A stretch of DNA of 64,000 bases from positions 2,170,001 to 2,234,000 of the forward strand of contig OX579635.1 of the NCBI GenBank assembly GCA_951230915.1. Direction: 5' to 3'. How positions within the stretch are numbered: position 1 is the stretch's first letter; each line of letters opens with the position of its first letter. This stretch comes from Antitrichia curtipendula. Taxonomy: Eukaryota; Streptophyta; Bryopsida; Hypnales; Leucodontaceae. Positions 1 to 64,000 of the stretch are shown here, piece by piece. The translations under genes and the position numbers were made by a program. Under the pieces are notes generated by a model. It saw only the letters and a list, made by a program, of their open reading frames with translations, did no database searches and was not told the DNA's origin.

Positions 1-840
1 ACATTCTAAACCTCAAACCTGAACACCAAAACATGGAAGATGGAACCTTTAATAGCAAACCCGGAAACACAAACCCCGAGCCTAGAATCCCAAATCACAA
101 CCATCAAATCCAGAACCCGGAACTTCAAACCCCAAACCCCATGCCCCACGCCCCAACCCGGGAACCCGGAACCTCAAACCCCAAACTCGTAATTCCGAAG
201 GCCCTACACCCCGTACATTTGAAACGCCATCCCCCCGAACCTCAAACCCCAAACCTTAGACCCCACACCTGGACCTAAACCTCCAACCTTCGGAACCCGG
301 AACCCGGAGCCCTGAACCTGAAACCTTCAACAACGACCCATCAAACCGGTACCCGGAAATCGCAACCCTCAACCCTGGACCCGGAACCCAGAACCCGCAA
401 CCCGCAATTCTCAACCCAAAACCCGCAACCCTCAAACCGCAACTCGCAACCTGGAACCTAGAACCCGCAAACCTCTCAACCCGCAACTTGCAATCCTCAA
501 CCCACAACCCTCAATCATCGACCCGCATCCCTCGACCCGCAAACCTCAGCCTTCAACCGGCAACCCGCAACCCTCAATTTGGAACCCAAAACCTGCAACC
601 CGCAACCCTCAACCCGCAACCCTCATCCCAGAACCCGTACCCCGCAACCCGCAACTTTCATCCCAGAACCCGCAAGCCGCAAGCCCTGAACCCGCAACCC
701 GCAAACCCGCAAGCCCCGAACCCGCAACCCTAAACCCAAACCCGCAACCCCGAACCTGCAACGCGCAACCCTAAAACCTTACACCTACAAAATCCTACAA
801 ACTTTAAACTCTGAACTTGGAACCCGGAACCCCAAGCTTG
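1..840. repeat. Degenerate heptamer minisatellite, telomere-like
   Basis: The stretch is built from 7-base units of the type AACCCGC, AACCCTC, AACCCGG and AACCTGG, with frequent one-base slips. The units resemble the plant telomere unit CCCTAAA/AACCCTA with the last bases changed. Open frames on both strands here are by-products of the repeat, giving Asn/Pro-rich or Gly/Arg-rich peptides, and are not genes. It may be a decayed interstitial telomeric tract or an independent minisatellite. The repeat is directly visible; the telomeric origin is inferred. Confidence 0.85.
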
Positions 841-1288
841 AACTCCAACCTAAATGTCTACATTTCTCCGTTTTTGAAACACAGTTTTCAGCTTAAGTGC
901 TAATTAAATTGGTTCTATTTTAGTACAAATGCGTGTCCTTTTGCTTTTACTTAGTCTTCATCAAGAATAGACTAGGTTTAGGAAGGATGTATTCAAAGAG
1001 ACTTTGGATTCAACGTTGACCTAGCAGCCACAATCCATGAAAGATAGTGAGACCATGGCTAGAGAAAGAGATATGTAATCCAAACGAGTACAAATCACGG
1101 ATATCAAAAGTACGACTTGTCCACGCAACGGAAAAATGACAAATTCTTGTCAAACGTGTTGTCAAGAGGGGCTCGCCTCCTTTGAGAGGAGTCGCGCATA
1201 CGAGATGCAAAAGCTCGTTCAGCCCCTAAGCTTGAAGCCATCACGGCTTTTACCCTAAACCCTTTAACCAAGAACCTCTGCCAGAACA
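841..1288. other. Non-coding stretch before the copia remnant
   Basis: I see no convincing gene here. The last part may be decayed copia gag sequence, because a frame just downstream leads into the zinc knuckle. No LTR could be recognised. Confidence 0.5.
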
Positions 1289-2849
1289 CCGGAGGAGCTA
1301 GAGCAACGAAAGAAGGAGATTGCAGAAGAGAAGAAGAAGACGACTTGTTTCAAGTGTGGAGAGATGGGACACGGGAGCAAGGAGTGCACAAACGAAAAGA
1401 AAAAGAACGACAAAAATAAGAAGACAGAGCCAAAAGTTGACGTTGAGCATGTCCATTGAGTTTTTATGGCATCGTCACCAGGCAGTTACTCAAATAGCCG
1501 ATACCTTGATAGTTGCCGCTCTCAACATACGAACAAACATCATGAATGGTTCTCCATGTACAAAAATATTACTTGTAAAAATGAGCTTGTCAAAGGCATC
1601 GGAGGGGTGGTGCTCCACGCTCAAGGAATTGGTAATATTATGTTCAAAACGCTGATCGATGGTCATGAAACTGTAAACATTTTGAAGAATGTTCACGTCC
1701 CCAAGCTTGGCCGAAATTTGTTCTCCACTTCGCGAGGTGTGCAACGCGGCATTGAGATTCTTCATCGACCGGACGGTTGCACACCGACAGTGGGAGCCAA
1801 AACTGTCATGCAGGGAGTTGAAGAACATGGCGTTCATCAATTGCTCATGCCTGTTGTTCAACCTTCAGCAAGCTATATTGATTCGGCTTTCCGTGCTTCC
1901 GTTATTGGAGTGCCAAGTCTCAAAGATAGCAAGCGGAGTCTCGACGTTTGGCACATGAGACTCGGGCACTTGCATCACCAAATGATCAAAAACATGGAGA
2001 AAGAGAATATTGTTGATGGCGTCACAATCAGCGATCGTACCGCATCATTTTGTGCAGGATGTGCCCGTGGCAAAAGCCATCGATTCGTTCTTCCCCGGAA
2101 AGAACATCGTCAGAAAGCAGAATCAATTGGAGACCGGGTACATTGTGACTTATGTGGACCGGTCAATATTGCCACCGTTGGTGGCGCCAAATGCTTTGCA
2201 TTATTTAAAGACGATTACTCCGGCTTCATAGTCATTTTTTGCATCAAAGTTAAAGCTTTAGCTCTTGAGTGCATGCGACGTATTTGTGGGAAGTTGGAGC
2301 GTGACACATGTAGAAGAATAAAAACTTCACGCTCCGATAATGATATCGAGTTTTGCAACAAATTATTTCTAGAATTCCCGTTGATGAAAAATGTTCAACA
2401 TGAGACGGGACATGAGACCACCGTACCTTGCACACCCAAACACAATGGAGTGTCCGAGCGAGATAATCGTACCATTCTCGAAGCGGCCAGAAGCATGATT
2501 TGGGCAAGCAACGTACATCCCAAATTTTTTGGGGAAGCGATACATATGGCTACGTACTTATTAAACCGCACAAGCACTCGAATGCTACGTTCATCAACAA
2601 CGTACCAAGTTTGGTATAATGCAAAACCATCGGTGGCTCACGTCAAGATTTTCAGAGCTAAAGCTCACGTTCACATTCCCGATCAGTTACAATGAAAAAA
2701 TGGACCGCAAAAGTAAGAAATGCATTCTCATGGGATACAGCGAGACAAGTAAGGCCTACCGTCTTTGGGACAACGAGTCACGACGGATCATTGAAAGCCG
2801 TCATGTCATATTTGACGAGTTCAGTTTTAACTCCGGTTCCAAATCTTAG
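1289..2849 (+). pseudogene. Ty1/copia retrotransposon gag-pol remnant (zinc knuckle, protease, integrase)
   Basis: A CCHC zinc knuckle of gag (CFKCGEMGHGSKEC) is encoded at about 1346-1387. An in-frame TGA at 1457-1459 separates it from a 409-codon frame that begins in protease. The protease motif reads LDSC where the family has LDSG. A GAG-pre-integrase segment follows (LGHLHHQM, then CAGCARGKSH, an HHCC site). The integrase core then shows D in HCDLCGP, D in RSDNDIEF and E in HNGVSERDN, the DDE triad. Near 2640-2700 the reading moves by one frame into KMDRKSKKCILMGYSETSKA, the conserved segment downstream of the integrase core. Reverse transcriptase and RNase H are absent, so this is a 5'-half fragment. 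Family identity is certain from the motif order; activity is excluded by the stop, the frameshift and the missing RT. Confidence 0.93.
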
Positions 2850-3476
2850 GAACAGTTAGGTATGCAAGTCTCATGCTTACAAATCTTGCTAGATACAACA
2901 ACTCGGAGACCTCCCGATGCGAGGCAAAAGCAAATGAAAGCCGCGCGGTTCGGCCAAATTCGTAATGAACATGCAACCCACACGCATTCCTCTCACAAAG
3001 ATCATTCTCAAAAGAAGCCCGAAAAGGGTGCACGCGTCTTTCCAACACCAAACGGAGACATCCTACGCGGTCGCCGTGCCTCATATCAGGAGGACTAAAA
3101 TACACACATCAAAGTGAAACCGTCAAACCAACTATCGTACCCCGTACGCGTGCGAGATTCGCATCCACGAAACCACCGGAGGCTTCGACGGTATCGCAAT
3201 GATGCCACCTCGGCTCTCGCAATCGGAAATCACCAAAATGTCCACACAACCAAATTCGCCCAAAATGGATCGGAAGTGATTTTTATTATAAAAAAAGAAG
3301 AAAAAGAAAAACACGAAATCTCGAAATTCACAAAATCAAAAAGTAAATCCAGGTTCCTCCGAATCAAATGCACTCACGGCGTCAAATTCCAACCCGTGCC
3401 AATTTGCCCGCCAACATTTCAAAAAGTGCGTCACCCGACCACCACCATGCAGTACCACCCGAACGACCATCAATCC
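2850..3476. other. Non-coding or strongly decayed sequence after copia
   Basis: No recognisable domain. A short plus-strand frame (2862-3098) rich in His, Lys and Arg may be decayed copia sequence. A plus-strand frame from 3114 to 4112 is rejected as a shadow (see rejected items). Confidence 0.4.
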
Positions 3477-3980
3477 CTAATCCCAGGGATCCAGATCCGG
3501 ATCCACGGCCTTGACATGCACCCTCCAAATCCCGGGAAACCTGCTAATAAAGTGACGAGCGGCGGTGACGCGATCCGTATAAACATCTGCCATCTTCCAG
3601 AATCCACCCGTTCGGACCCTTCTGAGCATCATGGGTTGCAGATTAAGATCCCTCGATTTGGGAGCTCTCTGCCAAAGTGCATGGGTCAGGAAGTCCAAAG
3701 TGAAGGGCCGCACGGAAGCATCATCCAACTGCCAACCCTCATACATGAAGAGGGGGTCCTCCCTCTCCGTGGCTCGCCGGACGAGAGCCCTCGTCCACTT
3801 TTGAATTTCTCGCAGATGTTCCACCATGTGCTTGCCACTCCACCGAATGGCCTGGCGGGTCCTCGTCCAGGCAACCCGCATCTCAACGCTGGGACGGACA
3901 TCACTTCCATCTTGGACCACGTTTTTCAAATCGTCGACTTTGGACCTGGCCATGCACAAAGCATCCAACACACCCTTCAA
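3477..3980 (-). pseudogene. Unrecognised coding remnant, possibly C-terminal part of a LINE-type polyprotein
   Basis: The minus strand encodes about 167 codons with globular-protein composition: many Trp, Arg, Leu and Phe, with segments such as WTRTRQAIRWSGKHMVEHLR, FTLDFLTHALWQRAP and FISRFPGIWRVHVKAVDP, ending in DPWD before a stop. The opposite strand has a longer frame but low-complexity, His/Pro/Ser-rich composition, so the minus reading is preferred. The string of Trp/Arg helices recalls the region after reverse transcriptase in plant non-LTR elements, but I cannot name a family. The upstream frame (3977-4228, minus) is not clearly continuous with it. No neighbouring gene helps to assign a role. 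Confidence 0.35.
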
Positions 3981-4254
3981 GCTCGAAACCTCGGAACACT
4001 CACATCAAGTACGGACGTGAGCCGCAAAGCCCAAAAAACCTCGGAAGCAAAAAGAAGAAGGAAGAATAAAAATCGAGAATTCGACAAGATCAAGAAAGGG
4101 AACGTAAAATGAAGGGTCACGAAAAGCAAAGTCACGGAGGAGCGGGAGCAGGTCAAATCCATCGATATTCGATTGCCAAAGCGGGAATTCACAGAATCAA
4201 ATACAAGAGCGAGTCGAACGGCAAACAACGGTCGGAGAACGCATCACAAGCAGG

Positions 4255-4850
4255 GTTGTCTATCCGGACGTGACGTGGGCTTTTCACGTCCGGATGTCAT
4301 GACGCGTCCGTCCTGACGCGTCACAGCCCGTCGCCGATACTGACGGGACCATCCGGAGCACGGGTGTGACGGCGTCGGGTCGTCTCCTGGACAGTGACTC
4401 CGTCGCCAAATGGACATCCGTCTCTTGGACGGAGAGCCCGTTTGTGGACGAAGAGGCCGTCCCCTGGACGGTAAGCCGTCCTCTGGACGGAGAGTCCGTC
4501 ACTGGACGGTAAGCCATCCTTTGAACGGAGAGTCCGTCGCTGGACGGTAAGCCGTCCGCTGGACGGAGAGTCCATCGTTGGAAGGTAAGGGTTTCGCTGG
4601 ACGGTAAGCCGTCCTCTGGACAGAGAGTCCGTCGCTGGACGGTAAGCCGTCCCCTGGACGGAGAGCCCGTCTCTGGACGGAATTCTCGTCTCCAGGATGG
4701 TAATCCGTCCCTTGGACGGCCTCTCCGTCCACTGGACAGGAAACCGTCCCGTCCCCTAGACCGGAATATCACAGGACGGGACAGTCGCCCCTTGGACGGT
4801 TTCGTTGGCAAGGTTGCGGGTTTAGGGTCCACCCCATCAGCCGTCACTCC
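4255..4850. repeat. Self-complementary GGACGG/CCGTCC minisatellite
   Basis: Units of about 17-19 bp alternate between CTGGACGGTAAGCCGTCC and CTGGACGGAGAGTCCGTC. Each unit is itself a near palindrome because GGACGG is the reverse complement of CCGTCC, so the tract could fold into a ladder of hairpins. All long frames on the minus strand here (DGLPSS and SVQR repeats) come from the repeat. A short relative of the motif occurs at 25825-25930. Confidence 0.85.
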
Positions 4851-6112
4851 GTCTAGTTGGGTTTAGGATTTAGGATTTTAGGGAGGGCTTCAAGGTGTAC
4901 ATTAAGGACTTCTGCTTATTCAAGATTATTTTCCCTTGCTGATTTTGCCTTTCATGACTTGGTTGGAGTACAACCATTGCGGTAGAGCGAAGTCCAAGAA
5001 GAGTGTGTTGTGGTGGCACTTATTGTGAGAGCAACAAGTGTTGTTTCCACATCACATTTCAAACAGAATACTAATCATTTTTTTGGTGCAGGGGCAGGTA
5101 AAAGAGGACAGATAAGAGCAATGGGTGGAGCAAGATCACAGTGGGAACCTTGGTACACACTACGGCCAGATGGAAAAGTTGTTTGCAAGTTTTGCGAAGC
5201 TTTGCTAAGCTATCGAAAGGATCGGTTGCTTTTCCATTTGGGATATAGACGAAATGACACCCTCCTTGGAGTGAGAGCGTGCACTAAAGTCAATGCAGCC
5301 GTGAAGGTAATGTTTTTTAATTGTGGAGGACATATACCTACAGACACTTCGCATGGAACTGGACGCGACGTGGAAGTGACATCACCATCAACGATACTAC
5401 CAAGTGTAGTACGTGGTGAGCAACAACATGATGCTTCAATCTCGGCAAACGATGGAGGAGAAAACACTGGGGGCAAAGCTCTCAAGTACGATCATCAGAG
5501 GCGCCCAACCCTAGTTTGACCCACAGTCGATCGATGAGGCAACTGTCTCTACAAGAAAGACTAAATGCATCAAACAAGCAAGTAATTGACAAGAAGTGGG
5601 CTAAGTTTTTCTACGAAGCCAATATACCATTCAATGTAGTGAGGCATCTTGCTTTTCTGGATGCAGTGAAATCAACATCGGAATCCAGAGTTGGCTACAA
5701 ACCTCCAGCGTACCATGCACTTCGTACAAAGCTCATAAAATCTACAAAAGACGAAGTGGCAGCAATTGTAGCAGAGAAGACGAGGGCACCAATCCACAAA
5801 TATGGCATTACAATATGCTCTGATGGATGGGACAACGTTACACATCAACCATTGATGAATGTCATGTTGGCATGTACAAGTGGAGAGGTTTTTCTTGGAT
5901 CGATAGACACAACAGGCGAATGCAAAGATGCTACTTACGTGGCTAATTGCATGGGTGATTACATTAACGAGGTAGGGGCACAGAACATGGTACAAGTTTG
6001 TACAGACAATGCAGCAAACATGTTGGCCGCTGGCGCTTTGTTACTTTGTAGATATCCACACATATATTTTCAAGGGTGTTCAGCACATGCACTTGACCTT
6101 CTACTTGAAGAT

Positions 6113-6115
6113 TGA
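6113..6115 (+). other. Nonsense codon TGA at a conserved Trp of hAT
   Basis: The frame reads LLLED-stop-GKQDWITSM. The hAT family has Trp after LLLED, so a TGG to TGA (G-to-A) change explains the stop. The frame stays open on both sides. Confidence 0.75.
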
Positions 6116-6219
6116 GGAAAACAAGATTGGATTACAAGTATGGTCAAGAAAGCCAAGTCAATTGTGAAATACATTCGAACGCATCACATGCCACTTGCAA
6201 TCTTTCGACGACATTCTCC

Positions 6220-6223
6220 TAAT
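6220..6223. repeat. Target site duplication TAAT, left copy
   Basis: TAAT lies directly before the element and is repeated directly after it at 20464-20467. It falls inside the Pro-Asn codons of hAT. Confidence 0.85.
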
Positions 6224-6257
6224 GGGTCTACATGAGCTAATATGAGCCACTTGCGAC
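6224..6257 (+). repeat. Left terminal inverted repeat of the 14.2-kb element
   Basis: It begins GGGTCTACATGAGCTAATAT and ends GCGAC. It pairs with 20430-20463, with mismatches at positions 5, 6, 30 and 32 and identity through the 23-bp core. Confidence 0.93.
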
Positions 6258-8573
6258 ATGGAGAGGGTGCTTAACGGAGTCCTTTATGTGCAAGTGTGTT
6301 GATGACTGCCGTTTTTGACAAGCCTTGCTGGACTTCCACCTGGGCGCGCAATTTTGAAATGGCGCTCCTGCTTTCATTCCTCGCAACGGAATCGGACTCC
6401 CGTTCTCTCTCTCCTCTCGACGTTACGGTTGACGAGGTGCTGTCAGGCCAGTTTTTTTGAGGTTTCATTTTCTCTTGTGTGGAAAAAGGGAGGAGTTACG
6501 GAGCTCGCACCTTGGAGTTTATGGTTTGAGGTCACAACTTAGGGGTTTACGGAGCTCGCAGCTTGGGGTTCAGGATTAGTTACGGGCTTACATTCACTGC
6601 GTTTAGGGGGGGTTCATGGATTCATCACTTGTACGTGGAGAGTCCGCACGTCTTGTGAAACAGAGGAGGACCTCATTGGAGAGGAAGCCACGACCAGTGA
6701 AAGCTGGCGCCAGTGTTCCAGAGCTCTTAACGGAGCTAGCGAACTTGAAGGCTCAGACTCATGAGTTTTTTGCGACTGACAGAGGCTTGTGTGGAGAAGG
6801 ATTAAACCCTAAACTCGCTAGCGATATGGCTGTGGTGACACAAGAGAAGATAGAGGAGGTTTGGGGGAAATGTACAACCTACAAGACTACCAACAGTGCA
6901 TTGCCGCCAGAGAGGAGGAGAGAACTCGTCGAGTTGTACGCAAAAATTTATGGGAAAACGGAGGTCACAAACAACGAGTTCATGGCGTGGGTAGTTAAGG
7001 GAAACATTGCAGAACAAATGGGACTAAAGGTCGACTGGGCCTCTGCGGCTTCGTCCACTTCGTTTACACTTGCAAGCCGTGTAGAGGGAGATTTGGTACG
7101 ACGTGATCTTACATCTGAGCAGCTAGCTCGGTTGCAGGTTCTGGCCCCCCATGTAGCACCAAGAACTGCCGGATCAGGTAGAAAAGGAGCGATAGGGACA
7201 TCTGAGCAAGATTTGAAACCTGAGAGGTCTCTTTCTGCCATTGGTCACGTTTCAGACGCAGATCTTGCAACTATTGAGGAGGTGCTGCGAGTGGAAGAGG
7301 AATTCCTGGTGGGCAGCCAAAATAAGCAGCAAATTCTCTTGGCAGCAAAGAAGACCATGGAGGAGAAGATAGTTATGTACAAGTTTAGAGTGGACGATCG
7401 ACTGGCCGATGCAAAGGAAGCTGCTGAAAATGTGACAGCGGTAGAGGAGGCTTTGGCAAAGATTGATCTACAGATTGCTAATGTCTTGGCCTCGGTAATA
7501 CTTCCCGATTCTCTTTCCATCCTCTACTGCTGTGAGCCATGGCTTGTCAAGCTTCAACTCTAGGTTTGTTGGTGATTAGGTGAAGGGTTTCAGGGTTTAG
7601 GGCGTCTACCTGAATGGTGGATGCTTATTTTACAGGGTCAAATTTGCAGTGATGTGCACTTCACGAGTTTTGAATTTTCAGCTTCTTATCACTCGTGTGA
7701 TTCATGGTTCTCCAAGTTTTAGGGTTCAGCATTCACGGCAAAGCTTTGGGGCTGCCCAGTCAAGCTCTACGTTTATTAGATTAAAGGAGTCAAAATTTGA
7801 CTTGGTTGGGCCCAAATATGCTTTTTGATTTTCAGATTATTCATGCTCTGGTTTTCATTGGCTTCTGAAATCTTAGGGTTTGAGGTTTGGAGATGCTGAG
7901 TACTTCTCCTCTGTCATTGCCCTTATGAAGGTCCAGGGTTACAGGGACAGACTTGACGAGGGGAATGACGGATTCACTCTGGGACTAAAGAAATTAGATG
8001 AACTGAAGTGTGATAGAGACGTATTGGCACGCAAGCTAGACTTTGCTATTTTTGGCTCTGACGATGCTGCGAGGAAGTCCAAAAAAGCACAAGCCCTATA
8101 CGAAGATGTATGTCTGGAATTGAGGAACTCAGAATTGGACATGCAAGCTGTTTGCGAAGAAATCTTGGAGTTTAGGAGGCACAAAGAAGCAATGGCTAAT
8201 GAAATTGAGAAGCTGAAGGCTGGTGCAGGTGTGCATTGCTGTCCGAAACCTTGTTTGCACCCTCACGAAGTTGAAGAGGCTGTAGGTCCTTTTATGCTTG
8301 AGCCTTGTGCTGTTTGCAATCGTTGGTATAACTCGTATGACGTAGTCATGGCGAGCTGCCGACACTTTTACCACCCTTTCTGCATTACAAAATTGGTAGA
8401 AAGAGTAAATAGTTGTGTAACTTGCAATGAGGTATTTGCCCCTAGTTGGTGGGCATCATTTGGATTCCAGAAGATGCAACCGGGAGAAGATGCTACAAGG
8501 CTTCGGTTGGACAAATCAGTGTGTGAGCTGAGCGACACAATGAAGTGCAGTTTTGGAATTCGGAGTCCAATGT

Positions 8574-9770
8574 GTAAGTGGCCTCATTCCGTTCTCTGCT
8601 ACTGGATTAGGGTTTGATTGAAAACAACCTTCTTCACCTCTGAATGTGCAACGTTGCTTGGAAATAAACCTCTGTCATTGATCAAAATTTGAAAGCTTCC
8701 TTCATAATCTGCTCCTCTACTTGAATATGTACACTGTTGATTTATAAGTTTGCTAGGATCCTTCTATGCTTGCTGTGTTCCTATAAGTTCTGAGTTCTTG
8801 CTTGAAATTCTGCTTTCTGGCTAGAAAATGTGCGTGGTTGGTACTATGTTGGTTGTGTTGCTTAAAATGTAGCCAATCACTTGTTAGAATATGTGCTTGG
8901 GTGCTACTACCTTTTATTTGTTGCTAGAAATTCTACTTACTTCCTAGAATTTGTGCTTGTGTGCTAGTATGTTTCTAGATGACTGCTTTGATGCAAGAAT
9001 TTATCCTTTGTTGCTGGAATATGTGCTTGGATGCTACCATCTCTACTTTCTTCCTAGAAATGCTACTTCCTTCCTAGTGTATGTGCTTGGGTGCTAGTGT
9101 ATGTGCTAGGGTGCTAAATTATGTGCTTGGTTGCTACTGTATGTGCTTGGGTGCTACCGTATGTGCTTGGTTGCTACCGTATGTGCTTGGTTGCTACCGT
9201 ATGTGCTTGGTTGCTACTGTATGTGCTAGGGTGCTATTGTATGTGCTAGGGTGCTACTGTATGTGCTAGGGTGCTACCTGATATGCTGTGTTGCTAGAAT
9301 TTTGGCTTTGATACTCGAATTTATGCTTTCTTGCTAGAGTGTGTGCCTGGTTGCTACTATCTTTGCGTTCTTGCTCGAAATTGTACGTCCTTCGTAAGGC
9401 ATGTGCTTGGGTGATACCAGCTTTGCTTCCTTGATAGAATCTTTGCTACCTTGCTAGGAACTTTGCTTTCTTGCCTGATTATGTGCTTTGTTCCTTGAAG
9501 GCATGCTTTACAATTTCAATGGTTGCTTTCTTGCTAAAATGTTTTATTCTTGCTATGATTTCTGATTTGTTGCCACATTATGTGTTGAAATGCTGAAATG
9601 AGATTGCAAAGTCTTCTCTTATTGGTATCAGCTGATCTCTTCTATTCTACTCTGTATATTGGAGTTTCAGATCTTACATCTTTGAGAATGTGCTCTCCTA
9701 TTGGTGGCTGGCCAGCCATCATCCCTGCTCTTGTACTTAGAGATTTAGCCTCTTTTCTTGTATTTTGCAG
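8574..9770 (+). repeat. Intron 2 of gene A, inverted duplicate of an intron block in the transposase gene
   Basis: From the GTAAGT donor to the TTTTGCAG acceptor this block matches the minus strand of about 18250-17190. Shared stretches include GCCTCATTCCGTTCTCT, the region ending GCAACGTTGCTTGG, and CAGATCTTACATCTTTGAGA near the 3' end. Both copies hold a related 20-bp minisatellite. The match seems to end at the intron borders. Confidence 0.85.
8790..9560 (+). repeat. 20-bp minisatellite (TGCTACCGTATGTGCTTGGT units) in intron 2
   Basis: Units such as TATGTGCTTGGGTGCTACTG repeat with a 20-base period. They are most regular at about 9080-9270 and degenerate outwards. A reverse-complement relative is at 17370-17960. 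Confidence 0.9.
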
Positions 9771-10865
9771 TATCACAGTCGAAAGGGAAGCACTCAGATT
9801 GGGGATCCACCGGGTCCATCCAACAAGTGCATTCTTTGCTACCATGCACGTCTGGCAACAAGCTTGTTTCTGGGTCCTTTGTAAGTGGAGGATGTCAAAC
9901 TCAGGATGAAGCGACAGAAACAGGAAATGACGATTCACAACAGGTGGTTGACTCGCCAGTAAAACAGCCCTATGCTGCTCGGCTGCACCAGTCCGGGGTC
10001 ACGCAGGCTCTCTCAAGTGCTGTAGTACCGCTGGATAGTAATGCCCTGCGAGTGGTGGAAGCCACAGCTAGTAAGAGCCTGTGCATACATGTGTGTTCAT
10101 TTGATTTTGGGATGCCCTTGCTTACTTTAGTAGTCTTCTAGTGTAGAGTGAAGTAGGCTTGGGGTGGTAGTACATCGTTTACTAGGTTCTTGCAAGAAAC
10201 GTGCAAGCTTCAATGACGAGTTGGAATGCCGTATGTTTTGCTGAGGTACAGTCTACATGTGCCCGTTCGCCACAAATCCTAATAATCGTGAACTCACGTG
10301 TTTCCACTTGCATTCATGGTGTCGATCTTCTGAGTCACACTTCTCTTGTGCCTCCTTTCCGATGCATTCAGTTCGTTTTTGGAGGTGATTACCAATTTGT
10401 ATGGTTCAGCAGGGGTCGTGCATGGAAAACTTGCTGCATATAATGTGGTAGAGGACAAAAGTGACGATGACAATGGAGCTGAGAAAGGGATTGAACAGGA
10501 CGCACATGAAAATGAAAGTGGGAAGGGGATGCACGGGAGTGGAGAGGGGCGTTATTCTATCACCGGTAAAAGAGCCCACATTCCTGCCTTGGAATAGCAG
10601 GGGCTTCGAAAAAAGGTTAGTGTATCAAGTTTGGGGAAATCGAGTGGAGAACTGGAAAAGGCAGGTAAAGCTCAAGTGCCAGCCCCTACAATGCGTCACA
10701 CTCGCCATTCTCTTGCCAAACAGGTTGAGGCCGAGGCAGCAGAGAAACCCAAGAAGAGCGGTAGGAGTAGGCATAAGAACAAGTGATCGTTTTCTTTGGG
10801 TTGAAAATATGTATCCCAGAGGTCTATTGCATCTTCCCAACCACAACGTCATACATTCTGTATAG

Positions 10866-11046
10866 GTGGATGCTACAGGCCGCATGCAGGTATTTGTGGT
10901 TTTGTTTTGATCGAGAATTGGGACTGGGTTATTATTTTGACGAGAATGGAGTCTGCACAGACAACAACTTGCTGAAGGTTTACTGGATGGAGATCAAGCA
11001 ACAGAGGAAGCTCGATTGGCAGACTAGCACTCCCGCTTTTGTGTAA
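10866..11046 (+). pseudogene. Putative further exon of gene A with a one-base slip
   Basis: An acceptor-like TGTATAG precedes a segment reading VDATGRMQVFVVLF. A run of four T at about 10904-10907 then shifts the frame into DRELGLGYYFDENG and a tail ending WQTSTPAFV before TAA at 11044-11046. One T fewer would join the two frames. The segment looks coding, but how it links to exon 4 is not clear: exon 4 has its own TGA at 10784. It may be an alternative or former 3' exon. Confidence 0.45.
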
Positions 11047-11049
11047 ACC

Positions 11050-14000
11050 TGGTCTGCATGCTATACTTCTCTGAGCTAGTAGATACTAGGTGTCATCTCT
11101 TTCAGACCAGCATAGATGGAGAGGAATTTGTACTTCACAGATGTACTACCTAAGCAACTATATCAGGAATTTTCATTTCATTCATTTACTTGTAGTTGAC
11201 GTGTGAAACGGATGTGGTGTAGGAGATGCTGACTAAGTATATCTCTTTGCAGGTGGCCTGTGCAGTGAGACCAACAGGGGACACCGGTCCAAAAAAATGC
11301 CCTGATTGACAATAGCAAGCTGCCAACTTTATTTGCACCTAGATTTGTAGCAACAAGTTCACTCTATTGATTGCATGAGTGCCCACATCACGAGCTTGCA
11401 AAAACAGCTTATACAATAAAATTCATTGAATCATCATGCTATATGTTTGTGCCCTGCTTTCAATTTTTGGTTATAATGCTAACTTTGAGTACTGGATTTG
11501 CCTTATTTGCGATGCAGATCTACTACTTATTTATTACTTAGTGATTGCTACACATTCTGTAGTGCCAAACTAGTTTGCTTTGGGCTTAGTTCTTGTTATG
11601 GCCTTAGAACAAGTTATTGTGCACACTTTTTGTTGTAAATATCAGAGTGCACTAATCATTTACTGCTTTGAAAATGACTACATTTATATTCTAGAAGGGA
11701 GTGAAAAGTTTAGTATACACTAAACTTGTCTTTAAAATTGTCTTCAAAATTGTCTTCAAAATTATTGGTTTGCCAAGTCTCATTGTCTCATTGTGCCATA
11801 GTGTCCACAATATTTAATCCCTAAATGCTCTAGGCCTTTATTGAGCTTCTAGGAATTTGCTCCAAATTGAACAAAAAGACAACATTTGGATAAGTTATAT
11901 CAATTTTTTGTAAATGTAACCATACATAATCAAACTAGACACATTAGAGATCACATAGGATAAAAAATCACAACAATAATGTTTATGAATTGAAAGAATG
12001 TAATGTTTAATCATAAGGATGCTAAAATTGTAAATGTGATTTGAAGTCTTTTAATCCTTTTTTCACAAGTCAAATCTAAAATGTGGTCACCCAAAAAATG
12101 AGCTTTAAGGGCCTAACATACATAACCGGAATCAAATTATCACTTTTCAAAAACTACTCAACAGTTTTCTAATGGGATTCCAATGGCTAAAAAGGAATTT
12201 CTAATGGGATTTTTTATCCAAGATCTAGTTTATTTGAGGCTCGTTTCTAAAAGTCCTCAACACTATGGAGAGTAAAGATTGCAATAGACAACCTTGCAAA
12301 AAAACTTAAATAGAAAAATCGTAATCAATTATTATCAAAATCGGATTTATAGTGCTAAAACTAGACTTCAAAAAGAAAATTTTCAAAAATACATACTACT
12401 AAAAATAATTATTTGGTTAAGATTTATTTTAACTTCAAACTATTGTCAAGACTAAGAAGGAAAATACTGCAACAAAGTCACATTGTAAATTGCAACATAA
12501 GCATGTCAACAATTACATCTTCATGTGTTCAAAATACACCTTGTTATTGGAAAGCAATATTTTTTAATATTGCATTTGATGCAAGTTTTTTGTTTGAGTT
12601 CTTTACTACATGGTAAAACTTTTGCCTATAGCACATGTTTGCTCATTTTAGTTGTAACCTTATTATGTATAATATATTATGAAATGCAAAATTTGTCCCT
12701 AATTCCAAGAGGATGAAGTGTCACCTTAGTCTATAAATGGAAAGTTGGGTATAATTCTATAAACTCTATTTTATGTATGAATTTTTTTTTAATTTATAGA
12801 AAAATAGATTTGTTTTAGGGATTATAGTTTTCATTTCCAATTTCCTATCAATGTGTTATGTGTAAAAGCAAAAGGTATGGCATCCACGCTACAAAATGGA
12901 TTTTGTAGGCAAAAAAAAAAATGACAATCATTTATTAAAATTTGTTATAGAAATATTCTTGTGTAAACGGAAAGATTTGATACTTTCTATTTGGGTTGCT
13001 AATAAAAAAGTCAAAGAAAGTCTTATGTTGGGAATAACCATAGCATTGTTTTTTTTTAAATAAATGATTGCATTCATTTTTTAATTCAATTTTTATAGTT
13101 TTTTGAAAAAATCAAGTTCGACATGCTTTAATTTCCTCTCTAAACCCAAAATCTCATTATTGGAATTATATTTCATTTATGTATTTTTATCAAATTATTA
13201 TTATTTTTAAATTACATAATATAAGTATATAGATTTTTGGTTTGAAACAAGGTAGTATCTTCAATTCATTTTGTATTTTTGTAAAACTCTAGGTGAATTA
13301 TTCTTTTATTTTTTGATACAACCAAGGTTGTAATATTCTTTTTCATCTTCCTTTTTTTGAATAAGGCATATTTGGGTTCATTTTGTATTTTTGTATAGAG
13401 TTAGGTTGTTGATTTTTTTTTGATAACAATATAGGTTTTGAAATAGTATTTTTTTTAAGAACAAAATAGGCCTACATTCTTTTCTTATTTTTGTAGTGAC
13501 CATATTCTGTACTTTTCCTTTTCTATTACGAACTAGGTCCATCAATGAGATTTGATTGGAAAATTGAGTAAAAAAGCACAGGTTTCTATACTACAGGGGC
13601 TTCTATAGTGTAGCAGTGGATGGTTCTTCCAGCAAAGTAGAAATTTAGGCAATGTCAGACAATGAGGCTCCACACTCATCTAGAGTCTTTGATTGGTTGC
13701 TAGGTTGTTTTCTTATCTAATTTGTATAATTTTCTTTTTAGTTTGACCTGCTCCATCAATAGAAAGTTGCACACTAACCGGAAAGTTCTAACTTTTGAAA
13801 ATGGCAGGTAAGGTCTGCCATGTCAGTTTTGTACATGGTCATTGTATTGCCAGCATTTCCTTTTGAAAGCGTATTTTTTGCAAGAGCAATGTATTTCTAG
13901 TCTTTAAGAATTATAGCCAACACTTTATGAATTAGCTCATTTGAATTTCAATTGTGCTAAGCCCTTCCAAAGCCAACAAGAAAAGAAAAAAAATTAAAAA

Positions 14001-14340
14001 CTAAAAAATGCAACTTCTAAGCCCTACTGAATGTTGAAATATGGCCAAATACAAGACTTTTAGTCAGTGCACAGTATACAAGGAATTTCCCAAGACATTA
14101 GAATCATTAAAAAAAGCAACAAAAAATTAGTATCACTGGTCAATTGCTACCATGTTCTGTTGTCAAAATCTCATTGAAGGAAACCCTCATGAAGGAAGAC
14201 AAACATTGCTATGTATACAGAAACTTGCACTAAAGCAACCAAATACGTGCGCCATGCTTTGTATCAAACATCCTAAAGGGGTTAAAAAAACAGTTCAACT
14301 GATCCACTCCAGCTCTAGTCGAACTGGACGCTGACACACT
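11050..14340. other. Non-coding AT-rich middle of the 14.2-kb element
   Basis: No gene-like frame longer than about 65 codons and no family motif was seen. Poly-T and poly-A runs are common. The two genes converge on this region, so their 3' ends and polyadenylation signals are expected near its borders. Confidence 0.6.
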
Positions 14341-14359
14341 ACAGCTCATTATGCAACAA

Positions 14360-14495
14360 TGCACGGTGCCTGGTCATTATGCTGCAGATGCTTCAAGGCG
14401 GGGGGGGCCTCAGTTGCCGCTTTTTTTTTTGAAAAATTGCTGGTCATCTATGCTGCAGATGCTTTCAAGGCGGGGGGGGCCTCAGTTGCCGGTTC
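14360..14495. repeat. Two tandem copies of a roughly 65-bp unit with a G8 run
   Basis: The unit contains TATGCTGCAGATGCTT, then CAAGGCGGGGGGGGCCTCAG, and ends in CAGTTGCCG. The two copies start at about 14376 and 14449 and are separated by a short poly-T. No coding sense. Confidence 0.8.
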
Positions 14496-14693
14496 TTAAT
14501 CAAAACAGTGGCTGATCATTATTCAGCTGCAGATGGTTGGTCACTGCTTTTTAATAAGGAAAATCCCTTGCTCCAGTTCAGTTCCCTTTTAACAAGAAGG
14601 GTATTTGTTTAGTGCAAATTCTTGAGTTAGTGATCATTTTAAGGATACAAGGACAAGTTTGCCTATAACACGAGTCCAAATTATTTCCCAAAA

Positions 14694-14826
14694 CGTGAAA
14701 TGCGAGTGCAAGCCCCACGCACATGACATTCACACAACTGATACACCACAAGCCAGTCACGTGAAATGCGAGTGCAAGCCCCACGCACATGACATTCACA
14801 CAACTGATACACCACAAGCCAGTCAC
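14694..14826. repeat. Perfect tandem duplication of a 66-bp unit
   Basis: GTGAAATGCGAGTGCAAGCC starts at 14695 and again at 14761, and the whole 66-bp unit is identical. This suggests a recent duplication. Frames through it are repeat artefacts. Confidence 0.95.
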
Positions 14827-16305
14827 AGCAGTTTAAGAATGCTATCGGAAAATCTGGCAGCAAGATGTGCAAGTTCACATGGCATACGAAGTGCAAGGCA
14901 ACGATTTCCTGTAAGTTCATTGAAATGAATTCGTATTAAATAGAATACGGTTACAAAAGGCATAGATCGCACCAACAAACAATGTGTCCACACATAATGT
15001 ACAATCTCCTCTTTCAAGACCACAGATTCCTCCACTGCTAATCTAACAATGCTGCGGCACGAGCAGCCTCATCGATAATCTCCTTCACATCAAGCTTCAA
15101 CTCAAACCCCGCAAATCGACTCTTCACAGGGTGCGAGATAGGAGGCAAGCTGAATTTTGAAGTCAACAGCAAATGGCTATAAACCGAACTCGGTTCCTTA
15201 TCGTTTCTCAACAAATAAGTACGACTACCTTCTTTAAGACGCTCGTACCAGAAACCTGAGAAAATAACGTCCCCAGGGCCATACCCATTCCCTTCTGGGT
15301 CTGTAAAGCTGTCTTGAAGCGTGCGTGTTGCAGTATGCACTAGCATCAGCCAATATGGCTCCTCCTGAAGTGGTGAACGCACAGCAACATTATCTCCAAT
15401 GCAAAGCCCGTCGGCGATCCACTCACGGTCAGGACCAGCTTCCACCTCCTCGTCGTTGTTGTACAATTGGCGAGCTTGGCTTGGTCGCTTTGGAGTCAAC
15501 CTTTCCATTGCACATGCAATTACAGATGACAACAACATTCAGTCAATCAGTAATGCCTCCAATAAATCAAGGCAGGATACCACGTAAGTTAGAACATCAT
15601 GTAGCTGTTTGCCAAAATACCCACCCTCAACCAATACAGCAGCATTCAAGAAAGAGTCTGGCAAAGTCAGCTACAAAGGGAGAACTCCCACCTGTGCAAG
15701 ATGAAGCTAGGAGCATGATCTGATTGGTAACAAGGACTCTCATAGTCATAACCAAGACAAGCATGACAGAGGCAGCTCAATTGCCGATACTGTATCAACG
15801 TCGGGTCTCTGGCGGACACTGACCGGCACTGGTGATTTCCCATGCTGCCTGGCACCGTTTCAGCCTGAAGAGGGTCGGTTCTGTCCACCGAACCAGGTCC
15901 AGAGACTGGAATCTTCCAAAAAAATTTACTTGTAGTACATCGTGCACCCCGTGGCCCTGCATGTGCTTTCCTGGATTCTTCTTTCAAGAATGCCACGATT
16001 TCTGCAACATTCTGGAGCTTGCGCCCATCCACCTTCATTTGTTCCTTTCGTATGTCTCTTTTTAGAAGAGCACCTGCATCATCCACTTCCCCCTTCCCAT
16101 GCCCACTTCCAAAATAATTCCAACACATTTGGCACCCAGAATTTAAACTCACACCACTAGTGAGATTAGGATACCTACTAATGAAATACCAAGCACGTGA
16201 AGACTTAAACTGACCACTACATCCATCAGACCAGACAATGTGATTAGAAGGTGAGAAACCTTGATTGCGCACATGCTCCCAGTTCAACATGAAGCACTTT
16301 TGCAC

Positions 16306-16308
16306 CTA
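16306..16308 (-). other. In-frame TAG within the transposase exon
   Basis: The reading is ISDDKIHDSL-stop-VQKCFMLNWEH. Both sides are clearly the same protein, so this is a nonsense change, or less likely a short intron or recoding. Confidence 0.65.
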
Positions 16309-17189
16309 CAAAGAGTCGTGGATTTTGTCATCAGAAATGTAATAATGAATTTCTTTCAGAAGCAGTGGCTCTTCGTTTTCAGCTCTCCATGCAGGATTAG
16401 GTCTGTAGGTTATATGCACTAGAATGGTTATCTTGTCATTATACCAATGCATTGATTGGATTTCGTTTTGAACCTTGAGAGTATAATTTTCAGAGAAATC
16501 CACACAAGATATGAGAGTGTCTGCAGGAACAGACCCAAACAGCTCCCGGAATTGGAAATCCTGCCAAGTTGCAATGTAATTATGAAGTACAAAAGCTTGT
16601 AGTTTGGGTTTGAGATAAGCGATTAACTCACGCGGTGGTGACTCTCGATACTCCATCGTCACCACTTTCTTTGGATTTCCATCTGCAGTTGTTCCCACTA
16701 CCTTGTATCCAATGCTTTTCCACTTCACGAGCTGGTCAGTGCTTTCTTCAAGTGGACAAACCATAAGCAGCTGTAAGCCACAATCTGGACACTCTCCTAG
16801 TAAACAAGCCCGACGATGCCAAGCAGAGAACTCAACTTTCTCACATAAAATGGATGACCACAAGTTTGTTAGTCGTTCATATACTTCACGATGAGCATTG
16901 CAGAAGCGGCCAGCATTTGCAAAATCCAAACCACCACAGACAAATTCACAGTCACAATTGCAACTACTGTGAACTCCAAGCTTATCTACACGCATGGTGT
17001 CAAGAGCTCTGAGTAGCTCTAGCAGCTCCTGATGATACTTACAACAGCATGTATTCCATAGCCGTAAACGCCTAACCCACCACGGTTTCATGCTCTCAAA
17101 AGAAGTCAAGCTACAGAGCAAGTTAGGATACATGGTCTTGAAGCTCGTGTAGAACTCGAGATGCACAACCGTAGCTGCCGTTAGAAATA

Positions 17190-18250
17190 AAACAGAGGAA
17201 GATACTAAACAGTCACAGATATTGCAAAATGAGAGCAAGGAGGCTAAATCTGTAAGTATAGGAGCAAGGTGATGGCTGGCTAGCCACCAATAGGACAGCA
17301 CATTCTCAAAGATGTAAGATCTAAAACTCCAATAGAAAGAGTAGAATAGAAGAGATCAACTGATACTAAAGCATGAATTCTAGCAACACAGCATATCCAG
17401 TAGTATCCTAGCCCATACAGTAGCACTGAAGCAAATACATTAGCACCCAATCACATACAGTAGCACTGAAGCACATACATTAGCACCCAATCACATACAG
17501 TAGCACTGAAGCACATACATTAGCACCCAATCACATACAGTAGCACTGAAGCACATACAGTACCACCCTAGCACATACAGTAGCAATCAAGCACATACAG
17601 TAGCACCCAAGCACATACAGTAGCAACCAAGCACATAATTTAGCACCCTAGTACATACATTAGCACCCAAGCACATACATTAGGAAAGAAGTAGCATTTC
17701 TAGGAAGAAAGTAGAGATGGTAGCATCCAAGCACATATTCCAGCAACAAAGGATAAATTCTTGCATCAAAGCAGTCATCTAGAAACATACTAGCACACAA
17801 GCACAAATTCTAGGAAGTAAGTAGAATTTCTAGCAACAAATAAAAGGTAGTAGCACCCAAGCACATATTCTAGCAAGTGATTGGCTACATTTTTAGCAAC
17901 ACAGCCAATATAGTATCAACCACGCACATTTTCTAGCCAGAAAGCAGAATTTCAAGCAAGAACTCAGAACTTATAGCAACACAGCAAGCACAAAAGGATC
18001 CTAGCAAACTTTGAAGCAATAGAGCCAATATTCAAGCAAGAGAAGAAGTATTGTATAAAAACAACATGTTATAAATCAGCGATGCACATATTTAAGCAGA
18101 GGCGCACATTCTGAAGGCATGAAACAAATTCTGAGCATTGATTGAGGTTTATTTCCAAGCAACGTTGCACCTTCAGAGGTGAAGAAGGTCGTTTTCAATC
18201 AAACCCTAATCCATTAGCACAGTTGAAGGAGAGAACGGAATGAGGCTACA
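17190..18250 (-). repeat. Intron block of the transposase gene, inverted copy of gene A intron 2
   Basis: Read on the minus strand, the block begins GCCTCATTCCGTTCTCT at about 18246. It passes through the 20-bp minisatellite and ends near TTTTGCAATATCTGTGACTG, where the plus copy has TTTTGCAGTATCACAGTC. It therefore covers most of intron 1 of gene B. Confidence 0.85.
17370..17960 (-). repeat. 20-bp minisatellite (AGCACATACAGTAGCACCCA on the plus strand)
   Basis: The 20-bp units are most regular at about 17400-17660 and are the reverse complement of those at 9080-9270. Copy number and unit order differ between the two sites, so the arrays have drifted since duplication. Confidence 0.9.
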
Positions 18251-19159
18251 GGAAGATACCAAACATTCAGAGGATTGCAAGCAACGTGGAAGTGTAAAGG
18301 AACTATATTTTTACAATATCTGAGATACTTGTAGGAAATGGATAGCATGGGAGACCCATTGCCGTGGACCTTCGTGGAAAGTCACAACATCTTTGCGGTT
18401 TGGGGACACTGTCGTCTCTTCCGCCCACCACTGCTCAACTAGAGTCTTCACATTTTTAGCAAGGGAGTCGCTCCGAGTCTTTCTCCAATGGTGCAGCCAG
18501 AATGCATCTTGAGCAGAGTCTAGTAGTACTCGTCTTCCTTGCACCTTTGAGATATTACGCCTGTCCACCCCTAACAACCCAGCAATTCCTCTTCCAATGC
18601 CAACATTTCCCTTAGAAGCGAATGTACACAAAATATCCTTTGCCATTATAATTTTAGAAGTTTTCTGACCCACCAAGTGCTCTCGCATGTCTTCTCGCAC
18701 ACTGCTAAGAACGGAATGTCCCAACTTCACAGATTCTAAGTTACTCAAGTACGCTGGAGTGATGTCAGCCATACAAGTGTGTCCCAAGAGTTTCTCAACA
18801 GTGAGAGCTCGTATGTTCCTATCATACTGTTGAAGACGCTGTGCTGTAAATGCAGCAATTTCCTTCGCTACATGCACAGTAATTCTATTCACCCTAGATG
18901 CACACAAATCAGAAGTACCCGGCGATTCACAAGATGGATTGGAATCAATCGGGACTTCCCTGTTGGCGCCAGCTGCCTTCCTTGCCCTACAACGTCGTGT
19001 TCGCTCCCGACTGTCTCTTTTGCGCTTTTCAGCATACCATGCTTGGTGTGCCTCTTCTAGTCCACCTTGTGCCTCTCCTAGTCCAGGTGGGGCACATTCT
19101 AATGCTTCAGCAGAAGCCATTTCTTCTGCCATTTCAGGAATGAGTGGCCTCACCTAGAA

Positions 19160-20429
19160 AAAGAAGGTGCATACAGTAAAAAAGTCTAATTTTCCAGGTT
19201 GATCAGGCTCTTATCCCCTACACCCTAAACCCTAATTCACCAGTGATCCCTTTGGTGAGAAGAAATTGTTCATCAGCTAGTCTTCATGCCTTTTGTTGGG
19301 TATACTTCACACTGCTAGCAGGACGCTTACACTGTGAAGAATACCCATTGCAACCACACTCCCCACACAAAACCCACCTCCGCAAACGCCATGTATTCTT
19401 TCCGCGGCAAGCACTCATCAAACCCTCTCAAAACAAAAACGACGCAAACAATACTCCGTCAAACAACATCTTAACGTCAAAAAACCTACCCAAAACAGCC
19501 TCATTCGTGCATCACACACGTTCTCACCCTGAACCCTAATTCTTTGTGGATGCATGGGTCCTGTTGCGCAAAATCGATGACAACAAGAAGTAAACCCTAA
19601 AGCAATATAACTTCAAGCTTGCAATGAGGTAGAACTTACCAAACCACTTATTGAACATAACTTCCAGAATGCAATGAAACCCTACTTCAATAACCGAAGT
19701 TCTGAAGATCACCCAACCTTCCACTCCGCTCCACAGACCCTAAAGTAGCACCCTCCCGCATCGATCGTCCTGGTTCTGCATTGTAGATGCAGCTTTGGCT
19801 TCTGACAGTTTCCTCACAAACAACAAGAAATGAAATGCACGCATAGCACCTGGAGAGTATGGATATCCCATTTGAACGCAGTCTTCATCGTGAGAGTGGT
19901 GGCGTGAAAGCAAAACCTGTACGTGCAACAAGATCCTACTCTCTGCAAGCCAAAAAATTGTCTTACAAAAGCAGCGTCTTCAGCGTCATGTGTCCACCAA
20001 TGCAATGCAGCACTCAAGGTAACTGGCGGCTGAAGCAAAACACGGCAGAAGCAGAAACACAAGCAGAAGCACTAGGATCCGAAAGAGACAATAGGAACTA
20101 ATCCCTAAACCGCAGTTGGGTTCATCCGCAAATTGCGCTCATCCAAACACAATCATCCACTGACGTAGCTAGCAACCTCGATCTTCTGAAGTCACTTATT
20201 CATCTTTCACTCAACAATATTCATCCGTTTAAGGACCTTTCAGCACAAAAAGCACTGGTTACATGAATATAAAGTTGCTTTTGGGATCTCAAACAATGAC
20301 TAAAAGTGGATGGCATTACAAAATAAGATTCTCTAAAGTTTATAAAAAAAGAAAACATAATCTTCAAACCAAAATTCAATCACACTTTTCACACAACTAT
20401 CCTAAAGCATTTAAAAAAGGAAGTGTTAC
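19160..20429. other. Right subterminal non-coding region of the 14.2-kb element
   Basis: It lies upstream of gene B and should contain its promoter and 5' UTR. A TTTTTCTAG acceptor just before 19153 suggests an intron in the 5' UTR. Short CCCTAAACCC motifs occur near 19220. No gene was recognised. Confidence 0.5.
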
Positions 20430-20463
20430 GTCCTAAGTGGCTCATATTAGCTCATGTGTACCC
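20430..20463 (-). repeat. Right terminal inverted repeat of the 14.2-kb element
   Basis: On the minus strand it begins GGGTACACATGAGCTAATAT and ends AGGAC, matching 6224-6257 in inverse orientation at 30 of 34 positions. Confidence 0.93.
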
Positions 20464-20467
20464 TAAT
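20464..20467. repeat. Target site duplication TAAT, right copy
   Basis: Directly follows the ACCC end of the element and repeats 6220-6223. Confidence 0.85.
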
Positions 20468-22444
20468 CACGATTTGAAAAATCCCGTTCAAACACGCTTT
20501 GCTACCATGTTCCTCATGATCGAACGTTTGGTGGAGGTGAAAGAAGCGATAGAATCGACAGTCCACGATCCGCAGTGGAATGAGTACACGCGGAGATTGG
20601 CATCCAATCAAAAGCAAAGAAAAGCTAACGATGTGCGACGATATGTGCGAACGGTTGAATTTTGGAGAAAATGTTTGAACTTTGTGCACATAGTGAAGCC
20701 CGAGTTGATTGCTCTTTGAGAGTTTGATGGCAAGCACCCGTGCTTAGACAAGGCATGGCTTGTAATGAAAAAGGTGGAAAAGCATGTTTTATCTTTGGAG
20801 GATCCACCATTTTCATTAGAGCGGAGATATGCAATTTCCGCCACCGATGATTTCTACAAGCGCTGGGACATGCTCAGGACAGATTTGCATTACGCTAGGG
20901 CTCTATTGGATCACTTTTTACTTGACGAAGTCATGCTAATGGATGATAATGAGGCAAGAGAAGCCATACTGAGAGTTTTGCGCAAATTGGCTGTTGGAGA
21001 TCAAGCATTTGCTTCAGCTTTGTCTGAGTACCAAGCATTTAGAGATCGGCGAGGCATTTTCGGTGGACTTCCTGATGTAAACGCCTTGAATTTGCAACCT
21101 CACGAATGGTGAGACCTTCTCGGAGCCGGTGCTCGTACACTTGCACCGATTGCCAGAAAGATCCTCGCGTAAGTGTGTTCTGCATCATCCTGTGAACGCA
21201 ATTGGAGTATGTATTCGTTTGTCCACAACAAATCACGCAATAGATTGACATCAGAGCATGCTGAGGAATTGGTTTACATTTATACCAATTCTAAGACTCT
21301 TAGAGAAAGGGCTGCAGCAAATCCGACAAGGTGGTATACTGAAAACATGATGTCAGAGGATTCCATGACAGATGAATCTGATGGTCTAGACCGTGGTTCA
21401 GTTCTCTCTGATCCCAATGATGACGATTCAGATGATAGTTCCAATGACGACGATGAGCCACCGTTTGATAGATTTCGTGGGGCGGGAGGAGTGCGTCCTC
21501 TAATTGATGCATCCGTATTTGACTTTGAAGAGGGTGATAACAATGACAATGACTACGAGGGACATCAAGGAAGTCCACCACGAATGCCACAAATGTGGAA
21601 TGCTGGGCCAAGTAGAGGCAATACAAACGAGGACGTTGTGGCACCGAGACCACTAAGTCCAGACCCTATGGATGTACAAGTTGATGCCACAATAGAAAGA
21701 GATGGTGTTGACGTTCAAAGAGGACGTGAAGAAGACGTAGTAGTACCACCGTCATTGCCCATGAGGACCACCCGCAGTGAAGGGCCCCCTCAAGCTGGAG
21801 AAGCATATATGGCCCCTCCAAATCGAGTCTCGGTTGCACAAAGGCAAATGCCAATATTGGAAAATCTACAAATCCAAAGTTCATCAAGGCCGTCTAATTT
21901 CGACGGCCGTCCACACGAACCAACTTCGTCGATAGGTACACGATTGGCTGGTATGGTGTCATAGCGTGTGACTAGAAATACGACTTCATTGCGGCCACCT
22001 ATACATGCCAATAATCGAGGGAAGCGTCCACGACCACAAGGTACTACTAGTGAACGTGTAAGTAGTAGAACGCATAGAAGGTTGAGGAGGGAAGAAGCGG
22101 CTTCCCAACCATTTTCAAGAAAAGTTCAAACAGGAGGACCCAATACAGATGGCATCATGGACGCAATGGGCCAACGACCTCTTCGGACGTTGATTTCTAT
22201 AGCTCGACCACAACGAAACCGCAATTCCGAGGCCTCTAGCAAAAGTGGTAGTGCAACATCCAATGATGATGGTGAATCCATCGGTGGTACTATAGGTGAA
22301 GATGGTGAGGTTCCAGGAGATAGTGATTACAGGGGGCCGGTGCCTCGACAAGGTCCACTCGAAGAAATGGGTGGTAGTGAACCAATAGTACAAGAAGCAA
22401 ATGCAAATATTTCTATGCGCATTCTTAGGCATGGAAGACGTTGA
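20464..22444 (+). pseudogene. hAT transposase, 3' half (dimerisation region and acidic/basic tail)
   Basis: This continues the frame of the 5' half: NPVQTRFATMFLMIERLVEV, then WRKCLNFVHIVKPELIAL. A TGA follows at 20717-20719, then EFDGKHPCLDKAWLVM and LNLQPHEW, then a TGA at 21110-21112. DLLGAGARTLAPIARKILA comes next, then a TAA at 21170-21172, then the hAT C-terminal dimerisation signature SASSCERNWSMYSFVHNKSR and LVYIYTNSK. A long Asp/Ser/Glu-rich tail follows. One more TAG at 21962-21964 precedes a basic segment that ends at TGA 22442-22444. All parts share one frame with no indel, so decay was by point changes. Family knowledge puts Trp at the 21110 site (EWW) and Gln at the 21170 site (ILAQ). 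Confidence 0.92.
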
Positions 22445-23690
22445 ATGTTTTTGAAAAGACAATAGGGTCTTCATGTTTTCAAATGCAATGGTTTTAGCGG
22501 CTCAATACCTTGCATATTGAAATCAGCATTAATATGAAATATGACTTTTGTTCCTTTCATTCTCATAGAACTGTCTTTTCTCTTGCATTTGCCTCAACAT
22601 ACGGAAAAAATGTTTTTTACAACATCTAACCGTAAGATCTTATACTTCACATGTTTTTTATCACGTGGTAAAAATTTCATGAAGTTTGACCGAATAGATT
22701 GAAAGATATTAGCATTCAAACTTGGAAAAACTAGTTTTCTGAATGCTAGCTTTGCAATTTCAGATTAACTTTCACTAAGTGTGATTTATGGAAAATTGGG
22801 CCTTCGGGGCACTATTGTTTTTGAATTATTTTTTTGAATATTCAAGAATCGAGGTCAAAATTTGAAAGAATTATTGCAATTGGAAACTATGTTTGCAATC
22901 CAAATAACACAGTGTGGTGTTTTTTTCATGTATGTTTTCTTTTTTTCAAATTTCATTAAAATTAAAATTATAAAACTATAATTTGTGTTCATTCATTCAT
23001 TTATGGCCCCAGTTTCAGATTATTCTCATACATATTATAATTGATAAAATTTGATTTCCACGTTTAGCTTTATAAAATCACAATAAAATCAATTTTCCAT
23101 TGAATTTTCTGAAAAAAAAAGCATAAATAGAAAATGAATTCTTACGTATGTTGAAAAATATTAAAATATTATGCTGATTTTCAATAAAAATATAAATTTG
23201 GTTTGATAGTCAAATTTGACTTCAAGCTTTTCTTTGTGGTTGTTTACTAGTTTTGGGCATGAAAAATTAAATAACCAATTGAAAATTTTTCTGACTAGAA
23301 ATCTCTATTGATATTTGTACCTCTTGTAAAAAACTAAAAATTAAGAATCTCTTGAATTGTTTTTTCTATTTTTACTTATTTATGGCATGAAGTGCAACAA
23401 AAATGTTGACAATTACAATTTTGCACAAACTAATTGAAATTTCTTGTAGTGATATACAATTCAAAGTTTTTAGTACTAAAGATATAAGATGTGTGTTTAC
23501 ACGCAATTTAAATGATAAAGTTAGGGAAGACAAGAAATTTTTTACAACTCAATGTTTAGGTAAAATACGTTTATAACTTTATATAAACCAAAATGAGTAC
23601 AAAATGCATTGAAGCCACAAAGTGTGCTACATTGCTATGGATGTCCTCAAGCCCATACTATAATAACCGCATGTACTAAGTAAACACTAA
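22445..23690. other. AT-rich non-coding stretch
   Basis: No gene or repeat family recognised. The hAT 3' terminal repeat should lie in the first few hundred bases, but I could not identify it. Confidence 0.55.
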
Positions 23691-23720
23691 TTTTGCAACT
23701 ACATGGTAATACACTATTAT

Positions 23721-25395
23721 CTAATCTTCATTGTGCGCCTGCTCTTCTTGAAGGTCTTGTTCTTTGCGGGCCTCGCGGTAGCAATCCATGGGTGGTGTCC
23801 AAAACGTTGGAGCACCACTTAGACGTTGCACGACTCCAGTCACCGAGCGTCGTTGTAGTGGCTCCACCTTGCACAATTCACCCAACATGGTTTGAAACCT
23901 ACCAAATGCCGTAAGGTCCGGAATCATATCTACATTTCCGCGATTTTTTTTCCATACCTTCATAGCCAATTTCCCTATGGAGTATCCGTCCGTGTGTATA
24001 CTAACACACGGTGGCTTAACCCTGCGAGTAGGAGATGATGAAGTTCCTATCTCTCCAATCAAGTACATCAACTCAGGAGCCACCCACCAAAGTTGCGCTC
24101 GGGTTGCCTGAAACTTCCTTGGACAATTGAATTGGTAAAGAGAAGGGGTTTCTTCGTTGATGCGGCTACCCATTCCCCAATCACATAGACCAATCACATA
24201 GACCAATCCACACGGTTCTTCCATCATCATTCGGAAAATGAAGCATAATGTTCTCCGGTGTGATGTCGTTGTGCAATACAGAGCACTGTTGCACTACATC
24301 CACAATGCAAATCATCGCCCACGCAAGTTCAGTGCGCTTGCGTCTATATACCATGAGTCGTTTGGCTTCTTGCATTGATTGGGGAGTTGCATGGTAAGCC
24401 AACTCCCCAATTTCATCTGGATCTCGGTTCTTCTCATCAAGGGTAAACATGGCGCCGAGAGTACCGCCATTCCACCATTGCGAATAACACTCCATGGTCA
24501 TGTCATTTATAGCAAAGAATTTGATGACCCCTAGATGCTCGTACGGACATACCAATGCCTCGATGGACAACTTCTCCCTAGACTTCTTCAATTCATCCAC
24601 GCGCAAGGCTGACTTCCCAACTAATTCCATATTCTCGGGAATATGTTTTGAATTTTGAACACATACTTTGCGCACCCTCCCATGCCCCCTTTGTTTGCTA
24701 TGGCCAAACAAAGGAACCACCACCACTCCTCTTTCAGGGAAAACCACTCCTCCTGCAGCTTGTTGACCAAAGGCCAAGTTCTGACTTCGTTGAAACCACG
24801 GAGCGGAATGGATGTTGCTTGAAGACAATCCACGCACTGCATCATGCCACCAATACACCTTCTTGTGCAACAAACTCAATGCTTGTTGTCTGGGCACTAC
24901 ACTCTTCTCAAAGCCTTTTATTTTTTCCGCAACTTGGGCAAGGTTGAAGATACACGTTTGCACTTGTGACTCCAACCAATGATTGAAGCATTCTTTCGTG
25001 CGGTCTTCATGCCACTCATCCGCGCTCATTGTTGTCCACAACATGTGGTGGAACTTTTGTTTAATTTTATCCACTCCCTGTAATCCGCATGAGACGTATG
25101 TTGAGTTCAACTGCAAAATCGAATACTGATCAAAAAATTCCAACGCCACTTCATGCAGTTTTTGCGTTGCACCCTTGCTTGGCCACTTCTCTGGATTTGT
25201 AGCCTTGTGCCTCCTTCGTTGTTTTTTCTTCCCCTTCGAAGACTCTCCGCCCTCCACAGCAGCTACAGACCCTTCTGCAGCTACGGCCTCTGAAACGGGC
25301 TCTGGTGATTCCGCATCCGGGTCCATAACCGGTGCATCTCCAACACCTGTCCACCAATCATCAACTTTTCTCTTCGAGAAATCGCGACCAGCCAT
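23721..25395 (-). pseudogene. Protein kinase-like gene broken by a 13-bp tandem duplication
   Basis: Minus strand, start ATG at 25395 (MAGRDFSKRKVDDWW). The N-terminal third is low-complexity (Ser/Glu, then a Lys/Arg-rich KGKKKQRRRHK). Helical segments follow (SQVQTCIFNLAQVAEKIKGF). A kinase-type catalytic loop is clear: CSVLHNDITPENIML, with HxD and the metal-binding Asn. The DFG position should read CDWGM and the APE position WVAPELM, with DGYSIGKLAMKVW as the helix F motif. Immediately after IGLCDW a 13-bp unit is duplicated (24183-24208 on the plus strand), giving CDWSM and a TGA at 24181-24183. The remaining 165 codons continue in another frame to TAG at 23721. Many non-seed plants carry related single-exon kinase-like genes. 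Its substrate is unknown. Confidence 0.85.
24183..24208 (-). repeat. 13-bp tandem duplication causing the kinase frameshift
   Basis: The plus strand reads ACATAGACCAATC twice in a row. Removing one copy restores an open frame from the catalytic loop through CDWGMGSR. Confidence 0.9.
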
Positions 25396-25619
25396 CGTGA
25401 CAGTAACAAATAACAAATAATCAAAATCAAAGGAATTAGGAATTCGTCTTCCACAAAGTGAAAAACCGCCCCCCTTATTCTTCAAAACAGCCTCTATCCA
25501 ACACCTGCACTCGCAAGCAAGGACTGCAACCAATCCAAGACAAGAGAGCACCGTCAGAGCAGGAGAGACTGTGGCAAAAGTACCCTAAAAACAGTCTTAT
25601 ATACCCATTTTACGTGGTC

Positions 25620-25816
25620 GGGGTGAACTGACCCCCTCGCTCGGCCCTCCGGGCCGACCCTGTTTTCCGCACCATTCCTTTTTTGCAAATTCTGAATTCA
25701 TAAAGACCCCTAATTAGTTCAATCACATCAAATAATAACCCTGGATCGGCCGAAAATAGAGGGCTTTTTTTTACATGCACCCCTGGTAAGGCCGAGCGAG
25801 GGGGTCAATCCACCCC
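25620..25816. mobile_element. Small MITE-like inverted-repeat unit (about 197 bp)
   Basis: The left arm at 25620-25646 (GGGGTGAACTGACCCCCTCG...) and the right arm at 25790-25816 are inverted copies with about four mismatches. The interior is AT-rich and non-coding. No clear target duplication was found. Confidence 0.6.
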
Positions 25817-25824
25817 AATCATTC

Positions 25825-25930
25825 ACGTCGACGGACAGGCCGTCGAGAGGATGGACAGAGCGTCCAGGGCCGTCCAAGGCGTCCAAAGGACGGGAAGGCC
25901 GTCCAGAGGGCCAAGCCGTCCAGGGGCCAT
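25825..25930. repeat. Short GGACGG/CCGTCC cluster related to 4255-4850
   Basis: Repeated GTCCAGGGCCGTCC and AAGGACGGGAAGGCCGTCC motifs, shorter and less regular than the array near 4.5 kb. Frames through it are repeat artefacts. Confidence 0.7.
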
Positions 25931-27111
25931 GTCGCAGCACAGGATAAGCAATTCCCTTGTTATACTCCCAAAAACCACTCTAAAGCATAACAAAGTGACT
26001 CTAAAGATCGAACCCACGAGATTCTGTGAAGTATCTAGCCTTATTAACAAACTAAGCCAAGTCAGTAGTAATATCCATCTTTTCCGATCCTCCTTTTATG
26101 ACCGGAAATTCAAACACCCAGAAAACAAAGGACCGGATTCTTTCTATCTTCTGATTCCAGCTAGTCTTCCGGTTATCGAATCCAACACAACCCAAGGACC
26201 CTATCTCTTCCGGTCCGGGTATCCGTCTAGGCCAATCCGCTCTAGACAACTCACAACCATTTCCTCTCCTATCTGGTTTGGTTTTACCTCTGTTTAGCCA
26301 TCAGAGGGTTCACCGCTTGCTTTTGAGAGTGGTAGGCCCACCACACCTTCCGTGACTTATAGTGGCTGAAGACCCACTTTCCAAATCTCTTCCTTCCTAG
26401 GCTAGTACGGATTCGGTTTGGTCCTTCACAGCAATCCAGATTGCAATCCGGTCCACTGGTCACACAAAGACCCCCCGTATGATCCTCTCAATACTACAAC
26501 GACCCTGATGTCATCCTATTCCGTGCGAAGCTAAGGCGGTTACAAGTGCACCCGTCCATTCCAACGTCAACTAGAATTCTTCCGTTTACTGTTAAGATGG
26601 TGAGACCTCACAGGAGATCAGACACTCAACCGGATTTCTCACCCAGGAGTTCTAGCGCGACTAAGGACTCTCTCCCTATCCGCCTAGCCTAACAACGGCT
26701 TTCTCACTCGGAATCTCAAACTCTAGACGCGCTGAGTCACTGAAGTTCACTCCCAACTCTGTCCTATCCGCTCACATGCACTTAGAACTAAGAAAATACC
26801 AAGGGGAGAAATCCCATTGCATCCGCTCGCGCCTTCCGAACTCCCTCACGCATAATCCTGCCAAGACATGGGAGATCGTACAACAAAGAAGCACAAGGAG
26901 AAAACACAAAGAAAGATGCAGAGGGAAAGACTCCCAGTCCTCAGCACAAGGACTGAATTATATACACTTTGAGAACTTCCAAAAATAACAAAAGGCAAAA
27001 AGATCCGTTAAAAGTCAACCTAAATCCGGATCCTAACTTCCGGTCCTCCTAACACTACCGGATCGGATTACTAATCCGGATCCGTTCCTATCCTATCCTT
27101 CCTAACTTATT
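25931..27111. other. Non-coding, CCGG-rich sequence 3' of the gag-like gene
   Basis: Frequent TCCGGT, ACCGG and TCCGGATCC words mark the same base style as the following gene and its upstream region, which suggests they belong to one element. I could not define LTRs. Confidence 0.4.
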
Positions 27112-28749
27112 CTACATCGCTATCCCGCGCCCCAACGAAGGACTCTTGGGCTCCGCCTCCAATTGCTCGAAGACTTCTTCCAAGTTCCTGTTCCGCTCTC
27201 CGGCCATCGGATTTGGCATGTCAGAACCGGGAGAGTCTTCGATGTTGATCGGCGCGGTCTGGAAAGGCTGACTCGGCTTTGACTGCGGAGTCTGGTCCTT
27301 TCCTTCCCTTGGGTCTGGCACTTCCGGAAAGGATTCCGGCATGGAGATGTCCGATAGGTGGACCCTCATCGATCCGGTCAGCTTCTGTGTACACTCCTCC
27401 ATCCGGTCCGCCGCTCCTCGTGCTAAGACCAAATTCTTCTCCACCTACTCGGAGAAGTCAGTCAGGATCCGGACTATCCGGGTACCGGATAGTTTCTTCT
27501 CCTCTAAGACCTTCTCATCGAAGAGTCTGGCCCTGATTGCCACGCTTCCGGTCTCACCGAAAGTCGCCTTCACCGATTCCGCCACCTTCTGCGTCTCGTC
27601 CGCCATTATCCGGGTGGTGGCCATATCTTCCTTGAAGGTGGCCACTTCCGCCTTCAACATGTCGACCTCCTCTTGAAGTCGACGGATCTCTGTTTCCTGC
27701 TTCCGGATCTCGACCGGATTGGTGATGCACTCCGCTACCTTCCCTAGCAACTTGCTATCCGGTGTTGCCTGCACCAACTCTCCGATCTGGTTTAGGGTGA
27801 TTCTCTTCGCCTCCCAGTCCAGGCGGATGTCGACGAGGATCTTCACCAATTTCTCGAACGGGTCGACTGGTCCCTTCTTCGAACAGCCTGCCTTCTCCCC
27901 TTCCGGTGTCTTCTCCTTTCCGGTTTTACCACCGAGTGGAGATCCTCTTCCGGTCGGAGACGTCGTCTTGTGCCGCTTGGGCTGCCTCTCCGCCTCTTCT
28001 TCATCTTCTTCTTCTTCTTCGGTCTCGGATCCGGTTTCCTCTTCCTCCTCGTCTGTTTCCGATTCTCCGTATTTCAGGAGATTTTCCTGGGCCTTCCACT
28101 CCTTCTCTTCCGAGTCTAAAAGGAGCTGGTGTTGCTCATAGAGGTGGAAGAGGTAGGGACACACGGGTGTCGGCCTACTCCTTCCGACCCTCGTCGCCAA
28201 CTGGACCACCAGATCGAACATGATCCGGGCCCAGTCCGCTTTCCGGTCAACGCTCAGGGCACCGAAAATAGTGTTGCCGAGGGTGATTGTCACCCTTGTC
28301 GGCTTCTCCGGATGGAGGATCGGGATCAGGAACTGTAATAGTTTTCGGTGCCGGTCGTCGATGCAGTCTTCCACCGCGTATCCGTCCTTGGGGTTGACCA
28401 CTCCTCGGAACTTGCCCCGGACGTACTCGTCCTTCCGGTTTGCCATCCCGTGGCCTCCTGCCCGGAACTTATAAACCTCCCTCCAGATCTCTTCCGTCCA
28501 TTGATGTGGAACACAGCGGATCGTGTTGTCGAACTGGTTCGTCCACTTCCCCTGGATCTCCTTCACCATCCGCTCGTCCTTAAAACCCCAGGGTTTGTCG
28601 AGCAAACCCTGGCCCCCCATCCGGTTGAGATCCAACCGGAGCATCTCCATCTCCTCCTCTGTCAAAGGGAGAACCGGAACGACCTTCCGGAGTTTGACCG
28701 GAGCCGACGACGTGGATGGGCCTGGTCTGTTCCGCCTAAGCTGCGGCAT
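27112..28749 (-). pseudogene. Gag-like or mobile-element hypothetical protein with acidic stretch and coiled coil
   Basis: Minus strand, ATG at 28749 (MPQLRRNRPGPS). The order is: a basic Pro-rich start; a helical domain with WTNQFDNTIRCVPHQWTEEI, YVRGKFRGVVNPKDGY and VTITLGNTIFGALS (about residues 70-190); a strongly acidic run (EEEEETGSETEEEEED, about 225-255); a basic linker; and a long coiled coil (EIRRLQEEVDMLKAEVATFK). A TAG at 27445-27447 follows ILTDFSE, but the frame continues (VEKNLVLARGAADRMEE...) to a final TAG at 27112-27114. The in-frame TAG fits Gln CAG turned TAG. There is no zinc knuckle, protease or RT. Position in a CCGG-rich block suggests a retroelement structural protein, but this is inference and the family is not named. 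Confidence 0.55.
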
Positions 28750-28759
28750 GGACACAGAC

Positions 28760-30590
28760 TAGATCTAAGATAGTCCTTTCCGATTCTACCTCACACAGTC
28801 CTAGCCGCACGTCCCGTTCTCACGTTCTCTCTCCGATCTCAACCGGAATCCTGCACAGCGATCGGTACGCAACCGGGAACCTACCCTGCAATACACCTCT
28901 AACACTCGCACACTCACGCACACACGCGAACACTCACACAGCGCCGAAACACGAGGAGCGCGACAAAACACTCTCACCAAACGGAGTTTGGAAAAAGGAG
29001 TGCGACTGAGGAGGTGCTGGCCTTTTATAGTCTCTCCTGACCTAAAAGCCGTCATGATGACGTTTACCGGTCCGGTCCCACCAATCCGGTCTAACCCTAA
29101 TCCGGTTCTATACCCCCAATCCGGTCCACTACTACTTCCGGACAAGGATCCAATTTCTATCCGGTTCCTAGGTGTCACCACTAGGATTGGATTCGTTCGA
29201 ACTACTCCACTATTTCAATGTCTTTCCTAATTTTCCGTCCTCTGCTGTTTCTAGACAAAACCTACATACTAATCGATAGTTTCCGTTCCGTTTTCTAGAT
29301 AAACAACTGAAAACCAAAAATTCGGACTACGACACCCACGGACCCAAAACAAGATTTGGAGGTGTTCAAGAGAGAAAAATGGGGACCTTAAATAGGTTTC
29401 CAAGGCCCCACCTTCCCCTCAAGAGCTCTAAAGTAACCTTATCAACTTGGATTTTCATCCTCATCTTCAAAGATTTTCATCCTAATCCCTAAAAACTACT
29501 TTTACCTATCTACGCTGGACCAACCTCCTAACTTTTGGAGAATTACTCCAATCGTCAAACGGATTGCGCCATTGGCTCCAGATCGCCGTGTTTAGTCCAA
29601 GACCCCCTTACCCCCCGTACCGAGGACAAAAAATCATCGTAGGCTAATTTAGTTTAAAAACTAAACCGTGGTAAAATCCTAGATATTGGGGGTCTCCTAT
29701 TTTGAGAAATGTAAATAGCTTAGGGTCTTCGGTAGGTGTAGGGGAGTCGGAAAAGACTCTTGGTTGACTTTGTTCCGCCGTCGTATGGTCCCGGAATGCC
29801 GGTCAACGTGGCGGGGATCCCGCCACGTGATTAATTCTCGAGGAATCTCGCCGGTTCGGATACTTGCTGCTATCGGAATGTCGCGAAACTTCACGGAGCG
29901 CATTATTAACATAAAACAAACTAGTCTAATTTTTAGTGATTTTCTGGCAACCTGGGTAATTTCCATGAAATTCCCGTTGGAGGTTACCAAGGTTGACCAC
30001 CCGCAAAAGGTTCTATTGCAAGTCGGAAGATGACGGGATTTTTTACAAGACCTCTCATGGGGTCACATGAAAGATGTGCAGGTGCGTTTCCGTACCTGGC
30101 ACACTTGGTCAGTGGAGATGAATTGGCCATCTCCTTGAGTTTATCGATGGTGCGGGAATCTTTTGCAGATAGAAGAATCTTGGCGAATCGATTTCGTCGT
30201 TGGACTCCTGGCATGGGATTTACCCTAGGACACCATCCTTGGGTTGTAGATTCCTCCACGGCCTGGTCTTGCGTCAGTGGCTCCTGCATGCTAACAATCG
30301 GGTTTTGGAGAATTTCTAAACCTAACTCTAGGACCCGACCTAGTGGCCTCGTTGTGGATCCCTCGGACCGACTTAGCCATGAATTGCCACATTCATGGTG
30401 GGATTTAGCCCTTTTGGGCCTATGTGACTTGAATCCTACAATTCTAACCGTTTCGTTCTTTCTACCTATTTTTGGGCCCGGTTTGGTGGGATTCTAAGTC
30501 TAAACACAAATCTAGACCAAATACTATAATGGGTATGTTACAACCCTATTTGGGTTCTACACTCTTTTTATGGCTTTTTGTATATTTTTC
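28760..30590. other. Non-coding region between the gag-like gene and the phosphatase-containing gene
   Basis: The first 600 bases share the CCGG-rich style and probably hold the promoter of the gag-like gene. The rest shows no coding evidence. A 23-bp perfect inverted repeat is noted separately at 29806-29828. Confidence 0.5.
29806..29828. promoter_or_regulatory. Perfect hairpin with ACGTGGC (G-box/ABRE-like) arms
   Basis: ACGTGGCGGG, three-base loop GAT, CCCGCCACGT. ACGTGGC is the core of plant bZIP-bound ABRE/G-box sites and is present on both strands. Function is not shown, and no gene start is obvious nearby. Confidence 0.4.
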
Positions 30591-30596
30591 TTAACT

Positions 30597-31244
30597 TTAA
30601 ATTGCAAATTTCCAAAAAAATAATTCTACGAGTCCCAAGTGACAAATTGGGAGCTCACACCAAGTATCAGGGAGAACTACGTTTTCTGGCTGATTCAGAA
30701 TGTACTTATTTGGACTGTCGTCCACGACGATGGTATTCTTGAGTGTAAATCTACCTCGGAAACAACTGAATATGCTTTCCAAGTCCTTGAGAAACAACAC
30801 CTTGCTCGTGCCTGGCTCCTTGTAAACCATAACCCTGGACGAATGATCTCTACATTTGAGTGTCTTACAGGAGTCTTGTCCAAGTATAAAATCCGGCATG
30901 CGGAGTCCTTCAAAGAGATACATGCAGACCGCTTCAGCTGTGGGTTTCTTGATCGAGCTCCACACTGATATCGAAGCTATCCTTTCTAACTGCAGGAGAA
31001 ACTCAGAGCAACGTGGACGAACGTAGACTAGCTTGGGTCCCACAACAGCTGGAACAGTAGCGGAATGCGGTTGAAGGGAGTCAGTGACGCTTCTGGACCA
31101 ACCCTTTGACTTCAGATCTTTACAAACACACAATATCCCATTGAGGTCCAGGACGACGTGGAGCCACTTCTCGGACACCCTAGACTTCAAGGGAATATTG
31201 ACCTCCTCCAAGGTTCCTCCACGATCAGAAGGGGGAACAGGTCC
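30597..31244 (-). pseudogene. FCP1/SCP-like HAD phosphatase exon
   Basis: After a TTTAGCAG acceptor the exon reads GPVPPSDRGG, then KWLHVVLDLNGILCVC (the DxDG-type motif I position, with Asn replacing the second Asp), YVRPRCSEFLLQLERIASIS, VWSSIKKPTAEAV (motif II region), and finally NTIVVDDSPNKYILNQPENV, the conserved DDSP motif of FCP1/SCP/NIF phosphatases. The loss of the second Asp in motif I argues against normal phosphatase chemistry, although plant relatives with DLNG are, to my knowledge, common. This exon itself has no internal stop and ends at TAA 30597-30599. Confidence 0.75.
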
Positions 31245-31876
31245 CTGCTAAACAACGGAGGAATGTGCATACAATTATTATCCCTGACTGATATATTTTT
31301 TCACCTAAGCGGAACGATACATGACACCTACAAATGAAGGAATAAAATATAAAAATGACAAGGTAGTGTGAGTACATGTTAAAGCAACAAAATGTATCCA
31401 ACTGACTGAACATGTGTCGTACCTCATTTTGTGCTGGATCAACCTCCCTCGCGTGATCAACTTCATCCACCGGGATGGACTCAGGAATAGCGGCGTCAGG
31501 AACGATGATATTTGGACTCCTCACAACACCCAGAGAACCGCTTGCAGCATTAGCGGGAGTAATATCAGCTTCTTCTTCCGCTTGAGAAACGGGAACATCA
31601 ATGTCATGATGCAATGACTGAGGAGTTGGAGATATCTCATTCTGAACGAGAACGAGGGATATCACATCAACAATATTGGGACGGCCTGCAATCCAAGAAT
31701 TTTCAAAATTGTAAATGTAAGAACTCCGTGTATTTCTGGCTCATATAATGAGAAAAACTGTACATAAGTTAGTGTGCCTCTGAACTCAATGGTTCACTAT
31801 ATAACATTCTTGCCACCGTCAAAATGAATGCATCCTTAACAAAATTCCTAAGCCTATATACACGTTGTCGCACAAA

Positions 31877-31895
31877 TCAACTCGACCCGAGCTAA
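31877..31895. repeat. AGCTCGA-type palindrome in an intron of the phosphatase gene
   Basis: TCAACTCGACCCGAGCTAA lies in the intron between the exons ending at about 31906 and starting at 31685. Confidence 0.7.
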
Positions 31896-32956
31896 TTGTG
31901 CACAACTTCAGCGAGTGGAAGTTGGTGGGCACCTGCAGCTTCATCTTCGATAGTCTGCTCGGTAGCTTGCTCAGCGACCACTGCACTCGTATTCGTAGCT
32001 GCATCAGTCGTGGATACAACACCCTCGACTTCACGAGTAGGTACAGCAAGGCCTTCGTCACGGACCACATCTTCGCGGGATAGTGGAGGAGGAGGAGGTG
32101 GAACAAGAGGCGGAGCATGAGCAGGAGGCTGTGGAATTGCCCTTGAACCTGGACTTGCCAGAGAAGACGACCCACTGTTCAGTGATCCGGTGGGAACATT
32201 CTCGAGCAGCTTCTGCTGACTCTGCACAGCGGGCTCCAATGTCGCAATTGGTCGAATACCATTCACGGCGTTGATAATGGACTCGAGCTTCGCGTTCTGC
32301 GATCTCGACTCCGCCGTCATGAATGTCTGCAGGTTGTCGAGCCTCAGATTGGTCGTAGCGTGGAACTCAACATTCTGCGTTCGATCCTTCGTCAACTGCG
32401 CTTTCATCGCGTCCAGCCTCCGCTCAATGTCCTCATCGCATCGAGAAAGTCTTCTTCTCTTCGGCTGTTGACATGAAAAAGGAGTGCCTGAAGGTTGAGT
32501 CTCTACGGCTTGCCCACTTGAAGCCGATGATCCCCGGACCTCTGTTGGGATGAGATTACTCGGGGTGACATTCTCCTCTGTCATTCTGTCTTCGTAGAAG
32601 TCCTCCCCATCGTCCTTGGAGTCCGACAGATCCTGCACATCTTGGGATGACGGTCTCACATTCCGACTACTTGGAGAAGGCGCATCCCACGCCGATAGCC
32701 TCTTCCCCTTCGAGGTTGAGGGCGTAGACTGTGAAGCAGAAGCCCTTATGGTCTTGCCCTTGTCGACTACGTACCCGTTCTCGAGAAAGTCGGCTTGGTC
32801 TAACTTCATCACTGACATGGCGATGTCGTTCCAGTAGTCAGGAGAGTGACTCACTCCAGCAGCGTAAACGTTCACGGAACTCATCTGCAATTCCAACACA
32901 CGAGCAGGTGTAAGATACAAGCTAAAGCAATGAATCCTTCAGCAGTGGCTCGGTCA

Positions 32957-33079
32957 TTCAGCTCGGATCGAGCTGACACAGCACGAACGTCCCGTCACCA
33001 GTTAAGTAACACGATATAGGAAGCCACTCAAACATAATCTACAAAAGAAAATGCATTGGTCAGCTCGAGTCGAGCTAAA
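32957..33079. repeat. Two AGCTCGA-type palindromes in one 214-bp intron
   Basis: TTCAGCTCGGATCGAGCTGA (32957-32976) and TCAGCTCGAGTCGAGCTAAA (33060-33079) both lie inside the intron 33098-32885. Confidence 0.85.
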
Positions 33080-34552
33080 CCATGGGGAAAGGACTCACCA
33101 GGGCTGCGCAAGAGAATTTTCCGCCAGCGAATACTGAAAACGCAGAAGACCCGGGTGGGTAGAATGTCTTCACGACCCAGACGTAGAATTCCATCCTCAG
33201 CTCGGTATTCCGCAACCTGAACTCCAACTCATTGTATCCCCGGGGCTTTGCGAAGACTGCTATGTCCGGAGCCTCGAATGATCTTGGGATTTTCTTCAAG
33301 ATCGGGTACTGTGGGCTAGTCAAGAACGTCAGGAGAACCTTCTCATGGGCTTTTGCTTTCACTGCAGAATAATCTCCTAGACGTTCGTATTTTGCAGGCT
33401 TGTAGTTTGCGAACTCGCACTTGTACATGCTCAGCACCAAATTGCTTTGCACGTACGCAAGTGCTTGGGTTTACTCGAGCAGATCCGAGCAGATGAGGAG
33501 CCATGTTGGAACCTCGTCCAGCAGTGGCTCGACTTTACCCTGCAGCGAGCGCATCACCGTGTAGAAGTAAGGGAGTCCAATCGTCCCCTTGTTCTTTGCC
33601 AGAACGCCTGGCAAATACCGGAAGTCAATAACTCCTAGTCTCAGATCCCCTGGCGTGTCCACCGTCCATACATTGGTTGGCCACGAAGCGTGGTTGTCTT
33701 CCTTTATGTCGTATGGAGCGTAGTACGCCACTGCGGATGGTGGGACGAAATTCTTCTTCGACCTGAGAAACACTTTGAAGAACTCCGCGGCGCCTGGTGA
33801 AATGTCCTCGATTGATTTGTTCTTTGATTTCACTTGCTTTGCTTCAGAGAAGTACTCCTCCCCTGGCCGCTCAAGGAGCACATTCATCGTGGCGGACGTA
33901 ATGTTGTACTACGCCTTGAACTTCTTCCAGTTGTCATGTAGGAGTTCACCATCAGCGTTGAACAGGCCGAGCTCCAGTTCGAGATTGTTTAACTCACGCA
34001 CGAGCATCTTCCTCTTCCGCCTCTCACACCACTCTTTTGCCGTATAACAGCTCTTCAGGACAGAGGAGCTTTGTTTGATTGTCACCTTTGGGTGGGACTG
34101 AGTTCTTTTCTTCTTGGACCGGTCCAAGATGTGTTTCCCTAGCTTCCGCAGATCGTCCAGCGACAGATTACCGAGGAATTTGAAGAACTCTCTATTGATC
34201 ATGCCGTTCTCCGTCTTCCACCCTTTCTTCTCGTTGAATTTCATCAGTGAGTCCGCATCCGTGAGCTCGCCGTGTGATGCACTGGAAATGACTTCACTCC
34301 ACAATGCGAAGACATCTTCGAGAGCCGTGATGATTCGTATCTCGTTCACGATTTTTAGATTTTCGTTGGCATCCTTGGATTTCGCCTTGATATGAGACTT
34401 CGTAACCTCTATCATGGAGAATCGCTTCTGCATGGCCTTATTGAATTCCTGATTTCAAACACCAGAATGACATGTGAGTGATTGAGGCACTGTCGATGTA
34501 AGAATGCTTGATCAATGCAAATTATGAAGCTATGAATGGACGGACTGCACAT

Positions 34553-34571
34553 TTAGCTCGACCCGACTTGA
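34553..34571. repeat. AGCTCGA-type palindrome in the 188-bp intron
   Basis: TTAGCTCGACCCGACTTGA lies inside the intron 34636-34449, which has a GTATGT donor and a TTGAAATCAG acceptor. Confidence 0.8.
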
Positions 34572-36065
34572 TCAGACCCTACATCATTCCAAGTTACCGG
34601 TTGAATATCATCACTGGGGTGTGAAACGAAACATACCTTGAACTTGACACGGTTGTCGTGTGCCTCCCTTGTCTGTCTGGATACTGATACGCTTCCCAGT
34701 GGAGCGGAATCCTTTGGATTCTGTGGACGACCCATGTCTATCCAAACAGCTCTCGCCCCAAGAATATTTGTGGCCCAAGAAGGTTGAATCGCCTAGAAAT
34801 GATTCACTCTGTTGTAGTAAGCCGAGATGGATCGGAGAATTTCATCGTTCTCTGTCCAGACGATGTAGCAACTCCACTTCTTGAATTCGTCTATAGTTTC
34901 CACGTCGACTCCAAATGTCGGGTCCTGCATCATCCTGCTGGCCTCTACGCTGTGTTGGCCGTTGATTATCAAGAACTTGCCATCCTTGATCTCCTCCCAC
35001 GATTCTGGTTTTTCCTTGCAGTTTGTAGGCATGACGCAGAGGGTTTGTCTAGAGCTTCTGTCGGGCATGTGGATCATCTAATGCATCATGTCCTCGACAA
35101 TTCGAGTTTCCTTACTTCTAATATTCCTTGTGGCAGGTGCTTGGATTAACTGTATAATGTTGAGCTCTTTCTTCTCCATCTTGAGCAGGAAGGCATCCGC
35201 ACAATTTATCCAGAATTTCTTGTACGCTTTATTGGACTCCTCGTAGTTGGGTTTCTTGCTGGCCTTCAACGATTGTGGAATTTCACTGAGCTCCGGTTGA
35301 ACGCTCATGTCCTCCGTGACAGTCACAGATGCTGTCCTTCCCACATTTCTTCTGGCAGGTGGTGGAGGTGGTGGTATACCTTCTGGGACGGCGTCGGCTG
35401 TTCTTCGAGATCTGGTTCCCCGTCTGGATGTTGAAGGCTGGGTGTCCATGGATATTTGGCTTGGCCCCTGGCTGTCGATGTTCAGTGATACGGTCCGGGC
35501 AGCCATGCTCTTCTTCGCCATTGCGAGCTTCGCCTTGAGGACTGCAAAGTCCTGGAAGAGGCTTCAAATTTTCTGGCAGAGCTTTCGGCCAGTCAAGGGA
35601 TCGCCATTGGCTTTCTGAAAGAACTTCTCACTGACTTTGTTCTCCAGCTCTTTAATTTCCGACCGGTACTGTAGGCTCCAAAGAATTCAGGAGGTTCGTC
35701 ACTCTGAATGGAATCTCCTCAGACTTGAACGATATCGTGAAGTGGTACTAGTCTGCGGCAGGGATTCCCGTCTGCGTGGTCACGCAGTGCACTTCGACGT
35801 GGTTGTTATCGCCCTCTATCACCTCCTTGATTTTCTTGTCGTAGGAGAGCGGGATGAAGACCTCCATTCTTTTGAATTGGACGTAGAAGCATATCTGCTC
35901 CGTGAAGGGGATCATGTGCAAACTCCAACACTCGATCTTCTCTGGGTTTTGGAATTTCCAATAATCTCTATCGTTGAGTATGTCGTCCCCATCTCCATCA
36001 TCTTCTGGTCGCCTGTTCTCTGACCGCTTGTAGTATGATTCAAGTTTCGGCACTTAGTCTTCCAT

Positions 36066-37871
36066 CCTGCAGGTCATGGGCGAAGTAGACGCAAGTCTAA
36101 TTAGCTCGACTCGAGCTGATCAGAGTTTTGCGCGTATGTTTTTGTTTCCTTATCCTGCTTTAGATTTTCTCACAGTTCGATTATTTCACGACTCTTCACT
36201 TTCTTATGCAGTAACCACGCCAATTTAGCTCGACTCGAGTTGAATTAGCTTTCTGTTCATGTGTGTTTGGATTTCTATATATGTTGGAACTGTTTTTTGT
36301 CTATTGTCGCCAGTCTTCTGCAGGTTTTATCAATGGATATTTTAGTTGTATCCATTTTTGTAGATAACTCTACCGTGGTGTTTGGTACTACGTTCTGTTT
36401 CAGTACGCTGCCTCTGCTCGTCTATCAGATATTTTCTTGTATCGTGTCATTCAGGTCGATTCGACCTGAATGACACCCTGTAGTTCTCCAGTATGCGGTT
36501 TGCTTAGTGGTCTTGCGCTGCCTCTCGCCGTCCTGCATGTATTCCCTTGTTTTGTTTCATTCAGGTCGATTTGACCTGAATTGCTTAATGTATTGTTTGG
36601 GAATGTGTTTTACTTAGTGGTCTAGCGGAGTGCCACTACATATAATTATGGGATCTTCTTATCTTGTTCTGGCATATGTGCAATTCATGTCGAATCGAGC
36701 TGAATTGCACTTAGCTTGACGGCGGACTGGGACCCGAGGACACTTGTTCTGATGTTGATATCCGGCTATATCCTTTGATATCCGGATAATACCCGGATTA
36801 AATTATATTGATACCAGTGTTACAGTACAGGATTCAATTCGCTTGAATATTTTCTAGACCCTAAACCCTAAGCCGTGGGATGATGACCCTAAAGTGACAC
36901 CCTGAAGCCTGTACCCTTGACCCGAAGCCCAGATCCTAAATCCTAACACAGATAGTGCATAACAGAGCTAGAAACTAACCTGGAAATATAACAAGAGACA
37001 AACTTGAGTATGCTCAAAATGCAGCAATTCCCCAATCCTGCAAGATTACCAACATTCGTTAGAATTTCAAAACTTCCAAGAAACAAGAAACAACATACGC
37101 TAATGAATAAGGAACTGAAACAACAGACGCTAATGAAATCAGCAAGTACTGAAATGGAAATGCTTCACTCACCAAGTGCGTGCACAATATATAACAAATT
37201 CGCACACTTTCGGGACTCACACACAGCAACGCAATTTCTTCGTAGATGAAGAACAGAAAATTGTGGCACACTAGCACCGAGCAATACTTCAAACTCCAGG
37301 TGCAATGTTAACCTAATCAATGCCAAAACAATCCACATTTAGAACTTTCAAAGGAAACTACAAAGAGCAAATCCAGAACTCAAGAACAAGCTCAAGAATC
37401 ATAAATTCCAAAAGCAACTCGACGTTTACAAACGCTCTCACACTCACATAACAAACTCATACACATCAGATGACCTAGGCAGCTGCAATTCACAAGCTAA
37501 AATCACAAATTCACAGAGGAGCTATGCCCTGAGATTGAAACAAGCGAAAAAAACCACAAAAACAAATCCAGCGCCCAGCAAGTGAAACAAGCGCACAAAA
37601 CACAAAAAACTCAGAGAATCAAAATCCAGCGCCCAGCAAGTGCCTAGCAAGTAAAAGAAGCGCACGAAACCACAAGAATTCAAAGCCTCGAATAAACACG
37701 CATTCAAACTAATTCTGTGAAGTCGGCATCTCAAATTCACCTTTAGAATTGCAGAAACTGCAGAATTACAAGAACTAGAAGACCAAAAAATATATCAAAT
37801 TGAACTCGTTCCTACAACCCTAGAGCGGACCACAACACCAACACCGGGACGAATTCAAATTGGGAACCTAC
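36066..37871 (-). other. Predicted 5' UTR intron of the phosphatase gene, with palindrome cluster
   Basis: The acceptor CCTGCAG lies one base before the ATG at 36065. The best donor is GAGCAAG/GTAGGT at about 37872. The 5' UTR exon would lie upstream at about 37873-38200. The intron holds five palindromes (36101-36710) and some telomere-like CCCTAAACCC near 36855. No coding sequence is seen in it. Confidence 0.55.
36101..36710. repeat. Cluster of five AGCTCGA/AGGTCGA palindromes
   Basis: Copies at 36101-36120, 36225-36244, 36444-36476, 36560-36580 and 36678-36710. The third is a perfect 33-bp palindrome. The fifth has perfect 10-bp outer arms (GTGCAATTCA / TGAATTGCAC). Spacing is about 100-220 bp. 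Confidence 0.92.
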
Positions 37872-38506
37872 CTTGCTCAGATCCGAACTGCAGTTGCACT
37901 CGTCCAAGAAGAATGCACACTCAAGAAACATCTGTCCAAAGGAGCTCCTCTTCAACTCGACACCGCCAATCAATGAAACACGAGGGAGATCACGGAACCC
38001 CAGCGAGGATCTAGCGCCGAAGAATCACCTAGACAGCGCAGCAGGGCCGCGCGAGAATTGAAGAGGAGAGAAGCACCGCGCGAGAAGAATACAAGGAAGC
38101 ACCGCGTGACAACACACAGGAGCGCCAAACCCTAGTGCTCGGCAACGTACCTAGCCCTAAACCCGTGCAATTGAAACAACAAACAACCAAGGGGAGGAGC
38201 AACACGCGAGAAACAAGGAGGGAGGAGAAATAAGCGAGAACACCGGAGGATGGAGCAACATGCGACAACACAGGTTTGCAGAAGCAAATTCCGCGCCAAA
38301 CCCTAGCGCTCGGCGACGAAGCTGGACATACCCTGCCCCTGTACTCAATCCCGACCTCAATATACCCGGAAGTTGATATACCCGACTTGGATGTATACCC
38401 GGATGTTGAGTATATCTGGTCTGGTCCTATACCCGGTAGGTGCTTATATCCGACTGGGCTCTATACCCGGATCTGCTTAATGTATGTCTTACGTGAATAC
38501 CAAAAA

Positions 38507-38695
38507 AATTATACTACTAAGGTAACTCTACCTATGACAAGCAAAGTTTTAGACCAGCCTAATGCAAGCAAAAAATTTCATGAGCAGTACATTTCACAAC
38601 ACACGTGTAATGCTCATGAAATATTTTGCCTGCATTAGGCTGGTCCAAAGTTGGCCTATCATAGGCAGAGTTACCTTATTAATAGTAGTAAAATC
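38507..38695. mobile_element. Fold-back (MITE-like) element, about 190 bp
   Basis: The left arm begins TACTACTAAGGTAACTCTAC and the right arm ends GTTACCTTATTAATAGTAG. The arms of about 85-90 bp pair with scattered mismatches around a tiny loop near 38600. A short frame in it ends LHstop and is an artefact. Confidence 0.85.
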
Positions 38696-38699
38696 CGTA

Positions 38700-39470
38700 G
38701 TTTTAAGAAACGATTTTTTAAGTGAAAGAATCATTCATCCTAAACCTTCAAACAATTAAATCTTCAAGCATTAAAATTTGGATGTCAAGCAATTGTAGCA
38801 AAAATTTTCTTCTCACACCAAATTTACAGCCAGGATGCATAGTTACATTTTGTTCTTGCAAATAATGGTTTTTTGCCAATTATTCTCAAACCAGAAATCA
38901 TTCTCTATGTGCTTTGAGAACTAACCCTATAAAGATGCACTGGACAAAAGTAGTTTGATGAATGACTTCACTATTCTATGTATACAAAATATTTCACATA
39001 TTGGTGAAGTAGTAATTATTGAAAAAAATTTGGTGCCTAACTTTATTATAAGGGACCCACATCATCATTAATGGATTAAACAGCTCATTTGTTGGTGACC
39101 TTGGAACTCAGTTATATTCATATTGTATAACATTAATGTCATTTACAAAACATAAAGGTTAGCGCTCGTTCAAACTTGAAAGACTACGCATTAGTTCTCC
39201 CTTGTGCACAAAATTTCAAAGCATAAATATTAAACTTCTTTTCTCTTTAGTCAATAATGTGTGAAAAGATATTCTACACTAATGAAAGGTAAATCTCAAT
39301 TCTGAATAGCATCCGCTAAGGCAAAATAGTTTCATATTCAATAATTCCCACTACAAGCATTTTGTGCAAAGTAAGAGCTAAATATTGACTATGCTAGTTC
39401 AATAATCCTTTCGTTTATCAATGATTATCCTATTCTTACTACACAAATCTGAACTTCCTTTCAATATACA
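38700..39470. other. AT-rich non-coding stretch
   Basis: No gene, RNA or repeat family recognised. Confidence 0.55.
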
Positions 39471-39474
39471 GGGG

Positions 39475-40790
39475 ACGATCCGTTCAAATACAGCCGCCTT
39501 CCATTCCTAAACTTTCTGGGATACGTGCAAATGGATTGAAGTTACACTTAAATTTAATATTTCCATGGATTCAAATAATTGGGAGTATTTACAACTTCTA
39601 TAATTTTGTTCCAATGGCTTTCGAGATGAAATTCCATGACATTTGATATCGGGGGACATTAAAGTACAGGCCCCCTTTCATTCCTACATTTTTTTGGACA
39701 CGTGCAAATGGATTCAAGTTACATTTAAATTTAATATTTCCATGGATTCAAATAGTTGGGAGTATTTACAACTTCTATAATTTTGTTCCAATGGCTTTCG
39801 AGATGAAATTCCATGACATTTGATATCGGGGGACATTAAAGTACAGGCCCCCTTTCATTCCTACATTTTTTTGGACACGTGCAAATGGATTCAAGTTACA
39901 TTTAAATTTAATATTTCCATGGATTCAAATAGTTGGGAGTATTTACAACTTCTATAATTTTGTTCCAATGGCTTTCGAGATGAAATTCCATGACATTTGA
40001 TATCGGGGGACATTAAAGTACAAGCCCCCTTTCATTCCTACATTTTTTTGGACACGTGCAAATGGATTCAAGCTACATTTAAGTTTAATATTTCCATGGA
40101 TTCAAATAGTTGGGAGTATTTACAACTTCTATAATTTTGTTCCAATGGCTTTCGAGATGAAATTCCATGACATTTGATATCGGGGGATATTAAAGTACAG
40201 GCCCCCTTTCATTCCTACATTTTTTTGGACACGTGCAAATGGATTCAAGTTACATTTAAATTTAATATTTCCATGGATTCAAATAGTTGGGAGTATTTAC
40301 AACTTCTATAATTTTGTTCCAATGGCTTTCGAGATGAAATTCCATGACATTTGATATCGGGGGACATTAAAGTACAGGCCCCCTTTCATTCCTACATTTT
40401 TTTGGACACGTGCAAATGGATTCAAGTTACATTTAAATTTAATATTTCCATGGATTCAAATAGTTGGGAGTATTTACAACTTCTATAATTTTGTTCCAAT
40501 GGCTTTCAAGATGAAATTCCATGACATTTGATATCGGGGGACATTAAAGTACAGGCCCCCTTTCATTCCTACATTTTTTTGGACACGTGCAAATGGATTC
40601 AAGTTACATTTAAATTTAATATTTCCATGGATTCAAATAGTTGGGAGTATTTACAACTTCTATAATTTTGTTCCAATGGCTTTCAAGATGAAATTCCATG
40701 ACATTTGATATTGGGGGACATTAAAGTACAGGCCCCCTTTCACTCCTACATTTTTTTGGACACGTGCAAATGGATCCAAGTTATATACAA
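39475..40790. repeat. 177-bp tandem satellite, about seven copies
   Basis: The word TAAAGTACAGGCCCCCTTTC recurs with near identity. AAAGTAC starts at 39661, 39838, 40015, 40192, 40369, 40546 and 40723, exactly 177 bp apart each time. The first copy (from 39475) and the last partial copy are more diverged, as expected for array edges. No coding sense. The length is close to one nucleosome repeat. Confidence 0.97.
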
Positions 40791-40799
40791 ATTTTTAAA

Positions 40800-42660
40800 C
40801 AGTCATTGAAAGGAAATTACTTGCCTACATTAAAATGACTGTGTCTGCAATTTTAGTTTGTTCATAATTATCTGATTAGTTGGGCATTTACGAGTTAATA
40901 TTTGAGAATGATATGGAAATTAAGAGGTTCACGGTTTTTAAAATGAAAGTAACCTTCTTGAAAGCATTAATTTTGAATTATTTTGACTGTAAATTGCTTG
41001 GAAATACATAAATTATGAACTATTTATTGAGCCATCAAGTCTACACTTCAACAATTATATGCATAATTTAATTTATCCTTAATCTAAGAACAACTATTTC
41101 CCTTCAATGATGTGTAAAAAATTAGTTTATAACTTGTACATATTCTTCCATTGCCGTGATATTGCCAATTCCATGACATTTCAAGTGTTGGATGAATTTT
41201 TAAAGTACAATGCACGGGTCACTTATTTCTCATTTCTTTCAAAATAAAATAAATTAAGGTTGCACAGTTTGAGTGCGTCAATAGATTAAATGTCCTCTAA
41301 TTATTTGCAACTTCTGCAGGATAGAAATAGAAGCAATAATAGAATGTTATTGTTGAATTTTTTATTTATTAGAGACTAAGTTATATGAATGTGTACAGAC
41401 TTAAGAATTGTGGCATGAATGATTATGAATGTTTATTAATTTTATCTTATGTTTACACAATCATTTGGTTTTTACTAACTCATAAGAAATTGAATTGTTT
41501 TACTTTCAGGAGCAGAATATTCAACTAAGGTCATTAGTCTAAGTAAGTGATCTTGTTCACATTTTATTTTGCATAATTATCAATAAATGCATGATTTCAT
41601 TCAAGCATACTAATAGTATGCTTACCTCTAAATAGAAACACTATTATTATCATTAGTGTAATAATTGTGCAAATGAATTATTATTTGCAATCCACTCGCC
41701 AGAAGAACATTCAAAAATGGATAAGTAACGTTTAAATTAGGCCGTCCACTATTGCGGCAAGTATATTGCTGCAATGAATCATATAATAGCCTTCATGTAA
41801 ACAACCATAGTTACTCAAGCCAGAATTATAGTACTATGCTATGCTTTGAATAAGTGATCCCTAAATCCAACTTCTTTCCAAAAGTATAATTCAACCTCTT
41901 TCCAAAACTTCTTGACATGTAATATATTCAGAAGTGACGAAGAATTGCAAACCCTAAAATCACTTTGTGCGCTTACTATGGTATAATTCTGGGTTTATGG
42001 GGAATTTCATTAAATTGGCCACATTCCGCATGCCATTTTTAGACCGCCCGCTTTGAATCAGAAAATTGATTTTCAAAACAATTATAGATTTCAAAATTCT
42101 AGGAACAACACTGAATTTAAATCATGTGGTTTAAATTGAGAAAGTGATATCATTCTATGACTATTGTAAATAATTTGTAGATATCTTGAGATGGTATAGG
42201 TTTTGGTTATCTATGGCTGTTGTACATTTCAGACCACCCGCTTTGAACTGTCAAAACTGCAAAAGTTAAGGAATTTGACCATTTTCAAAAAGTTGCCTAT
42301 GTTTTTATTTTCTAAACTACAACAAAATCTAAAACCTGAAGTCTAAGTGTACGGATGGAATTTTGAATGTACATCCAAACTTTATTTATGAATTGCAATT
42401 TTTTTTATTAGTACTTCAAGATATCATTTTTCGATTTTTAAAATTTTGGAGAAGGTTCTATACGTGCAGTGATTATAAAACTGAAGAGTGGATTATTCAG
42501 TGGAAGATGCGCCTAATCACTAAACCTGAAAATTGTTAACCGTGAAATTTTTTAGCATAGAAAGCGTACCTTAATTTTAACAGGGAGTGCAACGTAAGCT
42601 GCTTTTTTATCGTTGACAAAAATTTATTTCCTATTTTTGTTTCTAAAGTTGCGGAAGTCT
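40800..42660. other. AT-rich non-coding stretch
   Basis: No gene recognised. Two diverged copies of a TTAGACCGCCCGCTTTGAA-like word occur at about 42038 and 42230, and a 21-bp perfect palindrome occurs at 41603-41623. Confidence 0.55.
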
Positions 42661-42899
42661 GACAATTGCTCCTTGTCTAACTTTTTCCTACATTCCTTTG
42701 CCTATTTCTGGTGGTACAATGGCTTTGTACATCGTGATTCCTTGGTCCTCTAATTAAAGATCCTCTACGACTATTATATTTTGAATAAGCTAATAGTCCG
42801 TTGGCGCCACTACTCTCCCGCCGACGGAGTTCCCGCGAAGGACAAGGGTGTAGCCGCCTCCTCCGATTGCCAAATTCCATTTGCTCATTTTCGTTCTCT

Positions 42900-44416
42900 C
42901 CGGGCTGTGCTGCGCTAGCGATCATTCTCGCGCTTTGTCCTTGTTTGCTCCAGCCGGTGTGCGGAGACTCTGCTTAGTTTTGTATGGAATTGGTTCTCTG
43001 AATAGTGTGGAGGAGAGGCGCTCCATCGCGTTGTGCTCGCCGTAAGTGTGTATTATTCTTAGTATGTAAATTGCGTCCTTCGTTTCACAGTTTGTGGGAA
43101 CCAGAGATTGGATTGCAGTCGCTACTGAATTTGGTGACAGTATGAGAATGCCATTATAGTATTTGCTTTCAGGGTCTTATTGATTGCATTGACTGTGTAA
43201 GAGTGTATTGAGTTTGTTGTAATGAATGACTGACATTTCCATGGAATCGCAGTAGTTGCAGATCAGATTGGTATACCTGAAAATTGAGAAGTGTTCATCC
43301 GACTTATCCGCCGAGAAATCCGGAATCGAAGGCCGTATTCTGAGTCTGTAAGGCTTCCGTAAATGTCGAGTAAGTTCAGCTCGATTCGACCTGAATCACT
43401 GGAGCCCAATGACACAATACATTTTCTCAGCTCTATTCAACCTGAATTACATGAAGGGACTCGTCAGCAACACTGGTTGACTTCAGCTCGATTCGACCTG
43501 AATTGACTTACCTTATAGTTCATTAAATCATGAACAGTCGACCACTTTAATGTACACCCCATACGAATCTAATCAGCTCGAACCAAGCTGACTGGTGAGC
43601 TCGTATGAGCAAAGCCATTTACAATATGTGAAAGTAATAATCAGTGAGTAACATACTGAGTATTGCTCAGCGGCGATGTATTGACCCACCTGGTTTGGTT
43701 TAGCTCGACTCGAGCTGATCTACAATGACATGATTATCTTTGTGTGTGGAGACAGTCTCCACGGGTTTGTCATTCTACGTAGTGTAGTCCTGATACATTA
43801 TCCTACGTAGGTTCCATAATGTAACCTGCATAGGTGTATGCTTCAGCTCGACTCGACCTGAATCATTCTGTCCATTTGATAGATTGTAATATTTCCATCT
43901 CAACTCGAGCAGATGTAAATGTTGGTTATTCCTTTTATATGATCTGTTCATGAACAACTCTTCCTGTCATCAGCTCGATACGACCTGAATTAACTATGTA
44001 GTCATTTCTTGAGCACGATAGTAATATATTTCTGTGATATTTTTATCCTACGATTCTAATTAGCTCGGTAAGTCCGAGATGGTGAGGTCTTGTAAGGAGA
44101 ACCATTTACACTATATATTTAATAATTAATTCCTAGTGCCGGTCTGAATACTTCTCATTGGACCATGGATGTTATATTTGGTTTCGATCAGCTCGGGTCG
44201 GGCTGATATACTTTGACATGGATATTTATGTTCTTGACGACATTCTGTACGAGATTGGCATTTCTATATAATGTGTAGATTATTCTATCTCTTTTAAATT
44301 ACAGAGGATAAGAGTTATTTGCATTGATGTACGCTTTAGCTCGATTCGAGCTGGTGTGTAGTGTAAATGCTTTGTGTCTTGTTACTTACCTGTACTTCTA
44401 GATTTTTGGGGGCAGG
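42900..44416 (+). other. Predicted 5' UTR exon and long 5' UTR intron of the DUF7869-like gene
   Basis: A GC-richer block ends in CTCGCC/GTAAGTGTG at about 43041. The only good acceptor before the ATG is TTTTTGGGGGCAG at 44404-44416. The intervening 1.37 kb is non-coding and contains eleven AGCTCGA-type palindromes. The promoter should lie just before 42900. Splice sites are read from sequence; transcription is inferred. Confidence 0.55.
43375..44353. repeat. Array of eleven AGCTCGA-type palindromes in the 5' UTR intron
   Basis: Copies begin at 43375, 43426, 43482, 43572, 43700, 43842, 43897, 43970, 44060, 44188 and 44336. Typical forms are TTCAGCTCGATTCGACCTGA and TTAGCTCGACTCGAGCTGAT. Copies at 43897 and 44060 are weak. 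Spacing is 50-150 bp, and the sequence between copies is not conserved. Confidence 0.92.
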
Positions 44417-44424
44417 TATCTTAA

Positions 44425-47265
44425 ATGGCTTTCACAATGAATGATGGTGTCAACCTGAGCGACTCTGACATTGAAGATGAGGTGCCTCATGTCTTGAATG
44501 CTGACATCCCGGATTGCGAAGGCATTCCTCGTTGGTCGTGGAATACAAGATGTGTCACTCTCTATAACGCTGACGGCGTGCTTGTTGGGGAGGGTACTTG
44601 CCATAGCGTCAACTCGGACCTTGTGCTTGGTGCAAATGGTCCTCTTGGTGACACTCATGTTGGAGTTCACATTTCGAAGACTCATTCGGAAATGGACGTG
44701 CCCGAAGAGTGGATATATTCACTGCGGGCATGGCCGATTGAGCTCGTCAATTGCTGTGGAACTAGTCTTCAAGACCATGAGGCACGGAATGCTTTTAATC
44801 GTCTCCAAGCACGTCGCTTAAATCCATCCTCCTCGATATCCTCTCGTCCGTATTCAAGTGCGGTACGGAATCCTCCTCGCGAAGCTAACCTCAAGGCGAA
44901 GGAGCTCCTTAGCCAAGAGTCCATCAATGCAGTGTCGAGCAAAGTTTGCTGTCACAAGAATTGCGTTCAACCATTTCCAAGAGAGAAGATTCGGATCCTC
45001 CACGAACGAATGTATAACAGATCAACATTCAAGTTCAGAGCCCACATGAAGACTGATGTGCACAGGTCAGTTCATTATGACGAACGTGGAAGGAAGATGG
45101 TGACCATTGAAAAAGTAGACGTATGCATGCGGGCTTGGATGCATATTTCTGGTGTCCCCGAGGCTACATTCTATCGCTACCTTGCTTACTGGAAGGATGG
45201 TCGGGAAGCAAGAGACCATGGTAATTTGGGCTTGGTGAAGCCAAGGAAACACATAGAACAAGCAACTGCTACCTTGAAATGTATCATTGGGAAGGAGGCA
45301 GATCATATGCCACATTGTACTCGTACCCTCAAGTCAGGAGACAAGGTTGTATCAATGATTCTCCCGGCTACTTTCCAATGGAAAGGTCAAATTTCAAAAA
45401 TTAACGATGCCAACGCAGCGTTTGGGTTGAAAGGCATTTCTACTTCAAACTTGAGCAAGATCAGGTCCTCCAAGTTCTCGGAGTACGATGTGAAAAAACC
45501 CGGAGATAACTTTGCTCGTTGTGCTACGTGTGACAAATATCGCGAACTTCTGAAGGGTGCAATTGCTGGATCTCAATCTGCTTTGAAGTGGCAAATGTTG
45601 CTTGAAAAACATCTGGCTTTTGCTCGAGCACTTAGGGAGCTCTATTATGCAAATCGTTACCGGTCACATAATTTTCCGCATGAATGTTTGACAATCATGC
45701 ATGACAAGATGGACCATGCTAAAATTGCTTCTGTTGTCTTCTCCCACAAGAGTAAAGACCTTGATGGCCTTGTCAAGCTGCCTGTTTCAGTGACTGGCAT
45801 GATTGCGCACGGTCATGCTGATGTTCGATATGCGCATTACGGTTTGGATATTTTCCCCCATGATTCGAATTACACCATTGGTTCAATGGCAAAGTTGTTG
45901 CAGGATTTGGAATTGCCGCCAAAATATTCTTCTCGGCAATTGTTTGTGAATTCAAAGTCCACGACTTTGTTTGAGAAAGTACTTGCGGGTGCTCAAATGT
46001 GTGTAGCGGCACTGCCTCCTCTGCCTGAGATTTTGGTGCCAGGAACGCCATTACCGCCCATTCTCAACGAGCAGATGGACAATGCCACTGGAGACAACAA
46101 GAATCGATACGTCTTTTATTATTGGTCTCTACTTGTTGCAAACAAGATCTTCCGAGAAGTGTATGTGAACTTCATGATTGTAGGTCACACTCATGACGAC
46201 ATCGATGCATTATTTGGAAGATGGAGCATGCTTTTGAAGAAGGAGAGCTTTCCTACTATACCTGCGCTCATGAAGTCATTCATGGATGTAGAATCCATTC
46301 CCACTATCCCTCATCTCATTGAAGAGGTGCCCGATTTTAAGGGTTTCATTGTAGGGAAGTTCTTAGACGGTGGTGATATCATGGTTGGACATACAAGGCC
46401 ACAACAAGTGAAGTTCTACCTTGATTCAGATGGAGTCCCAGTCATGAAATACAAACTCTTGTGCACTAATCTAGACTGGTTACCAAAAAGTGCAGGCGGA
46501 GGTCTTAAACTGTGGCAGGAAGATTCTCAAGGTGAAAGTTTGTGGCCTCGTGGAGTGCCTTTGGCAATCTTGCCAAGTCCAATGAGAGGTCAAGATAACA
46601 TCCTCAAGGGTATGTCTGGGTTTGTTAAGTATTGGGAGAATCTGTGCAATCAAGACCGCACTGGGGAGTATCAAAGATTGTATGAGCACTTGGTGCATTA
46701 TTGGCGTGATTTGAAGGTGGCAATGCAGGATCCTTTGTCTACCTCTACGGTTTTGAACGACGGTTTCTGGCCCATGACCCGTATTCAAGCAGCACCAGAG
46801 GATGAGTTAACTGAAGATAGTGAGGTGCGTGAAGAGTTTGGAGAAGATGATGCATACGTCGGACCTTTGCGAGGTCGCCCACAACCATCCTTTAGGGTGG
46901 GTCGGAATCTTTATAAAAACTACTTTGTTGCAATTCGTCCGGCGGATGGTGATAATTGGCCAGTTTGGATTGCAAGGGCATTGTCAGATCCAAATTGTAA
47001 CCCAGAGAAACCAAATTGTGTCCTTCTTCAATACTTTCGTCCAACATCAAGAAACCAGGATGTTCAAGACAACTATACGGGATGGGATACCGAAAGAGGT
47101 TTACGCTGGAAGGTTGATGAAACTGAACCGCCGCTTTGGGAGCATACAGACGCTTTAATGACAGCATGGAGGTCTCAAATCAGAGCAGAGACTATACAAT
47201 GCATGATCAAGATTCCGACAATTCAAATTGAAGTCATCAACCAGAGTCTCGCTTCGTACACTTGA
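44425..47265 (+). CDS. DUF7869-type transposase-like protein, 946 residues, uninterrupted
   Basis: A single open exon from ATG 44425 to TGA 47263-47265, the only long intact frame in the window. Regions: an acidic N terminus; a Cys cluster (KVCCHKNCVQPF, about residue 172); a helical DNA-binding-like segment (AWMHISGVPEATFYRYLAYW, about 235-254); a CATCDKY zinc-type pair (about 370); MHDKMDHAKI (D427, D430); QMDNATGDNKNRY (D552); and VGHTHDDIDALFGRW (H588, D591). The QMDN...GHTHDDID pair is the hallmark of the plant DUF7869 family, which I believe to be transposase-derived with acidic residues in an RNase H-like arrangement. The C-terminal 130 residues (NYFVAIRPADG, VWIARAL, PNCVLLQYFRP) look like a BAH/Tudor-type reader. 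The intact frame suggests recent arrival or selection. Confidence 0.8.
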   Translation: MAFTMNDGVNLSDSDIEDEVPHVLNADIPDCEGIPRWSWNTRCVTLYNADGVLVGEGTCHSVNSDLVLGANGPLGDTHVGVHISKTHSEMDVPEEWIYSLRAWPIELVNCCGTSLQDHEARNAFNRLQARRLNPSSSISSRPYSSAVRNPPREANLKAKELLSQESINAVSSKVCCHKNCVQPFPREKIRILHERMYNRSTFKFRAHMKTDVHRSVHYDERGRKMVTIEKVDVCMRAWMHISGVPEATFYRYLAYWKDGREARDHGNLGLVKPRKHIEQATATLKCIIGKEADHMPHCTRTLKSGDKVVSMILPATFQWKGQISKINDANAAFGLKGISTSNLSKIRSSKFSEYDVKKPGDNFARCATCDKYRELLKGAIAGSQSALKWQMLLEKHLAFARALRELYYANRYRSHNFPHECLTIMHDKMDHAKIASVVFSHKSKDLDGLVKLPVSVTGMIAHGHADVRYAHYGLDIFPHDSNYTIGSMAKLLQDLELPPKYSSRQLFVNSKSTTLFEKVLAGAQMCVAALPPLPEILVPGTPLPPILNEQMDNATGDNKNRYVFYYWSLLVANKIFREVYVNFMIVGHTHDDIDALFGRWSMLLKKESFPTIPALMKSFMDVESIPTIPHLIEEVPDFKGFIVGKFLDGGDIMVGHTRPQQVKFYLDSDGVPVMKYKLLCTNLDWLPKSAGGGLKLWQEDSQGESLWPRGVPLAILPSPMRGQDNILKGMSGFVKYWENLCNQDRTGEYQRLYEHLVHYWRDLKVAMQDPLSTSTVLNDGFWPMTRIQAAPEDELTEDSEVREEFGEDDAYVGPLRGRPQPSFRVGRNLYKNYFVAIRPADGDNWPVWIARALSDPNCNPEKPNCVLLQYFRPTSRNQDVQDNYTGWDTERGLRWKVDETEPPLWEHTDALMTAWRSQIRAETIQCMIKIPTIQIEVINQSLASYT

Positions 47266-47690
47266 TATGAAGAAGTTATACGCATATATATGTTTTATGT
47301 GTTTTAATTAAGTTTTTATGTAGTGTTATGTATAACGAAAGGAATTTTTATATTAGAATAGATTATATAGGTTTGAATTGATTTATGTTATTTTATAATG
47401 CTGTATTGCATAAATGATCAAGCTGTATGTTTTGTGTTTACAAAACAATTGCATTTATACATAAAAATATTCTTTTATCTATTACCTACTATATTGTGTT
47501 CTGTGTATTATATTATTTAGTTTATACTTTTGTTTATATATCTTTGTATAAATTTCTTGCAAAATTGTACTTTGATTGGAAAAAATTGGATAGTGGGTAT
47601 ACCCACTTTTTATTTTGTTCCCTTGTAAAGCACTTCTCACATTTGGGTAGGGGCCAGTTGGTTGTTACAACTTTCCTGCCAGCGAAGCTC
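47266..47690. other. 3' region of the DUF7869-like gene
   Basis: AT-rich, with a likely 3' UTR. A perfect 16-bp palindrome AGTGGGTATACCCACT occurs at about 47592-47607. No further gene. Confidence 0.5.
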
Positions 47691-47699
47691 ACATAGCAG

Positions 47700-47815
47700 C
47701 ACCAAGTCATGTATTTTTTTCATGCGCTCATACGAGTTCAACGGGAATCGAACACGGACCACTTGAATAAAACCACTAAGCACTTACAACCAACCACAGA
47801 GTTCATGACTTGGTG
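47700..47815 (-). mobile_element. 116-bp tRNA-like element with 12-bp inverted ends
   Basis: The ends are CACCAAGTCATG and CATGACTTGGTG. Read on the minus strand the interior has an A-box-like TAAGTGCTTAGTGG and a B-box-like GTGTTCGATTCCC, spaced as in pol III promoters, followed by a T-arm-like stem and an A-rich stretch (AAAAAAATACATG). It resembles a short tRNA-derived SINE. It is not a normal tRNA gene because no acceptor stem with proper cloverleaf is evident. Inverted ends are unusual for a SINE. Confidence 0.5.
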
Positions 47816-48300
47816 TTATACAAAGAACACAATCTTCACTTATATGAGTCGAAATTCTATTAAAACACATAACTAAATGTACTGTAATTTCCTAATTCAT
47901 GATACTCTCATTATAATGGAAATTACACTTTCGAAACAATAAGTGTATTGTTCATCGATCTGAATTGGCAAAATTGAAATTCATTCACAAGGGTCTAAAT
48001 GAACAATATTATTTTGAGAGGGTCCCATCCTCTCATTTTATTGAATATAACTTTAAAATGCATCATTCTTTCTACTTCATGCAAGCATTTGAGTAGTTTA
48101 TTACGTGCATGAAAATCAAAATATAGTATTTGTTGTATTTTAGGGACTTCAATTCATAAAAGTCATGGAAATGGCGTCCAAATGCTTGAATGAAAGATAG
48201 CAACAACTCCAAAATATCTCAAACCCATGAATGCCTCAAACTCTCTACTACTTGTGCAAGAATTTGAATAAATTATTACGTCCAAGCCAAAAAATCACCC
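47816..48300. other. Non-coding stretch
   Basis: AT-rich, with nothing recognised. Confidence 0.5.
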
Positions 48301-50185
48301 CTCACGTTTTGATTCCAACAAATTGCAACTTTTGGCACAAGGTAAGTACACCGCCTCCAAGATGCTTTCAAACTCTTTCCGAAAGTGTCTTACACTTCTG
48401 TACCCCTTATTTGGAATGGTGACAATTGACGAATGAAGTTTGAATCATCCAAACTTCATACGCTTGCAACTCATGCATAGAATGTCCAATCAAAAAGTGC
48501 CACGTCAATTTGGGATCCTCACAAAAAGACCTAGAACACCATGCCTTTGGATTTGGATCGCCCTTCTCTACGCCTAGGTCAAAATGCCAAAACTCATGTT
48601 TTGACCTCGTTAAATTTCTATTTTTGGCATAAAGCAAATACACCACCTCCAAAAAGCATTCAAGCGCTTTCCAAAAGTGTCTTGCACTTGTCCTCCCTTT
48701 TTTAAAGACATCGGCAATAGATGGATGAAGTTCAAAAATCAAAACTTCATCCGTCCATAACTCATGCTTTCAAAGTCCAATTGACAAATTCCACGTCACC
48801 ATGCAATTCTACAGAGAGGTCTTATGACGTTGTCTACTCAAAAGAAAAACAAAAATCCTACTAAAAAGCCCAAGACTCTATACCTCTTCCAATAATGTCA
48901 AAATTTAAAAGTGCTACTTTTAGACAAACAAGATTTTTTCAAAAAGCTACTGTTGTGCCCATTCCAAAAATATAACTTTTCACATCAAAATTCTTCAAAG
49001 TGAATTGAGAAAAGCCAAGTCAAACCCCTTGACCATAAAGTCAAAGTTGCTACATCTTGCAATCTAAAAACTTGTATGGGTTCTAACAACCACCGTTGGA
49101 TTTGTAGACCCTCAAAATGGGAGGTAGGTCAAATAAAAACCCCAAAACAAAGTGAACAATTCGTAGGATGCTTTTGTAGCCCTAAACCCAAAACCCTAAA
49201 CACTAAACCCTAAAAATCCACGCCAAATCCTAAAAGTCAACACTTCCATATCTCCTAAACCATACATTTCTATCAAGAAATTTTTGCACGATAAGATTTG
49301 CAACTATTGAAAATGGGGGGGGAAGTCACTTCAAAACTCAATTCTAAAAAAAATCATTTGGTTGAAATATCCATGTAACCCTAAATCCTAAACCCCTAAA
49401 TCCAATTGACGGATGAAGTTTGAATCATCCAAACTTCATCCGCTTGCAACTCATGCATAGAATGTCAAATCAAATAGTGCCATGTCAATTTGGGATCCCC
49501 ACAAAAAGACCTTGAACACCATGCCTTTGGATTTGAATTGCCCTTCTCCACGCCTAGGACAAAATGCCAAAACTCATGTTTTGACCTCGTTAAATTTTTA
49601 TTTTTGGCATAAAGCAAATACACCACCTCCAAAAAGCATTCAAGCGCTTTCCAAAAGTGTCTTGCACTTGTCCTCCCTTTTTTAAAGACATCGGCAATAG
49701 ATGGATGAAGTTCAAAAATCAAAACTTCATCTGCCCATAACTCATGCTTCCAAAGTCCAATTGACAAATTCCACGTCACTATGCGGTTCTACAAAGAGGT
49801 CCTATGACTTTGTCTATTCAAAAGTAAAACAAAACCCCTACTAAGAAGCCCAAGACCCTACACCTCACCCAATAAGGTCAAAACTAAAAAGTGCTGTTTT
49901 TAGACAAAAAAGATTTTTTCAAAAAGCTATTGTTGTGCCTATTCCAAAACTATAACTTTCACTTCAAAATTCTTCAAAGTGAACTCACAAAAGCCAAGTC
50001 AAATCCCTTGACCATAAAGTCAAAGATGCTAAACCTTGCAATCTAGAAACTTGTATGAGTTCTAACAACCACAGTTGGATTTGTAGACCCTCAAAATGGG
50101 GGGTAGGTCAAATAAAAATCCAAAAATAAAAAGTCAACAACCCTTAGGATGCTCTTGTAACTCTAAACCCTAAAAATTGTTTTTC
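48300..50185. repeat. Higher-order direct repeat: 980-bp spacing with diverged 292-bp subunits
   Basis: 48424-49220 and 49404-50185 align throughout (ATGAAGTTTGAATCATCC at 48433 and 49413; CTCAAAATGG at 49111 and 50090). Inside, a diverged copy of the same theme is offset by about 292 bp (ATGAAGTTCAAAAATC at 48725). Each unit carries a GAAGTTTG...CAAACTTC hairpin and ends in CCCTAAACCC-type telomere-like motifs. The similar minus-strand frames in both copies are repeat-derived and have no recognised domain. Confidence 0.88.
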
Positions 50186-50394
50186 ACAAAATTAGGGTTG
50201 CAGAGGGAGATGAATGGAAAATGGCGTTTTGCACTTGTTTTGGGTTATAGGAGTGGTTAGTGACCCCTTTTGGCATGGCAAATTTTCCTAGAACTTTTCA
50301 ATAATACATCAATTGGACATTGCAATAATATTTGGATGTATTTTGTTTTGCTTAACTTGACGATGTTCATATTTACTCATCTGGGTTCCTTCAT

Positions 50395-50810
50395 GATCAT
50401 CGTACAAAGGTGGATAAGGTGCAGGGAAAGCTGCAAGAAGCTGGGTTATATTTGGATATGTGTAAGTTTAAGGTCAAATCAACAAAATATTTAGGGTTTA
50501 TTATTGAAGCTGGCAAAGGAGTAGGGATGGATCTTGAGAAAGTCAAGGCTATTGAGAATTGGCAAGCTCCTATTTGGTCGCCACATCTGATGGATATCAA
50601 AGGATGGGAGGAGCAGCAGATGATGACCAGAATCAAAGCCAAAACATTGTCATTAGCAAAGCCAAGCTCATACGCAAGATCCAGACTTCATTAGCAACTG
50701 GCCATCCAGACCGTCAGGTAACATTTAAGTTATTGATGAGGGAATAGTTTTGGCCAAGGATGTCATTAGATGTTCTCAAAGCTTACTCCCTTACAGTATA
50801 TATGGTATAA
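50395..50810 (+). pseudogene. Ty3/gypsy fragment: RT thumb joined to integrase zinc region
   Basis: The first part reads DKVQGKLQEAGLYLDMCKFK and KYLGFIIEAGKGVGMDLEKV, the classical end of the Ty3 reverse transcriptase palm and thumb. A large internal deletion and a frame change lead at about 50645 to ISKAKLIRKIQTSLATGHPD and then MRE-stop-FWPRMSLDVLKAY, matching the H2C2 region before integrase (REYFWPxM). The stop is TAG at 50745-50747. RNase H is missing. The wording KYLGFIIEAGKG is, as I recall, more typical of fungal than plant Ty3 elements. Confidence 0.75.
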
Positions 50811-52220
50811 TAAAACTTTAATTCTCTAGTGTTATCCTTTATTTGCTGTTTATTTTCAAAAATCTTGGAAAATGATTCCTATTTCTTGAAATGGTAGAAA
50901 GTTACAAAAAATCTCTTTAGTTTAAAAATTTATGATTAATGAACTTTATCAAATTCTACAATGGTTTATTATTTGTAATCAACTTTCTACATCCGTATAA
51001 TGAATTTCACTGCTGTATTAAAATATGAATACAATAACGATTTAGCCATAAAATAATTGTAGAGTTGTAAATACATTTATGGAGTTTTTTTTCTATTGGA
51101 AAATTTTTTGGCTGTTATTTATGTAGCCAAAGCCAAAACTACAAGTTTAAAGAATCTATTTTGAAAGATTTTGAAGTCAATTAATTGTGGTTGGTTATAG
51201 ATTTAAGACAACAAGGTTCTTGGTTGCAAATAGACTTTTCAAGGCTCTCAATTTAATTACAAAAATTTAACGAACTTTTACAATAGTAGTTGAATTTGAA
51301 TTTTAAAGGCTTTAAGTTTTTCAAGCTTTAAACATCTTTCCTTTTATTTAGTGAGAGATTTTTGGAAGCCTTTTCTTCTGCTTTAATGGTTTCTCTTTAG
51401 ATTTTTTCTCATTCCAGATCCTTGTGACCTTCTTGTTTTCCAAATCTCTTTCATACTCCTATTTTTTGTTTGCTTCCTTTGACCTTTTTGCTCTCCTTCT
51501 ATTTTTTCCTATAATTCCTCATCTATCTTCTTTTTTGGATATTTTTCCTTAACAACAAACATACCATTTTGTTGTAGAGTGTTCTTTCACCTCAAGTGGT
51601 AAATAAGTTGGTGTCATAATATATTTCAATTTACTACTTCCTAGAACCTCTTAAAACTTTTTGTTTTTTTTGAGAAACTTCTACAATTTTCTCAACTGAC
51701 TTGAAAATCCAAAGATGCTTCTTTAAATGTTTCTAAGAACTTCTAGAAACTTCCATAGGTTTCTAGAGATTTTTAGACTTCTAAAAGTTATTATAGTTAA
51801 CTCAATTTTAGAAAAAATTAATTTTGTAGATAATTTCATAAGGTTAAGAATCCTTTTAAAAAGATATATAGAATCTAGGCCATAGACTATAAACAAAAGG
51901 CAAGACTAAGATGGTCTCTAGTCTTACCAATAGTAATTGTCAAGTGATTCATAAACCTATCTTTTCGTTAAGAAAATTGTATCAATTCTTGATATCCAAT
52001 AGTTATTGGAAGTAAAACCTCATTTCAATTCTTGACCTGAATCTTGTTTCTTGTTGTGTATTTCAAATTTTTTATAATTTGATAAGATTAATAGTTAACG
52101 TATCAAGACTTAAGTTTCTTCTTGATAGAGAGCAATTATGCTTTTGATTAAAACTTTTTTTTTGCGGTTTCTAAGTTGCTATAAGACGTAAACTCTTATA
52201 TCTGAACTTGGTCCAAAACA
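50811..52220. other. AT-rich non-coding stretch
   Basis: No gene or repeat recognised. Confidence 0.55.
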
Positions 52221-52221
52221 G

Positions 52222-52332
52222 GCTAAGGGCTAGGTCACGAGGAAGGAGAAGATGGTTATGGGATGTTGCCGAGTTTGCCTCTACCTGCTGAGACAGACTT
52301 CCGCAATAATCCTCTTATCCTCGATTGCCAGG
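52222..52332 (+). other. Possible orphan exon
   Basis: Between an AAAACAG acceptor-like site and a CCA/GGTACC border, one frame reads GHEEGEDGYGMLPSLPLPAE and then NNPLILDCQ. The composition looks coding and sits on the same strand as the HEATR1 remnant downstream, but I do not recognise it. Confidence 0.3.
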
Positions 52333-53544
52333 TACCACCATTGGTTGCTTAACAAATTCTGCTTTGGTTGTAATTGTCATTTTTCCAACTGCTTATTTTT
52401 CCATCTCGCACTTTTTTGTTCTCACTCTTCTTCTTCATCCACAGTTTGTGTTTTTTTTTTAGAATTTTATGTTGTTGTGCTCATTGCGCTTTGCCGGTGT
52501 TCTAATGCATTGTGTACGGAGTCCAATTAAATAATAGAATAACTTTTGTGAATAATTTCAGTGGAAAAAAAAAGTGAAGTGAATAAAAAAAATTTCAGAA
52601 ATCTCTAGTACTAATTAGAAAAACTTTTAACAAAAAGTAATATAGATAGCATACGTGTGTATTCATATAATAAAATCCAAAAAAAAGCTTCAACACACGG
52701 TTTTACACTATACCATTCAAAATTTCATAATTTGGTTTAGGTAGAACTAATAATATATTTTCTCAAAAAGAGAGGAAGCAGTGTAAGTTTAGTGCTCCAT
52801 GCTAATGAAATGAATTCATTTCTTATTAACATCAGGATTTTTTTGGGTGAAAAGAATATATGAAAATGTGCCACTAAATTTACAATTCTATATTTGCGCC
52901 AGACTGTAGACTATGGTTTGTTGGAAAGGAATACAAAGCAATAGCTGAGGTGATGAGGTAATTCATAGCATGTCTGTTGAGAACCATTATTATTTACACT
53001 TTGTGTGCGCTCTGCTAGATGAGAGGTAAAGTATGGTGGAATACCTTCTATATCTACGCTAGCAGAAGCAGCCAAATCCCATTCTAGCGAGAATTTATTT
53101 ATGGGAGAATTCTGGAGGAGATCAGATAATGTGGAATTGAAGGTTGTGAGTGTGTGCTGTCAGGACTCAATGTGTGAAGAGTACGCAAAAATTTGAGCTG
53201 ATCAGGCTCGAAGGTAAATTGTTATCCTTTAGTAGGGAGTCTAAGCTCTTATTGAGTAATGTGCTCCTTTGTATTTAGCTTCAGTTGTTTGCAATTGAAC
53301 AGGTCATGCAGTCCAATAAATCGGCATTAGCCATGCAATCCCAAAGATTAACAGACGCCCTAATGATTAATGAACGCCCTAAAGGCTCTTGCAAATCTTA
53401 TCTAAGTTTCTCATTTAATGTGGAGGAATGGGTCCCAGGTTCCATTTCAAGAAATTTGACCTTCCATCTACAATTTTTATTCCATGTACGAATTCTACCA
53501 TTCCATTTAGCAACCAATCCTAATCTGAACAATAGATCTTGTAG

Positions 53545-55372
53545 ATGTTCTTAACGGAGGTGCAAAAATCTGGTGTCGCTCCTACTCATGCTGCTTTGGT
53601 AAATCAGTGTAAGAGCAACGCCGTCATGCTCGATACACTCTGCAATGCTAGGAGGGTTTTTTTGGTCCTATTTCAAGTGGTGTGCTTAAGGGGAATTCAT
53701 CATGTGCTGCAAAATGGAGTATATTAATTAATTGTCCGTTTTGCAGTCACGATAGAAGCTAAGAAGGTCCATTTTCTAGTTTCTTGAAATTGCATCAGTT
53801 GATGCATGTTGTGGGAATGCTTTTCTAGCCTTAAGATGGAAGATTTAGGGTGAACTGCTGCTGATAAAGGTTTTTATTAGAATATATTTTGTTGTTTAAT
53901 TAATTGTTCTTTTGTGTGCTTTGATCTGACTTGGTTGTTTGATTGTTGTGTATTTTATATAGGCCATAAAGGTCGCTTGTGTGCCTTCCAAAACAAAAAC
54001 AATTGCGTCATGCACATCATCAATCATAATGGAGTTGCTAGCAGCAGTCCCAACTGTGGAAACTAGCACTATCAATAGAATCTTGCCTTTTTTTTTGCAC
54101 AGCTTTGAAGGTTGCATTATTGAAGATTACAGAGTTAGTGTCTATGACGCATGCGACCAATTTCTTTTTGCTTGACCTCATCTTGTCTGTTTGATGCTTT
54201 AGCGCATTGGTCTTCTCAGCTGTGTTCTAGTCGTTTTTCAAGTTTTCTTTGTGAGTGTTCTCCTTGTTTCCGAAAGTTTTATCAATCTCATTTGTGCTCA
54301 GCTTTGCCACATGGACGTGCAGGTTGCATTGTAATGCTCCAACTCCTAGTCCATTAGCAATTCATGGTTGACATCTATATTGAAGATTTCCTTTTTTTCA
54401 TTGTTTTTAGGGACATGAAGCATGTTTAGAATTGATGTGATGAGTATGCATGTTTGTTTCTCTACGTTTATCATACTTCGACTGCTTTTGCTTGCACAAT
54501 GGATATGTTGATATGTGGCAAGGATGAAGACATGATACTATGATGGCTGACGTTTGTTTTGATTTGTTTGTTGTGGTGGAAATTCTTACAGTGCTAGTTT
54601 GACTTTTTACAGGTGGGAATTCTAATGGTGGTCAGTACCTTAGCAAACAGAGCTTTGATTTCTTCATTGATGAAGACAGCAATTGTGGCTATGGCTAAGT
54701 ATATACAAAAAGAGTCTGCGGTTAAAGGAGTGCCTTTAATCAAGGTCCTGTGATGGTCACAATTCAACTTATTTAGGTCAATTAATTGTTTGCGCCTTCC
54801 TCTGTGATCTACAATTAATTTGCGGAAATCTTTGTAAATACTTCATTCTTGGTTAGCCTCACTTTGTGGTTCTAGAGAATTGAAACGATCATTTGGCCTA
54901 GTTTTGGACATTGTAGACTGTTTTAGAGGTTTTTTGCAATTTTGAGATATTATTAACATTGGATGGTAGTGATTCAATTGCGTATTTTGTCTTGCTTATG
55001 TCAATCAATGTCTTATCTAGCAACTAAATTTTTGACTTTTCGCCCTTAAGCTTGTATGATCTTCTACACATTTGATATTCTCATCGATAAGTTTGCTAGG
55101 TTGTGCATATCTTTGTTGGTTATCAACAAACCTCAAGAAGTAAGCAGTATTCCCTTGTTATTTACGACTTTGATACATTGCGTAGCATGTAACTGTTGTT
55201 TGTTTATGTTTTGCAGATCCAAGCTTTGAATCATTTTCCTGTGAAGGCATTCAAAATATTTGTGAAAATGAGTTGGGTAGATTTAACATGCAGTCCTTTT
55301 GTTGAAGAGTTTAGATGCTATGTCTTGATGATGCTTCTTATGTGTGTCAATTGGTATCTATGCAAGGCTAAG
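53545..55372 (+). pseudogene. HEATR1/UTP10-like (U3 snoRNP HEAT-repeat protein) remnant, four exons
   Basis: Exons 53545-53649, 53963-54133, 54613-54744 and 55217-55372 are all in phase 0. Joined, they give FLTEVQKSGVAPTHAALVNQ, LDTLCNA, then VPSKTKTIASCTSSIIMELL, TINRILPFFLHS, EDYR/VGILMVVSTLANRALIS, and ALNHFPVKAFKIFVKM. This order matches an N-terminal segment of HEATR1 (yeast Utp10), an about 2,100-residue HEAT protein of the small-subunit processome in the nucleolus. Upstream of the first exon the frame reads EQ-stop-IL-stop-MFLTEV, with TAG where family members have Trp. The first exon also lacks a GT donor (GCT/AGGAGG). Donors after exons 2-4 are GTTAGT, GTCCTG and GTGTCA. Only a small part of the gene is present, so this is a partial copy or pseudogene. 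Confidence 0.65.
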
Positions 55373-55379
55373 GTGTCAC

Positions 55380-58300
55380 ATACAGCAGGCTGAGTATTAG
55401 ACCCACTTTTTAGTCAGCATTACAATTTGGGTTGATCTGACGGGATGTAGCAGTCTAGCAATTGATTTGATAGCTCTGTTGTTTGCTTTGTATTCTTCAG
55501 TACGTTTGGTCTTTCTTTAAATTCTGGTTTTTACGTGTTCATTTGGTTTTGTTTCTTTACTAGCTATCACAAATATACAGTTGTATGTTGAAGGCACTTC
55601 AAGGACCTCAATACTAAATATTAGTATGCTATATTGGATAAAATTGGCTGCGCACATTTTTCTAATTTTGTTGAGCCTTTTACTTGAAGAGTATTTTATG
55701 AATTATTAGCCATGCTTATAGTCACGTACAATGCAAGATTGGCTATTGTCTCTCTTTTTGGAGGTTAATGTCAAACATTAGTAAGTTGAGTGCTAGAAAT
55801 ATATTTTGGTTTGAAAATGTGATTTTTGGAGTGATTTTAGAGATGCCAAATATTGGCCCTTCTAAAGGATATCTTGAAGACCATAAAGATATGCTCTGTT
55901 TGTATTTTGCTGCTTGCTTGTGGAGTTAAACAGCTCAATTTTTATCCGCAATATCAATTATGGCAACTTATTGTTTGTAGTGAATCTTACTAGTTGGATT
56001 CAGTGGTATGCTAGTATCTCACTATTGTTCAGTTTGTTCTGTAATCCTGGGATTTTGTGCAGGATGGACTACCATCAAAATTCAGGAGAACTTGCGGTTT
56101 TATGCACAACTTTGTTTTGTTGTTATACATTTGCAATATTATACACGTAAACTACAAGCAATTGCTGGTGAACATGATTAACATGGTTCCTTAAAGATGT
56201 ACGACAACTTGTGACAAGTATCTTACAACGTTTGTCTTGAGGATGGAGAACAAGGAAATTGCAACAAAAGTAAAGATCCCATATCTTGGTTGTTGATCAC
56301 TAAACTTTTTCATGAGGCCTCTGTTGTTGTGTGCTGTAGATGAACAAACAGCTTACAATGATAAGAAATGCAAAGTATTTTCACTGCATTCTGATAGTTA
56401 TGATCATTTCAGTTGTTCTATTGTTGAAGGGATTTGTTTTGTAGGAGCCGCCCATCCATTTTTGAAGTAGTATTTTAGAGGCAATATCTCTGTGCCTCCT
56501 ATGATCTATTCCTATAGAAAATCAAGCAATTATTGTGACGTTTTTTTCGTCAATTTTGTCTTTGCGTTTTCTTGTTTTGTCTATCCATGCATCCATTATC
56601 ATTTTAGATTTCTGCAGTGAGTTTTGTCATTTAGTTCATTTGCCTTGACTGATTTGTAATTTGCTTTTGGGTGTTTAGAAAAAGTTGCTAAGCATCTTTT
56701 CCAAATACTAGAGAGGCGCTTCTATTTAGAGTTGGATAGTGCAATCTCTTTAAATTTACGAGTATTCTACTTGACCACGTTAGTCTCTATGAGTTGCTAT
56801 TCTTACTTCTTGTCTGCAGATGATATTGCACCTTGTTGGGCTATTTGATAGCTGTGTTCTACGTTTATGTTTGAATACAGGATTTAAAATGTATAGACGC
56901 TTGGACAAAACAGACCAAGATTGGGAAAGAGTATAAAGGGAAGTACTCAGCAACAAGTTCTAAGGAAGAAATTTCTGTAAAGATCGGCACATGCCCCTTG
57001 TGGAATCTAATAGGACTTGTTTTGCCTCACTAAACCATCATGAGGTTTTTGTTTTTGTGCCTTGCTTTTTGGAAGTTGGCATAGGTCTTGCCATTTATAC
57101 TCTCAGCTCTTACTCAAGTCAATTTTAGATGATGCCTAATCTTCATAGAGGGCTATACACAATACAAGGTTGAAAATGTTAAAGTTGTTTTTGCTTGGAG
57201 TCTGTTCATTGACGAGGCCTTCCAAGTCATTTGATTTTGGTTGAAAACCAGACCTCATTATCTCTAATTGAATGGATATTGCATATGTTGTCTGGTTTCT
57301 TTTTCAAATAGTAGTATTACGTTGTTTTTCATTTGCAATTTAAGCGTGAGTTCAAGAGACAGTAGTGCGGCGTTTGGCAGGGATTGATGAAGCACCAAAG
57401 ACCTCAATATTGAGGTGATGTTCAATAGTATCTGGTCATGACCATGATATGTACCTTTTCTACATTGTGTTAAGTATGATTATTGTTCTAGATGTAGACT
57501 TATATCTATATTTATTTTCTAAATAAAACATTTTCACAAACATTATGTTATAAATGCTTTATACATCAATGTCTTCAAAAAAAAATTGCATAAAAAAACT
57601 TCAATGTTTTGCTTCTACAAATATGACAACAGCGATCATTCTATCTTGCAAAGGTTATACTAAATGGTAATAATATTGACATGTAATTCAATAATCCACT
57701 AAAATATCTTAATACTAAAGTGTCAAAAATTGGTTACTCATAAAAGTGTTGCAAGTCATTTCTCAGTATAGAAGACTAACATTGTAGTGTTTCAAAAATG
57801 TCAACAAAGATCTAAATCAACAATCTTTTTCTGATGATGTTACAATGAACCTTGCAAATGTTTATTGAAAACAATTACATAGTCAAGTTCTTCAAGAGAT
57901 CAAAACACGTGATTGTTCAGGTTTTTCAAGAAGTCACTTTGGCTTGTATAATTTAAGAACCTGAACATCAAAAACATGGCCAAGCACCTGCTCTTAACCT
58001 TCTTCAACTGCAATCTTGCAAAGGTGTCACTCTTCAGCCAATCCAAAGAGGTCCAAAGTGCCTTCACCTCATAGGAATTTGATTCCTAAAAGTAAAACTT
58101 CTTCCTGAAAATTACTTACAAAATATCTACTTATTTGCAATAGAGCATTAGAAATTTTTTATTATGTATAGACTTTACTCTTCAAAATAGTAACGTTAAA
58201 AAATAATTCCACCAAAATAATTATAAACTACTCTTGATGTATAACTATGGTTACAGCACTAAAATTTATAATTGTAATAATAATATTGAAAATACTATTT

Positions 58301-58880
58301 TTATTGTAGCCACTCCTCACATGTAAAAAATACAATCTCCATAGGCAATTTCACAACTGAGATGAATGAAAGCCTTGAAGCAAGAATTTGGTTAGACCAT
58401 TTTCTTCCTACCACAAACTTTGCACAGTACCTTATACCAACCAAACTACAATGTAGCAGCCTTTGCCAGGAGCAGCAAATTTTGCTGTGCGTTAGAGCAG
58501 CTGCCTACAACATGTAGCGTACATGTGATCAACAGAACTTCCAATACTTGTTTTGTTGTGTGGAAGTGAATGCAGCATGTTAAACACATGACGGGAGTCT
58601 TTCCATGATCCAATTGACAAACTAATATTCTACTTTTATCAATTTGCCCATCACAATCTATTCAATCAATTATAGACTTGGTAAGCACAACATCATTTGC
58701 TCTCTATACACCATGCAGGTTGTCATTCCGGCTGGAATACAACGACAAATCTCCCTCATTGGAGTTGCTTGACAAGGTGGTTATACTACACTAAACAAAG
58801 CTGCCTATGAGGATATCTCAAACCATAAGCCTCTTTCCCCACCCCAATTACCATCATGTTCTACAAGAGGCACTGCAAAC
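55380..58880. other. Mostly non-coding stretch after the HEATR1 remnant
   Basis: A few short plus-strand segments near 56063 and 56880 might be decayed further exons of the HEATR1-like gene, but none is convincing. 57.5-58.8 kb is AT-rich with nothing recognised. Confidence 0.45.
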
Positions 58881-58887
58881 TCCTAAG

Positions 58888-59720
58888 CTATGCTTCCTGC
58901 GAGTCCCTATTCCTCCTGATCCGCGCAAACCCAAAATCAACAAGGCAAACAAAAGGCTGCGCACCCCGTACAACCATAATATTCCGTGCTTCAACATCTC
59001 CATGAAGCAGCTTACAAGCATGGACTGCACCAAGCGCCTGAAGAGCCGCACTAGCCACCTCCTCCATCACTATTCCTGAGAACCAAAAACAGGTCACTGA
59101 AAAGTAAACAAAATGCCTACTCTGCCTATTAATCGTAAAGCGCCAAAGATACTATTATGGCACCATACATTAAGCTGCAATCAGCCTTTCAGAGAAGAGA
59201 AAGACAGCCACATTGCATTTGTTGGTTTCAAGAACTCATCACTTACCTGATCCAAGTGGACTGCCATTGATCAACTCTGTTGCTATGGGAACAATCCGGC
59301 TATTGGCTGTGGTTCCATATCCTACTACTAGGGGCACAAAAACTCCCCAATGCTCCCGTAGCTTCAGGTAGGCATCCACCTCGTTAAGGAGAGCCTGTAC
59401 AAGCATGACCAGACAATGGTACATACAGAACAACATCAGAAGCCGGTAAGGTGTCGCAAACTACACTTGCATTTCAACATGACAACACTCCACAATGCGT
59501 CTAGCATAGACAGCCTGCTGCAAAACCAATCGCTGATAGGACCACTCTAGTTCAGCCCCGGGTTAAACTAAGTCATAGTCCAACTTTTAGATGGGCAAGC
59601 AACATTGCCACAACACAACTCTAACTCACCTCTGCACGTTTCGACTCGTGGGGAGCAATCTTCACTACAACACGGCGACTGTTCAAAACGCCGCCAACCA
59701 CGCAATCGCTCCATCCCCCA
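58888..59720 (-). pseudogene. Three-exon protein kinase-like remnant
   Basis: Minus strand. Exon A (about 59720-59640) reads CVVGGVLNSRRVVVKIAPHE, with the VAIK-type Lys. Exon B (59394-59247) reads LLNEVDAYLKLREHWGVFVP and IVPIATELINGSPLGSG, the N-lobe to hinge. Exon C (59075-58888) reads GIVMEEVASAALQALGAVHA, then the catalytic loop LLHGDVEARNIMV (HxD...N) and VDFGFAR (DFG). Splice sites GTGAGT, GTACAG, GTAAGT and TTCTCAG give matching phases. A TAG at 58888 is followed in frame by LRSLQCLL and another TAG, so the true end was probably further on. The C-lobe APE region is absent. It resembles small plant kinase-like proteins of the same broad type as the gene near 24 kb. Confidence 0.75.
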
Positions 59721-59877
59721 CTAGTGATGGGGCGATTGGCTAGATGCAAATTCGATGCAGGAATCTCTTGCAACTACTTCTGCCTTGTATTTCAGCGTGC
59801 CCCTTGAGTCCTGCACATGCCCTTGCTATCATTCCATTGCTTGTTCTCTTCTATGTATTTACAAAAAATCATACCCG

Positions 59878-60218
59878 TGCACACCTCTTGGAGGCAAATT
59901 TTAGATTTCTAACATCAAAAAGCTGAATTTAAAATTTTGAATTCAGATTTGGATTCACAAACCTTGATTTAGTCTAGAATCATAAAAAAGTTTGCAACTA
60001 AACAACACCCACTGAAAAAGCATAGCTAGGGGGAAAAATATTACTTTTACTTTTGTTTGTAAAAGAATATAAGCTGTTTCATTGGGTGTTGTTCAATTGC
60101 AAACTTTCTTATGGTTTTAGACTAAATCAAGGTCTATGAGTCCAAATCTAAATTCAAAATTTTCAAATTCAGCTTTTTGAGGTTAGAAATCTAAAATTTG
60201 CCTCCAAGAGGGTGTGCA
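59878..60218. mobile_element. Fold-back (MITE-like) element, about 341 bp
   Basis: The left arm starts TGCACACCTCTTGGAGGCAA and the right arm ends GCCTCCAAGAGGGTGTGCA. The arms, about 140 bp each, pair almost throughout (for example AACAACACCCA near 60003 with TGGGTGTTGTT near 60084). The loop is about 55 bp and AT-rich. No coding capacity. Confidence 0.88.
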
Positions 60219-61700
60219 TATATCAACCCCCCGGTGTGCCTCTATCAATTCCCTTTGCTTATAATGTTATCACCAATTTTTGTCCTTAATTGCTTTGTTT
60301 TATTGTAGACCTTTATCCATATTTTATTGGCTTTTGCTAAAAGGCAATTTCTATTCCTAGTTATATTGCTTTAAATGGATAGTTCTTGAATAGAATGTAA
60401 AGTTTTTGTTTTAGATGCGTCCAACCTGTTGCCTTCAAGTAGCATTTCATAAAGCTAAGCAGCCACATGACGCTATTCATATTTGCATTTATTGTTCTTC
60501 TGCACTTTATGTACCCTACTATTGCAACATAGAAGTTTTACTCCAATTCTAGGTTAGAACACTCTCTACTCTATTATCATAGCTTCCATTCAAGCAGATG
60601 GTTTTGAGATTTTGCTGGTCTTTTTACTTAATGTTGATGAAAAAATGAAAGTTTCTAACCACCTTCTTCATATGCAATTTTATTTTGTTGAGTCTTTAAT
60701 TATGTAGAAGAAGATAAGATCTTTGAAATTGATGAATTGCTACAATCCGTTCCAATTGTTAGATCTGTAGAACAAGATATGAACTTTTGGAATCTATATT
60801 ATAGTTTTAGAGTTTATATTCTCCTTCTAAATTTGAATTCAATGTCTATTTTGAAACCTAGTCAGCCATCAAGTGGTTCAAGTATTGACATGCCTTATGT
60901 ACCTTTCACAATGTCTCCTAGTCTACCAAGAAGGAATGTAATTTTACACGCACTCTCTTTTTGGCGTGGCATAATTGAATGAACAATTTTGTTTTTTGTA
61001 AGAACAAATTTTCCTTTATTATGAGTTGAGATCTTCAATATATTGATATTCAAAACAATTTTCTTCCTCAATGTAGATTACATATGAAAAATTATAACAC
61101 ATATTTGATGAGATTGCTTTTGTACAAATGTTATATGTCAATAATTATCTTAATAATCACATTCTATACTTTACTGCACTGATAAGGATTCTTCTAGTTT
61201 TGTTCAGAATGAGTCTAAAGAGGAAGGCCATCTTTTTTACATGTGTTTGTAAATTACATTATCTTATTCTTTGATATTTTAGTTATTCAATGATCCATCT
61301 TTTGAATGGCTGTATATGAAGCTCATAACTCACTTCATAACTCTGAAATAATTCTTTACACAATATTATCACCAAATAGACTTTTAACAAAAGATTTCAC
61401 ATTTTTATGGTTATAGGTATAGGAACACGTCTTTTGTTTGAATTTTACTAAATTTTTAAAGAAATATGAAGTTAATCTATAATTTTTTAAATTTTTTAAA
61501 TTTAAGGCTCCAAGCTCATGGAATTCACGCTTGAGGCTCACAAGCTTGCCGCTCAAGGCTTGCATACTAGCGTTGTTGCATGCAGCACCAAGTCTAGCGT
61601 CCCACTTGCCCTTCCTCTACATTTGTATTCAAAACTACATATTTTGATCTTTTAGCAGCGTATTTCTTTTCCTATTTGTTGTTGCATTACCCAATAAATG
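60219..61700. other. AT-rich non-coding stretch
   Basis: No gene or element recognised. Confidence 0.5.
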
Positions 61701-61959
61701 TCCCATGGAGATAGTACATATGTTGTCTAGGGTCGTTATTTTGAGCAAGTTTTGGCTGTCCGACAACACATGCAAATGATGCACAAAAAAGACAGCACAT
61801 GTCCGTCCGCTTGTGTTTTTTTAGGGCATTTTTAGGGTTTTGGCCTAAAAATGGAAGAGTCAAATATTATTTTTCATTTTTATCATGTGATAAGTGATAT
61901 GGCTTCAAATCCACGTTTTGACTAAATGTTGGCAACAATGAGTGTCACTAGCATAGACA

Positions 61960-62325
61960 AAGTAAGTTTTTTTATATCATTTTGTACCATTTTTTGAAGT
62001 CAACTATGAGTTGACTTCATTGGACGGACATGGGCTCAATTAGGCACTTTGGACATATGGACAAGTAGAAGGACAAGCGATCCATTGTGACAATCATGAC
62101 GTTGTTGTACAATTGGCATCTGCTATTATTAAGAAGTTTTAATTTGGAATCTCAAATAGTTCACTAGAATCATGGTTGTCACTTGTCACATTGGACAATT
62201 TGTCTTTTTGTCTGCTAGTTTGTCCCATACATCCAATTGAGTTATTGAGGTCTTGTCCTTCTAATGTAGTCAATTCATAATTGACTTTAAAAAATGGTAA
62301 AAAAAACTTACCTTGTACAAGTTGG
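61960..62325. mobile_element. Inverted-repeat unit with GAAGTCAACT arms
   Basis: AAGTAAGTTTTTTTAT...CATTTTTTGAAGTCAACTATG at the left is inverted at the right as AATTGACTTTAAAAAATGGT...AAACTTACC. Inner arms include GACAAGTAGAAGGACAAG and CTTGTCCTTCTAATGTAG. The spacer is about 230 bp. Non-coding. Confidence 0.65.
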
Positions 62326-62522
62326 TTACACCATATGTTGTCACTTTGGGCGAGTTTTGACTGTCAAACATGATGGACGGGTGGGTGAATTGGACCAGAC
62401 AGACAAGTGGGTGAATTATAGTAGACGGACGGGCATGTCCTTTCAATGTAGTTTTTTAGGGCATTTTCAAGGTTTTGGACCTAGAAAGAGAAGAATCAAA
62501 TCACTATTTTTCATTTTTACTA

Positions 62523-62881
62523 CTCCCTTGGTCTCAAAATTATCTTCTTGTTACACAAAATGTTATAGTTTAAGCTTGATAAGGACCCTTTTTTAAACTT
62601 TTTTTGACCTATGAATAGAGTTTGATGTCCTCCTATTGATCTGAAATTTTGGGTTTCAAATTAGTTTTCAAAGTGTGGTTTCAAAGTGCTTGAAAATTGA
62701 ATTATTGAGGCATTTTTGAAGAGCACCGGTGGCCACTCACTTGATAGCATGGGATTGGCTAGCATGTCCATGCTTTTGGACTGTGTACAAGTGTCACTAG
62801 CTCCCTTCCTCCTCTAACAAGAAGATCATTTTGGGACACTAAATAAAGGCCAACAGGAAGATCATTTTGGGACGGAGGGAG
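62523..62881. mobile_element. Stowaway-type MITE with TA target duplication
   Basis: The ends are CTCCCTTGGTCTCAAAATTA and ATCATTTTGGGACGGAGGGA G, matching the known Stowaway (Tc1/mariner) terminal repeat CTCCCTCCGTCCCAAAAT. TA lies at 62521-62522 and 62882-62883. The paralogous block at about 61880 runs ATTTTTATCATGTGAT without an insert, which shows the empty site. The interior contains a duplicated ATCATTTTGGGAC end at about 62826. Confidence 0.92.
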
Positions 62882-62940
62882 TACATGATATGGTTTTAAA
62901 TCCACATTTTGACTTCATGTTGGCAACAACAAATTTCCAA

Positions 62941-64000
62941 AGTTTCACAAAATCACAATTTTTTTGAAAAGCAATGAAGTGTAAAATAAATACTAAAAGA
63001 AAATATGCAATAAACAACTAGTCCTAAACAATTGCAAATGTCCTAAATGACTATAATGGAGTCGTTGTTTAGTTGCTTAGGACTTTTGTAGTTGTTGTGA
63101 ACCAATGGTTTAGGACACTTTTTTCTTCTCTTTAAAGAAAAACAATAGAACTACGATCTCTTCTCTATCACTATGTGCACCCTCTCTAATATCACCTTGA
63201 TTTTATTGGCTATGAGTTATTTTCTACACAGATATTGGAGATGTGATATTACAAAGGTGCAAATGTGATAGTACATAGTTCATTGTGATTTTAATAGTAT
63301 GACTAGCAGTTGGCACTTACTACACTATGTATTCATCATTATATCAAAATTTACAAATTTCAAGAACTATGCCACATTTTACTACTTTTGGACTTTAGCG
63401 GGAATTCTGGACTTTGTGAAGGTTTAGGGCATCGTAGGATATCCTGATCTTATGTAAACTGAGGCCGCAATGCCTTTCGATGGAAGCTTAAACTGCCTTA
63501 GGATGTGGAGTCATCGAGAGATTGTTGATGCAGTGGAATTGTATCCCTTTTGGATTTAAAGTGTAGGAACAAATTGATGCATTCGTATTTAGGGTTGGCT
63601 TTAAATATGCGACATTACAGATCGGGAGATGTCACGACATATTTCGCAGAGCATTACCCAAGAAGAAAGATGTGATGAGGCAAAACATTCATGCAGTTAC
63701 GGACATTTGATAAGTTGTAATAACAGTGAAATACAGAAGGTGGATTCACCAATTCATAATCATCTTTTACTTTTTGGTGAAACGAATAGGATGAACCCAC
63801 TACTTGAAAACACAATACAAAATAGCCAAAGCAATGACTGTGCACAACCCAAGTGATAACGAGCGAAAAGGACTTTATAATCATTTGGATGCAACAAATA
63901 CGTGCCATTCAAATCGAATGGGTGCCAATCAAATAAGTGCCACTAGTTCCATGTGAACCTATGCTTATTTCTGGGCCCACGACCAATCAAAGCGCGGTCC
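62941..64000. other. Non-coding stretch to the window end
   Basis: No convincing gene. Short frames on both strands lack family motifs. Confidence 0.5.

Follow-up and report, generated by a model that had tools for sequence, protein, structure and literature searches.

A 14.2-kb two-gene DNA transposon with 4-bp target duplications, likely of the Sola type, in a hAT pseudogene of the moss Antitrichia curtipendula

Results

The window, the whole stretch of 64,000 bp that was analysed (C3:2170001-2234000 in the genome), contains an element of 14,240 bp at 6224..20463 that is bounded by inverted ends and TAAT and interrupts a hAT transposase gene. The left terminal inverted repeat (TIR; 34 bp, 6224..6257, plus strand) and the right one (34 bp, 20430..20463, minus strand) were delimited by end comparison and a TIR-core search. 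They differ at four positions and give the element the termini GGGT...ACCC; the two ends of the window copy read GGGTCTACATGAGCTAATATGAGCCACTTGCGAC and GGGTACACATGAGCTAATATGAGCCACTTAGGAC. TAAT flanks each of them, at 6220..6223 on the left and, read at the element border, at 20464..20467 on the right. The initial annotation had described the same ends, mismatches and flanks, and re-reading the sequence left them unchanged. The 5' part of the hAT gene (5516..6223, plus strand) matched Pfam DUF659 with E 1.2e-34. The 3' part (20464..21964, plus strand) carries in-frame stops and gave a weak Dimer_Tnp_hAT match below the cut-off (E 0.012). Without the element and one TAAT, the hAT frame ran continuously through the junction, as had been proposed; at least four in-frame stops in other parts of the frame mark the interrupted gene as a pseudogene. 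Within the element, a left arm with 20/40-bp tandem units (8706..9276, plus strand) aligned at 92.5% over 573 columns with an inverted right arm (17481..18052, minus strand) that also contains tandem arrays and lies within the first transposase intron. This internal inverted repeat, with arms of about 570 bp, was kept in the other fetched copies of the family that cover the region.

The genome searched comprised 400,189,583 bases in 303 contigs. Pairing left and right ends by position gave 16 end-to-end copies including the one in the window, hereafter family A, with lengths of 14.2-14.5 kb, nested inserts aside. The left-end query (301 bp) found 18 places: the window, 15 that start at or near element base 1, and two halves on C7 that are one left end divided by a different insert, about 15 kb long. 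The corresponding interval, G000 C7:22476295-22506001, is a family A copy with about 15 kb of foreign DNA near its left end. The right-end query returned 18 right ends, the window's among them, plus 22 places that matched the hAT flank alone. One left end (C6:229005) and two right ends with identical flanks on the small contigs C289 and C230 stayed unpaired. Of ten other copies fetched, nine end at an identical last base. C173, the remaining one, is interrupted by a nested insert of about 4 kb, and its right end was retrieved separately.

In 15 of the 16 copies the element is flanked by perfect 4-bp target duplications, whose sequence varies between copies. Nine of the ten copies in a first set had TAAT, AATA, TACT, AACA, TGGG, GCAA, CATG, ACTA and GGAT (TACT being read with the first base of that copy changed from G to A), and all six of a second set had ACCA, AAAC, TGGA, AGAT, TGGA and AGGT. 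The sole exception, C6a, was flanked by ATTA and TTGG. TTGG also flanks the unpaired left end at C6:229005, which suggests that two neighbouring inverted copies on C6 exchanged flanks. The copies at G000 C6:229005 and C6:260771-275122 are inverted neighbours, the outer TTGG of one being found on the far side of the other.

A 23-bp TIR core, searched with up to two mismatches, occurred at 35 sites in the 400 Mb (17 left and 18 right), all of them at ends of family A elements, and the reversed control pattern had no match genome-wide. No short non-autonomous derivatives were found in the genome among TIR cores with up to two mismatches, which was the range this search covered. From 22 hAT places that looked uninterrupted, nine were fetched. 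Each of the nine aligned over the joined flanks at 94-98% identity and contained TAAT once; eight of these alignments were gapless and that of C2_25.4 had two gap openings. When only one window had been read, an assembly join or a chance inverted repeat could have accounted for the structure. We now give this explanation practically no credence: it is refuted by 15 further end-to-end copies with flanks and duplications of their own, by the empty hAT sites, and by the restriction of the TIR core to the ends of the family. The checks proposed with the initial annotation, namely a search for further copies with TIRs and 4-bp duplications and for hAT copies lacking the insert, thus both gave positive results, and its view of a complete element with precise ends and a clean breakpoint was borne out.

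On the minus strand of the element, open frames and the comparison of copies point to a transposase gene with three exons (19132-18320, 17160-15692 and 15500-15038). Putative exon 1 (18320..19132) is an open frame whose GT donor reads AT in the window copy. Putative exon 2 (15692..17160), placed by its frames, the other copies and the structure model, contains three conserved aspartates; the window copy has AT in place of its acceptor AG, and a TAG at 16306-16308. Putative exon 3 (15038..15500) was recognized since some relatives read through the second junction without an intron and exons 2 and 3 are one frame in family B (see below). At the first junction all nine other readable copies keep the donor GT (C2b has CAA for the preceding CAG) and all nine keep the acceptor AG, C173 lying outside the coverage at both sites; the TAG was absent from 10 of 10 other copies. 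The transposase gene of the window copy therefore appears broken at two splice sites and by one stop. As read, this copy would be unable to make its own transposase, so renewed movement would need the enzyme of another copy. Exon 2 was free of stops in 10 of the 16 full-length family A matches of the genome search, to which C10b adds a seventeenth, partial match. Because stops in other exons add to the damage, few of the fetched copies appear whole: a search of four transposase pieces found no stop in three of ten, and in two of these three the RING exon of the second gene is interrupted by a stop.

The middle exon (490 aa) gave a confident model with an RNase H / integrase fold (pLDDT 86.5). 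Among 49 sequences, D221 was invariant and D312 and D360 were at least 90% conserved, and from their position in the model these three aspartates may well be the catalytic residues of a DDD transposase. A Foldseek search with the model found little, a NurA nuclease being the single match at E <= 0.001. The transposase matched no Pfam family, and its best hit in a sequence search against solved structures had E 0.54, nothing convincing. PHROGs gave no family for the three proteins searched, and 133 pattern matches in viral_contigs yielded no confirmed relative.

Convergent to this gene lies a second one on the plus strand. Its first open frame (6616..7563, the bounds being those of the frame and not of an exon) is conserved in 10 fetched copies and 48% identical in family B. 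It would be followed by a RING-H2-like exon at 7931..8617, which matched Pfam zf-RING_2 with E 1.2e-4, below the curated cut-off. The RING-H2 ligand pattern is C-X2-C-X(9-39)-C-X(1-3)-H-X(2-3)-H-X2-C-X(4-48)-C-X2-C, and it is complete in the window copy. Of 226 candidates, twelve proved to be relatives, and a zf-RING_2 domain was precomputed for one of these; the pattern was mostly kept, one cysteine being substituted in two of the twelve. Three of ten fetched copies had a stop in this exon. In a comparison with solved structures an unrelated surface protein ranked first (E 0.0022) with no stretch passing, followed by the RING ligase RLIM (E 0.024). The structure model was poor (pLDDT 49.7) and was left unused.

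The transposase search of the genome, in which 87 of 466 candidates were scored, gave beyond family A groups of about 70%, 55-61% and 40-43% identity. Two sister families were read, B (transposase about 71% identical, 14.6 kb) and D (about 41%, 15.3 kb). The B copy L043/L044 has 14,626 bp, ends GGGTGCACTTGAGGTAACATGAGCC and GGGTACACTTGAGGTAACAGGAGCC, a GCCT duplication and both genes. The transposase-side end of this family was listed at 14 places in the genome. Eight further copies were sampled at their ends: both ends were found in six, of which five carry perfect 4-bp duplications and the sixth reads CCCA/CCCC, while in the other two the far end fell outside the fetched stretch. Six of seven paired B copies thus have 4-bp duplications. 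The D copy L045/L046 has 15,253 bp and ends GGGTGAATGCATGG and GGATAGATGCATGG; AGCA is duplicated at its target site, and a RING-like protein of about 25% identity is present. A second D copy (L047/L048) matched the first in part, and neither a right end nor a RING-like match was found in it. In the copies read, families B and D repeat the plan of family A, with GG(G/A)T ends, 4-bp duplications, a predicted DDD transposase and a RING-like partner; the convergent two-gene layout recurs in A, B and one D copy. The two genes, the broken state of the transposase gene and the sister families had all been missed by the initial annotation.

Discussion

The 4-bp duplications set family A apart from the superfamilies with which it was first compared. 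As far as the accessible text of PMC10741241 goes, hAT elements make 8-bp duplications and Mutator elements (MULEs) 7-12 bp, CACTA elements combine CACTA/CACTG ends with 3-bp duplications, and PIF/Harbinger elements make 3-bp TAA/TTA duplications. Neither these lengths nor the CACTA ends agree with the GGGT ends and varying 4-bp duplications seen here, so the earlier exclusion of all four stands. PIF/Harbinger elements do share a layout of two genes, one of them the transposase, but the same text describes their second protein as Myb-like. Ginger comes closer, in that its duplications measure 4-6 bp and its enzyme is of the integrase type (PMC10741241, in the part available), recalling the integrase-like fold of our model; its ends are TG...CA and its integrase is Gypsy-like, whereas the present termini are GGGT...ACCC and the transposase matched no Pfam family. 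Ginger was rejected on the termini.

The published description of Sola fits better. In the accessible portion of PMC10741241, Sola elements have a DDD transposase, 4-bp duplications and TIRs of 11-1124 bp, measure mostly 2-9 kb with some above 15 kb, and are known from the moss Physcomitrella and seemingly uncommon in flowering plants; the table entries seen in PMC9033089 are Sola1 of Physcomitrella and one from Capsicum. The elements studied here have 4-bp duplications in 15 of 16 A copies, in 6 of 7 paired B copies and in one D copy, 34-bp TIRs in family A, lengths of 14.2-14.5, 14.6 and 15.3 kb in A, B and D, and a candidate DDD triad (D221, D312, D360) in a confidently modelled RNase H-type fold. 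Because the 4-bp duplications and the predicted DDD transposase agree with this description, we file the elements as likely members of Sola, a placement made on published traits. Family A differs in exceeding the usual 2-9 kb and in carrying a RING-like second gene. The initial proposal of a large element from a poorly described plant lineage is supported in part: the large, complete element holds, and a 4-bp duplication was already known from Sola (PMC10741241 and PMC9033089, as far as their accessible text goes).

We consider it probable that the insert, one of 16 end-to-end copies, is a DNA transposon that encodes a predicted DDD transposase with an RNase H fold and carries a RING-like gene, likely belongs to Sola and likely transposes by cut-and-paste. 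The predicted enzyme would cut at the GGGT-ended inverted repeats, the excised ends would be joined to a 4-bp staggered cut in the target, and the RING-like protein would most likely be a helper of the ubiquitin-ligase type, one that either assists the transposase or counters host silencing. C6a, which lacks a matching duplication, and the B copy with CCCA/CCCC speak against this explanation. So do the lack of a Pfam match for the transposase, the sparse Foldseek result, the sub-threshold zf-RING_2 match and poor model of the RING-like protein, the second D copy with its negative RING-like search, and the stops in the RING exon of three of ten fetched copies.

In an alternative placement, the elements would lie outside Sola and form a superfamily of their own, made up of large DDD transposons that have two genes, produce 4-bp duplications and require the RING-like protein as a partner. 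The transposase without a Pfam family and the convergent layout in A, B and one D copy would agree with it, and a partial literature search found no paper joining Sola, RING finger, DNA transposon and transposase. We nevertheless regard it as unlikely, since duplication length, DDD triad, TIRs and size all fit the Sola elements described in the accessible text of PMC10741241. The bolder version, in which giant cut-and-paste transposons with two genes constitute a new superfamily, bring their own RING-type ubiquitin ligase and keep this transposition partner down to about 40% transposase identity, seems to us decidedly doubtful.

RING-like motifs are common in host proteins, and the second gene of a Sola-like transposon might accordingly have been captured from the host and travel as a passenger that plays no part in transposition. 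There is a precedent in the Sola2 elements of Dictyostelium and Polysphondylium, which captured Fanzor1 (PMC3627910, in the part seen). These share with family A the 4-bp duplications and the combination of a Sola-type transposon with a further gene; their duplications are AT-rich and their extra protein is TnpB-like, whereas family A has mixed duplications (GCAA, TGGG, CATG) and a RING-like protein. The layout was preserved while the transposases diverged to about 41% identity, which argues against a passenger. So does the RING exon, with dN 0.39 against dS 1.78 between families A and B, dS being saturated in the other three of the four exons. Relatives of both genes, P0138 (RING-like) and P0050 (transposase), have an identical longest contig of 213,937 bases and are therefore probably located on one contig, again at odds with a passenger. 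We hold this explanation to be rather unlikely and retain the helper as the preferred reading.

Ten complete copies including the window differed pairwise by 0.88-1.42% in all pairs but two, and 336 of 443 private changes were C>T or G>A. The two exceptions are neighbours on the same chromosome with different duplications: the window copy and C3b (0.39% apart, about 132 kb between them) and C10a and C10c (0.12%, about 34 kb). Since the copies are about 1% apart and the closest pairs are chromosomal neighbours, the sequences suggest a recent burst with local hops. Plant Sola elements are scarcely described in the literature found in our partial search. Family A has defined ends and empty sites, 10 of 16 matches have a stop-free middle exon, and there are signs of recent movement, so that the putative cut-and-paste cycle becomes accessible to direct testing. 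A RING-like partner kept across families in a convergent layout would provide a tangible example of a ubiquitin-type helper carried by a DNA transposon, and raises the question whether helpers of this kind support the transposase or counteract silencing.

Another observation concerned the neighbourhood of the element. An open frame of 946 codons at window positions 44425-47265 (plus strand) has a DUF7869 domain (E 2.7e-39), a domain of which a partial literature search found no mention. Its D and GHTHDDID motifs recall the DDD transposase of the element, the D and GH...D aligning by eye; hhalign of this protein against that transposase gave a probability of 0.2%, which is not significant. A Copia-type pol fragment with Pol_BBD, gag_pre-integrs and weak rve matches lies at 1466-2695 (plus strand), and an NLI-interacting-factor-like phosphatase domain (E 3e-15) at 30597-31211 (minus strand).
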